DNA of 64,000 nt, taken from positions 18,210 to 82,209 of the forward strand of contig CANQIO010000005.1 in NCBI GenBank assembly GCA_947624065.1, in the 5' to 3' direction. The notes below the pieces were generated by a model. That model saw only the letters and a program-made list of their open reading frames with translations. It was not told where the DNA came from and did not search any database. Positions 1-64,000 of this stretch are shown piece after piece. The DNA is from an uncultured Oscillospiraceae bacterium. Its GTDB lineage: Bacteria; Bacillota; Clostridia; Oscillospirales; Oscillospiraceae. Position 1 is the stretch's first letter. Every line of letters starts with the position of its first letter. A program made the position numbers and the translations under genes.

Positions 1-2
1 CC

Positions 3-1013
3 GAGGGCGCCTATCGGGGCCATGTCTACAACGGCTCCAGTGCCGGCGCGGGGGACCGCCTCACCGTCACGGTCGGCGAGGGCGCGCTTCTCAACGGCGA
101 CGTGGCCCTCACCGAGGCCGTATACGCCATTCCCTACAGCCAGCAGGCCATGCAGGCCGTGGCCGCCTGCGGCGACGGCGTGAGCTACGTGCTGCTGGAC
201 GGCAGCGGCGAGGCGACCACCGGCAACGACGGCACCGCCGCCTATATCCTCCCCACCGCCTGGACCGACGAGCGCGTCCTGACCCTGGGCCAGGTGATGA
301 ACACCCCCTCCTACAACGGCGTCTCCGCCATCCAGATGAACGTGGAAAGCGGCGGCGTATGGGTCGTCAACGAGCTGAGTCTGCTCACCGGGCTCACCGT
401 GGCCGAGGGCGGCACCGTGTATGGGGAGCTGAGCGTGAATACCGACGGCACCCTGACCCTGCAGCCCTCCGCCGCGCTGGTGGAGCCGGGCGATTACGGC
501 GCCGCGGCCCAGCCGCCCCAGCCGGAGGATGCCGAGGACCGGCCCATGCCCATCGGCGAGGACGCCTCTCCCGCCGATGAGAACGAGCCCCCCGTCCCGG
601 AGCCGCCCGCCGATGCGCCCGATGACGGCGTGCAGCCGCCGGCCGCGGAGGACACGTCCGAGCCACGTCCCGATCCGCTGGACGCGCCGGTATTCCATGA
701 GCCGAAACCGGCGCCAATGCCGGAAAAAGAACCGAAGGAGCCACGCCCCGATCCGCTGGACGCGCCGGTGTTCCATGAACCGGAGCCGGAGCCCGTTCCG
801 GAAAAAGAACCGGAAATGCCGCGCCCCGATCCGCTGGACGCGCCGGTCAGCCATGGACCCAAGACGCCGCCCGACCCGCTGGAAGAGCTCGCCTCCGTCA
901 TCCGCCGGCCGACGCCGGTGACCGGCCGGGCCATCTCCCCGGAGCGGTGTGCAAGCAGACGTCCCGTCAAACTCAGCATCCTGCGGACCATGTCCGCCGC
1001 CTGTCGGCTCTGA
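3..1013 (+). CDS. C-terminal part of a large secreted/surface beta-helix-like protein with Pro-rich repeats (5' truncated by window edge)
   Basis: Frame is open from base 3; VTVGEGALLNGDVALTEA-type segment then PRPDPLDAPVFHEP repeats; stop at 1013 followed by a hairpin. Confidence 0.7.
   Translation, partial: EGAYRGHVYNGSSAGAGDRLTVTVGEGALLNGDVALTEAVYAIPYSQQAMQAVAACGDGVSYVLLDGSGEATTGNDGTAAYILPTAWTDERVLTLGQVMNTPSYNGVSAIQMNVESGGVWVVNELSLLTGLTVAEGGTVYGELSVNTDGTLTLQPSAALVEPGDYGAAAQPPQPEDAEDRPMPIGEDASPADENEPPVPEPPADAPDDGVQPPAAEDTSEPRPDPLDAPVFHEPKPAPMPEKEPKEPRPDPLDAPVFHEPEPEPVPEKEPEMPRPDPLDAPVSHGPKTPPDPLEELASVIRRPTPVTGRAISPERCASRRPVKLSILRTMSAACRL
660..880 (+). repeat. Tandem ~78-bp (26-aa) repeat, ~2.5 copies, encoding EPRPDPLDAPVFHEPxPxPxPEKEP
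   Basis: Direct reading of the protein and DNA: three successive PRPDPLDAPV units. Confidence 0.85.
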
Positions 1014-1043
1014 ACCGAGCCCTCCCACAGGGTAAAAATAATG

Positions 1044-1075
1044 ATCTGGCAGACACAAAAGTGCCTGCCAGATCT
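1044..1075 (+). terminator. Intrinsic terminator after the Pro-rich repeat gene
   Basis: GATCTGGCAG...CTGCCAGATC stem followed by TCGTTTT. Confidence 0.7.
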
Positions 1076-1161
1076 CGTTTTGGATGATATGAAAAATGAC
1101 CCGGACCGATGTATAGGGGGCTGCAGAGCAGCCCCCTATCATCTTCCGGGTTCTTCCGACG

Positions 1162-1236
1162 TGGTGACCCGTACGGGACTCGAACCCATGTTACCGCCGT
1201 GAAAGGGCGGTGTCTTAACCACTTGACCAACGGGCC
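1162..1236 (-). tRNA. tRNA-Glu (TTC)
   Basis: Reverse strand GGCCCGTTGGTCAAGTGGTTAAGACACCGCCCTTTCACGGCGGT...GTTCGAGTCCCGTACGGGTCACCA; acceptor and T arms pair; encoded CCA. Confidence 0.95.
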
Positions 1237-1243
1237 AAAAAAA

Positions 1244-1320
1244 TGGTGGAGACTGCGCGACTCGAACGCGCGACCTCATGCGTGTGAAGCATGCGCTCTA
1301 ACCTGCTGAGCTAAGCCTCC
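1244..1320 (-). tRNA. tRNA-Val (CAC)
   Basis: Reverse strand GGAGGCTTAGCTCAGCAGGTTAGAGCGCATGCTTCACACGCATG...GTTCGAGTCGCGCAGTCTCCACCA; anticodon loop TTCACAC. Confidence 0.93.
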
Positions 1321-1358
1321 ATCTTCATTTTCCGGGAGAGGCGGGGGCCTCTCCCTTA

Positions 1359-1435
1359 TGGTAGCGGCGACTGGATTCGAACCGGTGACACTGCGGGTAT
1401 GAACCGCATGCTCTAGCCAACTGAGCTACGCCGCC
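1359..1435 (-). tRNA. tRNA-Met (CAT), elongator-like
   Basis: Reverse strand GGCGGCGTAGCTCAGTTGGCTAGAGCATGCGGTTCATACCCGC...GTTCGAATCCAGTCGCCGCTACCA. Confidence 0.93.
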
Positions 1436-1523
1436 AAACAGCTTGGTCATTATAGCGCAGATGGCATGAATTGTCAAGAGTTTCCCACAGCGAAAAGCGT
1501 CTTTTTGTTTTCGTCCGGTGTCT

Positions 1524-2390
1524 CTACTTTTCCGCGTCCTCCAACAGGTGCGCCACGAACTTGTTCACGGCGATGGAGCCCTGCTCCTTCTTCAGCCACG
1601 CCACCCCCAGGTGCCGGTAAAAGGCCGGTTCCGCCGGGCAGGCGTACAGCCGATACGGCGTGCGCTGGAGCACCAGCTCCGGCAGCAGCGTCACCCCCAG
1701 GCCGCTCTCCACCATGCTCATCACGGTATAGTCGTCCTTCACCGTGTACTGCCTCTTGGGCCGGATTCCCGCCTTTTGGAACATCCGCTCCACGATCTGG
1801 CTGTAGCCGGATTCCAGCAGCACGAAGGTCTCCTCCGCCAGCTCCGCTAGACGCACCGGCTCTCCCGCACGGGGATGGTCCGCCGGCAGCACGATACACA
1901 TCCGATCCGCCAGCAGTTCCTTAAAGACGAACTCGTCGCCCTCCGGTTCGGTCATGAACCCGACGTCCACCATGCCGCTGCGCAGCCACTCGCAGATCTG
2001 ATACACGTCCCCCTGCAGCAGCTCGAACCCGATGTTGGGGTACTGCTCCCGAAAGCTCTTCAGATGGGGCGGCAGCCACTGGCAGGACAGGCTGGTGAAG
2101 ATGCCGATGCGGATCAGGCCGGCGTTCATGTTCTGCAGCTCCAGGGACTTCTCGAACACGTTCCGCTCCCCCACCACGATCTGGCGCATGCTGGGCAGCA
2201 GATACTCTCCCTCCGCCGTCAGGCGCACACCGCTCTTGTTCCGCGCCAGCAGCGTTACCCCGAGATCCGTCTCCAACGCCCGCACCAGCTGGCTCACCGC
2301 CGACTGGGTGCACCCAAAGAAAGCCGCCGTCCGGGTCAGGCTCTTTGTCTCCACGATCTTTAAAAACACTTCATAGCGGGATGTTTTCAT
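1524..2390 (-). CDS. LysR-family transcriptional regulator
   Basis: N-terminal HTH (KTSRYEVFLKIVETKSLTRTAAFFGCTQSAVSQLVRALE) plus LTTR effector domain; start at 2390 has a GAGGTGG RBS. Confidence 0.9.
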   Translation of the reverse strand: MKTSRYEVFLKIVETKSLTRTAAFFGCTQSAVSQLVRALETDLGVTLLARNKSGVRLTAEGEYLLPSMRQIVVGERNVFEKSLELQNMNAGLIRIGIFTSLSCQWLPPHLKSFREQYPNIGFELLQGDVYQICEWLRSGMVDVGFMTEPEGDEFVFKELLADRMCIVLPADHPRAGEPVRLAELAEETFVLLESGYSQIVERMFQKAGIRPKRQYTVKDDYTVMSMVESGLGVTLLPELVLQRTPYRLYACPAEPAFYRHLGVAWLKKEQGSIAVNKFVAHLLEDAEK

Positions 2391-2558
2391 GGCCCACCTC
2401 ATTAGACATGCTAATTTACCGCTTTAAATTCGCTTACAGGTGCATTATATACTCCCTCCACAGAATGGACAAGAGTTTTTTTGCTCATTTTTGAAAAAAT
2501 CTCTGGCGGGCTCATAGAACTGCTCACAGGGGAGATACTTACTGTGAGGTGATTATGA

Positions 2559-2732
2559 ATGACTACCAAAGAACTTCTCTATGTGGACGACGCGCTGAGC
2601 CACGCCCAGTTTCTGGTGACCCAGTGCCAGGACGCCGCCAACAGCCTGCAGGACAAGACCCTCAAGCTCCAGGCGCAGCAGATGGCCGACCGCCATCGCC
2701 AGGTCTACCGCAAATTCTACGATCTTGTATAA
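2559..2732 (+). CDS. Small 57-aa protein, probably spore-coat associated (paired with a CotF-like gene)
   Basis: ATGACTACCAAAGAACTT...GATCTTGTATAA, MTTKELLYVDDALSHAQFLVTQCQDAANSLQDKTLKLQAQQMADRHRQVYRKFYDLV; below the ORF-track cutoff; GTGAGGTGA RBS-like. Confidence 0.65.
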   Translation: MTTKELLYVDDALSHAQFLVTQCQDAANSLQDKTLKLQAQQMADRHRQVYRKFYDLV

Positions 2733-2742
2733 GGAGACAGCT

Positions 2743-2991
2743 ATGGACGACAAATGCATCATGGAGAACCTTCTCCTCACCACCAAAGGCGTCATCGACC
2801 TGTATATGCACGGGGCCATCGAGTCCTCCACCGCCAACGTGCACCAGGCCTTCTCCAGCGCCTTTGACGACACCCTGTGCATGCAGGACAACATCTACAA
2901 GCAGATGACCGCCAAGGGCTGGTATCAGAACGAGAACGCCCCCCAGCAGCAGGTCCAGCAGACCAAGCAGAAGTACAGTCCCTCATGCTGA
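2743..2991 (+). CDS. CotF-like spore coat protein
   Basis: MDDKCIMENLLLTTKGVIDLYMHGAIESSTANVHQAFSSAFDDTLCMQDNIYKQMTAKGWY resembles coat F domain; AAGGAGA RBS upstream of 2743. Confidence 0.75.
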   Translation: MDDKCIMENLLLTTKGVIDLYMHGAIESSTANVHQAFSSAFDDTLCMQDNIYKQMTAKGWYQNENAPQQQVQQTKQKYSPSC

Positions 2992-2998
2992 TGTAAAG

Positions 2999-3023
2999 CG
3001 GAGGTGTGCCCAGCACACCTCCG
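2999..3023. terminator. Terminator between convergent cotF-like and proA genes
   Basis: CGGAGGTGTGC-CCA-GCACACCTCCG then TTTCCTTT. Confidence 0.75.
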
Positions 3024-3029
3024 TTTCCT

Positions 3030-4286
3030 TTATCGGATCTGTCCGTCGCCCCGGATGACATACTTATAGGAGCACAGCTCCTCCAGGCCCATGGGGCCCC
3101 GGGCGTGGAGCTTCTGGGTGGAAATGCCCATCTCGCAGCCCAGGCCGAACTCGCCCCCGTCGGTGAACCGGGTGGAGGCGTTCACATACACCGCCGCGCT
3201 GTCCACGCTGGCGGTGAACAGCGCCGCCGCCGCGGCGTCCTCCGTGACGATGGCGTCGGAGTGGCCGGTGGAGTGGGCGGCGATATGGCCGATGGCGTCG
3301 GACACGTCGTCCACCACTTCCACCGCCAGGATATAGTCCAAAAACTCCGTGTCGAAGTCCCGCTCCCCCGCCGGGACGCCGGGGATGACGGCTGCCGCCC
3401 TCCTATCCAGGCGAAGCTGGACCGGCGGCTTTCCGGCGGCGGCGCGGTCGTCCACCAGCCGCTTTTTCAGCATGGGCAGGAACGAGGCCGCCGCGTCCTG
3501 ATGCACCAGCAGGACCTCCTCGGCGTTGCACACGCTGGGCCGGCTGGTCTTGGCGTTCTCCACGATGCGCAGCGCCTTGTCGAGATCAGCTGCCTTGTCC
3601 ACATACACATGGCAGATGCCCGTGCCCGTCTGGATGCAGGGCACCGTGGCGTTCTCCACGCAGGCCCGGATGAGCCCGGCGCCGCCCCGCGGGATCAGCA
3701 GATCCACCAGGCCACTGGCGGTCATCAGCTCCCGGGCGCTGTCCCGGGAGGTATCCTGCACCAGGCTCACCGCCTCTTCCGGCAGGCCCGCCGCACTCAG
3801 TCCCTTCCGCAGCGCCTGGGTAATGGCGTTGCAGCTGCGCCAGGCCTCCTTGCCGCCCCGCAGCACGCACACATTGCCGCTCTTCACCGCCAGGGCCGCC
3901 GCGTCGCTGGTCACATTGGGGCGGCTCTCATAGATGATGGCCACCACCCCCAGGGGCACGCTGACCCGCTCGATGACCAGGCCGTTGGGCCGCTCCACCC
4001 GGCGCAGCACCTTCCCCACCGGGTCCGGCAGCGCCGCCGCCTGGCGCACGCCCTCGGCCATGCCGGCGATGCGCCCCTCATCCAGGGACAGCCGGTCCAG
4101 CATCACCTCCGACATGGTCCCTCTGGCCGCCTCCATATCCAAGGCGTTGGCCGCCAGGATCGGGGCGGCGTCCGCCTCCAGGGCGTCCGCCATGGCCAGC
4201 AGCGCGGCCTTTCGTCCCTCCGGACCAGCCGCGGCCAGAGCCCCCTTGGCCCCCTGGGCCGCCAGCAGCATCTCCCGTGTGGTCAT
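3030..4286 (-). CDS. proA: Gamma-glutamyl phosphate reductase
   Basis: Full-length Pro[66 protein letters not shown]. Confidence 0.96.
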
Positions 4287-5062
4287 TTTCTTTCCCCCTT
4301 TTTCCCGATGAAGCGGGTTCCCATCGGCCGCCCCTCCACGATATCGTACAAAAGCGCCGGCTCGGCCCCGTTGGCGATGACCATGTCGATCCCCTGCTCC
4401 CAGGTCATCTTCGCCGCCTTCAGCTTGGTGGCCATGCCGCCCACCGCCAGGCCGCTCCCCTTCTCGCCCGCCAGGGCCTCGATCTGCGGCGTCACCGCCT
4501 CCACCCGCTCAATGAGCCTGGCATCCGGGTCCCGGTGGGGATCGGCCGTATAGAGCCCGTCGATGTCGCTCAGGAGCACCAGCAGGTCCGCGTGGATGGC
4601 GCAGGCCACGATGGCCCCCAGGGTATCGTTGTCCCCCACGGCGATCTCGTCGGTGGCCACGGTGTCGTTCTCGTTGATGATGGGCAGGGCTCCCATCTCC
4701 AGCAGCCGGCCCACCGTGTTCTGGAAATTGGCCCGGCGGTCCGCGTGCTCGATATCGCTGCCGGTCAGCAGGATCTGGGACACCACATGGTTATATTCCG
4801 AAAACATTTTGTCATAGACATACATCAGCTCGCACTGCCCCACGGCGGCGGCCGCCTGCTTGGTGGGCATATCCTCCGGGCGCTTCAGGAGCCCTAGCTT
4901 GCCCACGCCCATGCCGATGGCGCCCGACGACACCAGCACCACCCGATGGCCCGCGTTTTTCAAGTCGCTGAGCACCTTCACCAACTGCTCCATGTGCCGG
5001 ATGTTCAGATGCCCGGTGGCATGGGCGATGGTCGACGTACCGATCTTGATCACAACTGTCAT
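4283..5062 (-). CDS. proB: Glutamate 5-kinase (short form without PUA domain)
   Basis: [14 protein letters not shown]..., [32 protein letters not shown]; ends near 259 aa; ATGA-type overlap with proA. Confidence 0.94.
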
Positions 5063-5139
5063 AGCAGTTCTCCCGCGTATTCTGCAACTCATTGCCGCCG
5101 CCCCGTCAAAACGCACAAGGCGGCACGCTTATCATTGGC

Positions 5140-5168
5140 AGTATAGCACAGGGCCGCCGCCGGTGCAA
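5140..5168 (-). promoter_or_regulatory. Sigma-A promoter for proBA
   Basis: Reverse strand TTGCAC-N17-TATACT. Confidence 0.6.
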
Positions 5169-5183
5169 TACTTTAGTGTAAAA

Positions 5184-5211
5184 AAGCGCCCGGACCGAAG
5201 TCCGGGCGCTT
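5184..5211 (-). terminator. Terminator of the M23 peptidase gene
   Basis: AAGCGCCCGGAC-CGAA-GTCCGGGCGCTT with T-run on the reverse strand. Confidence 0.85.
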
Positions 5212-5221
5212 TGCCCCGCTG

Positions 5222-5986
5222 TCACTGGATGTTCTGGGAAGGCAGGTAGGCCATGGGGTCGGCGGTGAGGCCGTCCTTGGTCATGGCGAAGTGCAGGTGG
5301 CTGACCTGGTTGACCTCTCCCAGGGCGGTATTGCCCACGGAGCCGATGGTCTGGCCCATGGTGACGATCTGGCCGGGGGCCACCGGCGGCTGGGACGCCA
5401 GGTTGGCATAGATGGTGTGGGTGCCGTTGCCGTGGTCGATCTCCACCACCGTGCCCAGCAGGTCGTCGTTGGTCACGTTCATCACCGTGCCGGCGGCCGA
5501 GGCGATGACCGGCTCTCCCAGGGAGCACGCCAGGTCGATCCCGTCATGGGTCCGCCAGTCGGCCATGGTGCTGTCATAGAGCAGCGCCTGCACCGAATAG
5601 GGCCGTTGGACCGTGCCCTGGACCGGCCAGACATAGCTGTCCACGGTCTCCGCGAACACCGCCTGGGTCTCCGGCTCGGTCTCCTCGGACGCCTCCGCGT
5701 CCTCCTCCGGCTCTGTCTCGGCGGTCTCGGCGTCCTCCTCCGGCTCCTCGTCCAGCCAGTCGCCGTCGGTCCTCATGGCCTGGTCGGCCGGGATCATGGT
5801 CACATACGCGCCGGACACATCCACGACCGGCTCCTGTGCTTCGATATCTTCTACATTAGTCCCCGCTTCGGTGATGGCGAGCCACGCGGACACGCCGATC
5901 ACCGCCGCGCACAGGAAAAGGACTATGTAGAAGCCCTTTCCCCCCAGGGACCCGACGCCATGGCCGGACCCATTCTTGTTTTCCAT
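5222..5986 (-). CDS. Membrane-anchored M23 (LytM) peptidase, SpoIIQ-like
   Basis: Single N-terminal TM, acidic linker, LytM domain with THDGIDLA and HLHF zinc motifs. Confidence 0.85.
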   Translation of the reverse strand: MENKNGSGHGVGSLGGKGFYIVLFLCAAVIGVSAWLAITEAGTNVEDIEAQEPVVDVSGAYVTMIPADQAMRTDGDWLDEEPEEDAETAETEPEEDAEASEETEPETQAVFAETVDSYVWPVQGTVQRPYSVQALLYDSTMADWRTHDGIDLACSLGEPVIASAAGTVMNVTNDDLLGTVVEIDHGNGTHTIYANLASQPPVAPGQIVTMGQTIGSVGNTALGEVNQVSHLHFAMTKDGLTADPMAYLPSQNIQ

Positions 5987-6002
5987 TGTTGACCCTCCAA
6001 AA

Positions 6003-6048
6003 AAATTGGTGTTTCCGAAGGGTATTGTTACCCTGGAAACACCAATTT
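6003..6048. terminator. Large hairpin after eno (terminator on reverse strand)
   Basis: AAATTGGTGTTTCC...GGAAACACCAATTT perfect 14-bp arms, 7-nt T run on reverse strand immediately before the M23 gene RBS. Confidence 0.8.
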
Positions 6049-6052
6049 ATAC
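6023..6052 (-). promoter_or_regulatory. Candidate sigma-F (or sigma-G) promoter for the M23/SpoIIQ-like gene
   Basis: Reverse strand GTATA-N15-GGTAACAATA, matching sigma-F consensus GYWTA / GGNRANANTW. Confidence 0.6.
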
Positions 6053-6078
6053 AGTGGATGGGTCCGTTGGGAAAAAAC

Positions 6079-7380
<1,302 letters not shown>

Positions 7381-7403
7381 CTATTAAAATAAATTTCGTT
7401 TGC

Positions 7404-8927
7404 TTATTTACAGATCAGGCATTCGCCTGTCATATCTGCCGGCTGCTCCAGGCCCATGAGACAGAGCATGGTGGGAGCGATATCGGCCAAGCGGCCGTCC
7501 TTCAGCGCCACGTCCCCCGCCCCGCAGACGATGAAGGGCACGGGATTGGTGGTGTGGGCGGTGTGGGGCGTGCCGTCCTCGGCGCGCATCTTGTCGGCGT
7601 TGCCGTGGTCGGCGGTGACCAGAAGCACGCCGCCCATCTGGCGCACGGCCTCCCAGACCCTGCCCACGCAGGTGTCCACGGTCTCCACGGCCTTCACGGC
7701 AGCCTCCATGACGCCGGTATGGCCCACCATGTCGCAGTTGGCCAGGTTCATGATGACCGTGTCATAGGCGCCGGACTCGATCCGCTCCACGGCCTTGGAG
7801 GTGACTTCCTCGGCGCTCATCTGGGGGATCAGGTCATAGGTGGGATACTCCTTGGGGGACGGCACCAGCACCCGGTCCTCGCCGGGATAGGTCCGCTCCA
7901 CGCCGCCGTTGAAGAAGAACGTCACATGGGCGTATTTCTCCGTCTCGGCGATGCGCAGCTGGGTCTTGCCGCTGCGGCTGACGATCTCGCCAAAGGTATC
8001 CTCCAGGACCTCCGGCGGGAACGCGATGGGCAGCTCGGTCATGGCCTCGTCGTACTGGGCGGTGCAGACATAGTGCACCGGGAAGTGGCCGCGGGGCAGT
8101 TCAAAGCCGTCAAAGTCCGGCTTCATCAGCGCCCAGGTCATCTCCCGGGCCCGGTCGGGCCGGAAGTTGGCGAAGATCACGCTGTCGCCGGCCTGGATGG
8201 TGCCCTCGGGGTCGCAGACCACCGGCTCCATGAACTCGTCGGTCACGCCGGCGGCATAGCTGTCGCCCACGGCCTTCACGGGATCGCTGGCCGGCGCGCC
8301 CTCGCCGCAGACGATGGCGCGGTAGCCCTTCTCCAGCCGCTCCCAGCGCTTATCCCGGTCCATGCCCCAGAAGCGGCCCTGGATGGTGGCGATCCTGCCG
8401 TAACCCAGTTCGGCGCAGTGGTCGGCCAGCTTCTGCACGTAGCCCTGCCCGGAGGAGGGCGGCACGTCGCGGCCGTCCAGGAAGCAATGCAGATAGCACT
8501 GCTTCACGCCCCGCTCCTTGGCCATCTCCACCAGGGCGAAGATGTGCTTGATGTGGCTGTGCACGCCGCCGTCGGACAGCAGGCCCAGCACATGCACGGG
8601 GTGGCCGCTTGACGCGGCCTCGTCCATGGCGGCGCAGTAGGCGGGGTTCTCAAAGAAGCTGCCGTCGTCCACCGCCCGGCTGATGCGGGGCAGGGGCTGG
8701 AACACCACCCGGCCGGCGCCGATGTTGGTGTGGCCCACCTCGGAGTTGCCGATCTGCCCGGCGGGCAGACCTACGTCCTCCCCGCTGGCCTGCAGCTGGG
8801 AGTGGGGGAACTGGGCGAACAGGCCGTCCAGCACAGGGGTCTCGGCCACGGACACGGCGTTCCATTCGGACGCCGGCGCCAGGCCGAACCCGTCCATGAT
8901 CAGAAGTACGGTGGGCTTCTTACTCAT
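7404..8927 (-). CDS. gpmI: 2,3-bisphosphoglycerate-independent phosphoglycerate mutase
   Basis: KPTVLLIMDGFG, GNSEVGHTNIGAGR, DGRDVPPSSG, TADHGNADKM. Confidence 0.97.
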   Translation of the reverse strand: MSKKPTVLLIMDGFGLAPASEWNAVSVAETPVLDGLFAQFPHSQLQASGEDVGLPAGQIGNSEVGHTNIGAGRVVFQPLPRISRAVDDGSFFENPAYCAAMDEAASSGHPVHVLGLLSDGGVHSHIKHIFALVEMAKERGVKQCYLHCFLDGRDVPPSSGQGYVQKLADHCAELGYGRIATIQGRFWGMDRDKRWERLEKGYRAIVCGEGAPASDPVKAVGDSYAAGVTDEFMEPVVCDPEGTIQAGDSVIFANFRPDRAREMTWALMKPDFDGFELPRGHFPVHYVCTAQYDEAMTELPIAFPPEVLEDTFGEIVSRSGKTQLRIAETEKYAHVTFFFNGGVERTYPGEDRVLVPSPKEYPTYDLIPQMSAEEVTSKAVERIESGAYDTVIMNLANCDMVGHTGVMEAAVKAVETVDTCVGRVWEAVRQMGGVLLVTADHGNADKMRAEDGTPHTAHTTNPVPFIVCGAGDVALKDGRLADIAPTMLCLMGLEQPADMTGECLICK

Positions 8928-9687
8928 TGGCAGCACCGATGATGTCCGCAAACTCCGGCTTGAGGCTGGCGCCGCCGATCAGGCCGCCGTCGATGTCGGG
9001 CTGGGCCAGCAGCTCCTTGGCGTTCTTGCCGTTCATGCTGCCGCCATAGAGGATCTGCACGCCCTTGGCCAGCGCCTCGCCGTACAGCCCGGCCAGCACG
9101 CCGCGGATGTAGCCGCAGACCTCCTGGGCCTGCTCCGCGGTGGCGGTGCGGCCGGTGCCGATGGCCCAGATGGGCTCATAGGCGATGACGACCTTCTTCA
9201 TCTCCTCGGGGCTGACGCCGGCGAGGCCGCCCTTGATCTGGCTCTCCACGAAGGTGAGGGTCACGCCCGCGTCCCGCTGCTCCAGGCTCTCGCCGCAGCA
9301 CATGATGGGGGTGATGCCCGCGCCCAGCAGGGCCTTGAGCTTCTCGTTGACCAGCTCGTCGCTCTCGGCGTGATAGGCCCGGCGCTCGCTGTGGCCGATG
9401 ATGCAGTAGTCCACACCCAGGTCCGCCAGCATGGCGGCGGACACCTCGCCGGTGTACGCGCCCTTGTCATGGCTGGACACGTCCTGGGCGCCCACCTTCA
9501 TCTGGCTGCCGGCGGTGGCCGCCTTCATGGCGGGGATCAGGGGGAAGGGCACGCACAGCGCGCTGTCCACACCCTCCGCCAGCTTCGCCTTGGGGGCCAG
9601 CTCCGCCCAGAAGCCGGGCACCTCGCTGGCCAGCTTGTTCATCTTCCAGTTGCCCGCGATCAGGGCGTTGCGATACTTTTTCTCCAT
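8920..9687 (-). CDS. tpiA: Triosephosphate isomerase
   Basis: IAGNWKMNK, CIIGHSERR, AYEPIWAIGTGRTAT, GGLIGGASL. Confidence 0.98.
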   Translation of the reverse strand: MEKKYRNALIAGNWKMNKLASEVPGFWAELAPKAKLAEGVDSALCVPFPLIPAMKAATAGSQMKVGAQDVSSHDKGAYTGEVSAAMLADLGVDYCIIGHSERRAYHAESDELVNEKLKALLGAGITPIMCCGESLEQRDAGVTLTFVESQIKGGLAGVSPEEMKKVVIAYEPIWAIGTGRTATAEQAQEVCGYIRGVLAGLYGEALAKGVQILYGGSMNGKNAKELLAQPDIDGGLIGGASLKPEFADIIGAANE

Positions 9688-9701
9688 AGCCCACACGCTC
9701 C

Positions 9702-10970
9702 TTACGCGTCCTGCAGCGCGGCCACGCCCGGCAGCTCCTTGCCTTCCAGGAACTCCAGGGAGGCGCCGCCGCCGGTGGAGATGTGGGTGATCTTGTCGGC
9801 GAAGCCCAGCTGCTCCACGGCCGCCGCGCTGTCGCCGCCGCCGATGATGCTCACGGCGCCGGAGCCGGCCACGGCACGGGCCACGGCGCGGGTGCCCTCG
9901 GCGAACTTATCGAACTCGAACACGCCCATGGGGCCGTTCCACACGATGGTGCCGGCGCCCTTGACGGCGGCGGCGAACGCCTCGCGGGTCTTCTCGCCGA
10001 TGTCCAGGCCCTGCCAGCCGGCGGGGATGGAATCGGAGGGGACGGTCTTGCTCTCGGCGGCGGCGGCGAACTCCTTGGCCACCACCGTGTCCACGGGCAG
10101 CAGCAGCTCCACGCCCTTGGCCTTGGCGTCGGCGATCATCTTCTGGGCGAACTCGACCTTGTCCTCCTCCAGGAGGCTGTCGCCCACCTCATGGCCCTGG
10201 GCCTTGATGAAGGTGTAGGCCATGCCGCCGCCGATGATGATCTTGTCGGCCTTGGTGAGCAGGTTCTCGATGACGGCGATCTTGTCGGAGACCTTGGCGC
10301 CGCCCAGGATGGCCACGAAGGGACGGGCGGGGTCAGCCAGAGCCTTGCCCATGATGGACAGCTCTTTGCCGATCAGGAAGCCGGAGACGGCGGGCAGATA
10401 ATCGGCCACGCCGACGGTGGAGGCGTGAGCACGGTGCACGGTGCCGAAAGCGTCGGAGACATACAGCTCCGCCATGTCGGCCATGGCCTTGGCCACGGCG
10501 GGATCGTTCTTGGTCTCACCCTTCTCGAAGCGGGTATTCTGCAGGAGCATGATCTGGCCGGGCTGCAGCGCGGCGGCCTTGGCCTTGGCGTCGGGGCCGA
10601 TCACGTCGCTGGCCAGGATCACGGGCTTGCCCAGCAGCTGGCTCAGGCGCTCGGCCACGGGCTCCATGCGCAGCGCGTCCAGGGCCTTCTGCCACTTGGC
10701 CTCGGTGAGCTCGGCGGGGTCCTTGCCCTTCTCGGTCTGCTTCTTCACCCACTTGTCAAAGCTGGGCTCAGGCTTGCCCAGATGGGAGCAGGCGATGACG
10801 GCGGCGCCGTTGTCCAGCAGATACTGGATGGTGGGCAGAGCGGCGCGGATGCGCTTGTCGTCCTTGATCTCGCCGGTCTTCTTGTCCTGGGGGACGTTGA
10901 AGTCGCAACGCAGCAGGACCTTCTTGCCCTTCACGTCGACCTGGGTCACGTTTTTCTTGTTGTAGTTCAT
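9702..10970 (-). CDS. pgk: Phosphoglycerate kinase
   Basis: [41 protein letters not shown]. Confidence 0.98.
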
Positions 10971-11009
10971 GATCCTATTTCCTCCATATTTCCATAGTAT
11001 GGGTCTCAA

Positions 11010-11501
11010 CTAATTTTCTCCCACGGCCATGATCCCCGTTTCCAACAGGCCCGGGAACCCCTGCTGCCGCAGGGCCTCATAGAGAACGATAGACGCGGAG
11101 CTGGCCAGATTCAGGCTCCTGGCCCGGCTCTTCATGGGGATGCGGAGGCACCGGTCCCGGTACCGCTCCATGAGCGCCTCCGGCAGACCGGACGTCTCCC
11201 TGCCGAACATCAGGGCCGCGTCCGGACCGAAGGACGCCTCGGCATAGCTCCGGGGGGCCTTCGTGGACAGCAGCCACAGCTGCTCGTCCCCGTTCACCCG
11301 CAGGTACTCGTCCACGTTCTCGTACACATGCACATCCACCAGGTGCCAGTAGTCCAGCCCCGCCCGCTTTACGGCCGCGTCGGAGATGTCGAAGCCCAGG
11401 GGCTTGATCAGATGCAGGCTCGCGCCGGTGGCGGCGCAGGTGCGGGCGATGGCGCCGGTATTCTGGGGGATCTCGGGGGCATACAGGACGATGCTGTTCA
11501 T
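11010..11501 (-). CDS. trmL: tRNA (cytidine(34)-2'-O)-methyltransferase, SPOUT family
   Basis: MNSIVLYAPEIPQNTGAIARTCAATGASLHLIKPLGF; MFGRETSGLPE; LNLASSASIVLYEALRQQGF. Confidence 0.92.
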   Translation of the reverse strand: MNSIVLYAPEIPQNTGAIARTCAATGASLHLIKPLGFDISDAAVKRAGLDYWHLVDVHVYENVDEYLRVNGDEQLWLLSTKAPRSYAEASFGPDAALMFGRETSGLPEALMERYRDRCLRIPMKSRARSLNLASSASIVLYEALRQQGFPGLLETGIMAVGEN

Positions 11502-11553
11502 ACGGGAACGTCTCCCAAAAAAGCCTAGTTTTCCACTATCATTAACCTTCAAT

Positions 11554-11581
11554 ATTATATACCCTGGCCGTTTTTTTGCAA
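11554..11581 (-). promoter_or_regulatory. Sigma-A promoter for trmL-pgk-tpiA-gpmI-eno
   Basis: Reverse strand TTGCAA-N16-TATAAT. Confidence 0.6.
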
Positions 11582-11609
11582 GGGGAAGTTTGGGCTTTTT
11601 TCATTTCTG

Positions 11610-11638
11610 TTGAAATTGTGGGAAAGAGTGGCTATAAT
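11610..11638 (+). promoter_or_regulatory. Sigma-A promoter for the glycosyltransferase gene
   Basis: TTGAAA-N17-TATAAT, divergent from the trmL promoter. Confidence 0.65.
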
Positions 11639-11666
11639 GTCTTGTATACTTGGGAGGTGAGCCATA

Positions 11667-12416
11667 TTGCACACTTTGTACATCGTGGTGCCGTGCTACA
11701 ACGAGGCCGACTGTCTGCCCCAGACCGCGCCGTCCTTCCGGGAGGAGCTGGCCCGTCTGACAGACGCCGGGAAGGCCGGCCCGGCCAGCCGCATCCTGCT
11801 GGTGGACGACGGCTCCGTCGACGGCACCTGGGACCGCATCCGCTCGCTGCATGAGGCCGACCCCGTCTTTATCGGGCTGCGCCTGCATCCCAACCGCGGC
11901 CATCAGAACGCGGTGATGGCCGGTCTCATGGAGGCCAAAGACCGGGCCGATGTGACCATCAGCATCGACGCGGACCTGCAGGACGACATCCGCGCCATGG
12001 ACGAGATGATGGACAAGAACGGGCAGGGCTTCCACATCGTCTGCGGCGTGCGCTCCAGCCGGGAGACAGACACCTTCCTCAAGCGCTTCACCGCCCAGAG
12101 CTACTACGCGCTGATGAACCTGTTCGGCGCAAAGCTCATCTATAACCACGCCGACTACCGGCTCATGGACCGGGCCGCGCTGGAGAAGCTGGCCCTTTAC
12201 CATGACGACGATCCCTTCCTCCGGGGCCTGACCACTCGTCTGGGCTTTGACATCGCCACGGTGGGATACGCCCGGGCGCCCCGCGCCGTGGGCGAGAGCA
12301 AATACACCCTCAAGAAAATGGTGAAGCTGGCCGTCCGGGGCATGACCTGTGCCCGGTGCAGGCCCCAGGACACCCCCCGCCCCGCCGATCCCCATATCGC
12401 CGAGCGGCTCTTCTGA
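11667..12416 (+). CDS. GT2 family glycosyltransferase (DPM1/GtrB-like), lacking the usual C-terminal TM helices
   Basis: IVVPCYNEADCLPQ, LLVDDGSVDGTW, ISIDADLQDD; TTG start with GGGAGGTGA RBS. Confidence 0.9.
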   Translation: MHTLYIVVPCYNEADCLPQTAPSFREELARLTDAGKAGPASRILLVDDGSVDGTWDRIRSLHEADPVFIGLRLHPNRGHQNAVMAGLMEAKDRADVTISIDADLQDDIRAMDEMMDKNGQGFHIVCGVRSSRETDTFLKRFTAQSYYALMNLFGAKLIYNHADYRLMDRAALEKLALYHDDDPFLRGLTTRLGFDIATVGYARAPRAVGESKYTLKKMVKLAVRGMTCARCRPQDTPRPADPHIAERLF

Positions 12417-12445
12417 CGGCCGCGCGGCCGCTAAAAACCCACTTT

Positions 12446-12477
12446 TCCGCTTCCGAAAATGGCTTTTCGGAGGCGGA
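12446..12477 (+). terminator. Terminator of the glycosyltransferase gene
   Basis: TCCGCTTCCGAAAA-TGGC-TTTTCGGAGGCGGA then TTCTTTATTGTTTTT. Confidence 0.8.
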
Positions 12478-12559
12478 TTCTTTATTGTTTTTATTGACTA
12501 AAATAGCAAAGTGCCTGTCCGTCATCGTGCACAGTTTTTACAAACATGATTTTGGCACA

Positions 12560-12588
12560 TTGACATTTGCCGGCGGACACTCTATTAT
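12560..12588 (+). promoter_or_regulatory. Sigma-A promoter for livK
   Basis: TTGACA-N17-TATTAT upstream of livK. Confidence 0.65.
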
Positions 12589-12663
12589 CTATGCTAAACT
12601 CTTATTTTCATCTGGGGCCAAGGCCGCAGTGGAATAGAAAATCATTGGAAAGAGGTATGACAA

Positions 12664-13818
12664 ATGAAACACACTGCCAAGAAGATGCTCTCCTTCGTGA
12701 TCGTGCTGACTCTGGTCGTCTCCCTGTGCTCCGTTTTCGCGCTGGCTGACGAAGGCGACGCTTTCAAGATCGGCGGCACCGGCCCCCTGACCGGCGGCGC
12801 GGCCATTTACGGCCTGGCGGCCGAGCGCGGCGCCCAGATCGCCGTGGACGAGATCAACGCCGAGGGCGGCATCCAGTTCGAGCTGAAGTATGAGGACGAC
12901 ACCCACGACGCCGAGAAAGCCGTCAACGCCTACAATGCCCTGAAGGACTGGGGCATGCAGCTGTCCCTGGGCTCTGTCACCTCCGCTCCCGCCAACGCCA
13001 CCTCCGCGGAGAACTTCAACGACCGCATCTTCGCCCTGACTCCCTCCGCCTCCGCTCCCACCGTCATCGACGGCAAGGACAACGTGTTCCAGATGTGCTT
13101 CCTGGACTATCCCACCCAGGGCGGCGCTTCCGCTCAGTACATCAGCAGCATGGGCCTTGCCGAGAAAGTCGGCATCATCTGGAAGAACGACGAGGACTAC
13201 TCCACCGGTCTGCGCAACTCCTTCGTGGATACGGCCGCTGAGCTGGGCCTGGAGATCGTTGCTGAGACCACCTTTGCCGCCGGCAACGACACCGACTTCT
13301 CCGTGCAGCTGACCGAGATGCAGAACGCCGGGGCCGATCTGGTGTTCCTGCCCATGTACTACCAGCCCGCTTCCCTGATCCTGTCCCAGGCCGCCGCCAT
13401 GGGCTATGCGCCCAAGTGGTTCGGTGTGGACGGCATGGACGGCATCCTGACCATGGAAGGCTTTGATCCCGCCATGGCCGAGGGCGTCATGCTGCTGACC
13501 CCCTTCAACGCCGACTCTGACGATCCTGCCACCAAGGCTTTCGTGGAGAAGTATCAGGAGCTCTACGACGAGACCCCCAACCAGTTCGCCGCCGACGCTT
13601 ATGACTGCATCTACGCCTACAAGCAGGCCCTGGAGGCCGCCGGCGCTACCCCCGACATGACCAATGAGGAGCTGAACGACCTCATGATCGAGCAGTTCAC
13701 CACCATGACCTTTGACGGCCTGACCGGCACCGGCATGACCTGGGACGCCAGCGGCGCGGTGAGCAAGGGCGCTCATGGCTGCGTCATCGAGAATGGCGTG
13801 TACGTCGGCCTTGACTGA
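12664..13818 (+). CDS. livK: Branched-chain amino acid ABC transporter substrate-binding protein
   Basis: Signal peptide, FKIGGTGPLTGGAAIYGLAAERGAQIAVDEINAEGG (periplasmic binding fold I), followed by livHMGF. Confidence 0.9.
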   Translation: MKHTAKKMLSFVIVLTLVVSLCSVFALADEGDAFKIGGTGPLTGGAAIYGLAAERGAQIAVDEINAEGGIQFELKYEDDTHDAEKAVNAYNALKDWGMQLSLGSVTSAPANATSAENFNDRIFALTPSASAPTVIDGKDNVFQMCFLDYPTQGGASAQYISSMGLAEKVGIIWKNDEDYSTGLRNSFVDTAAELGLEIVAETTFAAGNDTDFSVQLTEMQNAGADLVFLPMYYQPASLILSQAAAMGYAPKWFGVDGMDGILTMEGFDPAMAEGVMLLTPFNADSDDPATKAFVEKYQELYDETPNQFAADAYDCIYAYKQALEAAGATPDMTNEELNDLMIEQFTTMTFDGLTGTGMTWDASGAVSKGAHGCVIENGVYVGLD

Positions 13819-13842
13819 TCGATCCTGATTTATCCAACGCGG

Positions 13843-13873
13843 CCGGAGCAGAGGCTTTACGCTTCTGCTCCGG
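13843..13873 (+). terminator. Hairpin between livK and livH (partial terminator)
   Basis: CCGGAGCAGAGGC-TTTAC-GCTTCTGCTCCGG. Confidence 0.65.
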
Positions 13874-13934
13874 CTTTGCCGGATTTTTCCCCGCTTCCCC
13901 ATCCCAGCCAAATGACCTCCAAGGGGGCAAAAAT

Positions 13935-14819
13935 ATGATGACTTTCCTCAACTACCTGCTCAGCGGCATCAGCCTGGGCAGTATCTACGCCATCATCGCC
14001 CTGGGCTACACCATGGTGTACGGCATCGCCAAGATGCTGAACTTCGCCCACGGCGACGTGATCATGGTGGGCGCGTACATATGCTTCTTCGCCGTATCCC
14101 GCTACCACATGCCGCCCGTCGTAGGCGTATTGGCCGCCATGGCGGTGTGCACGGTGCTGGGCATCGTGGTGGAGAGGCTTGCCTACAAGCCCCTGCGCGC
14201 GGCCCCCTCTCTGGCAGTGCTGATCACCGCCATCGGCGTCAGCTACTTCCTGCAAAACGGCGCGCAGCTGCTCTGGACGCCCAACCCCAAGGTATTCTCC
14301 TCCGTGGTAGGCACCGGCCGGCTGGCCCTGTTCGGCGGACAGCTCACCGTCTCCTACGTGACCATCACCACCATCGCCTCCTGCATCGTCATCATGATCG
14401 CCCTGACCTTGTTCACCGGCAGGACCAAGATGGGCAAGGCCATGCGGGCCTGCTCAGAGGACAAGGGCGCCGCCCAGCTCATGGGCATCAACGTCAACTC
14501 CACCATCTCCGTCACCTTCGCCATCGGCTCCGCGCTGGCGGCCGTCGCCGGCGTACTGCTTTGCTCGGCCTACCCCACCCTGGTGCCCACCACCGGCTCC
14601 ATGCCCGGTATCAAGGCCTTCACCGCCGCCGTGTTCGGCGGCATCGGCTCTATCCCCGGCGCCTTCGTGGGCGGCCTGCTGCTGGGTGTGATCGAGATAT
14701 TTGCCAAGGCCTATATCTCCACCCAGCTCTCCGACGCCGTCGTCTTCGCCGTACTGATCGTCGTCCTTCTTGTGAAGCCCGCCGGGCTTCTGGGCAAGAA
14801 GGTCAGCGAGAAAGTCTGA
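13935..14819 (+). CDS. livH: Branched-chain amino acid ABC transporter permease
   Basis: LSGISLGSIYAIIALGYTMVYGIAKMLNFAHGDVIMVGAY. Confidence 0.94.
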   Translation: MMTFLNYLLSGISLGSIYAIIALGYTMVYGIAKMLNFAHGDVIMVGAYICFFAVSRYHMPPVVGVLAAMAVCTVLGIVVERLAYKPLRAAPSLAVLITAIGVSYFLQNGAQLLWTPNPKVFSSVVGTGRLALFGGQLTVSYVTITTIASCIVIMIALTLFTGRTKMGKAMRACSEDKGAAQLMGINVNSTISVTFAIGSALAAVAGVLLCSAYPTLVPTTGSMPGIKAFTAAVFGGIGSIPGAFVGGLLLGVIEIFAKAYISTQLSDAVVFAVLIVVLLVKPAGLLGKKVSEKV

Positions 14820-14828
14820 GGTGCGCCT

Positions 14829-15920
14829 ATGAAGAACAAAACGCTGAACCGAAACGCCCGCAAGAACTTCGCCACCTACGGGCTCGTCATAGCGGCCTAC
14901 GCCGTGCTGCAGACCATGACGGTCACCGGCTCCATCACTTCCTCCCTGAAGGGCATGCTGGTGCCCATCTGCGCCTACGTGATCATGGCCGTGTCCCTGA
15001 ACCTGACGGTGGGCGTACTGGGCGAGCTGAGCCTGGGCCACGCCGGCTTTATGAGCGTGGGCGCCTTCACCGGCGTCACCGCTGCCATGGCCCTGCAGAA
15101 CGTCGTCCCCTACCCCGCCCTGCGTCTGCTCATCGGCATCATGGTGGGCTCTGTTTTTGCCGCGGTTGCGGGCGTGCTCATCGGCATCCCGGTGCTGCGG
15201 CTCAAGGGCGACTACCTGGCCATCGTCACCCTGGCCTTCGGCGAGATCATCAAGAGCATCGTCAACAACCTCTATGTGGGCGTGGACGGGCACGGGCTGC
15301 ATCTGAGCCTGCTGACCAACAAGCTCGCGCTGGCGGAGGGCGGCAAGATCATCATCAACGGCCCCATGGGCATCACCACCATCGAAAAGCTCTCCACCTT
15401 CACAGCGGGCTTTTTGCTGGTCATGCTCACGCTGTTCATCGTGTTCAATCTGGTCAACAGCCGCTCCGGCCGGGCCATCATGGCTATCCGCGACAACCGC
15501 ATCGCCGCGGAGAGCGTTGGCGTCAACGTGGTGAAATACCGGCTCATGGCCTTCGTGACCTCCGCGGCCCTGGCGGGCGCGGCCGGCACCCTGTTCGCCA
15601 TGAACTACTCCACCATCATCGCCAACAAGTTCGATTTCAACACATCCATCCTGGTGCTGGTGTTCGTGGTGCTGGGCGGCTTGGGCAATATGCTGGGCTC
15701 CATCATCGCCGCCGCGGCGCTGACCATCCTGCCGGAGGCTCTGCGCCAGTTCGCGGATTACCGCATGCTGATCTACGCCATCGTGCTGATCCTGGTCATG
15801 CTCATCACCAACAACCCCGTATTGAAGGGATATGTGGACATCGTCAAGGGCAAGCTGACGGGCCGCGCAAAAAAGACCGACGGCCCGGCCCCGGAAGGAG
15901 GCGCTGGAAATGGAAAATAA
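14829..15920 (+). CDS. livM: Branched-chain amino acid ABC transporter permease
   Basis: NLTVGVLGELSLGHAGFMSVGAF, LRLKGDYLAIVTLAFGEI. Confidence 0.94.
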   Translation: MKNKTLNRNARKNFATYGLVIAAYAVLQTMTVTGSITSSLKGMLVPICAYVIMAVSLNLTVGVLGELSLGHAGFMSVGAFTGVTAAMALQNVVPYPALRLLIGIMVGSVFAAVAGVLIGIPVLRLKGDYLAIVTLAFGEIIKSIVNNLYVGVDGHGLHLSLLTNKLALAEGGKIIINGPMGITTIEKLSTFTAGFLLVMLTLFIVFNLVNSRSGRAIMAIRDNRIAAESVGVNVVKYRLMAFVTSAALAGAAGTLFAMNYSTIIANKFDFNTSILVLVFVVLGGLGNMLGSIIAAAALTILPEALRQFADYRMLIYAIVLILVMLITNNPVLKGYVDIVKGKLTGRAKKTDGPAPEGGAGNGK

Positions 15921-16749
15921 AGTCAAGCTGGTCCCTGTCCCCAGCCGCAGCGTCATCCCCGAGCGGGACATCGACAAGTCTCCTATTCTAGAGACCCACC
16001 ACCTGGGCATCGACTTCGGCGGCCTGGTGGCGGTGGACGACTTCACCCTGACCATCGGCCGGACCGAGATCGCCGGCCTCATCGGCCCCAACGGCGCGGG
16101 CAAGACCACGGTGTTCAACCTGCTGACCAACGTCTACCAGCCCACCCGCGGCTCCATCCTGCTGGACGGCCGGGAGACCCGGGGCATGAAGACCAGCCAA
16201 GTCTGCAAGCTGGGCATCGCCCGCACCTTCCAGAACATCCGCCTGTTCAGCAACATGACCGTGACGGAGAACATCCTGGTAGGCCTGCACGACGAGATGA
16301 GCTACAACGTCCTGACCGGCCTGCTCCGCCTGCCCTCCTTCTACCGCAGCGAGCGCATCGCCCGGGAGCGGGCCATGGAGCTTTTGAGCATCTTCAACAT
16401 GGAGGACATGGCCGACGACGAGGCCGGCTCCCTCCCCTACGGCGCCCAGCGTCGGCTGGAGATCCTCCGGGCCCTGGCCACCAACCCCAGCCTTCTGCTG
16501 CTGGACGAGCCGGCTGCGGGCATGAACCCCTCCGAGACGGAGGAACTGATGGAGAACATCCGCCGCATCCGGGATATGTTCCAGATCGCCGTTCTGCTCA
16601 TCGAGCACGACATGAACCTGGTCATGGGCATCTGTGAGGGCATCTGCGTGCTCAACTACGGCAAGGTCATCGCCAAGGGCAGCCCGGACGACATCAAAAA
16701 CGACCCCGTGGTCATCGAGGCCTACCTGGGCAAGAAGGGGGCGAAATAA
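15910..16749 (+). CDS. livG: Branched-chain amino acid ABC transporter ATP-binding protein
   Basis: Walker A GPNGAGKTT, LLLDEPAAGMNPSE. Confidence 0.95.
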   Translation: MENKVKLVPVPSRSVIPERDIDKSPILETHHLGIDFGGLVAVDDFTLTIGRTEIAGLIGPNGAGKTTVFNLLTNVYQPTRGSILLDGRETRGMKTSQVCKLGIARTFQNIRLFSNMTVTENILVGLHDEMSYNVLTGLLRLPSFYRSERIARERAMELLSIFNMEDMADDEAGSLPYGAQRRLEILRALATNPSLLLLDEPAAGMNPSETEELMENIRRIRDMFQIAVLLIEHDMNLVMGICEGICVLNYGKVIAKGSPDDIKNDPVVIEAYLGKKGAK

Positions 16750-17447
16750 TGCTGACCGTTGAGAACATCCATGTCTATTATGGTGCCATCCACGCCATCA
16801 AGGGCATCTCCTTCGAGGTGAACGAGGGCGAGATCGTGGCGCTGATCGGCGCCAACGGCGCCGGCAAGTCCACCACCCTCAAGACCGTCTCCGGCATCAT
16901 GCACCCCCGGAGCGGCAAGATCTCCTTCCTGGGCGAGGACATCACCCACACCGACGGCTACAAGCTGCCCGCCAAGGGTCTGGCCCAGGTGCCTGAGGGT
17001 CGGCGCATCTTCCTGCAGATGACCGTCATGGAGAACCTGGAGATGGGCGCATATGTCCAGAAAAAGCCGCCTCAGTCCGATTTTGAGAACGTCTTTGAGC
17101 ACTTCCCCCGCCTCAAGGAGCGCCGCAGCCAGATCGCCGGCACGCTCTCCGGCGGCGAGCAGCAGATGCTGGCCATGGGCCGGGCGCTGATGAGCCGGCC
17201 CAAGCTGCTGATGCTGGATGAGCCCTCCATGGGCCTGGCGCCCATCCTGGTGGAGGAGATCTTCAAGATCATCCAGGAGTTCCACGCCACCGGCACTACC
17301 ATCCTGCTGGTGGAGCAGAACGCGGAAATGGCCCTGCAGATTGCCGACCGGGCCTATGTGCTGGAGTCCGGGACCATCGCCCTCTCCGGCACCGGCAGGG
17401 AGCTGGCCGAGAGCGACGAGATCAAAAAGGCGTACCTGGGCGGCTGA
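16749..17447 (+). CDS. livF: Branched-chain amino acid ABC transporter ATP-binding protein
   Basis: GANGAGKSTTLKTVSG, LSGGEQQMLAMGRALMSRPKLLMLDEPSMGLAP. Confidence 0.95.
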   Translation: MLTVENIHVYYGAIHAIKGISFEVNEGEIVALIGANGAGKSTTLKTVSGIMHPRSGKISFLGEDITHTDGYKLPAKGLAQVPEGRRIFLQMTVMENLEMGAYVQKKPPQSDFENVFEHFPRLKERRSQIAGTLSGGEQQMLAMGRALMSRPKLLMLDEPSMGLAPILVEEIFKIIQEFHATGTTILLVEQNAEMALQIADRAYVLESGTIALSGTGRELAESDEIKKAYLGG

Positions 17448-17463
17448 CGTCAGAAGCGCACAA

Positions 17464-17499
17464 AAAACGGCGCATGGAGATCGCTCCATGCGCCGTTTT
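17464..17499. terminator. Bidirectional terminator between livF and the convergent ABC operon
   Basis: AAAACGGCGCATGGAG-ATCG-CTCCATGCGCCGTTTT. Confidence 0.9.
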
Positions 17500-17511
17500 A
17501 TTTTGTCTATA

Positions 17512-18306
17512 TCAGGCCAGGAGGGCCTTGTCGCTCTGGATGCTGCTGCCGGACAGCTCCGCGAACTTGTCCAGCAGGTCCTTCATGGTCAGGCGCTTCT
17601 TCTCCTCCCCGGCCACGTCGAAGATGATCTTCCCCTCGTTCATCATGATCAGCCGGTTGCCGTGGGCGATGGCGTCCTTCATGTTGTGGGTGACCATGAA
17701 CGCGGTCAGGTGGTTCTCCCGGATGATGGTGTCGGTGGTATTGAGCACCTTCTCCGCCGTCTTGGGGTCCAGGGCCGCCGTGTGCTCGTCCAGCAGCAGC
17801 AGCTTGGGCTTTTGCAGCGTGGCCATCAGCAGCGTCAGCGCCTGGCGCTGGCCGCCGGACAGCAGTCCCACCTTGGCGGTCATCCGGTCCTCCAGGCCCA
17901 GATCCAGGGTCTTGAGCTGCTCCCGGTACTGCTCCATCTCCTTCTTGGTGATGCCCGGCCGCAGGGTGCGTGCCGCGCCGCGCCGTTTGGCCAGCGCCAG
18001 GTTCTCCTGGATCTGCATGGTGGCGGCGGTGCCGGTCATGGGGTCCTGGAACACCCGCCCCAGGAACCTGGCCCGCTTGTGCTCGGGCAGATTCGTCACG
18101 TCCTGGCCGTCGATAACGATGGAGCCGGCGTCGATGGGCCACACGCCGGCGATGGCGTTGAGCACCGTGGACTTGCCCGCGCCGTTGGAGCCGATGACGG
18201 TGACGAAGTCCCCCTCGTTCAGCGTCAGGTCGATCCCGTTGAGGGCGCGCTTTTCGTTCACCGTGCCGGGGTTGAAGGTCTTATAGACGTTTCGCAGCTC
18301 AAGCAT
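17512..18306 (-). CDS. ABC transporter ATP-binding protein (TrpZ-like)
   Basis: GSNGAGKSTVLNAIAG, LSGGQRQALTLLMATLQKPKLLLLDEHTAALDPKTAEKVL. Confidence 0.93.
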   Translation of the reverse strand: MLELRNVYKTFNPGTVNEKRALNGIDLTLNEGDFVTVIGSNGAGKSTVLNAIAGVWPIDAGSIVIDGQDVTNLPEHKRARFLGRVFQDPMTGTAATMQIQENLALAKRRGAARTLRPGITKKEMEQYREQLKTLDLGLEDRMTAKVGLLSGGQRQALTLLMATLQKPKLLLLDEHTAALDPKTAEKVLNTTDTIIRENHLTAFMVTHNMKDAIAHGNRLIMMNEGKIIFDVAGEEKKRLTMKDLLDKFAELSGSSIQSDKALLA

Positions 18307-19249
18307 CGGCCCGCACCCCCTTTTTGGCCTTGGTGAAATACTTTCCCTTCCAGTAGGGCACCGACAGGAAGATCGCCACGATCACGGCGGAGATGAGCTT
18401 GAGGTAGTTGGCGTTGATGTTGCTCAGGCTGATGACCGCCTGGATGACCACGTAATAGATCACCGCGCCCAGGGACACCGCCAGCAGCTTCAGCGCGAAG
18501 TTCCGAAAGATCCTGGAGAACAGCGCCTCGCCGATGATGACGGCGGCCAGGCCGATAACGATGGCGCCCTTGCCCATGCTGGAGTCGGCGAAGCTCTGGT
18601 ACTGGGCCAGCAGCGAACCGGACAGGGCCACCAGGCCGTTGGAGATCATCAGACCCAGCACCGTGGTTACGCTGGTGTTGATGCCCTGGGCCCGGGCCAT
18701 GTGGGAGTTGGCGCCGGTGGCACGCAGGGAGCTTCCTAGCTCCGTGCCGAAAAACCAGTACAAAATGGCGATGACGCCCAGCGTGAACAGACCCACGATG
18801 AAGATCGGGTGGCGGAAGAAAGGCCGCTTGCCACTTGCCACGTCCTGCACGAACCGCAGAGAGACCCAGAGCTTATCCAGGTTTTCCGGGTTGATGACGT
18901 TGATGGCCACGTTCGCTTTCATGCCCATGATGGCCAGGTTCACGCTCCACAGCCCCAGCTGGGTCAGGATGCCCGCCAGGATGGCGGGGATGCCGCAGAA
19001 GGTGTGCAGCAGGCCGGTGGCCAAGCCGGACAGCAGCCCCACTCCAAAGGCCGCCAGCAGCGCCACAGGGACCGACACGCCGGAGGCGAACAGGACCACG
19101 AACGTGGCGCCGCCGGTGCAGAACGAGCCGTCCACCGTCAGATCGGCCAGATCCAGGATCTTGAAGGTGATGTAAACGCCGATCGCCATGATGCCCCAGA
19201 TCAGGCCCTGGGAGACGGCGCCCGGCAGGGCGTTGAGAAAGCCACCCAT
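18299..19249 (-). CDS. ABC transporter permease (TrpY-like)
   Basis: Multiple TM segments; start at 19249 preceded by AGGAGG; between SBP and ATPase genes. Confidence 0.9.
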   Translation of the reverse strand: MGGFLNALPGAVSQGLIWGIMAIGVYITFKILDLADLTVDGSFCTGGATFVVLFASGVSVPVALLAAFGVGLLSGLATGLLHTFCGIPAILAGILTQLGLWSVNLAIMGMKANVAINVINPENLDKLWVSLRFVQDVASGKRPFFRHPIFIVGLFTLGVIAILYWFFGTELGSSLRATGANSHMARAQGINTSVTTVLGLMISNGLVALSGSLLAQYQSFADSSMGKGAIVIGLAAVIIGEALFSRIFRNFALKLLAVSLGAVIYYVVIQAVISLSNINANYLKLISAVIVAIFLSVPYWKGKYFTKAKKGVRADA

Positions 19250-19310
19250 AGACAGTCCTCCTAACATGAAACGCGCTTTGCGCCAGTGCATAGTTAAAAT
19301 AATTATAGCA

Positions 19311-19350
19311 AAAAACAGCGGATAAGGGAAGTCCCTTTTCCGCTGTTTTT
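19311..19350 (-). terminator. Hairpin between SBP and permease genes (partial terminator)
   Basis: AAAAACAGCGGA...TCCGCTGTTTTT with inner AAGGGA/TCCCTT. Confidence 0.65.
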
Positions 19351-19373
19351 GCGATTTCCAGTTTCTTTGCGCC

Positions 19374-20357
19374 TTACTCGGCGGCCTCCTCGGCGGGAGC
19401 CTCCTCGATGACGACGGCCTCATAGCCCTCGGGAGCCTCGATGCCCAGGTCGGCGCAGATGGCCTCGTTGTACTTGGGGGTGAAGGTGGCGGCATAGCCG
19501 ATGGGGGTCTCGGCGATGTCGGCCTTGCCAGTCAGGATGTCGGCGGCCATCACGCCGGTGGCGTAGCCCAGGTCATAGTAGCTGATGGACAGGGTGGCCA
19601 CGCCGCAGCCCTTGCAGATGCCTTCTTCGCCGCAGAACACGGGGGTATTGCCGCGGCAGATGTTGTCGATGATGCCGGTGTTGGAGGCGGCGGTGTTGTC
19701 GGTGGGGACGTAGAGCACGTCGGACTCGTCCGCGGCGGTCTGGCACACAGCTGCCATATCGTTGGAGTCAGCGAAGGGATACTGGGTGCAGATGTAGCCC
19801 ATCTCCTCCAGGTAGCCCTGGACGGTGTCCACCTGGTACTGGCTGTTGGGCTCGTTGGAGCAGTACAGCAGACCCACGGTCTCGGCGTCGGGATACCACT
19901 CCTGGATCATAGCGGCCTGCTCGTCCAGAGGCGCCAGATCGGAGGTGCCGGACACGTTGGTGCCCACGGTGCCGGTAAAGTCCTCGATGCCCAGAGCCAC
20001 GCCGTACTCGGTGACGGAGGTGCCCAGCACGGGGATGTCGGCGGTGGCGGTGGCGGCGGCCTGCAGGGCCGGGGTGGCATTGGCCATGATCAGGTCCACG
20101 CCCTCGGACACGAAAGCGTTGGCGATGGTGGCGCAGGTGGCGGGGTCATTGGCGGCGTTCTGCTCGTCGAACTCCACCTGGCCGGGCAGCAGCTCCTCCA
20201 GAGCGTCCTTAAAGCCCTGGGTAGCGGCGTCCAGCGCCTCGTGGGGCACCAACTGGCAGATACCTACCAGATAGGTCTCTTCGCCGCCGGCAAAGGCGGT
20301 CACGGACAGCGCCAGGACCATGACCAGCGCCAGAACGATCGCGATCATCTTTTTCAT
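19374..20357 (-). CDS. ABC transporter substrate-binding protein (TrpX-like)
   Basis: Signal peptide, YLVGICQLVPHEALDAATQGFKDALEE, ATPALQAAATATADIPVLGTSVTEYG. Confidence 0.92.
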   Translation of the reverse strand: MKKMIAIVLALVMVLALSVTAFAGGEETYLVGICQLVPHEALDAATQGFKDALEELLPGQVEFDEQNAANDPATCATIANAFVSEGVDLIMANATPALQAAATATADIPVLGTSVTEYGVALGIEDFTGTVGTNVSGTSDLAPLDEQAAMIQEWYPDAETVGLLYCSNEPNSQYQVDTVQGYLEEMGYICTQYPFADSNDMAAVCQTAADESDVLYVPTDNTAASNTGIIDNICRGNTPVFCGEEGICKGCGVATLSISYYDLGYATGVMAADILTGKADIAETPIGYAATFTPKYNEAICADLGIEAPEGYEAVVIEEAPAEEAAE

Positions 20358-20439
20358 TGTAAGGATTCCTTTCTGTTTTGTGATTTAAAGATTTGTAGAA
20401 AGAAATGACGTCTTGTATATATTATTACTTTAAATGGAT

Positions 20440-20481
20440 GATGTCAATGTGCAGTTTCCCCAAAAACCGCACATTGACATC
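20440..20481. promoter_or_regulatory. Inverted repeat overlapping the -35 of the trpX-like promoter
   Basis: GATGTCAATGTGC...GCACATTGACATC perfect 13-bp arms; reverse strand TTGACA-N17-TAATAT. Confidence 0.7.
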
Positions 20482-20525
20482 AAAATCGTTAATACATTAT
20501 TGCTTGCCCGTCTGGCAAGCTGATA

Positions 20526-21752
20526 TCACTTCAGGATGACCTTCCGGTAGCTCTTCTTGCCCCGGCGCAGGAGCACGCCCTCCCGGAGCTTTTCGGCGGG
20601 CACGGCCAGGAACAGATCCGTGACCTTCTCCCCGTCCAGGGTCACGCCGCCCTGGGCGATGTTCTGCCGGGCCTCGGAATTGGACTTCACCAGTCCCGCC
20701 TTCACCAGCAGGTTCTTGATGTCCACCGCGCCGTCGGTGAGGTCGGCCTCGGAGATCTCGGTGACGGGCACATCCTCCCCCGAGCCGGCGCCGAACAGCG
20801 CCCGGGCCGCGGTCTGGGCCTTTTCGGCCTCGGCTTCGCCGTGGACCATCTTGGTCAGCTCATAGGCCAGGATCTCCTTGGCCTGGTTGATCTTCTGGTC
20901 GCGCCAGGTGTCCATCTCCTCGATCTCTGCCATAGGCAGGAAAGTGAGCATGCGGATGCACTTCATCACGTCCGCGTCGCCCACGTTGCGCCAGTACTGG
21001 TAGAAGTCATAGGGGCTGGTCTTGTTGGGATCCAGCCACACGGCGTTGCCGGCGGTCTTGCCCATCTTGTTGCCGTTGGAGTCGGTGAGCAGCGTCACGG
21101 TCATGGCGTAGGCGTCCTTGCCCAGCTTGCGGCGGATCAGCTCCGTGCCGCCCAGCATGTTGCTCCACTGGTCGTTGCCGCCGAACTGCATGTTGCAGCC
21201 CAGGGTCTGGAACATGTGGTAGAAGTCATAGGACTGCATGATCATGTAGTTGAACTCCAGGAAGCTGAGACCCCGCTCCATGCGCTGCTTGTAGCACTCG
21301 GCCCGGAGCATGTTGTTCACGGAGAAGCAGGCGCCCACCTCCCGCAGCAGGTCCACATAGTTCAGATTCAGCAGCCAGTCGGCGTTGTTGACCATCAGCG
21401 CCTGGCCGGGGCCCTCGCCGAAGTCGATGAAATTGGACATCTGGCGTCTGAAGCACTCGGCGTTGTAGTCGATGGCCTCCCTGGTGAGCATCTTGCGCAT
21501 GTCGGTCCGGCCGGAGGGGTCGCCGATCATGGTGGTGCCGCCGCCGATGAGGGCGATGGGCTTGTTGCCCGCCTGCTGCAGCCGCTTCATGAACGTCAGA
21601 GTCACGAAGTGGCCGGCGGTCAGGCTGTCCGCCGTGCAGTCAAAGCCGATATAGAAGGTGGCCTTGCCGTTGTTGATCAGGTTCTTGATCTCGTCCTCGT
21701 CCGTCACCTGTGCCACCAGGCCGCGGGCCACCAATTCGTCATACAGTGTCAT
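20526..21752 (-). CDS. tyrS: Tyrosyl-tRNA synthetase
   Basis: YIGFDCTADSLTAGHFVTL, GGNDQWSNMLGG, KMGKTAGNAVWLD, C-terminal S4 domain. Confidence 0.97.
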   Translation of the reverse strand: MTLYDELVARGLVAQVTDEDEIKNLINNGKATFYIGFDCTADSLTAGHFVTLTFMKRLQQAGNKPIALIGGGTTMIGDPSGRTDMRKMLTREAIDYNAECFRRQMSNFIDFGEGPGQALMVNNADWLLNLNYVDLLREVGACFSVNNMLRAECYKQRMERGLSFLEFNYMIMQSYDFYHMFQTLGCNMQFGGNDQWSNMLGGTELIRRKLGKDAYAMTVTLLTDSNGNKMGKTAGNAVWLDPNKTSPYDFYQYWRNVGDADVMKCIRMLTFLPMAEIEEMDTWRDQKINQAKEILAYELTKMVHGEAEAEKAQTAARALFGAGSGEDVPVTEISEADLTDGAVDIKNLLVKAGLVKSNSEARQNIAQGGVTLDGEKVTDLFLAVPAEKLREGVLLRRGKKSYRKVILK

Positions 21753-21764
21753 TTTCCGCTCTCC

Positions 21765-23453
21765 TCAATGCTGTTTTTCTTTCCACGCATCCGCCGCGGC
21801 AAGCTGTTCCTCGGCGGACGCGGTGGTGATGTCCGTGATGTTGTCCCCGCCGATGAGCCGGGCGATCTCCCGGCGGCGGCCGGGCCGGTCCAGCTCTGTG
21901 ACGGTGGTATAGGTGCGGCCGCCCCGCTCGGATTTCTCGATGAGGTACTGGCTGTCCGCCATAGCCGCGATCTGCGCAAGGTGGCTGACGCACAGCACCT
22001 GCCGGTATCGGCCGGTGAGGGCCAGCTTTTCGCCGACCCGGCTGGCCGCCACTCCGGACACGCCGGTGTCGATCTCGTCGAACACCGCCGTGGGCACCGG
22101 GTCGTTCTGGCCAAACACGGTCTTCAGCCCCAGCATGATCCGGCTCAGCTCGCCGCCGGAGGCGATCTTGCTGATCCGGCCGGGTGCCTCGCCGGCGTTG
22201 GCGCTCATGAGAAAGCGCACCTCGTCCGCGCCCTTCGGCCCGAAGCCCGGACTGCCGCCCATGGGCTCCACCTCCGTCACGAACCGCACCGATGGCATGC
22301 TGAGCTCCCGCAGCTCCCGCTCTACCCGCTCCGCCAGGGCCTGTCCCGCCCGTTCACGGACCTGGGTGAGCTCCTTCGCGGCGGCGCGGCAGCGCTTCGT
22401 CAGCGCCTCCCGCTTCTCATAGAGCCGCTCCAGGGCCTCGTCGCCGTATTCGATCTCCGCCAGACGCGCGGAGGATTCCTCATACAGCGCGAGCAGCGCC
22501 GCCTCGTCCGCGGCGGCGAACTTCTTCTCCAGCCGGCGCAGCTGCACCAGCCGCCCCTCCACCCGGTCGAATTCCTCTGGGGAGAAGTCCAGGCTGTCCC
22601 CCACGTCCCGCACCAGCTCCGCCGCGTCCTGCAGCAGGGCCGCCGCCTCCGCCAGGGTGTCGTCCGCCTGGGCCAGCTGGGCGCTCCAGCCCCTGGCCCG
22701 GCTGAGCCAGCCTCTGGCCTGGCCGGCCAGCTCCAGGGCCGAGCCCTCGTCGCCATACAGCGCCCCATAGGCCCCCTCGGCGGCTTCCCGGAGCTTTTCA
22801 GAATTGCGCAGCAGCTCAGACCGCTCCTCCAGCTGGGCCTCCTCGCCGGCCTTCAGCTGGGCCTTTTCCAGCTCCTGCACCCGATAGGACAGGCTCTCCG
22901 CCAGCCGGCGGCGGGTGTCGTCGTCCAGACTCAGCCGCTGGATCTCCCGCTCATTGGCGGCGTACTCGTCATAGGCAGCCCGATAGCGCTCCATCGCCTC
23001 GCCGTTCCCGGCAAAGGCGTCCAGATAATCCAAATGCCGCCCCTCGTCCAGCAGCTGGCGGCCGTCGTTCTGGCCGTGGATGTCCACCAGCAGCGCTCCC
23101 AGCGCCCGCAGCTGAGCCACGGTCACCGGCACGCCGTTGACACGGCAGGCGCCCTTGCCGTCGGCGGACACGGTCCGCTGCACGATCAAGACGCCGTCCT
23201 CCGGCTCCACACCGTTGGCCTGGCACCAGGCGCCGGCGCCTTCTGCGTCGAATTCCGCCGCCGCCAGGCAGCGCTCCGCCCCGGAGCGCACCAGCTCCCG
23301 GCTGGTCCGCCCGCCGGTGACAGCGTACAGCGCGTCGATGATGATGGACTTGCCCGCGCCGGTCTCGCCGGTCAGCACGTTCAGACCCGGGCGAAACTCC
23401 ACGTCGGCCCGCTCCACCACCGCGATATTTTCGATGTGGAGACTTCTGAGCAT
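21765..23453 (-). CDS. recN: DNA repair protein RecN
   Basis: MLRSLHIENIAVVERADVEFRPGLNVLTGETGAGKSIIIDAL; ASGGELSRIMLGLK. Confidence 0.96.
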   Translation of the reverse strand: MLRSLHIENIAVVERADVEFRPGLNVLTGETGAGKSIIIDALYAVTGGRTSRELVRSGAERCLAAAEFDAEGAGAWCQANGVEPEDGVLIVQRTVSADGKGACRVNGVPVTVAQLRALGALLVDIHGQNDGRQLLDEGRHLDYLDAFAGNGEAMERYRAAYDEYAANEREIQRLSLDDDTRRRLAESLSYRVQELEKAQLKAGEEAQLEERSELLRNSEKLREAAEGAYGALYGDEGSALELAGQARGWLSRARGWSAQLAQADDTLAEAAALLQDAAELVRDVGDSLDFSPEEFDRVEGRLVQLRRLEKKFAAADEAALLALYEESSARLAEIEYGDEALERLYEKREALTKRCRAAAKELTQVRERAGQALAERVERELRELSMPSVRFVTEVEPMGGSPGFGPKGADEVRFLMSANAGEAPGRISKIASGGELSRIMLGLKTVFGQNDPVPTAVFDEIDTGVSGVAASRVGEKLALTGRYRQVLCVSHLAQIAAMADSQYLIEKSERGGRTYTTVTELDRPGRRREIARLIGGDNITDITTASAEEQLAAADAWKEKQH

Positions 23454-23457
23454 GGCC

Positions 23458-23913
23458 TTACCTCTTATAGGCCCGGCGCAGCTGGGCGCACAGCCGCTCG
23501 GCGGCAGCCGCGTTGCGCATCACGATGATGGCGGTGTCATCCCCCGCCACGGAGCCCAGGATGGAGTCCTCCCCCATGGCATCGATGGAGCTGCACACGG
23601 CGCTGGCAAGGCCCGGCAGGGTCTTTACGACGACGGTATGCAGGGCATGATCGAAGCCCACACAGCCCTCCCGGAAGATTTCCTCCAGCCGCCGGGCGGA
23701 CTCGCTGGCCTCGTTCTGGTCGGCCTGGGCATAGCGGTATCGGCCGTCGGGGCCGATCTCCTTCACCAGGCGCAGCTCCTTGATATCGCGGGAGACAGTG
23801 GCCTGGGTGCTCTTCACGCCCCTGGCCAGGAGCGCCTCCAGCATCTGGCCCTGGGTCTCGATGCTCTGCTCGCCGATGATGTCCAGGATCACGCTCTGTC
23901 TCGATGTTTTCAT
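23458..23913 (-). CDS. argR: Arginine repressor
   Basis: SRQSVILDIIGEQSIETQGQMLEALLARGVKSTQATVSRDIKEL; C-terminal ArgR domain. Confidence 0.95.
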   Translation of the reverse strand: MKTSRQSVILDIIGEQSIETQGQMLEALLARGVKSTQATVSRDIKELRLVKEIGPDGRYRYAQADQNEASESARRLEEIFREGCVGFDHALHTVVVKTLPGLASAVCSSIDAMGEDSILGSVAGDDTAIIVMRNAAAAERLCAQLRRAYKR

Positions 23914-24764
23914 GCTCTCTCCCCCAGCTTTTCAAATGCCGTCTCATAAAAGCTCCTGGTCCCCAGATGGGCCATGAGCAGCTTATAACGCGATTTGGTG
24001 ACGATGAGCTCGTCCCCGTCATAGAGGTCTGTCAGGCCCCGGCCGTCCACGCTCAGCACGCAACGGCGCCCCTCGCCCACATCCGCCGGGATGATGGCCA
24101 CGTTCCTCTCCGGGCTCAGCACGAAGGACCGGGCCGCCAGCATATGGGCGCAGATGGGCGTCATCACGATGGCCTCCGCGCCCGGCTCCACCAGGGGGCC
24201 GCCCGCCGCCATAGAATAAGCGGTGGAGCCGGTGGGCGTCGCCAGGATCACCCCGTCGCCGGAGAAGGACAAAATGCGGTTGCCGTCTCCCAAAACGGTC
24301 AGATGCACGCTCTGCACGATGCCGGAGATGACCGCGTCGTTGAGGGCCGTGTCGAAGAACACCCGCTTCCCGTTCCGCATGACCTCCACGTCCAGCATCA
24401 TCCGGGGCGTCAGATCATACTCCCCCGCGGCGGCGTTCACCAGCAGCTGCATGCTGCTCTCATCCAGCTCCGCAAGAAAGCCCGTGTGTCCCAGGTTCAC
24501 TCCCACCAGGGGCGTTCCGTGGACCATCACCTGCGGCGCGATGCGCAGGATGGTCCCGTCGCCGCCCAGGGTCACCAGCAGATCCGCGCCCTCCAGCGCC
24601 CGCTCCAGCGGCAGCGTCTCAAAGCCGGGCGGGTCATAGTCCTCCCCGCACACGGGACTCACCGCCACGGCAAAGCCCGCCCGCTCCAGCATGGCCTTCG
24701 CCTGGGCGGTGCGGGAAAACCCCTCGTCCCGCTGGACATTGGGGCACAGCACGACTTTTTTCAT
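23910..24764 (-). CDS. nadK: NAD(+) kinase
   Basis: [51 protein letters not shown]. Confidence 0.96.
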
Positions 24765-25570
24765 TCCCGGGCTCCTCCATCCAACGCCTCGTGGGACCGG
24801 CTGACGATGCCGGCGCAGTCGATGGCAGCGCCGCCGCCCTCCAGGCCCAGCCAGGCCAGATACTCGATGTTCCCCTCCGGGCCCCGCACCGGCGAATAGG
24901 TCATCCCCTTCACCGCGAAGCCCATCTCCGCCGCCTGCTCCAGGAACCCCTCCAGCACCTCCCGGTGCACCGCCGGGTCCCGGACCACGCCTTTTTTGCC
25001 CACCTTTTCCTTGCCCGCCTCGAACTGGGGCTTGACCAGGCACACCGCCTGTCCCGCCGGGGCCAGCAGGCCCTTGACCGCCGGCAGCACCAGCCGCAGG
25101 GAGATGAAGGACATGTCCATCACCGCCAGGTCCATGGCCGCCGGGAACATATCCGGCGTCAGGCTCCGGGCGTTGGTCCGCTCCATCACCGTCACCCGCT
25201 CGTCGGTCCGCAGGCTCCAGGCCAGCTGCCCGTAGCCCACGTCCACCGCGTACACATGCGCCGCGCCCCGCTGCAGCAAGCAGTCGGTGAAGCCGCCCGT
25301 AGACGCGCCGCAGTCCACGCACACCCACCCCGCCGGGTCGATGGCGAAGGTGTCCAGCGCTTTTTCCAGCTTCAGCCCGCCCCGGCTGACATAGGCCAGC
25401 TTCTCGCCCCGGACCTGGATGTCGGCGCTGTCCGCCACAGGGGCGCCGGGCTTCGTCTGCTTCTCCCCGTCCACATAGACGCTTCCCGCCATGATGAGGG
25501 CCTTGGCCCGCTCCCGGCTGGACGCCAGGCCCAGGTCGAATACCCGCTGGTCAAGTCTTGACTTCTGCAT
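24761..25570 (-). CDS. tlyA: TlyA-family rRNA (cytidine-2'-O)-methyltransferase
   Basis: S4 domain [25 protein letters not shown] then [34 protein letters not shown]. Confidence 0.93.
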
Positions 25571-27407
25571 GCAGCATCTCCAGGACGGCGTCCCGCAGGG
25601 AGCCGTTATCCAATCCCATTTTCTCCCGCAGCTTCCAGGGCTCCCCATGGGGCAGCACCCCGTCGCCCAGGTTCACCAGCCGGCTCGCCCGCAGCGCGAT
25701 GCCCGCCTGCTCCGCCGCGGCAAGCAGCTTTTCCCCCACGCATCCGGCGGCGCACGCCTCCTCCGCCACCAGCAGCGCGCCGGTCCGGCGGACCGAATCC
25801 AGCACCGGCGTCGGGTCCAGGGGCGAGAGCACGTTCAGCTTGATGACCTCCGGCTCGATATCTCTGTCCCGGAGCATCCTGGCGGCCATCATGGCCTCGT
25901 GGATCTCCGTGCCGTAGGAGACGATGGTGACGTCGTCGCCGTGAAAATACACCGTTTTGGCGGCCGCATCGGAGGTGTCGCTGCCCGCGAAGTCCTCGCC
26001 GCCGCGGGGATAGCGCACCGCCACGGGGCCGGTATCCTCCAGCACCGCCTTTCGCAGCATGCTCCGCAGCTCAGCGAAGTTGGCCGGGGCGTAGATCTTC
26101 ATGCCCGGCACGCTGGAGAGGTAGGCCACGTCGAAGCTGCCCTGGTGGGTCACGCCGTCCCGGCCCACGATGCCGGCCCGGTCCACGGCGAACACCACGT
26201 GCAGCCCCATCAGGGCCACGTCGTGGATCAGCATGTCATAGCCCCGCTGCAGGAACGTGGAGTACACCGCGAACACCGGCTTCAACCCCTGCGAGGCCAT
26301 GCCCGCGGCCATGGCGCAGGCGTGCTCCTCGGCGATGCCCACGTCGAAGAACCGCTCCGGATAGGCCTTCTGGAACTGCTGCAGGCCCGTTCCCTCCTTC
26401 ATGGCCGCCGTGATGGCCACTACTTTGGGGTCCTCCCCCGCCAGCTCCGTCAGCGCCCGGCCGAAGGCGGAAGAGAAGTCCTCCCCGCCGCCCAGCGGCT
26501 CGCCGCTCTCCGGGTCAAAGGCGCCCACGCCATGGTAGGCCTCCGGGGCCTTCTCGGCGGGCGCGTAGCCCTTCCCCTTTTGGGTGATCACATGCACCAG
26601 CACCGGCGCCCGGTATTCCTTGGCCCAGCGGATGGCATTCTCCATCTTGCGGATGTCGTGGCCGTTGATGGGGCCGATGTACTCAAAGCCCAGATCGTCG
26701 AAGATGTTCTCGGTGATGATCCGCTCCTTCAGCCACTGCTTCATCCGGGCCAGCTCCCCGCTCAGCCAAGGGATGTGGGGCATGATGGAGCTGCGGTACC
26801 ACTTTTTGAAGCGGATATACTCCACCCTCGTCCGCATCCGGCCCAGCATCTCCGCCAGGCCGCCCACGCTCTCGTCGATGCTCATGCCGTTGTCGTTGAG
26901 CACCACCACCAGCGGCTCGCCGCTGCGTCCGGCGTCGGACAGTCCCTCGAAGGCCATGCCTCCGTTGAGGGCCCCGTCGCCGATCAGCGCCACCACGTCA
27001 TAGTCCTCCCCCAGCGCCGTCCGGGCCCGGGCCATGCCCAGCGCCACGGAGACGGAATTGGAGGCGTGGCCGGCGATGAAAGCGTCATGCGCGCTCTCAT
27101 CCGGGCGCGGGAAGCCCGCCATGCCGCCCAGGTCCCGGAAATCCGAAAAGTCCCGCCGGCCGGTGAGCAGCTTGTGGGTATAGCACTGATGGCCCACATC
27201 GAACACCAGCTTATCCCTCGGCGTATCGTACACCCTGTGCAGGGCCACGGTCAGCTCCACCGCCCCCAGGTTGGAGGCCAGATGTCCGCCATGGGCGGCC
27301 AGCGCGTCGATGAGGACCTGTCTGATCTCCTGACACAGCTGCCCCAGCGCCTCCGGCGGGAGGGCCTTCACATCCGCGGGAGAATGTATATTATCCAATA
27401 AACCCAT
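25551..27407 (-). CDS. dxs: 1-deoxy-D-xylulose-5-phosphate synthase
   Basis: [71 protein letters not shown]. Confidence 0.97.
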
Positions 27408-27457
27408 ATCGGCTCCAAGATCCATTGTGGTCAAAAAAGTCTTTCACATGTTTTTTC

Positions 27458-27486
27458 ATCATAACAAAATACACCTTGAATTTCAA
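27458..27486 (-). promoter_or_regulatory. Candidate dxs promoter embedded in an upstream terminator hairpin
   Basis: Reverse strand TTGAAA-N17-TATGAT; the -35 lies in hairpin AAAATACACCTTGA-ATT-TCAAGGTGTATTTT. Confidence 0.5.
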
Positions 27487-27496
27487 GGTGTATTTT
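27466..27496. terminator. Terminator after the LRR surface protein gene
   Basis: AAAATACACCTTGA-ATT-TCAAGGTGTATTTT perfect 14-bp arms. Confidence 0.75.
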
Positions 27497-27539
27497 GCAT
27501 ATTTCCAAATTGTAATGAATAAAACCGTTCTGTTCCTTC

Positions 27540-30014
27540 TCAGGCGTCCCGCGGCGGCTGACCGCTGCCGTACATCTCGGTATAGGTGATCATGCCGTAG
27601 CGTCCATTGTGGCTGGACTCGGACACGGTCCTGCCGAAGCGGGTCACATGCTCCCCGCCCCGGACCCGGCCCTGGGCGTCGCTGTCCGCCGGCGTCTCGA
27701 AGTAATACCATCCGCCGAGCCAGGAGCTGGTGGCGTCGAACCGGCCGGTCCCCTCGCTGAAATGGCCCGTGCTGGCGGGCACATAATGGACGCCGGTCAC
27801 CATGACGCCGTTCTCATCCATATAATACCAGATGCCCCGGGCGCTCATGAGCCAAGTGCTCTTGAGCGGCGCGCCGTCACGGTAGTAGTACCACGCCGTG
27901 CCTTCACTCACCCAGCCGCTCTTTTCGCCCGGCTGAGCCTGTACCGGGGGCTGGCCGTAGCCGTATTGCTCGGTATAGGTGACCATGCCATAGCGGCCGT
28001 TGTGGCTGGACTCGGACAGGGTGCGGCCAAACTGGGTGGTATGCCAGCCGCCCCGGACCCGGCCCTGGGCGTCGCTGTCCGCCGGCGTCTCGAAATAATA
28101 CCATCCGCCCGGCCAGACAGTGCCGGTCTCATACGCGCCGATCCTCTCGTTATAGTTGCCTCTGGACGCGGGGACATAGTTGACGCCCGTGACCATCACG
28201 CCGTCGGCGTCCATGTAATACCAGATGCCACGGGCGCTCATCAGCCACGTGCTCCGGACGGGCTGGCCATTGACATAGTAATACCATTTATCGTTCTGCT
28301 TCACCCACTCATTGGTGGTCGTCGGGCTCGGCGGGGTCGTCGGATCGGTCGGGTCCGTCGGCTCGGTCGGGACCTCCGGACCGGTGTAGATCACGAAGGA
28401 GTACCCGCCATTTCGGGCAAAGGTCTGGGCCGTGGAGCCGTCATAGCCGCTGATCACCGTCCCCGCCGGCAGGGTATTGTCCCCGATGACGCAGCTCCGC
28501 CCCAGGACGGTCACCCGGCGCAGGCTCCCCTCCGCCGGAAGCGCGTGGGCGCCGATATTGGTGACGCTGGGCGGCAGCGTCAGCTCCGCCAGGGCGGAGC
28601 AGTCGGAAAAGGCCCACTCTCCCAGGGTGGCGACGCCGTTGGCGATGTACACGCTCGTCAGCCCGGAGCAGGCCCAGAAGGCGTCCCGGCCGATGGTCCG
28701 CACCGATCCAGCCACCCGCAGGGACTTCATGCTGGGGATGTTGCAGAAGGCCAGATCGCCGATGCTCGTCACGGAGTTGGGGATCACGGCCGCGGTCAGG
28801 CCCGTGTTGGCAAAGGCGCTCTCCCCGATGGAGGTGACGGAGCTGGGGATGGTCACGCCCGTCAGGGCGGAGCAGTCGGCGAACGCATACCCGCCGATGG
28901 TCTTCACCGCGCTGGGGATGGTCACGCTGCCGCCGCGGCCCTGGTACTGCACCAGCGTGCCGTTGACGATCAGAAAGTCGCCCTGGCTCTTGGCCCAGGG
29001 GGTGTTGGAGAAGGACTGGATGCCCATCCGCGTATTGCCGCCGGCAAAGGTCACGGAGGCTAGGCTGGTGCAGTCGGCGAACGCCCAGTCCCCCACCTCG
29101 GCAAGACCGGCGGGGATGGTCACGCTCTTCAGCGACACACAGCCCTGGAAAGCGCTGGGCCCCAGCGTCGCCAGCCGGGACGGCAGCTTCACGGACGCGA
29201 GCGACGCGCAGCCGTCAAAGGCGCTGCCGTTGATCCTCGTCACAGAGTCGGGAATGGTCACCGACTGCAGCGCGGAGCAGCCGGCGAACGCCCGCAGACT
29301 CACCAGATCCAGCCCCGTGGAGAGCGTCACGCTCCGCATGCCGGTGCAGAAGGCAAAGGCGTCGTTGCCGAGGCTGGTGACCGTGTTGGGCAGGGCCAGC
29401 GACGCGATGGACGAGCACTGGTAGAAAGCTCGCGCGCCGATGTCGGTCAGCTGGGCCGGCAGCGCCAGCTCCTGCAGGGAGGTGCAGCCCTCGAAGGCGG
29501 CGGCGCCGATGCGAGTGACCGTCCCCGGGATGGAGACGGTGCGCAGGCTCGCGCATTCATAGAAGGCGTTGCGGCCAACAGAGGTGACGCCGCTGCCGAT
29601 GGTCACGCTGGTAACAGAACGGCCGTACCAGGGGGCCCAGGAGCCATTGCCCGCATAGTCGAACATGTCCCCGGTGCCGGTGATGGTCAGTTCGGAGCCC
29701 ACCAGCTGCCAGGTCACATTCGCGCCGCAGGAGCCGTTCGTCACGCTGGCCGGCGGCGTCTCCTCAGGGGAGATCTCCACCGCGGGCTCAGGCAGTTCCT
29801 CGTGCTCCAATTCCCCGGGGAGCGTGTCCTGGGGGTCCGGCTCATCCACAGGCTCGGCGGTATCCGCTTCTTCCGCCTGGATATCCGCGCTCACGGCGGG
29901 CGCGGGCAGGGCTTCTTCCGCCGGTCCCTCCGGCGCGGCCTCCGCATAGGCGGGCAGGCACAGTCCCGCCGCCAGCAGCGCCGCCAGCAGCAGCGAAACG
30001 ATGCGTCTTGTCAT
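27540..30014 (-). CDS. Secreted BspA-type leucine-rich repeat protein with C-terminal cell-wall-binding repeats
   Basis: Signal peptide; ~10 AFxxCxSLxxVTIPxSVTxIGxxAF units; two WYYYxxGxPxxSTWLMSARGIWYYMDxxGVMVTGVxYVP modules. Confidence 0.93.
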   Translation of the reverse strand: MTRRIVSLLLAALLAAGLCLPAYAEAAPEGPAEEALPAPAVSADIQAEEADTAEPVDEPDPQDTLPGELEHEELPEPAVEISPEETPPASVTNGSCGANVTWQLVGSELTITGTGDMFDYAGNGSWAPWYGRSVTSVTIGSGVTSVGRNAFYECASLRTVSIPGTVTRIGAAAFEGCTSLQELALPAQLTDIGARAFYQCSSIASLALPNTVTSLGNDAFAFCTGMRSVTLSTGLDLVSLRAFAGCSALQSVTIPDSVTRINGSAFDGCASLASVKLPSRLATLGPSAFQGCVSLKSVTIPAGLAEVGDWAFADCTSLASVTFAGGNTRMGIQSFSNTPWAKSQGDFLIVNGTLVQYQGRGGSVTIPSAVKTIGGYAFADCSALTGVTIPSSVTSIGESAFANTGLTAAVIPNSVTSIGDLAFCNIPSMKSLRVAGSVRTIGRDAFWACSGLTSVYIANGVATLGEWAFSDCSALAELTLPPSVTNIGAHALPAEGSLRRVTVLGRSCVIGDNTLPAGTVISGYDGSTAQTFARNGGYSFVIYTGPEVPTEPTDPTDPTTPPSPTTTNEWVKQNDKWYYYVNGQPVRSTWLMSARGIWYYMDADGVMVTGVNYVPASRGNYNERIGAYETGTVWPGGWYYFETPADSDAQGRVRGGWHTTQFGRTLSESSHNGRYGMVTYTEQYGYGQPPVQAQPGEKSGWVSEGTAWYYYRDGAPLKSTWLMSARGIWYYMDENGVMVTGVHYVPASTGHFSEGTGRFDATSSWLGGWYYFETPADSDAQGRVRGGEHVTRFGRTVSESSHNGRYGMITYTEMYGSGQPPRDA
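27543..28310 (-). repeat. Tandem duplication of a ~125-aa cell-wall-binding module inside the LRR gene
   Basis: Near-identical STWLMSARGIWYYMD...GGWYYFETPADSDAQGRVRGG...SESSHNGRYGM(V/I)TYTE blocks occur twice. Confidence 0.85.
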
Positions 30015-30036
30015 GGGTCCTCCTTTCCCGGTCTGC

Positions 30037-30849
30037 TCACGCCGTGCGTCCGGCCAGCTTCTCGGTCATCTCCCGCAGAAACTCCGTATCGTCAAAGGCG
30101 TCCAGCAGCCGATAGGCGTCGTGGGTATATTCCTCCGTCATCTGCTGGCACTTCTCCGCCCCCAGCAGGGCACAGAAGCCGTCCCCGTCCAGCACGTCGT
30201 CCCGGCACTGGAACGCCATGCCCAGCGCCGCGCCGAAATCCCGGGCGGCCGACACGGTCTGTTCGTCGGCGCCGGCCGCCGCCGCTCCCATGGCGCAGGC
30301 CGCGGCGATGAGCGCGGCGGTCTTGCACACGTCGGTAGCCGTCAATTCCTCCGCGGAGGCAGGTCCCTCCTGCAGGTCCATGAATTGGCCCCCGCAGATG
30401 CCGCCGGTCCCGGCGGCGGCGCTGAGGATGCGGCAGCAGCGGAACCGGTCCGCCTCCTCCACCGGCGCGTCGCAGATGGCCGCGAAGGCCTCCGCCTGCA
30501 GGCAGTCCCCCGCCAGCACGGCGGTCGCCTCGCCGAACTTCACATGATTGGACGGCTGGCCCCGGCGCTCATCGTCATCGTCCATGCAGGGCAGATCGTC
30601 ATGGATCAGGCTGTAGGTGTGCAGCAGCTCCACCGCGCAGGCGATGGGCAGCGCGTCCTCCGGCTCCAGCCCGCAGATGCGGGCGAACTCCATGCACAGC
30701 ACGGGCCGCACCCGTTTGCCGCCGGCGCCCAGGGTATAGGCCATCGCCTGGCGCAGCCCGTCCGCCCCGTCCCCGGCGGGGACAAACCGTCCCGCCAGCC
30801 ACAGGTCCGCCATCGTCTTATAGCGCTCATATCTCTCCATCGTGTTCAT
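30037..30849 (-). CDS. ispA: Polyprenyl synthetase (farnesyl diphosphate synthase-like)
   Basis: LLHTYSLIHDDLPCMDDDDERRGQPSNH; FQCRDDVLDGDG. Confidence 0.93.
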   Translation of the reverse strand: MNTMERYERYKTMADLWLAGRFVPAGDGADGLRQAMAYTLGAGGKRVRPVLCMEFARICGLEPEDALPIACAVELLHTYSLIHDDLPCMDDDDERRGQPSNHVKFGEATAVLAGDCLQAEAFAAICDAPVEEADRFRCCRILSAAAGTGGICGGQFMDLQEGPASAEELTATDVCKTAALIAAACAMGAAAAGADEQTVSAARDFGAALGMAFQCRDDVLDGDGFCALLGAEKCQQMTEEYTHDAYRLLDAFDDTEFLREMTEKLAGRTA

Positions 30850-30862
30850 CGGCTCTCTCCTC

Positions 30863-31087
30863 TCATTCAAAGGGCAGCTCTTCCGGCTCGCCGTCAGGTC
30901 CCTTGCGCAGCTGGACCACCTTCTGCTCCGCCTGGGTCAGCTGCTTCTCGCAGGAGCGGATCAGCCCCGTGCCCTCTTCAAACAGGCCCAGGCTCTCCGC
31001 CAGCGGCGCGTCCCCCCGCTCCAGCAGCTGGACGATCTGCTCCAGCCGCTCCAGCGACTGCTCAAAGCTCGGTTCTTTCTTCGCCAT
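30863..31087 (-). CDS. xseB: Exodeoxyribonuclease VII small subunit
   Basis: PSFEQSLERLEQIVQLLERGDAPLAESLGLFEEGTGLIRSCEKQL. Confidence 0.93.
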   Translation of the reverse strand: MAKKEPSFEQSLERLEQIVQLLERGDAPLAESLGLFEEGTGLIRSCEKQLTQAEQKVVQLRKGPDGEPEELPFE

Positions 31088-32282
31088 GATGTACCTCCTC
31101 CACGATACAGCCCAATCGTCCCTCTCCCAGGCGCACGCCGATCCGGTCGCCGGGAGAGGCGTCCTCCGCCCGGCGCAGCGGCGCGCCCGCCTTTTCCGCG
31201 ATGGCATAGCCTCTGCCCAATACCTTCAAAGGACTCAGCGCGTCCAGCTTAGCCGCCAGGGTCGCATAGGCCCGCCGTTTTTCGCCCACGACCCGCTCTC
31301 CCGCCGCCGCGAGCCTCGAGCGGGAATAGTCCAGCGCCATGGCCTTGGTCCCCAGGTAGACCTCCGGGTCCGTCAGCACCGGGCGCTTTCCCAGCTGCTC
31401 CAGCTTCCGCCGCAGCGTGTCCAGCCGCCCGCTCAGGGCCTGTCCCAGCCGGGCGTCCTGCTGCCGCAGCCAGGCCAGCAGCTCGTCCACCTCCGGCCCG
31501 GCGATCTCCGCGGCGTTGGAGGGCGTGGCCGCCCGCCGGTCCGCCACATAGTCGGCGATGGTCACATCCGGCTCATGGCCCACGGCGGAGATGACCGGGA
31601 TCTCGGAATCATAGATGGCCCGGGCCACCCGCTCGTCGTTAAAGGCCCACAGGTCCTCCATGGACCCGCCGCCCCGGCCGGTGATGATCAGGTCCGCCAC
31701 CTGATACCGGTTGGCGTAGCGGATCGCGCCCACGATCTCCGGCGGCGCCTCCGTGCCCTGAACGCGCACCGGCAGCACCAGGATCTTCGCCAGGGGCCAG
31801 CGCCGTCCCAGCACCCGGATCACGTCGTGCACCGCCGCGCCGGCGCCGCTGGTGATCACCGCCACCCGGCCCGGATAGGGCGGCAGCGGCTTTTTGTGGG
31901 CCGGATCGAAAAGGCCCTCCGCCGCCAGCTTCGCCTTCAGCTGCTCGAAGGCCACCTGCAGATCTCCGATGCCGTCGGGGACCATGCCCGTCACATAGAC
32001 CTGGTAGGCCCCGTCCCGGGGAAACACGCTGACCCGGCCCGTCACCGTCACGCCCATGCCGCTCTCCGGCCGGAACCGGAGCCGCTCGGCGCTGGAGCGG
32101 AACATCACGCACCGCACGCTGCTCTCCGCGTCCTTCAGGGTGAAGTAGTGATGGCCGGACGGGTAGATCTTATAGTTGGACAGCTCTCCCTTCACCGCCA
32201 CCCGGGCCAGCATCGGGTCCGCCTCCAGCAGGGCCTTGACCCGGCTGTTCAGGGCCGTGACGGTGAAAACGGTCTCATTCAT
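31062..32282 (-). CDS. xseA: Exodeoxyribonuclease VII large subunit
   Basis: TVTALNSRVKALLEADPMLARVAVKGELSNYKIYPSGHHYFTLKD; VITSGAGAAVHDVIRVLGRRWP; GRGGGSMEDLWAFNDE. Confidence 0.96.
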   Translation of the reverse strand: MNETVFTVTALNSRVKALLEADPMLARVAVKGELSNYKIYPSGHHYFTLKDAESSVRCVMFRSSAERLRFRPESGMGVTVTGRVSVFPRDGAYQVYVTGMVPDGIGDLQVAFEQLKAKLAAEGLFDPAHKKPLPPYPGRVAVITSGAGAAVHDVIRVLGRRWPLAKILVLPVRVQGTEAPPEIVGAIRYANRYQVADLIITGRGGGSMEDLWAFNDERVARAIYDSEIPVISAVGHEPDVTIADYVADRRAATPSNAAEIAGPEVDELLAWLRQQDARLGQALSGRLDTLRRKLEQLGKRPVLTDPEVYLGTKAMALDYSRSRLAAAGERVVGEKRRAYATLAAKLDALSPLKVLGRGYAIAEKAGAPLRRAEDASPGDRIGVRLGEGRLGCIVEEVHHGEERTEL

Positions 32283-32784
32283 CCTTATCCTCCGGGGACG
32301 CGTCCAACGCGCTCTCCTGCGGGGCAGGCGCGTCGGCGTGGGACACTTCGCCCCGATAGAACCCGCCCAGGACCCCGTTGATGAAGGCCACCACCTCGGC
32401 GTCCTCATAGCCCTTGGCCAGCTCCACCGCCTCGTCCATGGACGCCGCGTCCGGCACCTCGGGCATGTACAGGATCTCATACATGGCCTGGCGCAGGATG
32501 GCCGCGGCGCTGCGGCTGATGCGCTCGGTGCGCCAGCCCCTTGCGTACCGGCCGATGAGCCCGTCCAGCTCCTCCCGCCGCTCCGCCACGCCGGCGACGC
32601 TGCGCCGGATGAAATCCAGGTCCTTTTTGGACGGTCTCTCGCTGTACAGCTCGTCCTCTGCGGCCAGGGATGCGTAGTGCTCGGGCTCAAAAAAAGCCTC
32701 CACCGCCGCCGTCGGGTCCTCCCCGGCGCCGGTCGCGGCGAAGCCCAGCTGGATGGCGATCTCTCTCGCTGCTGATCTGGTCAT
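32275..32784 (-). CDS. nusB: Transcription antitermination protein NusB
   Basis: TRSAAREIAIQLGFA..., RISRSAAAILRQAMYEILYMPEVPDAASMDEAVELAKGY. Confidence 0.9.
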   Translation of the reverse strand: MTRSAAREIAIQLGFAATGAGEDPTAAVEAFFEPEHYASLAAEDELYSERPSKKDLDFIRRSVAGVAERREELDGLIGRYARGWRTERISRSAAAILRQAMYEILYMPEVPDAASMDEAVELAKGYEDAEVVAFINGVLGGFYRGEVSHADAPAPQESALDASPEDKDE

Positions 32785-32814
32785 AGTCCCTCCGAATCGC
32801 AAAAATACAACAAG

Positions 32815-32839
32815 GAGCCCCTCAACCGGGGCTCCCTAT
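32815..32839 (-). terminator. Hairpin between asp23-like gene and nusB
   Basis: GGAGCCCC-TCAACC-GGGGCTCC. Confidence 0.6.
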
Positions 32840-32853
32840 CGATCACAAGGCGT

Positions 32854-33213
32854 TCACTTGTCAAAGGAAATACCCGTCACGTGGACGTTCACCACCGCGC
32901 TCATGCCGGTGATGGACTCCACCTCGCTGCACACCGCGTCCTGCACCCGCACGGCGATGTCGGTGACGCTTCCGGGCGCGCGGACATTGATGAGCACGTC
33001 GATGGTGATCCGCTCGTCGATGAAGCGGATCTTCAGGCCCTTTCCGGGATTTTTCCGTCCGAAAAGCTCCGTCAGCTCCGGTGTGTTGGGGCTGCCCAGG
33101 CCGGCGACGCCCTCCACCTCGTTGATCGCAGCGGCCACCATCACAGCCACTACGTCCTCGGAGATGTTGACAGTGCCCTTCTCTTCCTGCTTGGTGATAT
33201 AGTTCTCTGCCAT
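32854..33213 (-). CDS. Asp23/Gls24 family envelope stress protein
   Basis: GTVNISEDVVAVMVAAAINEVEGVAGLG...VAVRVQDAVCSEVESITGMSAVVNVHVTGISF. Confidence 0.93.
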   Translation of the reverse strand: MAENYITKQEEKGTVNISEDVVAVMVAAAINEVEGVAGLGSPNTPELTELFGRKNPGKGLKIRFIDERITIDVLINVRAPGSVTDIAVRVQDAVCSEVESITGMSAVVNVHVTGISFDK

Positions 33214-33303
33214 GGGCTGCTACCTCCAAACGTCCTTCGGCACATTCTTTGGGCCATTATAACACACCGATCGCAAAAAAGGAAGAGGCAGTTTACAGCC
33301 AGA

Positions 33304-33864
33304 TCATTCCGTGACCTCGATGATGTGCAGCGCCTGGGCGGTATAGTCGGTGTTGGCCACCACCGCCTCGGTGATCTGGGCCACCTGGGTATCCGTGAGG
33401 CCCTCCACCGGCGCGGGCACCGCCACGGTGACGCCGTCCCCGGAGACGAACACCACGCAGTCGGTGAAGTTCTTGGCCAGCAGCTGGTTCTCCAGCAGGC
33501 TCTCCTGCAGGTTCCAGGACGCCATGGCATTGATCTGCCTCATGGACTCGTCGATCACCTCCTGGGACGTATCCTGGCCGGCGCACGCCTGCTCCAGCAG
33601 CTCCAGCGCCTCGTCCCGGGAGGTCTGCCGGGTGAGCCTGGCCTCGTCGAAATAGGCCGTGACCGCCACGCTGGCGTCATCCTTCTCGGCGGACGCCGCC
33701 GTATACTGCTCCTGGGCCGCCCGCATGGCCGCGTCCTCCGCGGCCACCATGGCGGCGTCCGCCGCGCCCCAGCGGCTGTTGTAGCTCCAGTTGAGATACA
33801 CCGCCGCGCCCACGAACACCAGCACGGCCACGATGACCAGATTCCGTTTCAGATTCCTTTTCAA
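33304..33864 (-). CDS. spoIIIAH: Stage III sporulation protein AH
   Basis: N-terminal TM, C-terminal YscJ-like ring domain; last gene of the spoIIIA operon. Confidence 0.88.
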   Translation of the reverse strand: MKRNLKRNLVIVAVLVFVGAAVYLNWSYNSRWGAADAAMVAAEDAAMRAAQEQYTAASAEKDDASVAVTAYFDEARLTRQTSRDEALELLEQACAGQDTSQEVIDESMRQINAMASWNLQESLLENQLLAKNFTDCVVFVSGDGVTVAVPAPVEGLTDTQVAQITEAVVANTDYTAQALHIIEVTE

Positions 33865-34205
33865 TGTCCATCCCTCCAGCTTTCATTCATTTTGAAGATC
33901 ACGATCTTATCCGCGCCCAGCCCCGTGTAGCTGCGCACCGCGCTGGTGATGTCCAGACGCGCCGAGGCGCTGTCCGCGCCCTGGCACACCACCGCCGCGC
34001 CTTTCTCCGAGAGCAGTACCTCCGCGCGCCCCACTCCCTCCATCTGTGTGAGCAGGGCGCTCAATCTCGCCTCCTCCGTGTCTCCGTCCGCGGCGTTCTT
34101 CCCGCCGGAGGGCCACAGCAGCAGCGCCAGCCCCACGGCGGCCACGATCAGCGCGTACCGGAACCGGCCCAGCCTCTCCAGCATGCCCTTTGCGCCGTCA
34201 GTCAT
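33861..34205 (-). CDS. spoIIIAG: Stage III sporulation protein AG
   Basis: LLLWPSGGK..., LSALLTQMEGVGRAEVLLSEKGAAVVCQGADSASARLDITSAVRSYTGLGADKIVIFKMN. Confidence 0.88.
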   Translation of the reverse strand: MTDGAKGMLERLGRFRYALIVAAVGLALLLWPSGGKNAADGDTEEARLSALLTQMEGVGRAEVLLSEKGAAVVCQGADSASARLDITSAVRSYTGLGADKIVIFKMNESWRDGH

Positions 34206-34659
34206 GGTCCCTCCAGCTCTGGCGGGACGGGGGGATGCCCAGCTCCCCCTCCATCACCGCCGCCAGCGCGCCGTCATAGGCGCCGTCCACCTGGGCGGAC
34301 CAGGGATACCAGACCAGCTGCTCCTCGTCCCACCGGGCCGTCACCGTCACGCCCGCCGTGTCCGGACCCGCTTTGCCCAATATATATGCTTGGCAGCGCT
34401 CCTCTATGTATGTCCTATCCAGCATTTTCGCCTCCTCCTCCGCGTCGGACACCACCGTCCTGGCTCGCTGCTCATAGCCGGCGATGCCCGCCGCCAGCTC
34501 CCCCAGATCCAGCTCCGTCACCGGCGACGCCACCGCCAGCGCGCACACCAGCGCGCAGGCCAGCCCCGTCACCTGCCGCACCCGCCCCTTGGGCGTCAGC
34601 GCCATGGCCATGGCCGACAGCACCGACGCCGCCGCGATGGCGGCGATCCACTGCCTCAC
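34198..34659 (-). CDS. spoIIIAF: Stage III sporulation protein AF (GTG start)
   Basis: (V)RQWIAAIAAASVLSAMAMALTPKGRVRQVTGLACALVCALAVASPV; overlaps AE stop by 4 nt. Confidence 0.83.
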   Translation of the reverse strand: MRQWIAAIAAASVLSAMAMALTPKGRVRQVTGLACALVCALAVASPVTELDLGELAAGIAGYEQRARTVVSDAEEEAKMLDRTYIEERCQAYILGKAGPDTAGVTVTARWDEEQLVWYPWSAQVDGAYDGALAAVMEGELGIPPSRQSWRDHD

Positions 34660-35720
34660 GGGCTCATCACCTCCGCTCCCAGCACCACCGAGATAAACAG
34701 CATCGCCCCCGCGCTGCCCACCAGCCCCAGGGCCATGCCGTAGGCCGTGCCGATGGCCCCCACCAGGGCCGCCAGCCGTCCCTCGGCGAAGGGCTCCGCC
34801 ACGCAGGCCGCGGCCTTGTACAGCACATAGTGCAGGCCCAGGCCCAGCGCCGGGCCCACGCACACGCACACCACCGCCGCCAGGCCGAACGCCCCCACCG
34901 CCCCCCGCAGCAGGGCCGCCCCGGCCAGATAGGTGTCCGCCGCGTCCGCCAGGATGGAGCCCACCACCGGCAGCGCCGCCGCGATGGCCGTCTTGGCCAG
35001 GCTCCCGGCCGCCTTGTCCGCCGTGCCCGCCACCACGCCGGTCACCGTCAGGGCCAGGGTGAACACCGTGGTGAGCCCGGCCAGCAGCGTGGAGCACACC
35101 CAGCCGGTCAGCTTCACCGGTCCCCCCAGCGCCCCGGAGGGCAAGGCCGCGTTGGCGGCGCTGGCCGCGGCATAGGCGTAGATCAGCGGCAGCACCACGT
35201 CCATCCCCACCGTCATGAGCACGTCCATGAACAGCGCCGACGCGGCGTATTTGACGGCCGCCGAGGCCCCGTGCCCCCCCGCCGCCGAGGCGCCGGCGAT
35301 GGTGGGCAGCAGCGCCCGGGAGAAGTCCGACAGCTCCGCCAGCGCCTGGCGCGTCTGGCCCAGGAAGGAGCGCATGTCCCCCGCGCAGACCGCCATGATG
35401 GCCATCGCGCCGCCCAGCAGCACATATTCCGGGGCCTTCCCCCCTTCGCTGAGCGCGGCCGCCAGCGAGCACAGCAGCGTCACCGCCAATGCCACGCACG
35501 CGCTCCGGGCCGCCGCCTTCAGCTGGCCGGACAGGGCCTCGACCGCCCAGGACCATATCCGCCGCCACAGCCCGCCGCCCGCCGCCTCATAGACGCTCAC
35601 ATCCCCCATGATGGCCCGGGCAGACTCCGGCAGGGCCTGCTCCACCTCTTCCGCCTGGGCGGCATAGGCCGGCACAGGCAGCAGCAGCGCGCATATCAAA
35701 AGAAACAGCACCGTTCTCAT
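34656..35720 (-). CDS. spoIIIAE: Stage III sporulation protein AE
   Basis: Signal/TM-rich; ALLPTIAGASAAGG, operon position. Confidence 0.9.
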   Translation of the reverse strand: MRTVLFLLICALLLPVPAYAAQAEEVEQALPESARAIMGDVSVYEAAGGGLWRRIWSWAVEALSGQLKAAARSACVALAVTLLCSLAAALSEGGKAPEYVLLGGAMAIMAVCAGDMRSFLGQTRQALAELSDFSRALLPTIAGASAAGGHGASAAVKYAASALFMDVLMTVGMDVVLPLIYAYAAASAANAALPSGALGGPVKLTGWVCSTLLAGLTTVFTLALTVTGVVAGTADKAAGSLAKTAIAAALPVVGSILADAADTYLAGAALLRGAVGAFGLAAVVCVCVGPALGLGLHYVLYKAAACVAEPFAEGRLAALVGAIGTAYGMALGLVGSAGAMLFISVVLGAEVMSP

Positions 35721-36103
35721 GTCAGCTCCGAGATCATCTGCAGCAGCGCCCGGATCAGGGGCAGCGCCGCCCCCATGGCGCAGGCTGCGCCGGTCAGCTC
35801 CACCGCCGAGGCCACGGCGCTCTGCCCCGCGTCCTTGCACAGGTCCGCCCCCAGCCGCGTGACGATGCCGATGCCCACGCATTTGAGCACGGGCGTCACC
35901 ACCGCGGGGCTCAGCCCCGTCTGCTCTCTGGCCAGATCCACTGTCTGGCGCAGCTGGCCCATCAGCTCCGCCGCCATGGCCGCCGCCGCCACGCATACCG
36001 CCGCCGTCACGGCCAGGCCCATCTCCGGCACATTGCGCTTTAAGAGCAGCGCCGCCACCGCCCCGGTCAGGCCCAGGGCCACCGCCTTCATCAGCACGCT
36101 CAT
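35717..36103 (-). CDS. spoIIIAD: Stage III sporulation protein AD
   Basis: MSVLMKAVALGLTGAVAALLLKRNVPEMGLAVTAAVC; operon position. Confidence 0.88.
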   Translation of the reverse strand: MSVLMKAVALGLTGAVAALLLKRNVPEMGLAVTAAVCVAAAAMAAELMGQLRQTVDLAREQTGLSPAVVTPVLKCVGIGIVTRLGADLCKDAGQSAVASAVELTGAACAMGAALPLIRALLQMISELT

Positions 36104-36297
36104 CCCAGCTCGAACAGCCGGCGGATCAGCTCGAACAGCTCCGCGATCCGCTGCACCAGGATCACCAGCACCACCACCAGCCCCGCGATCGTGGTCATCA
36201 GCGCCTGCTCGTCCCGGCCGGAACGGCTCAAAAGCAAGTTCAGCACCGCCACCAGGATGCCCACCGCCGCGATTTTGAAGATCAGATCTACATCCAT
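36100..36297 (-). CDS. spoIIIAC: Stage III sporulation protein AC
   Basis: MDVDLIFKIAAVGILVAVLNLLLSRSGRDEQALMTTIAGLVVVL. Confidence 0.92.
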   Translation of the reverse strand: MDVDLIFKIAAVGILVAVLNLLLSRSGRDEQALMTTIAGLVVVLVILVQRIAELFELIRRLFELG

Positions 36298-36325
36298 GTT
36301 CTCCATCCTTGGTCATATGCCCGCC

Positions 36326-36823
36326 TCACATGAGCAGCACCGCCAGCGCCGCCGCCCCGGCGGCGGAGAGCCCCACCCAGAGCTTTCCCCGCTCCCGCAG
36401 TGCCGCCCACGCCTCGTCCCTGGCCCGCTCCATCTGCTGGCAGCAGCCGGCCAGGGCCCGCACCTGCTCCGCCGCGCCGTAGCGGCCCAGCACCGGCCCC
36501 AGCGGCTCCAGCAGCCGCCGTTCCTGTTCCGGCAGCGGCCGGATCGCCGCCGCCCAAAGCGCCGCTGCCTCCCGTCCCTCGGGTCGGGAGAGCTCCCCGG
36601 CCATCCGCCGGCAGAGCGCGCCCGCCTCGCCGGCCAGCAGCTCCCCCAGCTTGGCGAACAGCGCCGGCAGCGGCGTCATGAACCGGCCCAGCTCGAACTC
36701 CATCATGTCCAGCATCCGGCACAGCTCCGCCCGCAGCGCCGCCCGGGCCCGCAGCCGGTCCGCGCCGGCCAGGCCCGCCAGGAGCCCAGCCGCCGTCAGC
36801 GCCAGCGCTCCCGTCAGCCGCAT
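36326..36823 (-). CDS. spoIIIAB: Stage III sporulation protein AB
   Basis: ELCRMLDMMEFELGRFMTPLPALFAKLG; LWVGLSAAGAAALAVLLM. Confidence 0.85.
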   Translation of the reverse strand: MRLTGALALTAAGLLAGLAGADRLRARAALRAELCRMLDMMEFELGRFMTPLPALFAKLGELLAGEAGALCRRMAGELSRPEGREAAALWAAAIRPLPEQERRLLEPLGPVLGRYGAAEQVRALAGCCQQMERARDEAWAALRERGKLWVGLSAAGAAALAVLLM

Positions 36824-37692
36824 AGATCACGCTCCACCGTATAGCGCCGCCGGCCGTCCCGCCGCTCCACCCAGACCCGCCGGCGGAACACCTCCGCTTC
36901 GACGAGGGACCGGACCGTCTGTCCGTCCCGGCAGCCGCGCTCCCCGTGGGCCGTGGCCAGCAGCGCCACCCCGCAGCCGGCCGCCCGTTGCAGCGCCTGC
37001 GCGTCCTCCTGGCCGCCGATCTCGTCCATCGCCACCACCTGGGGGCCCATGGTCCGGACCAGCAGCCCGATGGCCTGCGCCTTGCCGAGCCCCGTCATCA
37101 CGTCCGTCCGGGGCCCCAGATCGAAGCCTGGCTCCCCATCCCGCGCCCCGGCGATCTCCCCCCGCTCGTCCGCCACGGCCACCCGCAGCCCCTCACAGGA
37201 TAGCCGGCGCACCAGCTCCCGCAGGAGCGTGGTCTTGCCGCCGCCCGGCGGCGCGCAGATCACCGTGGAGGCAAAGCCGCCGGCGGTGAGCGCGTCCCAG
37301 ATGCCGTCGGCGCAGCCCTCCGCGGCCCGCGGCACCCGGATGGCCATGCCGGAGATCTCCCGCAGTCCCTCCAGGCCCGCCGGTCCGACCAGGGCGGTGC
37401 CGCACAGGCCCACCCGCACCCCGCCGGGTGCGGCCAGGTAGCCCTGGCGCAGCTGTTCCCCCGCCGCGTGCAGGCTGGCGCCCGTGGCCGCCTCCGCCAC
37501 GGCGCGCATGTGCTCCTCCGTCACCGGCCCGGTCCCCAGGCCGTATTCCTTCCCGTCCACCAGCGCCGTCGCCTCCCGGCCCCGCCGCAGCCGCAGCTCC
37601 TCGCAGCGGGCCTGGTCCTCCGGCGGCAGGCTCTCCGCCGCCCGCCGCAGCGCCGGCGGCAGCAGCGCCGCCGCGGCCGTGAATCCATCCAT
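36814..37692 (-). CDS. spoIIIAA: Stage III sporulation protein AA (ATPase)
   Basis: VICAPPGGGKTTLLRELVRRLS, VADERGEIAG, MGPQVVAMDEIGGQEDAQAL. Confidence 0.94.
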   Translation of the reverse strand: MDGFTAAAALLPPALRRAAESLPPEDQARCEELRLRRGREATALVDGKEYGLGTGPVTEEHMRAVAEAATGASLHAAGEQLRQGYLAAPGGVRVGLCGTALVGPAGLEGLREISGMAIRVPRAAEGCADGIWDALTAGGFASTVICAPPGGGKTTLLRELVRRLSCEGLRVAVADERGEIAGARDGEPGFDLGPRTDVMTGLGKAQAIGLLVRTMGPQVVAMDEIGGQEDAQALQRAAGCGVALLATAHGERGCRDGQTVRSLVEAEVFRRRVWVERRDGRRRYTVERDLCG

Positions 37693-37711
37693 CGCCATCC
37701 CTCCCAGGGCA

Positions 37712-37740
37712 AGCCTATGAGCCTGTCCGGTCCATTATGA
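37712..37740 (-). promoter_or_regulatory. Candidate sigma-E promoter for spoIIIA
   Basis: Reverse strand TCATAAT-N14-CATAGGCT (consensus-like KMATATW / CATANNNT). Confidence 0.5.
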
Positions 37741-37776
37741 CTGGGGCACAATTCACACTCTGTTCACACCGTACGG

Positions 37777-37805
37777 TTGACTTCAACCGGCCGGTTTGGT
37801 AAACT
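37777..37805 (+). promoter_or_regulatory. Promoter with palindromic operator-like spacer for the ABC exporter
   Basis: TTGACT-N17-TAAACT; spacer contains perfect palindrome AACCGGCCGGTT (37785..37796). Confidence 0.6.
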
Positions 37806-37866
37806 ATTTCAGTTATTAATTATTGTTGTAAGAAAATGATCACATGAAAGGAGCCGTCTCATCCCT

Positions 37867-39612
37867 ATGCGCGAGATCCTCACAGGCTATTGGGGAAAGT
37901 ACAAAGATTCCCTGATCCTGACCCCCATTTTCGTTTTGCTGGAGACCGTGGTCACCCTGGCCCTGCCCACGCTGATGAGCAACATCGTGGACGTGGGCGT
38001 GGCCACCGGCAACCGGCGCTACATCATCATCTGCGGTCTGCTCATGACGGCGCTGGCCATCCTGAGCGCCGTGTCCGGCTATATCAGCACCTGGAACGCC
38101 TCACGGGCGGCCAACGGCTTCGGGGCCAACCTCCGCTCAGCCATGTACCGGCAGATCCAGGAATTCTCCTTTGCCGACATCGACCGGTTCTCCACCGCCA
38201 GCCTCATCACCCGCACCACCAGCGACGTGCGCCAGCTGCAGATGGCAGTGCAGATGATGCTGCGCACCTTCATCCAGGCGCCCTTCCAGCTGCTGGTGGC
38301 TATGGCCATCGTCGTCTCCTACTCCCGGAAGCTGGCCCTCATCTACATGGTGGCGGTGCCGCTGCTGTTCGTGGGCGTCGTCACGGTGATGACCCTGGTG
38401 GATAAGCTCTTCCTGCGGGTGCAGCAAAAGCTGGACGCCATGAACGCGGACATCCAGGAGAACCTGATCGCCATCCGGGTGGTGAAGGCCTTCGTCCGCC
38501 AGCACTACGAGCGGCAGAAGTTCAAGAAGGCCAACGACGAGCTGACCCGGTCCAACCTGAAGGCCGTGGGCGTGATCATCGCCATGAGCCCGCTGGCCAC
38601 CATCGTGCTCAACGCGGTGACGCTGTGTATCTACTGGTTCGGCGGGCGGATGGTGGCCACCGGCGAGATCGAGTCCGGTCAGCTACTGGCGGTCATCAGC
38701 TATCTGAACCAGATCATGATGAGCGTGATGATGTTCTCCATGGTGCTGATGCAGTACACCCGCTCCCGTGCCTGCGGCAAGCGCATCGCCGAGGTGCTGG
38801 ACACCGTGCCCGACATCCAGGACCGGCCAGACGCCCCCCAGCGGACCATCGAGCCGTCCCGGGGCAGCGTGGAGTTCAAAAACGTCTCCTTCCGCTATTC
38901 CCGCACCGGCAACGGCGAGGACGTGCTGCGGAACATCTCCTTCTCCGCCGCCCCCGGCCAGACCGTGGCCATCGTGGGCGGCACCGGCTCCGGCAAGTCC
39001 AGCCTGGTGAACCTGATCCCCCGGTTCTATGACGTGACCGAGGGGCAGGTACTGGTGGACGGCGTGGACGTGCGAGATTACCGCATCCGCGATCTGCGGG
39101 ACGGCATCGGCATGGTGCTGCAGAAAAACGTCCTCTTCTCCGGCACCATCCGCCAGAACATCGCCTGGGGCAAACAGGACGCCACCGACGAGGAGATCAT
39201 CGACGCCCTCAAGAGCGCCCAGGCCTGGGACTTCGTCTCCCAGATGCCCGACGGGCTGGACACCCGCATCCAGCAGGGCGGCACCAACGTCTCCGGCGGC
39301 CAGAAACAGAGGCTGTGCATCGCGCGGGCCATGCTGAAAAAGCCCGCCATCCTCATTTTGGACGACAGCACCAGCGCCGTGGACTCCGACACCGAGGGCC
39401 GCATCCGGGAGAGCTTCTCCCGGGAGCTGTCCAACACCACGGTGTTCATCATCGCCCAGCGCATCTCCTCCGTGGTGAACGCGGACAAGATCGTGGTGCT
39501 GGACGAGGGCGGCGTCGAATCCGTGGGCACCCACGAGCAGCTCATGGAGCGCAGCCCCATCTATCGGGACATCTACACTTCGCAGGTAGAGGAGGCGCTG
39601 AGCAATGGCTGA
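37867..39612 (+). CDS. ABC exporter half-transporter (TMD-NBD), subunit 1
   Basis: ABC_membrane + GGTGSGKSSLVNLIPRFYDVTEG, NVSGGQKQRLCIARAML, LILDDSTSAVDSDTE. Confidence 0.94.
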   Translation: MREILTGYWGKYKDSLILTPIFVLLETVVTLALPTLMSNIVDVGVATGNRRYIIICGLLMTALAILSAVSGYISTWNASRAANGFGANLRSAMYRQIQEFSFADIDRFSTASLITRTTSDVRQLQMAVQMMLRTFIQAPFQLLVAMAIVVSYSRKLALIYMVAVPLLFVGVVTVMTLVDKLFLRVQQKLDAMNADIQENLIAIRVVKAFVRQHYERQKFKKANDELTRSNLKAVGVIIAMSPLATIVLNAVTLCIYWFGGRMVATGEIESGQLLAVISYLNQIMMSVMMFSMVLMQYTRSRACGKRIAEVLDTVPDIQDRPDAPQRTIEPSRGSVEFKNVSFRYSRTGNGEDVLRNISFSAAPGQTVAIVGGTGSGKSSLVNLIPRFYDVTEGQVLVDGVDVRDYRIRDLRDGIGMVLQKNVLFSGTIRQNIAWGKQDATDEEIIDALKSAQAWDFVSQMPDGLDTRIQQGGTNVSGGQKQRLCIARAMLKKPAILILDDSTSAVDSDTEGRIRESFSRELSNTTVFIIAQRISSVVNADKIVVLDEGGVESVGTHEQLMERSPIYRDIYTSQVEEALSNG

Positions 39613-41575
39613 TCACGGCAAGAGCATTTGGGCCCAGCTGAAGGCGCGCCTGGCTGTGGACAACGTGGACGTCAACGACGAGAACATCTATAAGAGCGGC
39701 GGCCGGGATTTCCGCAAGCCCAAGGACGCCAAGGGCACCCTCATCCGCATTTTGGGCTACGCCGGCAAGAACAAGGGGCTGTTCGTGCTGGTGCTGGTGA
39801 TGATGCTCGTCTCCACCGGCTGCACCCTGGCGGCCAGCTACTATCTCAAGCCCCTCATCGACGACTATATCGTGCCGCTCATCACCCAGCAGACCAAGGA
39901 TTACGCCGCGCTGGCGCGGCAGCTCGGCATCCTGACCGTCATCTATCTGGCCAGCGCCGTGGCCACATACTTCACCTCCCGCACCTGCATGACCCTGGCC
40001 CAGTGGGCCACTAACGCCCTGCGGCGGGACCTCTTCTCCGCGCTGCAGGATCTGCCCGTCACCTTCTTCGACCAGCACACCCACGGCGAGCTCATGAGCC
40101 GCTTCTCCAACGACGCGGACAACGTGCAGATGTGCCTGGAACAGGGCATCGTGCAGTTTTTGTCCGGCATCATCACCTTCGTGGGCACCGTGGCGCTGAT
40201 GATCAACCTCAGCTGGAAGCTGTTCCTCATCACCCTTCTGACCATCGCCGTCTCCTTCGGCCTGGTCCGGGGCGTGGGCCGGTTCTCCAAGATCCTCTTC
40301 AAAAAGCAGCAGTCCTCCCTGGGCACCCTCAACGGCTACATCGAGGAGATGCTGGACGGACTGAAGGTGGTCAAGGCCTTCAACTACGAGCAGCGGGCCA
40401 AGGAGGACTTCAGCGAGCTGAACGACGATTACCGGGACAACGCCATCTTCGCCAACTTCCTGGGCAACATCATCTTCCCCACCATGAACGCCATCATGAA
40501 CGTCTGCTATGCCGTGACGGCCGTGCTGGGCGGGTTCATGACCCTGGCGGGCTCCTTCACCATCGGCTCTCTGGGCGTGTACCTCAACTACATCCGCCAG
40601 GTGACCATGCCCATCAACATGATGTCGAACCAGGCCATCAACCTGTTCTCCGCCATCGCCGGCGCGGAGCGCATCTTCGCCGTCATCGACCACGAGCCGG
40701 AGCCGGACGACGGCACCGTGACGCTGGTCACTGTGGACCGCGCCCCGGACGGCACCCTCACCGAGACCGGCCATGGCGAGCGCACCGGCTTCTGGGCCTG
40801 GAAGATCCCCCAGGAGGACGGCTCTTATGAATTCCGGGAGGTGCTGGGCAACGTGCGCCTGGAGGACGTATACTTCTCCTATGTCCCGGAAAAGCCCGTC
40901 CTGCAGGGCGTCACCGTCTGGGCGAAGCCCGGCCAGAAGATCGCCTTCGTGGGCTCCACCGGCGCGGGCAAGACCACCGTCACCAACCTGATCAACCGCT
41001 TCTATGAGATCGACAGCGGCCGCATCCTCATCGACGGCATCGACGTCAAGGACATCAAAAAATCCGGCCTGCGCCGGAGCATGGGCATCGTGCTGCAGGA
41101 TACCAACCTCTTCACCGGCACGGTCATGGAGAACATCCGCTACGGCAAGCTGGACGCCACCGACGAGGAGTGCATCGCCGCGGCCAAGTCCGCCAACGCC
41201 CACGGGTTCATCACCCGCCTGCCCAACGGATACGATACCATGCTCACCGGCAACGGCCAGAACCTTTCCCAGGGCCAGCGGCAGCTGCTGGCCATCGCCC
41301 GCACCGCCGTGGCCAAGCACCCGGTGATGGTCCTGGACGAGGCCACCAGCTCCATCGATACCCGCACCGAAAAGCTCATCGACCGGGGCATGGACGCGCT
41401 GATGGAGGGACGGACCGTGTTCGTCATCGCCCACCGGCTCTCCACCGTCCGCAACGCCCAGGCCATCGTGGTCATCGAGCACGGCCAGATCGTGGAGCGG
41501 GGCAGCCACGAGGAACTGCTGGAGCAAAAGGGCCGGTACTACATGCTCTACACCGGCCAGAGCGAGTTGGACTGA
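39605..41575 (+). CDS. ABC exporter half-transporter (TMD-NBD), subunit 2
   Basis: GSTGAGKTTVTNLINRFYEIDSG, LSQGQRQLLAIARTAVAKHPVMVLDEATSSID; overlaps subunit 1 by 8 nt. Confidence 0.94.
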   Translation: MADHGKSIWAQLKARLAVDNVDVNDENIYKSGGRDFRKPKDAKGTLIRILGYAGKNKGLFVLVLVMMLVSTGCTLAASYYLKPLIDDYIVPLITQQTKDYAALARQLGILTVIYLASAVATYFTSRTCMTLAQWATNALRRDLFSALQDLPVTFFDQHTHGELMSRFSNDADNVQMCLEQGIVQFLSGIITFVGTVALMINLSWKLFLITLLTIAVSFGLVRGVGRFSKILFKKQQSSLGTLNGYIEEMLDGLKVVKAFNYEQRAKEDFSELNDDYRDNAIFANFLGNIIFPTMNAIMNVCYAVTAVLGGFMTLAGSFTIGSLGVYLNYIRQVTMPINMMSNQAINLFSAIAGAERIFAVIDHEPEPDDGTVTLVTVDRAPDGTLTETGHGERTGFWAWKIPQEDGSYEFREVLGNVRLEDVYFSYVPEKPVLQGVTVWAKPGQKIAFVGSTGAGKTTVTNLINRFYEIDSGRILIDGIDVKDIKKSGLRRSMGIVLQDTNLFTGTVMENIRYGKLDATDEECIAAAKSANAHGFITRLPNGYDTMLTGNGQNLSQGQRQLLAIARTAVAKHPVMVLDEATSSIDTRTEKLIDRGMDALMEGRTVFVIAHRLSTVRNAQAIVVIEHGQIVERGSHEELLEQKGRYYMLYTGQSELD

Positions 41576-41576
41576 T

Positions 41577-42164
41577 ATGGACTTTTTCAGAGAAAACCCC
41601 GTCGGCGGCGACAGCTGGGAGGCGCTGAAGGGCGAATGCTCCCGCTGCATGGACTGCCAGCTGGGCCATACCCGGCAGCACCTGGTGTTCGGCGTGGGGA
41701 ACGAGTCGGCGGACGTGATGTTCATCGGCGAGGGCCCCGGCGAGCAGGAGGACCTGCAGGGCGAGCCCTTCGTGGGCCCCGCCGGGAAGCTTTTGGACAC
41801 CATGCTCCAAATCATCGATCTGGACCGGACCCAGGTGTACATCGCCAACATCGTCAAGTGCCGCCCGCCCCGGAACCGGGACCCGCTGCCTGACGAGCAG
41901 GCGGCGTGCATGCCCTGGCTGGAGCGGCAGCTGGCCCTGGTCGACCCGAAGATCCTGGTCTTTCTGGGCCGCATCGCCGCCATGGCGTTCATCAAGCCGG
42001 ATTTCCGCATCACCAAAGAGCACGGCCAGTGGTTCGACGTGGACGGCCGCAGGGCCATGGCCATGTATCACCCCTCCGCCCTGCTGCGGGACCCGAGCAA
42101 ACGGCCGGAGACCTTCGTGGACCTGAAAACGCTGCAGCGGGAGATCCGGAGCCTGCGCGGCTGA
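41577..42164 (+). CDS. Uracil-DNA glycosylase (family 4/5-like)
   Basis: VMFIGEGPGEQEDLQGEPFVGPAGKLLDTML, YIANIVKCRPPRNRDP, MYHPSALLRDPSK. Confidence 0.93.
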   Translation: MDFFRENPVGGDSWEALKGECSRCMDCQLGHTRQHLVFGVGNESADVMFIGEGPGEQEDLQGEPFVGPAGKLLDTMLQIIDLDRTQVYIANIVKCRPPRNRDPLPDEQAACMPWLERQLALVDPKILVFLGRIAAMAFIKPDFRITKEHGQWFDVDGRRAMAMYHPSALLRDPSKRPETFVDLKTLQREIRSLRG

Positions 42165-42212
42165 GCCGCGTCCGGTCTGCCGGCGCGGACAACAAAAAGG
42201 TGGAGTTTACAC

Positions 42213-43067
42213 ATGTCTGATCTCATCATCCGTCCCTGGCGGGAGGCGGACCGCCCCCGGCTGGTGACCCTGTGGCAGGAGGCCTTCCGCCACGACGAGG
42301 CGTATATCCGCGCCTTCCACGACCAGTTTTTGATCCATGACAGCTGTCTTGTGGCAGAGGCGGAGGGCCAGGCGGTGTCGGCCATGTACATCCTGGACGG
42401 GCCACTGCTGTTCCCGCCCTCCGACATGGCCCTGTCCTCGGCATACCTTTACGGGCTGGCCACCGATCCGGCCTGGCGGGGCCGGGGCATCGGCACGGCG
42501 GTATACCGCGCCTGCGTCACCTCCGCGCTGCAGCGGCAGGACGCGGCGTGCGTGCTGCCGGGAGACGAAGCCCAGTTCCACTTTTTCCGCATGGCCGGCG
42601 GTGTGGTGCCGGTCAGCTACATCCGGGAGGGCCGGATCGCGGGGACGGAGCTGTCCCCCCAGCCGGAGCGGAACGCCGAGCGCATCTCCCTGGGGGAATA
42701 CTACCTGCGGCGCAAGTCCCTGCTGCGGGGCACCCCTTACGCCGTCATGCCCGGCTCCTTCCTGAGCATGGAGGCCAGGACCATGGCGCTGTACGGCGGC
42801 GGGTTCTTCTCCGTGGACGGGGACATCCTGGCCGCGGACATAGACGGGGACGTATGCCGGGTGCGGGAGCTGCTGGCTCCCGGCGGGGACTGGAAAGAGG
42901 TGCTGGAGGCCGCGGCGGTACACCTGCCCGCCAGGGAATACGAGGTGCGCACGCCCCTGGTCCTGGAGGGCCCCGGCGAGGTCCGCCCCTATATGACCGC
43001 CGTGTTCCGCTCCACGGTCAGCGACCCCACGGCCGGCAAGCTGTGGTGGGGCTTCGCCTTTGACTGA
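42213..43067 (+). CDS. GNAT family N-acetyltransferase with C-terminal extension
   Basis: LIIRPWREADRPRLVTLWQEAF; LATDPAWRGRGIGTAVYRAC. Confidence 0.87.
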   Translation: MSDLIIRPWREADRPRLVTLWQEAFRHDEAYIRAFHDQFLIHDSCLVAEAEGQAVSAMYILDGPLLFPPSDMALSSAYLYGLATDPAWRGRGIGTAVYRACVTSALQRQDAACVLPGDEAQFHFFRMAGGVVPVSYIREGRIAGTELSPQPERNAERISLGEYYLRRKSLLRGTPYAVMPGSFLSMEARTMALYGGGFFSVDGDILAADIDGDVCRVRELLAPGGDWKEVLEAAAVHLPAREYEVRTPLVLEGPGEVRPYMTAVFRSTVSDPTAGKLWWGFAFD

Positions 43068-43183
43068 GGCTTGCGAAAAACTTCACACATTTGTAATGAC
43101 CTTTCTCTTTCTTTTGTAACATCCGGCCTGTATGATGATCATGTAAGAGTCAGTTTCTTCTCTTTCATCTTCACCCCAGGATT

Positions 43184-43211
43184 TCGCCGGAACTCCCCAG
43201 AGTCCCGGCGA
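43184..43211 (+). terminator. Terminator-like hairpin in the leader of the GTPase-NYN fusion gene
   Basis: TCGCCGGAACT-CCCCAG-AGTCCCGGCGA then TTTTCTGCGTTTT; 39 nt before the start codon. Confidence 0.55.
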
Positions 43212-43249
43212 TTTTCTGCGTTTTATCCTCTCTGCAAAGGACCTCGCCT

Positions 43250-45793
43250 ATGAAAAAACTCGCCATCGGCATATTGGCCCACGTGGACGCGGGCAAGACC
43301 ACCCTCTCGGAGGGGATGCTCTATCTGACGGGAAAGATCCGCCGCCTGGGCCGTGTGGACCACCGGGACACCTATCTGGACACCCACGACCTGGAGCGGG
43401 CCAGGGGCATCACCATCTTCTCCAAGCAGGCCATCCTGTCCTCCGGCGATATGGAGATCACCCTGCTGGACACGCCGGGACACGTGGACTTCTCCCCGGA
43501 GGCAGAGCGGGTGCTCCAGGTGCTGGACTATGCCATTCTGGTCATCAGCGGCACCGACGGCGTCCAGGCCCACACGGAGACCCTCTGGTCCCTGCTGGGC
43601 CGGTATCGGGTGCCCACGGTGCTGTTCGTCACCAAGATGGACGTGACCGGCACCGACGAGGCCGCCCTCATGGAGGACATCCGCGGCCGTCTGGGCGAGG
43701 GCTGCGTGGATTTTTCCGCCCCCGACAGCGCCGCCCGGGACGAGGCGGTGGCCATGCTGGACGAGGTGGTGCTGGACCGGTATATGGAGACCGGGACCGT
43801 GTCCGACGGCGACGCGGCCGGGCTCATCCGGCAGCGAAAGCTCTTCCCCTGCTTTTTCGGCTCGGGACTGAAGCTGGACGGCGTGGAGGAATTTCTCGCC
43901 GCGCTGGACAAATACACCCTCTCCCCCGCCTGGCCCGCCGCGCCCTTTGCCGCGCGGGTCTACAAGATCGGCCGGGACGGCCAGGGCAACCGCCTGACCT
44001 ATCTGAAGGTCACCGGCGGGAGCCTCTCGGTGCGGATGCCCGTCCGCTACCTGCCTCTTCGCGGCGAGGAACCGCTGGAGGAAAAGATCAGCCAGATCCG
44101 TCTCTACTCCGGCGTGAAATTCGACACGGCGGACGCGGCGCCCGCCGGGCAGGTCTGCGCCGTGACGGGCCTGACCGCCACCTGGCCCGGCCAGGGGCTG
44201 GGGGCCGAGCCCTATCTGGTGCCTGCCATGGGCTACCGCATCGCGCTGCCCAAGGGCTGCGACGCCCGGACCATGCTGCCCCGGCTGAAGACCCTGGAGG
44301 AGGAAGAGCCCCAGCTGCACATCCTATGGCAGGAGCGGCTGGGCGAGATCCACGTGCAGCTGATGGGCGCGGTGCAGATCGACGTGCTCAAGGGACTCAT
44401 CAAGGATCGTTTCAACGTGGACGTGGACATCGACTCCGGCCAGGTGCTCTATCGGGAGACCATCCGAAGCACCGTGGAGGGCGTGGGCCACTTTGAGCCC
44501 CTGCGCCACTATGCCGAGGTGCACCTGCTGCTGGAGCCGGGCGCGCCCGGCAGCGGCATCCAGCTGACCACTGCCTGCTCGGAGGACGTGCTGGACCGGA
44601 ACTGGCAGCGGCTGATCCTCACCCACCTGGAGGAAAAACAGCACCTGGGCGTGCTCACCGGCTCCCCCCTCACGGACGTGAAGATCACGCTCCTGGCCGG
44701 CCGGGCCCATCTGAAGCACACCGAGGGCGGCGACTTCCGCCAGGCCACCTACCGGGCCGTGCGCCAGGGCCTGATGCAGGCAGAGAGCGTGCTGCTGGAG
44801 CCCTATTACGCCTTCCGGCTGGAGGTGCCCGCCGCGCAGATCGGCCGGGCCATCACCGACATCCGCGCCATGGGCGGCGTCCATGAGAGCCCCGTTTCCG
44901 CCGGGGAGATGACCGTGCTGGAGGGCAGCGCCCCCGTGGCGGCCATGGCCGATTACGCGGCCCAAGTGGCCGCCTATACCGGCGGCCGGGGACGGTTTTC
45001 CTGCCATGTGGACGGATACCGGCCCTGCCACAACGCCCAGGCCGTCATCGACGCGCTGGGCTACGATCCGGAGGCGGACCTGGACAACACCCCCGACAGC
45101 GTTTTCTGCGCCCATGGGGCGGGCTTCACCGTGAAGTGGGACAAGGTCAAGGACTACATGCACCTGGACAGCGGTCTCAAGGACCCCGCCCGGCCGGACG
45201 CGGACGCCGCGCCCCAGGTCCGGCGGCAGAATCTGGACATCGACGAGAAGGAGCTGGAGGCCATCATGACCCGGGAGTTCGGCCCCATCCGCCGGCCGGT
45301 CTATTCCGCCCCCCAGGTCAACAGCGCCATCGGCATCGAGATGCAGGCCCGCAAGCGGCCCGAACACATCATCGTGGACGGCTACAACGTGATTTTCGCC
45401 TGGGACGAGCTGAAGGTCCTGGCGGCCCAGAGCCTGGACCTGGCACGGGAGCGGCTGCTGCACATGCTGGCCAACTACCAGGGCTATACCAAGTGCGACC
45501 TGGCGGTGGTCTTTGACGCCTACAAGGTCCCCGGCGGCGCCGGCAGCCGGACGAGCCATGGGAACATCCGCGTGGCCTATACCCGTGAGGGCGAGACGGC
45601 GGACATGTACATCGAGCACCTGGCGGACGAGATCGGCAAGAACGAGACCGTCCGGGTGGTCACCTCCGACCGGATGGTGCAGCTGGGGGCCTTCCGCGCG
45701 GGCGTGCTGCGCACCTCCTCCGGCGAGTTCCACGCCGAGGTGGAGTGGGTCCTGGACCAGATCGCCCAAGCGGTGAAACGGACGCAGTTTTAA
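43250..45793 (+). CDS. Translational GTPase (EF-G/Tet ribosomal-protection-like) fused to a C-terminal YacP/Rae1 NYN endoribonuclease domain
   Basis: AHVDAGKTTLSE, RARGITIF, DTPGHVDF, TKMD; EF-G domains II-V; C-terminal HIIVDGYNVIFAWDELKVL...AR..L...LANYQGYTKCDLAVVFDAYKV...ETADMYIEHLA...VVTSDRMVQ. Confidence 0.93.
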   Translation: MKKLAIGILAHVDAGKTTLSEGMLYLTGKIRRLGRVDHRDTYLDTHDLERARGITIFSKQAILSSGDMEITLLDTPGHVDFSPEAERVLQVLDYAILVISGTDGVQAHTETLWSLLGRYRVPTVLFVTKMDVTGTDEAALMEDIRGRLGEGCVDFSAPDSAARDEAVAMLDEVVLDRYMETGTVSDGDAAGLIRQRKLFPCFFGSGLKLDGVEEFLAALDKYTLSPAWPAAPFAARVYKIGRDGQGNRLTYLKVTGGSLSVRMPVRYLPLRGEEPLEEKISQIRLYSGVKFDTADAAPAGQVCAVTGLTATWPGQGLGAEPYLVPAMGYRIALPKGCDARTMLPRLKTLEEEEPQLHILWQERLGEIHVQLMGAVQIDVLKGLIKDRFNVDVDIDSGQVLYRETIRSTVEGVGHFEPLRHYAEVHLLLEPGAPGSGIQLTTACSEDVLDRNWQRLILTHLEEKQHLGVLTGSPLTDVKITLLAGRAHLKHTEGGDFRQATYRAVRQGLMQAESVLLEPYYAFRLEVPAAQIGRAITDIRAMGGVHESPVSAGEMTVLEGSAPVAAMADYAAQVAAYTGGRGRFSCHVDGYRPCHNAQAVIDALGYDPEADLDNTPDSVFCAHGAGFTVKWDKVKDYMHLDSGLKDPARPDADAAPQVRRQNLDIDEKELEAIMTREFGPIRRPVYSAPQVNSAIGIEMQARKRPEHIIVDGYNVIFAWDELKVLAAQSLDLARERLLHMLANYQGYTKCDLAVVFDAYKVPGGAGSRTSHGNIRVAYTREGETADMYIEHLADEIGKNETVRVVTSDRMVQLGAFRAGVLRTSSGEFHAEVEWVLDQIAQAVKRTQF
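45364..45790 (+). other. Rae1/YacP-like NYN domain segment of the fusion protein
   Basis: DGYN and ETAD acidic motifs, YQGYT, VVFDA, TSD all conserved relative to B. subtilis YacP (Rae1) as remembered. Confidence 0.85.
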
Positions 45794-45848
45794 GTCGATC
45801 CCCGCGCGGATAAATGAGCAACAGATCGGGATTTGAGGGGGAAGGATC

Positions 45849-46415
45849 ATGATGAAGCGCTTTTGTCTCTGGATCGCGGTGCTATTGTCTGTGTTCTGCT
45901 TATGCGGCTGCCAAAGCAAAGAAAGCCCGGACCATTATGATGTCGATCACAACGGAAAGACCTATGCCGTGGACCGGGAACAGGGAACGATCACCTGCGA
46001 CGGGGTCGTCTACCGGTTTGAGATCTCCGACAGAGGCGGAGATTCTGTTGATCTGGATATCACTTACCCGGACGGTTCCAGGTACTATTGGACGATGGAC
46101 GGGAACTTTGGCCATGGCGGATGGAGCGACGACTATGACCCGAAGGCCTCTGGCTATGCGCCGGGGGATGTTCTGTGGGATGTGTTATCGCTGGAAACAG
46201 CCGGTCAGGAGCATTCCGGTCCAAGTCCTGGCCTGGCCGTCATTCTGCTGGCATTGGGCGCGTTCCAGGCGATCTCGCCCCGGACGGCGTGGTTTCTGGG
46301 ATATGGCTGGCGCTTTAAAGACGCCGAGCCCTCTGATCTGGCTCTGACTGTGGATCGGATCGTGGGCGTCTTGCTGGTCTCCGTCGGACTCATCTGCCTG
46401 CTGGCATCCCTTTGA
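45849..46415 (+). CDS. Putative lipoprotein with C-terminal DUF6199-like membrane segment
   Basis: Lipobox LCGC; C-terminal FLGYGWRFKDAEPSDLALTVDRIVGVLLVSVGLICLLASL. Confidence 0.65.
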   Translation: MMKRFCLWIAVLLSVFCLCGCQSKESPDHYDVDHNGKTYAVDREQGTITCDGVVYRFEISDRGGDSVDLDITYPDGSRYYWTMDGNFGHGGWSDDYDPKASGYAPGDVLWDVLSLETAGQEHSGPSPGLAVILLALGAFQAISPRTAWFLGYGWRFKDAEPSDLALTVDRIVGVLLVSVGLICLLASL

Positions 46416-46485
46416 CTTCCCGTTTGCATGCGTCCGCCGGCGTTGATACTGCCCCGCCAGAGGGGCGTTGCGAGAGAAGAACAAA

Positions 46486-47232
46486 ATGGAAAAAGACCTG
46501 GAAAAGCGCATAGAGGAACTGGCAGACCGATGCGAGCGCCAGAGCGCCGTCACATCCACCGGCTTTCTCACCATGGCCGAGCAGACGGAGCTCACTGCCT
46601 GGGCAAAGCGCCGGGCGGATGTGCGGCTGCATCTGGACGGCGGCAGCGCCGCCTGTGAGCGCAAGTGCGCGTTCTTTCTCCCCTTCTGGCTGGAGGAGGC
46701 GGACTTCGACGCATCAGAATACATCCGCGCCCTGAAGGTGACCGCCTATTTCGGCCAGCCGGGCCACCGGGACTATATGGGCGCGGCCCTGGGGCTGGGG
46801 GTGCGCCGGGAGTGGATCGGGGACTTCTGGGTCCAGGGGGACACGGCCACGATCTTCTGCCTGCCCACGGTGGAAAAGCTGCTGCTGGACGAGCTGACCC
46901 AGGTGGGCCGCTGCACGGTGAAGGCCGTCCCCCTCTCCCTTTCCGCCGTCGCCGCGCCGGAGCGGAAGGTCAAAAAGATAACCTTCACGGTGAAGAGCCT
47001 GCGGCTGGACGCGGTGGCCGGGGACATGTTCGGCGTCTCCCGGACCCAGGCGGCGGAGCTCATCCGCGCCGGGGCGGTGAGCCTCAACTATGCCCAGTGC
47101 CTGCATGTGGACGCGCCCATCTCCCAGGGCGACGTGATCTCCATCCGGGGCAGGGGCAAGGGCGCGGTGGCCGCCATCGGCGGCCAGTCCCGCAAGGATC
47201 GGACCTTCGTGGAAGCGGAGATTTATTTATAA
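46486..47232 (+). CDS. YlmH-like S4-domain RNA-binding protein
   Basis: ITFTVKSLRLDAVAGDMFGVSRTQAAELIRAGAVSLNYAQCLHVDAPISQGDVISIRGRGKG; N-terminal YlmH-like DYMGAALGLGVRREWIGDFWVQ. Confidence 0.9.
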   Translation: MEKDLEKRIEELADRCERQSAVTSTGFLTMAEQTELTAWAKRRADVRLHLDGGSAACERKCAFFLPFWLEEADFDASEYIRALKVTAYFGQPGHRDYMGAALGLGVRREWIGDFWVQGDTATIFCLPTVEKLLLDELTQVGRCTVKAVPLSLSAVAAPERKVKKITFTVKSLRLDAVAGDMFGVSRTQAAELIRAGAVSLNYAQCLHVDAPISQGDVISIRGRGKGAVAAIGGQSRKDRTFVEAEIYL

Positions 47233-47250
47233 ATGCAAAAAATGCAAAAT

Positions 47251-47275
47251 CGCCGGGAGGTTTTTTCTCCCGGCG
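47251..47275 (+). terminator. Terminator after the ylmH-like gene
   Basis: CGCCGGGAG-GTTTTTT-CTCCCGGCG then TATTTTTTT. Confidence 0.88.
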
Positions 47276-47308
47276 TATTTTTTTGCCCGCTACGCGCAAA
47301 CTAGCCCC

Positions 47309-48328
47309 ATGGAAACGAAACGAATGGGAAAACAGACCGTCCACCTCACCTTGCAGCCGGGCGTGGCCGCGGCGGCGTGCGTGGGCGGCAAAAAAGAGGG
47401 CGAGGGCCCTCTGCGCAAGTATTTCGACTATCTGAGCGACGACTCCCGCTTCGGCGCGAAAAGCTGGGAAAAGGCGGAGAGCGCCATGCTGAAAATGTGC
47501 TGGTCCATCGTCTGCGATAAGGCCAAGACCTCCCCCAGCGACGTGGAATACGTCTTTTCCGGAGACCTTTTGAATCAGTGCGCCGGGTCGGCCTACGCCA
47601 TGCGGGAGTGCGGCGTGCCCTACTTCGGCCTGTACGGCGCCTGCTCCACCATGGCCGAGGGGCTTTCCCTCGCCGCCATGACGATCGACGGCGGCTTCTG
47701 CGATACCGCCGCGGCGGCCACCAGCAGCCATTTCTGCTCCGCCGAGCGGCAATACCGCTTCCCCCTCCAATACGGCAACCAGCGCCCGCCCACCAGCCAG
47801 TGGACCGTCACCGGCGCGGGGGCGCTGATCCTCAAGGCCGACGGCCCGGCCCCCTATGTGACCCATATCACCACCGGCGTCATCACCGACGCGGGGGTGA
47901 CGGACATGAACAACATGGGCGCGGCCATGGCCCCGGCGGCCTACGAGACCATCAAGGCCCATTTCGAGGACACCGGCCGGGGCCCAGACTACTATGACGC
48001 CATCGTCACCGGTGACCTGGGCATGGTGGGCTCCCGCATCCTGGCGGATCTCTTCTCCCGGGACGGCGTGGACCTGGGCATCGGGTATATGGACTGCGGC
48101 TGCCTCATCTATGCCGTCAACGGCCAGGACGCCCACGCCGGCGGCTCCGGCTGCGGCTGCTCGGCGTCGGTGCTGTGCGGCCACCTGCTGCACGGGATGC
48201 TGGAGCACAACTGGAACAAGCTTCTCTTCGCCGCCACGGGGGCCATGATGAGCCCCACCACCAACCAGCAGGGCGAGAGCATCCCCGCCATCTGCCACGC
48301 GGTGGCGCTGGAAAACACGAGGTGCTGA
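47309..48328 (+). CDS. spoVAD: Stage V sporulation protein AD (start uncertain, 47309 or 47324)
   Basis: Thiolase-like fold; YVFSGDLLNQCAGSAYAMRECGVPYFGLYGACSTMAEGLSLAAM; GKYD-like DAIVTGDLGMVGSRIL. Confidence 0.94.
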   Translation: METKRMGKQTVHLTLQPGVAAAACVGGKKEGEGPLRKYFDYLSDDSRFGAKSWEKAESAMLKMCWSIVCDKAKTSPSDVEYVFSGDLLNQCAGSAYAMRECGVPYFGLYGACSTMAEGLSLAAMTIDGGFCDTAAAATSSHFCSAERQYRFPLQYGNQRPPTSQWTVTGAGALILKADGPAPYVTHITTGVITDAGVTDMNNMGAAMAPAAYETIKAHFEDTGRGPDYYDAIVTGDLGMVGSRILADLFSRDGVDLGIGYMDCGCLIYAVNGQDAHAGGSGCGCSASVLCGHLLHGMLEHNWNKLLFAATGAMMSPTTNQQGESIPAICHAVALENTRC

Positions 48329-48329
48329 T

Positions 48330-48701
48330 ATGAACGAGACGGTCATGACATTTTTGAAAGCGTTTCTGGTGGGCGGAGCGCTGTGCCTGGTGGGCCAGCT
48401 GCTCATCGACCTGACCAGGCTGACGCCGGCCCGCATCCTCACCGGTTACGTGGTGGCCGGCGTGGTCCTGGGGGCCGTGGGGCTCTATGAGCCCTTGGCG
48501 GAGTGGGCCGGGGCGGGAGCCACGGTGCCCCTGACCGGTTTTGGGAACCTGCTGGCCAAGGGCGTGCGGGAGGCGGTGGCCCAGCGGGGCGTCATCGGCG
48601 CCTTCACCGGCGGGTTCACCTCCGCCGCGGGCGGCATCTGCGCGGCCATCTTTTTCGGCATCCTGGTGGCCTCTCTTTTCAAGAGCAAGGAAAAATACTG
48701 A
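48330..48701 (+). CDS. spoVAEb: Stage V sporulation protein AE (AEb type)
   Basis: FLKAFLVGGALCLVGQLLIDLTRLTPARILTGYVVAGVVLGAVGLYEPLAEWAGAGATVPLTGFGNLLAKGV. Confidence 0.92.
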   Translation: MNETVMTFLKAFLVGGALCLVGQLLIDLTRLTPARILTGYVVAGVVLGAVGLYEPLAEWAGAGATVPLTGFGNLLAKGVREAVAQRGVIGAFTGGFTSAAGGICAAIFFGILVASLFKSKEKY

Positions 48702-48703
48702 AA

Positions 48704-48730
48704 GACCCGGACGACTGTGTCGTCCGGGTC
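48704..48730. terminator. Bidirectional terminator between spoVAEb and the convergent activase-like gene
   Basis: GACCCGGACGAC-TGT-GTCGTCCGGGTC. Confidence 0.75.
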
Positions 48731-48739
48731 CGCTCTGTA

Positions 48740-51700
48740 TCACGTTTTCCTCTGGGCCACGACCGGCTCGTTCTCCTCTGCCAGCCGCTGCTTGGCGGCC
48801 GAGAGCATGAGCTTGATGCGGTTGAGCTGGTTGACCTCGCTGGCGCCGGGATCATAGTCCACGGCGATGATGTTGGCCTGGGGGTGATCGGCCCGCAGCT
48901 CCTTGATGACCCCCTTGCCCACGATGTGGTTGGGAAGGCAGGCGAAGGGCTGGGTACAGATGATGTTGGGCACGCCGCTGTGGATCAGCTCCAGCATCTC
49001 GCCGGTGAGGAACCATCCCTCCCCGGTCATGTTGCCCAGGGAAACATAGTCCTTGGCATAGGCGGCCAGATCGCCGATCCGGGACAGGTGGGTAAAGTGA
49101 CGGCTCTGCTCCAGGGCCCGGCGGGCATGGAGGCGGAAGTGCTCGCTGGCGGAGATCCCCAGATTCGAGATCCACGCCGTGGCGCTCTTCCCACCCAGGT
49201 GATCCGCCTTGAAGTTGGAGTTATAGAAGCAGTACAGCAGAAAGTCCATCAGATCGGGCATGACGGCCTCCGCCCCCTCGCTCTCCAGCAGCTCCACCAG
49301 GTGGTTGTTGGCCTCGGGGTCGAACTTGACCAGGATCTCCCCCACGATGCCCACCCGGGGCTTGACAAGGTCCTCGTGGATGGGCAGCGCGTCGAAGTCC
49401 CGGACGATGCCCTCCACGTTCCGGCGGAACCGGCTCATGGAGAAGGGGCCCTCCAGCGCCTCTATGCAGGTCCTCTCCCACTTGGCGTGCAGCGCGTCGG
49501 CAGAGCCAGGCGTGATCTCATAAGGCCGCATCCGGTACAGCGTCCGCATGAACAGGTCTCCATAGACCAGCGCCTGCAGCGCCTTGAACAGCATGGTAGG
49601 CGTCAGGCGGAAGCCCTCGTTGCTCTCCAGACCCTGGACGCTGACGGAGATGACCGGCACATGGCCCATGCCGGCCTTTTGCAGGGCCCGGCGGATAAAG
49701 CCGATATAGTTGGTCGCCCGGCAGCCGCCGCCGGTCTGGGTGATGAACACCGCCACCCGGTGGGTATCGTACCGGCCGGACAGCAGCGCCTCCATGACCT
49801 GCCCCACCACCAGCATGGACGGGTAGCAGGCGTCGTTGTTGACGAACCGCAGCCCCACGTCCACCGAGCTCTGGCGGGGGCTCTCCAGCAGATCGATCTT
49901 ATAGCCGAACGACCCCACCGCCGCCCGCAGCATGGCAAAATGGATGGGCGACATCTCCGGGCACAGGATCGTGTAGCCCTCGTCCTTCATCCGCTGGGTG
50001 AATTCATGGCGCTGATAGCCGGAGGACACGATCTGCCGGGGCGCGCCGCTCTTCTCCCGCAGGCGCAGGGCAGAGATGAGCGAGCGGATGCGGATGCGGG
50101 CCGCGCCCAGGTTGTTCATCTCGTCGATCTTCAGAACGGTATACAGCTTCCCGGACCCGGTCAGGATGTCGCTGACCTGGTCGGTGGTGATGGCGTCCAG
50201 GCCGCAGCCGAAGGAGTTCATCTGCACCAGGTCCAGGTCGTCCCGTCCCTTCACCAGCTCCGCCGCCCGGTACAGCCGGGAGTGATACATCCACTGGTCC
50301 ACCGCCAGCAGAGGCCGGTCCGGCTCCGCCAGATGGGACACGGAGTCCTCCGTCAGCACGCACAGGCCATAGGAGGCGATCAGGCCCGGGATGCCGTGGT
50401 TGATCTCCGGGTCGATGTGGTAGGGCCGCCCGGCCAGGACGATGCCCCGCCGACCGGTCTGCTCCATATAGCGCAGCGTCTCCTCGCCCTTGCGCTGGAT
50501 GTCGCGGCGGACCTGCTCCAGCTCCGCCCACGCCTTGCGGCAGGCGGCGGCGATCTCGTCCGAGGGGATGGACAGCGGCCCGCCCAGCTCCCGGATCAGC
50601 TGCCGGGTCAGGGTCTTGACGTCAGAAAACGGCAGAAACGGGTTCATGAACCGGACGGACGGGTCCGCCAGCTCCTCCACATTGTTTTTGATGTTCTCCG
50701 AATAGGACGTGACGATGGGGCAGTTATAGTGGTTGGCTGCGGCGGGCGTCTCGTTGCGCTCATAGGGCAGGCAGGGATAGAAGATGAATTTGATCCCCTG
50801 CTGGAGCAGCCACTGGACGTGGCCGTGGGCGAGCTTGGCCGGATAGCACTCTGACTCGCTGGGGATGGACTCGATGCCCAGCTCGTAGATCTTCCGGGTG
50901 GACTGGGGCGAGAGCACCACCCGGAAGCCCAGCTCCCGGAACAGCACCGCCCAGAACGGGTAGTCCTCATACATATTGAGCACCCGCGGGATGCCCACCG
51001 TGCCCCGGGGGGCCCGGTCCGGCGGCAGGGGCTCATAGTCGAACACCCGCTGCAGCTTATAGGCGAACAGGTCCGGCACGTCCTCCCGCTTTTTCTCCGC
51101 GCCCAGGCCCTTTTCGCACCGGTTGCCGGAGATATAGCGGCGTCTCCCGCCGTCAAAGAGGTTCACCGTCAGCATGCAGTGGTTGACGCAGCCCTGGCAG
51201 CGGGTCATGCGGGTATCGTAGCGCAGGTCCAGGATGTCCCGCAGCGGCAGCATGGAAGTCTCCTGTCCCTGCCAGCGCTCCCTGGCCACCAGCGCCGCCC
51301 CAAAGGCGCCCATGATGCCCGCGATGTCCGGGCGGACGGCCTCGCAGCCGCTGATGCGCTCAAAGCTGCGCAGCACCGCGTCGTTATAAAACGTGCCGCC
51401 CTGGACGATGGTGTGCCGGCCCAGATCCTCCGGTCCCGCGATCTTCATGACCTTATAGAGCGCGTTCTTGATGACCGAGTAGGCCAGCCCCGCCGAGATG
51501 TCCGACACCGGCGCGCCCTCCTTCTGGGCCTGCTTGACGTTGGAGTTCATGAACACGGTGCACCGGGTGCCCAGATCGATCGGGTTCTTGGCGAACAGCG
51601 CCTCCCTGGCGAATTCCGGTGCCGTATACCCCAGGGAGACCGCGAAGGTCTCGATGAAGGAGCCGCAGCCGGAGGAGCACGCCTCGTTCAGCTGCACGCT

Positions 51701-53026
51701 GTCCACGGCATGGTCCCGGATGCGGATGCACTTCATGTCCTGGCCGCCGATGTCCAGGATGCAGTCCACCTCCGGCTCAAAGAAGCTGGCGGCGTAATAG
51801 TGGGCGATGGTCTCCACCTCGCCCTCATCCAGCAGCAGCGCGGCCTTGATGAGCGCCTCGCCGTAGCCGGTGGAGCAGGAATAGACGATCCGCGCCGTGT
51901 CCGGCAGGCGCTCCTTGAGCTCCCCCATGGCCCGGATCGCCGTGGCGAGAGGACTGCCGTTGTTGTTGCTGTAAAAGCTGTAGAGCAGGCTCCCGTCCTC
52001 CCCCACCAGGGCAGCCTTGGTGGTGGTGGAGCCGGCGTCGATGCCGAGAAAGCACGGCCCGCTGTATGACGCCAGCTCCGCCGCGGGGACCCTGTGGCTC
52101 CCATGCCGGGCCAGGAATTCGTCATACTCCCTCTGGCTCTCGAACAGCGGCGCCAGGCGCTTGATCTCAAAGCGCATGCGCACCTCGCCCTCCAGCTTGC
52201 TCCGGAGGGCGGAGAGGCCCAGGCGCGGCGCGCTCGCCTCCGCCGTCATGGCCGCCCCCACCGCGGCGAACAGATGGGCGTTCTCCGGCGAGATCGTCTG
52301 CTCCGGCGTGAGGTGGAGCGTGCGCACGAAGGCGTTCCGCAGTTCCGGCAAAAAGTGCAGCGGCCCGCCCAAAAAGGCCACGTTGCCCCGGATGGGCTTG
52401 CCGCAGGCCAGGCCGCTGATGGTCTGGTTCACCACCGCCTGGAACACGGACGCCGCCAGGTCCTCCCTCGTGGCGCCCTCATTGATCAGCGGCTGGATGT
52501 CGCTCTTGGCGAACACGCCGCACCGGGCGGCGATGGGATAGATGGCCTTATAGCCGGCGGCATAGTCGTTGAGCCCGGCGGCGTCCGTCTGCAGGAGCGC
52601 GGCCATCTGGTCCACGAACGAGCCGGTGCCGCCGGCGCAGATGCCGTTCATCCGCTGGTCGATGCCGCCGGTGAAGTAGATGATCTTGGCGTCCTCCCCG
52701 CCCAGCTCGATGGCCACGTCCGTCTGGGGCGCGTAGGCGCGCAGCGCCGTGGCCACGGCCACCACCTCCTGGGTGAAGGGGATGGCAAGCAGTCCCGCCA
52801 TGGTCAGCCCGCCGGAACCGGTGATGACGGGACTGATCTCGATCTCGCCCAGGGTGTCCTCCGCCCGGCGCAGCAGCCCGGACAGGGTCTGCTGGATGTT
52901 GGCGTGATGGCGTTCATAAGCGGAGAACACCATCCCGCGGTCCTCGGAGCGCAGGATGGCGATCTTGACAGTGGTGGAACCGATATCGATCCCCAGTGTA
53001 TAAGTAGTCTTTGGCGCTTGGAGCAT
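48740..53026 (-). CDS. Giant acyl-CoA dehydratase activase-like protein (two BadF/BcrA ASKHA ATPase domains + DUF2229/HgdB-like region)
   Basis: [15 protein letters not shown] and [16 protein letters not shown] repeats of the ATPase; [15 protein letters not shown]...GNRCEKG; HgdB-like C-terminal half. Confidence 0.92.
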
Positions 53027-53212
53027 GGATGCCTTCCCCTCTGAACTGCTGTGAAAAGGTAACATATCGGCAGGCGTCGGCAAAGATCGACGCCTGCACG
53101 CAGATATTATAGCGAATTTTGCGCAACTTTTCAAGCCCCGCCGTCCACTTTGCGCTGCCGCCGGCGGGAAAACGCCCTGACGGACCCGCGGCAGGTGTCT
53201 ATCTCACGAAAA

Positions 53213-53239
53213 CACCCGCTGAGCGCTGCTCAGCGGGTG
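53213..53239 (-). terminator. Terminator of the cell-wall-binding peptidase-like gene
   Basis: CACCCGCTGAGC-GCT-GCTCAGCGGGTG, TTTT on reverse strand. Confidence 0.8.
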
Positions 53240-53268
53240 AATCCCGTGCGATATCGCGTCAGGAGCCA

Positions 53269-54408
53269 TTACAGGTCCCCGATCAGCCTTCCCTGGGCGT
53301 CAAAGGTATACGAGGCGCCGTCGATGGTATACGTCCCGTCCGTGTAGGCGACGCCGTACTTGCCGTCGTGCAGCGGGTTGAAGTAGTACCAGGAGCCGTT
53401 CACATTCTGCCAGCCGTCCATCACGCGGCCATAGTAGCCGTCATGCACTTCGCTGAAGTAGTACAGCCCGTCATAGGAGCTGCCGGTGGCGATCCACCGC
53501 AGGCCGGTCATCATCACGCCCGCATCGTCGAGGAAGAACCAATACTTCCCGTCCATGGCCCAGTCGTTGACGATCATACGGCCATAGTAGCCGTCAAGAG
53601 ACTTGTCGAAGTAATGCCAGACCCCGTTGACCTGGACCCAGCCGTCCATCAGACGGCCATAGGAGCCGTTGTTGTTGGGGTTGAAATAGTACCAGCCCTC
53701 CGTGAACTTCTGGAAGCCGGTGAGCATTTTCCCGTCAGAGCCCATGTAGTACCAGTACTTGCTGTCCCGCGCCCACTGGTCATGCACCAGCTTGCCGGCA
53801 TCGTCGAAGAAGTACCAGGCGGAGTCGATCCAATCCCAGCCCGTCACGGCCTTGCCGTTTTTGTAGTAGTACCGCTCGCCGTCCTCCTCGGTCCAGCTGC
53901 CCCCCCGGGAGGGAGCCTCGTCCGAATAATATGTATAGCAATACTGTACGCTCTTTACTTCCTCGGCGGACATCGTGCGTCCCCAATTGACGGAGTTCGA
54001 CCAGTTGCCCTCTGCAAGGACGATATAGTCGCTGTAGACCTCCAGCACGACCACCGAGTGGCCGCCCGAGCCGTAGCCGATCCCGTAGGAGAGCAGGTCG
54101 CCCACATGCAGATCCTCGATGGTGATGGGCGGCCGCTTGACCTTCTTCAGGGTCTGGCCGGGAAACGCAGCTTCCTGCAGCAGGGTGGCGAACCCAAAGC
54201 AGCCATACTCGGCGAGGCCGTTCTTGTCGATATAATAGGAGCTGCTGTCCCACGGCGCCCCGTCCGGATAGATCTCCTGGAGGGCGATCATACGCTCATA
54301 AGCCTCCTGCTCCGTGGTGAGGTCCGCGGACTCCTGAGCAAAGGCTGTCGCGGAGAGGGACAGGACCGTCAGCACGGCCAGGATCATGGAAATAAAACGC
54401 TTGAGCAT
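53269..54408 (-). CDS. Secreted protein with papain-like (NlpC/CHAP-like) domain and C-terminal cell-wall-binding repeats
   Basis: Signal peptide LKRFISMILAVLTVLSLSATAFA; EYGCFGFATLLQEAAF ... GGHSVVVLEVYSDYIVLAEGNW; many WYYF/YYY repeat units. Confidence 0.82.
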   Translation of the reverse strand: MLKRFISMILAVLTVLSLSATAFAQESADLTTEQEAYERMIALQEIYPDGAPWDSSSYYIDKNGLAEYGCFGFATLLQEAAFPGQTLKKVKRPPITIEDLHVGDLLSYGIGYGSGGHSVVVLEVYSDYIVLAEGNWSNSVNWGRTMSAEEVKSVQYCYTYYSDEAPSRGGSWTEEDGERYYYKNGKAVTGWDWIDSAWYFFDDAGKLVHDQWARDSKYWYYMGSDGKMLTGFQKFTEGWYYFNPNNNGSYGRLMDGWVQVNGVWHYFDKSLDGYYGRMIVNDWAMDGKYWFFLDDAGVMMTGLRWIATGSSYDGLYYFSEVHDGYYGRVMDGWQNVNGSWYYFNPLHDGKYGVAYTDGTYTIDGASYTFDAQGRLIGDL

Positions 54409-54650
54409 GTATCTTTTGTGTCTCCTTTCAGTACCGTTGACGCGCATCTCCTTCTCGCCGCGATCCCTTAGATCCGGCGAAAGGCCCATTTCATGCCTCT
54501 CAGATCCGTCTGCGCGCCGCCGCCCTCCCGCGTGGAGGGCCCTCCGAAACTGTCACATTCCATTCTGAAAAAACGGCTACTTTTAAGATAATAGCACAAA
54601 ATGGCTCTCTTTGCAAGCAAAAAGCCGCGCTTTCCCTCCCGATGCGGCAA

Positions 54651-54682
54651 AAGTGCCTGACCTTCGCGAGAAGATCAGGCAC
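54651..54682 (-). terminator. Hairpin downstream of the giant surface protein gene
   Basis: AGTGCCTGACCTTC-GCGA-GAAGATCAGGCACT; TTTT on reverse strand. Confidence 0.7.
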
Positions 54683-54758
54683 TGTTGGCAGCGGCAGCGT
54701 TTCCTCAAAGGGAACGCCCCGCGCCCAAGGAGGCAGATTTTCTTGCCTCCTTGAGGTC

Positions 54759-57700
54759 TCAAAGCCGGCTCTTCCTGCGGCGAACGGCCGCCACAGCCGT
54801 CAGGGCCAGCGCGCATCCCGCGGCCAAAGCCATCCACAGGGCGGGCATGTTCTCGTCCCCGGTCGCCGGGGCGGTGGGCTCGCCGGGCCGGCTGGGCTGC
54901 ACGGGACTGGCGGTGGGTCTCGGCGTCGCGCCGGGCTCAGGCGTCGCGCCGGGCTCAGGCGTCGTGCCGGGCTCAGGCGTCGTACCGGGCTCCGGTGTCG
55001 TGCCGGGCTCAGGCGTAGATCCGGGCTCAGGCGTAGATCCAGGCTCAGGCGTAGACTCGGGGTCAGGCGTGGAAACAGTTCCGGGGCCGCCGGGATTATA
55101 GCTCCTGTACGTATTGGTGAACGTGCTCTCACCGGTCTCGTCTATCAGCTCCGCTTCCAGGACGCCATCGCCCAGCGGGTCCGTCACACTGTATGTGACG
55201 GTATAGGCGTGGGTGTCGTAGGTCACGTTCGCGGCTCTTCCGGGCACCTCGGTGATCGTGATGGTATAGGTGCCGGGCATCGTAAATCCGATATCCGCAA
55301 ACGCAACGGTCCCATCAGCAGCGTTGGACGCGTTTGCCGGCAGCTGGACGCCCGCGGACGGCTGCGCCGTCATCGTGAACTGGAACGCATCGGCCTGCAG
55401 CGTGCGTCCGTTGAGGACCTTGGTCACGCTCGGAGCAGTCACGGTAGCGGTCTTCGGTTGATACGTATTGGTGAACGCGGCCGTGGACGTGTTCCTCTGT
55501 ATGATCGGCCCCACACTGTTATCAGATTTGGCGGTATATCCCGCCGCGGTCTCTTCCGATACGGTATACGCCGTGCCGGCGGGCAGAGGGATGCTGGCGG
55601 TCTGTCCATGCTTGAGGGTCAGCTTGCCGGTGCACTTGCCGTCGGCCGACTCAAGCGTCAGCGCCTGCGTCTCACCGTCCACAGTATAGGGTATCGAGCC
55701 AAGCTCAAAATAACCGGAATCGAGGTCTGCCGGCGGCGTTAAGGTGACGTCGAAAGTGAACTCCTTGTCCGCAAAGCCCTCCGGCCCATTCACCACCGTT
55801 TTGGTGATCTCCAGCCTCCCATAGAGGGAGGTATTCGCAAAGTACACCCAGTCATCCGCACCGCTGCTGATCGTGCCGAAACCATCCGCACCGATCGTTG
55901 TGTCCGATCTGCCCAGCATCCCGGACGCCGAGTAATCACGGGGGGATACCTCTTCCACCTTGTACTTGATGCCCGGGGCGATGCCGTAGATGGTGATGGC
56001 CTGCCCGGCCTTCAGGGTGAAAGTCTCGGACGTTCTGGTGCTGTCGCCGTCGTTGCCGGTCATCTTCAGCGTGCCGCGCGGCGGGGCCGCGACGCCCATA
56101 TCGTCATAGTAGAGGGCCCTGCGCCCCACATAGGCGTAGTTGTTATCGATCGTAACGCCGGCACCATGCCCCTCCGGCAGGGTCAGCGTCAAGGTGAACG
56201 TAAAGTCCTGTCTGGGCGCGATCAGCGTCGTGCCGTCGGTGTCATAGGCGATCTTGCCGATGCGCAGCCAGTCCTCATAGACGGTCATCGTGACCGCGTT
56301 GGACTTTACGCTCGTGCCGTCCCAGGCAACGGCGGCGCTGTTGGTATAGGTATGCTCCTCCAGGACGATGGGCGTGGAGACCTGGAACGTCAACTCCTTC
56401 TTAGTCTCAGTGGGAATACTCAGACTTTCCCATGTCACCTTGCCGCCGTAATACAGGCCGGGGTCCTGATCGGAGTCCTTGCCATCCTTGAGGTCGGTAA
56501 GCTTTCCGCCGTCGCTGATGGTCCCCTGGTGCACGCGCAGCCTGCGGTGTCCCGCCTCTCCGTTGGCGTCGGGGATCTCGTCTGTGACGGTGAACCCGCC
56601 CGCGGCGGTCACATCATAGTTATAGACGGTGAGGGTATACGTGACCGTCTCGCCGGAGCCCACATGCAGGCCCCCATCTTCATCCAGATCGTGGCCTTCC
56701 GATGCCTGCTTCTTCACCAGCATCACGCCAGTGGGGGCGTTGGTGAACTGCTCCGACGTCGGCTCTCTCGTCGCCGCGGTGATACTTCCGGTGGCACTGC
56801 CATCGGCGGCCACAGACGCACCGTTGATCTCCGTCAGCTTGAAGTCGACGCCGCCCTCGGCCGGCTTATAATCCTGCTCCTTCACGGTATACTTCGTGTC
56901 CGCCGGCAGGATGAAGGTGGCGGTCTGGTCGTTCTTGAGCGTCAGCGTGCCGGTGTAGGTCCTGCTATCGTCGCCGGTCAGTCCCGTGAGCGTCAGGGTC
57001 CTTGTCTCTCCGCCTTCGGGTGCACCGTTGCCGGTAACGGTGTACGAAACGGAGTGAGTTCCGTCCCCCTGGTTGAAGTATTCTTCCTCGTTGCCCGTGG
57101 TTCCCTCAATGTTCGCCGGCAGCGTGAACGTCACGTCGAACTGGAATTCCGCGCTGTCCCGCACCGCGTCGGCGGGGTCGTACTCACCATCAAACAGGTC
57201 GGTGACAGTCTTGCCGATGGTCAACTGGCCCAGGGTAGAGATGTACCACACGTCCACCACGCCATCGTCACCAATGCCGGTCCACTTGTAGGGGTCCCTG
57301 ACGTCGTCGGTGACGCTGCCGTTTTTCGCCGTGTCGTACTTATACCACTGCCAGCTGGTGAGACCGCCGCCGCTGATGCTGTCCACATTATCCGGGTCAA
57401 AGGCCACGGACAGCCCCGTGACCCCGAGGAAGTCGAGGAGTCCATCCATATTGAAGAAGGTCTCGCGCTTGACAATGTAGTATCCATCCGTGCCATTTTC
57501 AAACGGCGCGGCTTTGTACTCTGTAGGGACGCCCGTCTCTTCCTTTCTGGTCACGGTGGCGTCCACATGCTCGTGCGTCTGGCCCTTCTCGTCGGTGTAG
57601 TTGAAGGTCACGTAATAGGTGTAGTGGTCCGCCGGGGTGCTCCACAGGGCGGTCAGATAGATGGCGTACTCCGTATTCGTATCGCCGAATCCGGTGTTGT

Positions 57701-60303
57701 AAGCGTCCATGATGTTCCGCAGCTCCAGCAGGTCGGAGGGCTGGATGACGGGATACTGGCCGGAATCTGTAGTAGTCCTTGTCGTGACCCTGTCCGCAAT
57801 GGTGATCCTGCTATCACCGTCGTTATCTTCCCACTGATAGGGAACGCCCGTGCGGTCCGTCAGGACCCAGCCCTGGAAGCCGACCGCACGCTCGCCTTCC
57901 CCTTGCGTGATCGTAGGCGTGGCACTGCTGACGGAGATGCTGTCGCTGGCGTCGCCGCCGCTGTAGCTGCCGTCGCCGGCGGCAATGGCATAGTACTGTC
58001 CGCCGTTATTGTCTATGTATCTGCCGTCTCTTACTGTATAGTTGGGCATACCGGAAACGTCCCCTGTGATGCCCTCATTCAATTTGCCTGCCGCTCCGTA
58101 GTTCACACCATCCTGGTAGACGACGATATACTGCTCCGGATAGGCGCGGACCTCCAGCAGATAGGCGTTCATGGTCTCAGTCCGGGCACCCGCGTTGGTA
58201 TTACCGTAGGGCGACACCAATCTGACATAGTACCACTCTTCGCCATCTTCTACGTACGGCCCGGTAACCTCCAATTCCGCGCTGTCGCCGCCCGAGGAAC
58301 TTTGGACCGCGCCAGTTTTATCGACCAGCCGTACCGTTGGATTCGCCGCCGTTCCGCCACGGCTTTCAGTCCCACCGGCAAAGGTGAAGCCATCCTGGAG
58401 TTGGAAGCGGACGTTGGCACTATAGTGTGTGCTGTCTGTCCATGTATACAGAAAGCCCGCATCACCGTATTCAGTCGATTCCTCGTATTGCCCCCATTGA
58501 TCGCCGGTGCAAAACGTATGGCCCGCCTGCACAGGGGTCCAGGTACCGCTGCCTTCATTATTCGCCCAGACTTCGACCGTCACGCCGTACAGGCCGGAAA
58601 TGATCAGCTCCTTATAAGTACTCTCATTGGTATTCATGGAGCCGCCGGTGATCCAGATGTCCCGGGTGGCGCCGGTGACGGTGATCGTGTATGAGGGGTC
58701 GCCGTTGTTCCAAGTCGCTTCGATCGTGACAACCGCGCCGGAGGGCAGCCGCGTGCTTGCTGAAGCCGGTGTAGCCGTGGTGCTCACAAAGGGGACCGTT
58801 ATAGTCGCGCCGTTGATCTCCAGCGTGCGCAGCTCCGCGTCATCAATGGGGTTCCCGTTCCCATCATTATAGGTATCCTTCACCGTGAACGTCCAGGTGA
58901 GGGTCGCCCCCACGTCTGGATTATCGAGATTTCCCGTCACAGTCCAACTGCCACCCGAAACATCGACCTTGTTGCTGGTGGGCGTGCCGCCTATCACATA
59001 GGACTGCCACGCCTCGGCATGGAAGGTGATGGTCGTCTTTTTCGTCAGCACCACCCGGACGGTCTGGTTCGCGCTCACCTTTTCGGTAGAGCTGCCCACC
59101 AGATAGGTGCCGGTGAGGGTATAGCTCTCGGGGCTGCCACCGCCCGAAACAGGCGCGATGGTGTTGGTATCCCCGTTATAGACATACCGCGGCTCCGCGC
59201 CCAGGGGGTAATTGCCGTAGGACGATTCGTTGGGGTATTTCTCGTTGCCGGGATAACTGCTGTCAAAACCATCCGTATTGTCGATATACACCCGGCCGAT
59301 GTAGCCGGCGGGAATGGTCACGTCCACGCTGGCCCAGCCGTCGACCGTAATTGCGGACGGGTCCGCGCCGAAGACAGTGTTCTTATAGGTATCGGTTTCA
59401 TTTGTTTCGTCCACATAGACCTCATAGGTGATAGCATACTCATTGGGTACATAGCGCACCTCGAAGGGAGGGTGGTCGTATTGACCGACACTCTTTGTCA
59501 ACACCACCGTGGTCAGGCGGCCCTGGGCGTCGATGGAGGTGAAATGGACATACGTTTTGTCTTTCACCTGATACATGCCCAAATGATAGAGGATGGTGCC
59601 GTTGAGCCGGATGGAGCTGATCCTGTAGCCCGTGATCTGGGGGTAGGTATTCAGGGTGTCCTCAACACCTGCCCCGTCCTTCAGCAGGTCGCCGCCGTTA
59701 GGGCCGTCCCAGGAATCACTCGTTACAGTATGGCCGTTGTCCTCGCCGCGAGCTATCAAATCGTCGAAGCTACTATATGTGGTCGGGTCGCCCGACTCGT
59801 TGGCGCCGTAGATGGAAAAGCTGAAGTATCCGGGAGCGACCTTAGCATCATTCAATTCTCCGATGGGCATGATGCCGGGGTCGTCCCCGAGGGGCAGATC
59901 GCCCTGCGCTTCGTCCGCCAGCGACCGCAGATAGGCCAGGGCCTCCGCCTCGCTGTCCTCGCCGTAAAAGGCTATCATGCCCTCCCCGAAGGGCGTCCCC
60001 CCGTCGGGCTCCGCCGTTGCTTCCGGCTCCGCCGTGGGCTCCGCTGTCTCGGTGGGCGCGGGAGATTCGCTGGGCGCGGGGGTCATCTGGCCCTCGAACC
60101 AGGGGCCGTCCTCGGCGCCCGGCCACCCTTGGGGCGCATCCTGCTCCGGCTCCGCCGTGGGCTCTGCCCCCTGCAAAACAGCATCGCCGGACGGGTCCCC
60201 GCCATCTTCAGGCTGAGACTCTTCCGGCTGTGTATCCAATTCCTGCGTCCCGGGCGCGCTGCTCTCTTCCGGAGCCGCGGCGGTATCAGTTTCTAAAATA
60301 CCC
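54759..60303 (-). CDS. Giant surface protein body (isopeptide pilin-like/DUF11-type modules, sorting-signal-like C-terminus), out of frame with its signal peptide
   Basis: Open frame from the G7 tract to 54759; repeated ITKTV...YTV modules; C-terminus TAPATGDENMPALWMALAAGCALALTAVAAVRRRKSRL. Confidence 0.85.
54924..55067 (-). repeat. 18-bp tandem repeat, 8 copies, encoding (TPEPG[S/T/A])n stalk
   Basis: CGTCGCGCCGGGCTCAGG-type units in register. Confidence 0.9.
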
Positions 60304-60474
60304 CCCCGGCTGATCTTCTGGGGTGCTGCCTTCCGCGGCGGAGAGTCCCGCGTCCTCCCCGGCAGACATGAGTCTGCCCGTGCCAGCGGTTCCTCTGACC
60401 GTGAGGCCGGCCTGGCAGACCAGCATCACCAACGTGAGCACAAGGGCCAAGACCCTGATCGTTCTTCTCCTCAT
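60286..60474 (-). CDS. Signal-peptide fragment of the giant surface protein, terminated by a frameshift at the G7 tract
   Basis: MRRRTIRVLALVLTLVMLVCQAGLTVRG...STPEDQPGGYFRN*; AAGGGAGAAAGCAGCC RBS; continues in +1 frame as GILETDTAAAPEESSAPGTQELDTQPEE. Confidence 0.75.
   Translation of the reverse strand: MRRRTIRVLALVLTLVMLVCQAGLTVRGTAGTGRLMSAGEDAGLSAAEGSTPEDQPGGYFRN
60301..60307 (-). repeat. Homopolymer G7 (C7 on + strand) at the signal peptide/body junction
   Basis: CCGGGGGGGTATTTTAG on the reverse strand. Confidence 0.95.
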
Positions 60475-60743
60475 GGCTGCTTTCTCCCTTCGGATCACAG
60501 AGCGGCTCCCGCCGCCGTATATATGCCAGACACATCAATTGGGGCCGCAATTGCATTGGTCCCATATCGATAGCAATTATAGTGTATATACTACTACCGA
60601 ATTGTTCAAAATGCAAGTGTTTTCCTGGGAAAATTATTTCAACTGACCTGTTCCATGCCATATAACACCCCATTCCAGGTCATGCCGGGCATATGTGTCA
60701 GCATCAGCGGAAAACCAGCAGGCAATGTTCTGTCATAAAAAGA

Positions 60744-60770
60744 AGGCTATGAGAGAACCTCTCATAGCCT
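60744..60770. promoter_or_regulatory. Perfect inverted repeat between the giant surface gene and the HigA-like gene
   Basis: AGGCTATGAGAG-AAC-CTCTCATAGCCT, flanked by AAAAAG and TTTT. Confidence 0.75.
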
Positions 60771-60850
60771 ATCGTTTTGCAAAAAGTGAAAGCGGTATGG
60801 ACATTGCAGTAGTATACCCGCTTGACATATACATGCGCAGGAGGATACCA

Positions 60851-61153
60851 ATGCCTGATATGATACCTACCCCCAAGATGAGCGAGATCCTTTGGAAGGA
60901 GTTCATGGAGCCGCTGGGCATATCGGCTTATAAGCTAGCCCAGGCCATCCATGTTCCCACCTCCCGCATCCAGGATATTCTTCACGACCGCAGGAAGATC
61001 ACGGCCGACACATCCCTGCGGCTGGCAAAGTATTTTGGCGTCTCAGACCGTTATTTTTTGGATATGCAGAACGACATCGACCTCCGGAAACTGAAAACAA
61101 GCATGGCAAAGGATATCCGGGACATCCATCCGTTTCAGTCCGCATCCATATAA
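60851..61153 (+). CDS. HigA-family XRE-type antitoxin/transcriptional regulator
   Basis: PTPKMSEILWKEFMEPLGISAYKLAQAIHVPTSRIQDILHDRRKITADTSLRLAKYFGVSDRYFLDMQNDIDLR; GGAGG RBS. Confidence 0.92.
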   Translation: MPDMIPTPKMSEILWKEFMEPLGISAYKLAQAIHVPTSRIQDILHDRRKITADTSLRLAKYFGVSDRYFLDMQNDIDLRKLKTSMAKDIRDIHPFQSASI

Positions 61154-61172
61154 ATTATTTCAGCCATAAAAT

Positions 61173-61201
61173 CTCCCTTGTGCAGTGACAGCACAAGGGA
61201 G
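61173..61201. terminator. Terminator between the convergent HigA-like and XRE genes
   Basis: CTCCCTTGTGC-AGTGACA-GCACAAGGGAG then TATTTT. Confidence 0.75.
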
Positions 61202-61260
61202 GTATTTTGCTTAGGCGCATCGGACAACACAACCGTTCCGCATCCAGCCATCTACAACAT

Positions 61261-61620
61261 TCAGCCGTTACCCGTAATATACAGCTTATCCAGCCTGGCC
61301 TCACGAAGAGCGTCCTTCAACGCCAGCAGTACTGCAAGCAGGAGCTGCTTCTCTCCTTCTGAACAGCCTGCCATCAGTTCTGCAACATTCGCTGTCAGTC
61401 CAGCTTTGTCATTGATCAGATTCCCCCACAGCAGCCCGTCCGCAGTAGTCTCCAGGGCATTGACGATACGGATGAACGCGGCCAGACTTACCTGTCTCTT
61501 CCCCCGCTCAATACAGCTTACATGGGAGACGGACATCTCACTCATCTCCGCGAGAGCCGCCTGTGTCATCCCGCATGCGTCCCGTCTGTCCCTGATCCGC
61601 CTTCCAAAGTCTGTTTTCAT
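61261..61620 (-). CDS. XRE-family HTH transcriptional regulator
   Basis: FGRRIRDRRDACGMTQAALAEMSEMSVSHVSCIERGKRQVSLAAFIRIVNALE. Confidence 0.92.
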   Translation of the reverse strand: MKTDFGRRIRDRRDACGMTQAALAEMSEMSVSHVSCIERGKRQVSLAAFIRIVNALETTADGLLWGNLINDKAGLTANVAELMAGCSEGEKQLLLAVLLALKDALREARLDKLYITGNG

Positions 61621-61764
61621 TTTCTGTCAAGCCAGTATACTACGTTTGGAATACCTTGCATAGAAAGAGAGTCCGGTAGTATGACATATGATATAATGCT
61701 TAACTAAATGCAATACCTTTCTTCACATACCAAGAGCATATAAACTTTCTGCCCCTCGACATGT

Positions 61765-62439
61765 TCACTGCATCCCCGCTTGTTTATTCATTTTCCGCGT
61801 TGGAAATCGCCGCAGCAAGCGGGCCAGATAGTGCCCGACACAGATGAAAAGGCCCATGATGGCGATATAATCCAGATAGAACACGATCCTTGGCGCGTCA
61901 AAGTCGAAGAACACAAAATGATTTCGCAGCAGCAGGTAGTTCAGAATGTCCTGTTTAGCAAAGGCGTAAATTCCGTACACGGCCACCGCCAGTGCCATGA
62001 TCCGCAGCAGCCATGTCCGCGTCTCTGAGGTCGTTTCCCGCATCTTTGCCAGCATCGTGTTCCAGTGAAGGCCCAGGTGCAGGCTCATCAGCACGAAGTC
62101 CCAATAGGCGCAGAGCATATGGACTACTCTCGCCCAGGCCCGTCCGCCCCGAATTGGCAGAAAGTCCAGCGCATAGCGGCTCAGCACCGCGCCGCTCACC
62201 GCCGAGCCGATCATGCCCGCAAAGATCAGCAGCACCAGCGCGGTTTGGAATACGCGAAAGGGCGTGTATTTGCCCTTGAAAAGTCCCCGGAACCACCGCC
62301 TGTTGAGCACATGATGGGTGACGAAAAGGACCAGCATGGCGACGCCGATCCATTCGTGGGCCGCCTCCCCCAGCAGGCTGTAGCTCATGAGCAGCACCAG
62401 CGCGGCGGTCATCAGGAGGTCTACGATCATTCGTTTCAT
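61765..62439 (-). CDS. DUF4405-domain membrane protein (cytochrome b-like)
   Basis: Several TM helices with His pairs: HEWIGVAMLVLFVTHHVLNRRWF; LHLGLHW. Confidence 0.85.
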   Translation of the reverse strand: MKRMIVDLLMTAALVLLMSYSLLGEAAHEWIGVAMLVLFVTHHVLNRRWFRGLFKGKYTPFRVFQTALVLLIFAGMIGSAVSGAVLSRYALDFLPIRGGRAWARVVHMLCAYWDFVLMSLHLGLHWNTMLAKMRETTSETRTWLLRIMALAVAVYGIYAFAKQDILNYLLLRNHFVFFDFDAPRIVFYLDYIAIMGLFICVGHYLARLLRRFPTRKMNKQAGMQ

Positions 62440-62493
62440 GACATACCCAGCCCTTCACCCTATGATTTGGCGTTTAAGTCTGACTGCTTCGCC

Positions 62494-63588
62494 TTACTCT
62501 GCGGCCACGTTTTCCTGGAGCCAGTTCTCAATGTGGTCCGCGATCACATCGTTGTTCAGGTCCTGGAACATCATGTGGTCGTTGCCATAGATGCCCTCAT
62601 CCGGCAGACTGACCACCGTGCAGACGCCGCCCGCCTCCGTATAAGCCTGTCCGAAAGCATCGGCAGAGGACTTCATCATGGCCCACATACCCGCAGCCGG
62701 AACGTCCGTGTACTCCTGGCCGATGTAATCCCCATAATAGAACGCCACGGGGATATTCTTCTCCAGAAGCGTGTTATAGCCGTCGCTGTCCGGCATGGGC
62801 GCCATGCCCGGCTCGATGGCGATGATCGCCGCCACATGGTCCGTGTACTGAGGCACATCCCAGCCGGGGATGCCGCCTTGAGAGTGGGTCACAAGGATGG
62901 AATCCTTGCCGGTCATCTCATATACCTTGTCGATGGTGGCCGCCACCGCCTGCGCCACAACAAGGTTGTCGATGTTCTGATCGCCATTGGCGGAATCCAT
63001 GCCCGTGTCCGGGGTCATCTGCCGGAAGAACTGGTCCAGCACGTCCTCCCCCTGGGGGAATTGGGAGTTTTCATTGTAGGTGAACGCGCCGTCGATATAA
63101 GTACCGATACGGAATTGTGTATACCAGGTCTGGTCAGAGGGCGTGGTGCTGATCGTACCGGCAACGGAGGTCTGGCCGGCTTCGCCGCGGCGGGGCTCGT
63201 CGATCAGGAAAACGCCGTGGCCCTTTTTCAGAAACATATCGGACCAGCCATCCCGCCCGTCAGGCGTGGTCATCCAGCCCATGCGGGACTGGCCGTACCC
63301 GTGCAGGAACACCATCGGCAAGCCGGTCTGATCCGCCGGGAGCTGATAAAACACATTGGCGTGGTCCACATGAGAGGTGGAGCCTTCCCTGGACATATAG
63401 TAGTTGGACACATCGAAGGTCCCGTCCGATGTGATCACCGTGCCGCCAGCGGAGAACATCCCCTGGTCCGCGATGACGAGGGCGCCCTCCGGTTCCTCTG
63501 CCGCCCATGCGCCTGCGCCCATGGCGAGCGTCAGCATCAACACGGCAGCCATGGCCGCCGCAAACCGTCTCTGCTTTTTCATGTTCAT
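62494..63588 (-). CDS. Secreted alpha/beta hydrolase (esterase-like)
   Basis: Signal peptide; MVFLHGYGQSRMGW; ILVTHSQGG nucleophile; C-terminal GNDHMMFQD; AAAGGAGGATCT RBS. Confidence 0.88.
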   Translation of the reverse strand: MNMKKQRRFAAAMAAVLMLTLAMGAGAWAAEEPEGALVIADQGMFSAGGTVITSDGTFDVSNYYMSREGSTSHVDHANVFYQLPADQTGLPMVFLHGYGQSRMGWMTTPDGRDGWSDMFLKKGHGVFLIDEPRRGEAGQTSVAGTISTTPSDQTWYTQFRIGTYIDGAFTYNENSQFPQGEDVLDQFFRQMTPDTGMDSANGDQNIDNLVVAQAVAATIDKVYEMTGKDSILVTHSQGGIPGWDVPQYTDHVAAIIAIEPGMAPMPDSDGYNTLLEKNIPVAFYYGDYIGQEYTDVPAAGMWAMMKSSADAFGQAYTEAGGVCTVVSLPDEGIYGNDHMMFQDLNNDVIADHIENWLQENVAAE

Positions 63589-63610
63589 AGATCCTCCTTT
63601 AAGATTTGTT

Positions 63611-64000
63611 TTATCGTTTCTTTTCCAGGAGCCACTCCTGGATGTCATCTTCCTCAAACAGCACGTTCCCGCCGCCGTGTTGATTTGTGATGCCCCGGTC
63701 GGCAAACCAGGCGTCGTCCGGTATCCATAGCCGCAGGAGCTCGTCTATCTCCTCATCGTCAAGGCCGGTCTGACGGTATGCCTCCAGCAGCCCGTCATAT
63801 GCCTCCCGCGCCCTGTCCGAGCCGTAGTATTCGTCGTGCTCACCCATGAAGATGTAGACTGCCGTCTTGCTCTCCGCCGCCGGGGCAAACTCTCCGTCCC
63901 ATTGGGAGGCCCCGTGCAGATATGCCGCGAACAGGTCCGGGCGCATCCCCATGACCCTGGACATGGTCTCGCCGCCCGCAGAGTAGCCCGCGCCGTAAAC
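63611..64000 (-). CDS. Alpha/beta hydrolase (PHB-depolymerase/feruloyl-esterase-like), 5' truncated by window edge
   Basis: Frame open to window end with VYGAGYSAGGETMSRVMGMRPDLFAAYLHGA; FMGEHDEYY; ends LLEKKR*. Confidence 0.8.
   Translation of the reverse strand, partial: VYGAGYSAGGETMSRVMGMRPDLFAAYLHGASQWDGEFAPAAESKTAVYIFMGEHDEYYGSDRAREAYDGLLEAYRQTGLDDEEIDELLRLWIPDDAWFADRGITNQHGGGNVLFEEDDIQEWLLEKKR

Follow-up and report, generated by a model that had tools for sequence, protein, structure and literature searches.

Organization of the split surface-protein gene

The analysed window is a stretch of 64,000 nucleotides from an uncultured Oscillospiraceae bacterium, whose draft genome comprises 1.92 Mb in 81 contigs and is 75% complete. 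On its minus strand, a 259-bp interval (60240-60498) contains a homopolymer of seven guanines (G7), which lies exactly where a long coding region changes its frame. The elements of this region are as follows:

60484..60489, minus strand: ribosome-binding site AGGGAG, recognized from the sequence and aligning with the ribosome site of in-frame homologs
60286..60474, minus strand: signal-peptide ORF of 62 aa, with a stop four codons past the G7; its counterpart is the signal peptide of L040 and L090-L092, homologs that are in frame
60301..60307, minus strand: G7 homopolymer, the presumed switch, with CCAGAAGATCAGCC on its 5' side and TATTTT on its 3' side; the flanks score +13.3 bits against the motif of the genus
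54759..60300, minus strand: body of the surface protein, in the +1 frame relative to the signal peptide and with zero internal stops; proteins from at least six species of the genus are homologous to most of it

The short ORF downstream of AGGGAG translates as MRRRTIRVLALVLTLVMLVCQAGLTVRG...PEDQPGGYFRN and then terminates. From 60425 to its stop at 54759, the body frame is uninterrupted (1888 codons, counted from the upstream stop); it extends over about 5.5 kb, intact through a sortase-type C-terminus; the other two frames of this region contain 67 and 71 stops. A scan of the 5' part of the body frame for ATG, GTG and TTG detected none ahead of the TTG at 60239, so the body alone would lack both a good start and an export signal. 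Codon-position GC documents the frame change at the tract: 5' of it the values are 0.61/0.57/0.76 with the third-position maximum in the signal-peptide frame, and 3' of it they are 0.57/0.50/0.77 with the maximum in the body frame.

One-unit changes of the G-run shift the body into or out of frame of an otherwise intact gene. Signal peptide and body are in frame at run lengths of 6, 9 and 12, nine being the length that tracts of the genus most often have, and the G7 of the assembly, the one genome from which the tract length is known for this species, corresponds to the OFF state with both parts in different frames. The original prediction, which had described a signal peptide with its ribosome-binding site stopped four codons after the run, a 5.5-kb body open in the +1 frame and a continuous protein after the loss of one G or the gain of two, thus agrees with the ORF and GC analyses. 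It had also named inactivating mutations elsewhere in the gene as evidence against itself. A check for such lesions found none in the signal peptide, the anchor or the body with its more than 1,800 codons; the body is free of decay.

Homologs identify a single gene

The genus relatives (35 genomes) are uncultured Oscillospiraceae, which probably originate from rabbit-gut metagenomes. Homologs of the body exhibit about 30-45% identity within the genus. In eight of them (L024, L025, L028, L040, L089-L092), which belong to the genomes G034, G014 (four copies), G032, G008 and G012, signal peptide and body form a single ORF that lacks poly-G. The ribosome site and the signal peptide of the window align with those of L040 and L090-L092 from G032 and G014 (AAGGGAGAAAGCA..ATGAGGAGAA; GLTVR). 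The in-frame homologs and this alignment indicate that the window holds one gene, which is split at the tract.

The homolog of G021 (L026) provides a tract at the matching place with a different length. It has a ribosome site, a signal peptide (MARRSTARSLAGALCALTMLLQFGMTAHS...) and a G10 run instead of the G7 of the window, after which the body continues in the other frame, offset just as in the window. All other homologs with a readable 5' end are devoid of a tract, and switching is therefore not a trait common to the whole family. The copy of G009 has lost its signal peptide and that of G025 begins at a contig end.

When the body itself was searched against reference genomes, nothing matched; a profile of the conserved N-terminal domain, used on them instead, did retrieve matches. 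Within the genus this domain has 12 matches in nine of the 35 genomes. One homolog of the surface protein (L259) is located in a metagenome-assembled genome labelled Atopobiaceae, hence in another phylum, and reflects either gene transfer or a misbinned contig. The neighborhood is retained in G001, which keeps the divergent helix-turn-helix (HTH) gene on the upstream side and the choline-binding gene on the downstream side and lacks the surface-protein gene between them. The surface-protein gene thus comes and goes. In the window, the divergent HTH gene is located at 60695-61153 on the plus strand (compare L030). A symmetrical, terminator-like hairpin (60744-60770) separates the surface gene from this divergent HTH neighbor.

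Domain structure of the surface protein

The body comprises the following features:

58971..59912, minus strand: conserved N-terminal domain of about 314 aa, supported by the matches in nine of 35 genomes, by alignments and by an AlphaFold model
55461..55820, minus strand: best of three DUF7601 domains (PF24547, E 5e-36 over the protein)
55107..55430, minus strand: FctA / streptococcal pilin isopeptide-linkage domain (PF12892, E 1e-19; TIGR03786, E 6e-15)
54922..55070, minus strand: 18-bp tandem repeats in 8.3 copies, a PEPG-rich wall-spanning stalk according to repeat analysis
54762..54872, minus strand: C-terminal sortase-type sorting signal in the translation, with a PATGD motif, a membrane segment and RRRKSRL

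The AlphaFold model of the N-terminal domain is of moderate confidence (pLDDT 79), and Foldseek returned weak matches to streptococcal pilins, PitB among them (E 8e-4, TM 0.24). Whole units of the 18-bp stalk repeat keep the frame, hence their number can change the length of the protein and not its frame. With a signal peptide, a sorting signal and an isopeptide pilin domain all present, the protein belongs to the sortase-anchored pilin-like class. The pilin isopeptide and DUF7601 domains, the repeat stalk and the PATGD signal indicate a wall-anchored fibrillar protein, which would be displayed and have an adhesive role when ON. A search for a pilus operon detected neither an adjacent pilus-specific sortase nor other pilins at the locus in this 75% complete genome; the one sortase found in it (PF04203) is encoded on another contig (C8).

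Position and flanks of the G7 run

A G7 run as such is not rare: base composition alone gives a probability of 0.13 for its occurrence in 259 bp (order-1 shuffles). The whole genome of the window contains 36 G7 runs and a search for runs of at least eight Gs found none, which sets the expectation at about 0.002 per 259 bp. Decisive are the position of the G7 at the frame switch and its flanks. With a position matrix derived from the tracts of the relatives, the flanks of the window tract score +13.3 bits, compared with a training median of 8.9. This scoring covered 30 of the 36 G7 runs, the window tract included; the 29 others reached about -1.0 bits or less, so that the window tract alone matches. 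Part of the training set had been fetched with G9TA and its TA columns are therefore biased. An unbiased training set removes this bias, and the window tract again ranked first (9.1 versus 2.4), as it also did on the upstream flank alone.

The window tract thus has the flanks of the genus, namely an A-rich stretch from -11 to -7, C or T at -1 and TA after the run, whereas its length lies outside the range of 9 to 12. As a G7 in a 5' coding region it reaches the Campylobacter cut-off of seven and stays below the eight shown to switch there. A second G7 of the window (53900-53906), located in the choline-binding gene, is in frame and devoid of the flank motif.

Poly-G tracts across the genus and order

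Plain G9 runs are present in 27 of the 35 genomes of the genus. The motif GGGGGGGGGTA, a G9 with TA directly behind it, was matched 152 times in 23 of them, compared with 15 for the reversed control. At the level of the order our own tally amounts to about 270 G9-TA matches versus 47 for the control (396 genomes, 94 with a match). In an unbiased sample, for which a single place was taken from each genome and two neighbours were added, TA is next after 15 of 25 tracts of nine or more Gs and T after 21 of 25. The upstream flanks of the tracts are A-rich from -11 to -7 and carry C or T at -1. These common flanks (A-rich, C/T, G9-10, TA) also surround intragenic tracts; that TA is merely the start of a -10 element was accordingly rejected as a full account, since intragenic tracts carry it too.

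Tracts of G9 to G12 are located in promoter spacers and at the 5' ends of surface, glycan and RiPP-like genes. Two spacer tracts lie within TTGACA-17 bp-TATTAT (L015) and TTGACA-17 bp-TACCAT (L192), and poly-G between -35-like and -10-like hexamers is seen in L015 (minus strand, near 2285), L192 (3470-3510, plus strand), L041, L215, L220 and L233. These spacer tracts, which are conserved between species with G9 or G10, are probable transcriptional phase-variation promoters. The window tract was considered as such a spacer as well (G7, then TATTTT); this was dismissed, as there is no -35-like hexamer at 17 bp and a promoter scan was empty there. The 5' coding tracts precede genes for acyltransferases, glycosyltransferases, FkbM methyltransferases and a pyruvyl transferase as well as genes for capsule, choline-binding, leucine-rich repeat (LRR) and radical-SAM proteins.

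An automatic classification of 34 intragenic tracts, in which some start codons are uncertain, resulted in 15 ON and 19 OFF states. Among the latter, 15 exceed an ON length by one G and four by two. The window, G021 and both Bifidobacterium breve loci discussed below are likewise OFF with one G above an ON length.

RiPP-like precursors with the leader MSEEKKIQRGGVTPEQ...GG comprise 69-79 aa at G9 and are reduced to a 14-aa stub at G10. One orthologous precursor documents both states, with G10 and 14 aa in G014 and G9 and 72 aa in G033, its frame being otherwise intact. Several such genes with Cys-rich cores are arranged in tandem with G9 to G12 in the leader (L182, minus strand, tracts at about 2560, 2788 and 3060; L198, 3400-4150, plus strand; L191, L173, L175 and L176), and they look like phase-variable peptide precursors. 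Three tandem short peptides (MKEKYESPEVEIVEI..GG..DIIFAS) in L083 / L159 (1480-1950) have a G9 each, and at least two of them are in frame.

Some poly-G runs were treated with caution. Much of the poly-G in G031, G005 and G028 is located at contig ends or beside N gaps; it was set aside as likely sequencing artefacts that could mislead the survey. Read on the opposite strand, the tracts of L177, L185, L218 and L231 are C9 stretches that encode Pro-Pro-Pro, and they may not act as switches. Loss of mismatch repair was tested as a cause and is unsupported, because every one of the 35 genus genomes contains MutS.

Comparison with known systems

Switches based on poly-G slippage are textbook knowledge in Campylobacter, Neisseria and Helicobacter. 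The closest parallel in our comparison is found in the sortase-dependent pilus loci bbr_0113 (G11/G12) and bbr_1889 (G10) of B. breve UCC2003, which are switched by slippage of an intragenic G-tract (PMC9187656). Two ORFs fuse there when the run loses one G (-1+3n), with G9 as an ON length at bbr_1889; length variation and enrichment in vivo have been measured, and the authors mention G-tracts in promoter spacers as well (PMC9187656). The common traits are a gut commensal, a poly-G run within a sortase-anchored pilus-type gene and an ON length that is one G shorter. However, B. breve belongs to the Actinomycetota, its tracts comprise 10-12 Gs compared with seven here, and no pilus operon was identified at the window locus. 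Given the measurements in B. breve, a device of the kind proposed for the window locus is already known.

The Campylobacter phasome resembles the genus in its genome-wide intragenic and promoter G-tracts, in the cut-off of at least seven and in surface and glycan genes that occur ON or OFF. PhasomeIt includes tracts of seven Gs and longer, but switching has been shown only from eight Gs upwards, and short poly-G tracts may mutate below 1e-5 (PMC6321876). In contrast to the genus, we found no shared flank motif described there, and the genome of the window has G7 runs only. In porA of Neisseria meningitidis, a promoter poly-G tract alters expression (PMC3639595). This gene is comparable with the several genus tracts between TTGACA-like and TAnnnT hexamers at 17 bp (L015, L192) and differs from the intragenic tract of the window by its location in the promoter spacer. 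Streptococcal-type pilins (FctA/Spy0128, PitB and ancillary proteins) share the FctA isopeptide domain, DUF7601 and the PATGD signal, with a weak match of the N-terminal fold to PitB, whereas the window protein is much larger, has an undescribed N-terminal domain and lies outside a recognised pilus operon.

A probable contingency switch caught in the OFF state

The flank signature is common to dozens of longer G-runs in the relatives, which makes an on/off switch caught OFF the most likely explanation. We therefore regard the locus as a probable poly-G contingency (phase-variation) locus of a sortase-anchored pilin-like protein of about 1.9 kaa that was assembled OFF. Slipped-strand mispairing at the G-run would alter the length of the tract in the cells, and each change would join or separate signal peptide and body. 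At G7 the product would be the 62-aa signal-peptide fragment alone, with nothing displayed, and at 6, 9 or 12 Gs it would be the full secreted and wall-anchored protein. The flanks presumably have a function. The phase-variation candidate of the original prediction gains support from the in-frame homologs, the G10 of L026, the flanks of the genus and the ON and OFF relatives; the assembly error, fixed pseudogene and programmed frameshift that it had listed as alternatives are all retained at lower weight.

Its length counts against the switch, because G7 is below the norm of 9-10 in the genus and its own genome lacks any run of at least eight. Genus-wide MutS should restrain slippage in a 7-mer, so a tract that switches slowly or may be stuck OFF is a real alternative. 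The same observations would fit a tract that once served as a contingency switch, has since shortened to G7 and is now effectively fixed OFF, its gene being a young pseudogene in this species, and the dispensability of the gene is apparent from G001 with its flanking genes and no body between them. We nevertheless consider such a relic unlikely, as more than 1,800 codons of the body, the anchor and the signal peptide are all without other lesions and single-base slippage is still plausible at G7.

Slippage during translation or transcription would offer another route to the full-length protein, since both ribosomes and RNA polymerase tend to slip on G-runs. A programmed frameshift or slippage of the polymerase could then yield some full-length protein from G7 without any genetic switch, in line with the identical shift required in the window (G7) and G021 (G10) and with the 15 of 19 OFF tracts that are one G above an ON length. 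This is very improbable, for the majority of homologs lack a tract, are in frame and do not need a frameshift, tract lengths differ among related genes of which many are already in frame, and a ribosomal frameshift is meaningless for the many tracts in promoter spacers. A true run length that differs from the assembled one, with the gene simply ON, has somewhat more in its favor: the genome is a draft, the related records are short-read metagenome assemblies, poly-G artefacts do occur at contig ends and N gaps in three relatives, and published G-tract lengths are unreliable (PMC9187656). Such an error is still improbable, because seven is short for an artefact of this kind, the tract is not near a contig end or gap, and the flank signature of the genus is unexplained by error; tract and flanks remain even if the length is wrong.

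Beyond the single locus, the candidate contingency switch of the window could be a short member of a large phase-variation system in Oscillospirales. We put this forward tentatively: poly-G tracts with specific flanks (A-rich, 6 nt, C/T, G9-10, TA) would be located in promoter spacers and genes, and the sharing of these flanks suggests a common process that creates, keeps or tunes them rather than an origin of the tracts one by one.

Implications for gut Oscillospirales

Oscillospirales are a dominant order of gut bacteria, and studies of their variable surface genes stress DNA inversions. Our literature search, with most subscription journals outside its scope, found no report of poly-G slippage switches in Oscillospirales and no description of the common flank signature and its spread in this order. 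The common flanks pose a testable question, namely how such tracts arise and persist. If the genus-wide pattern is true, metagenome assemblies would record a random ON or OFF state, with the consequence that such genes are called pseudogenes or missed, and many uncultured gut species would vary stochastically in their surface proteins, glycans and RiPP-like peptides.
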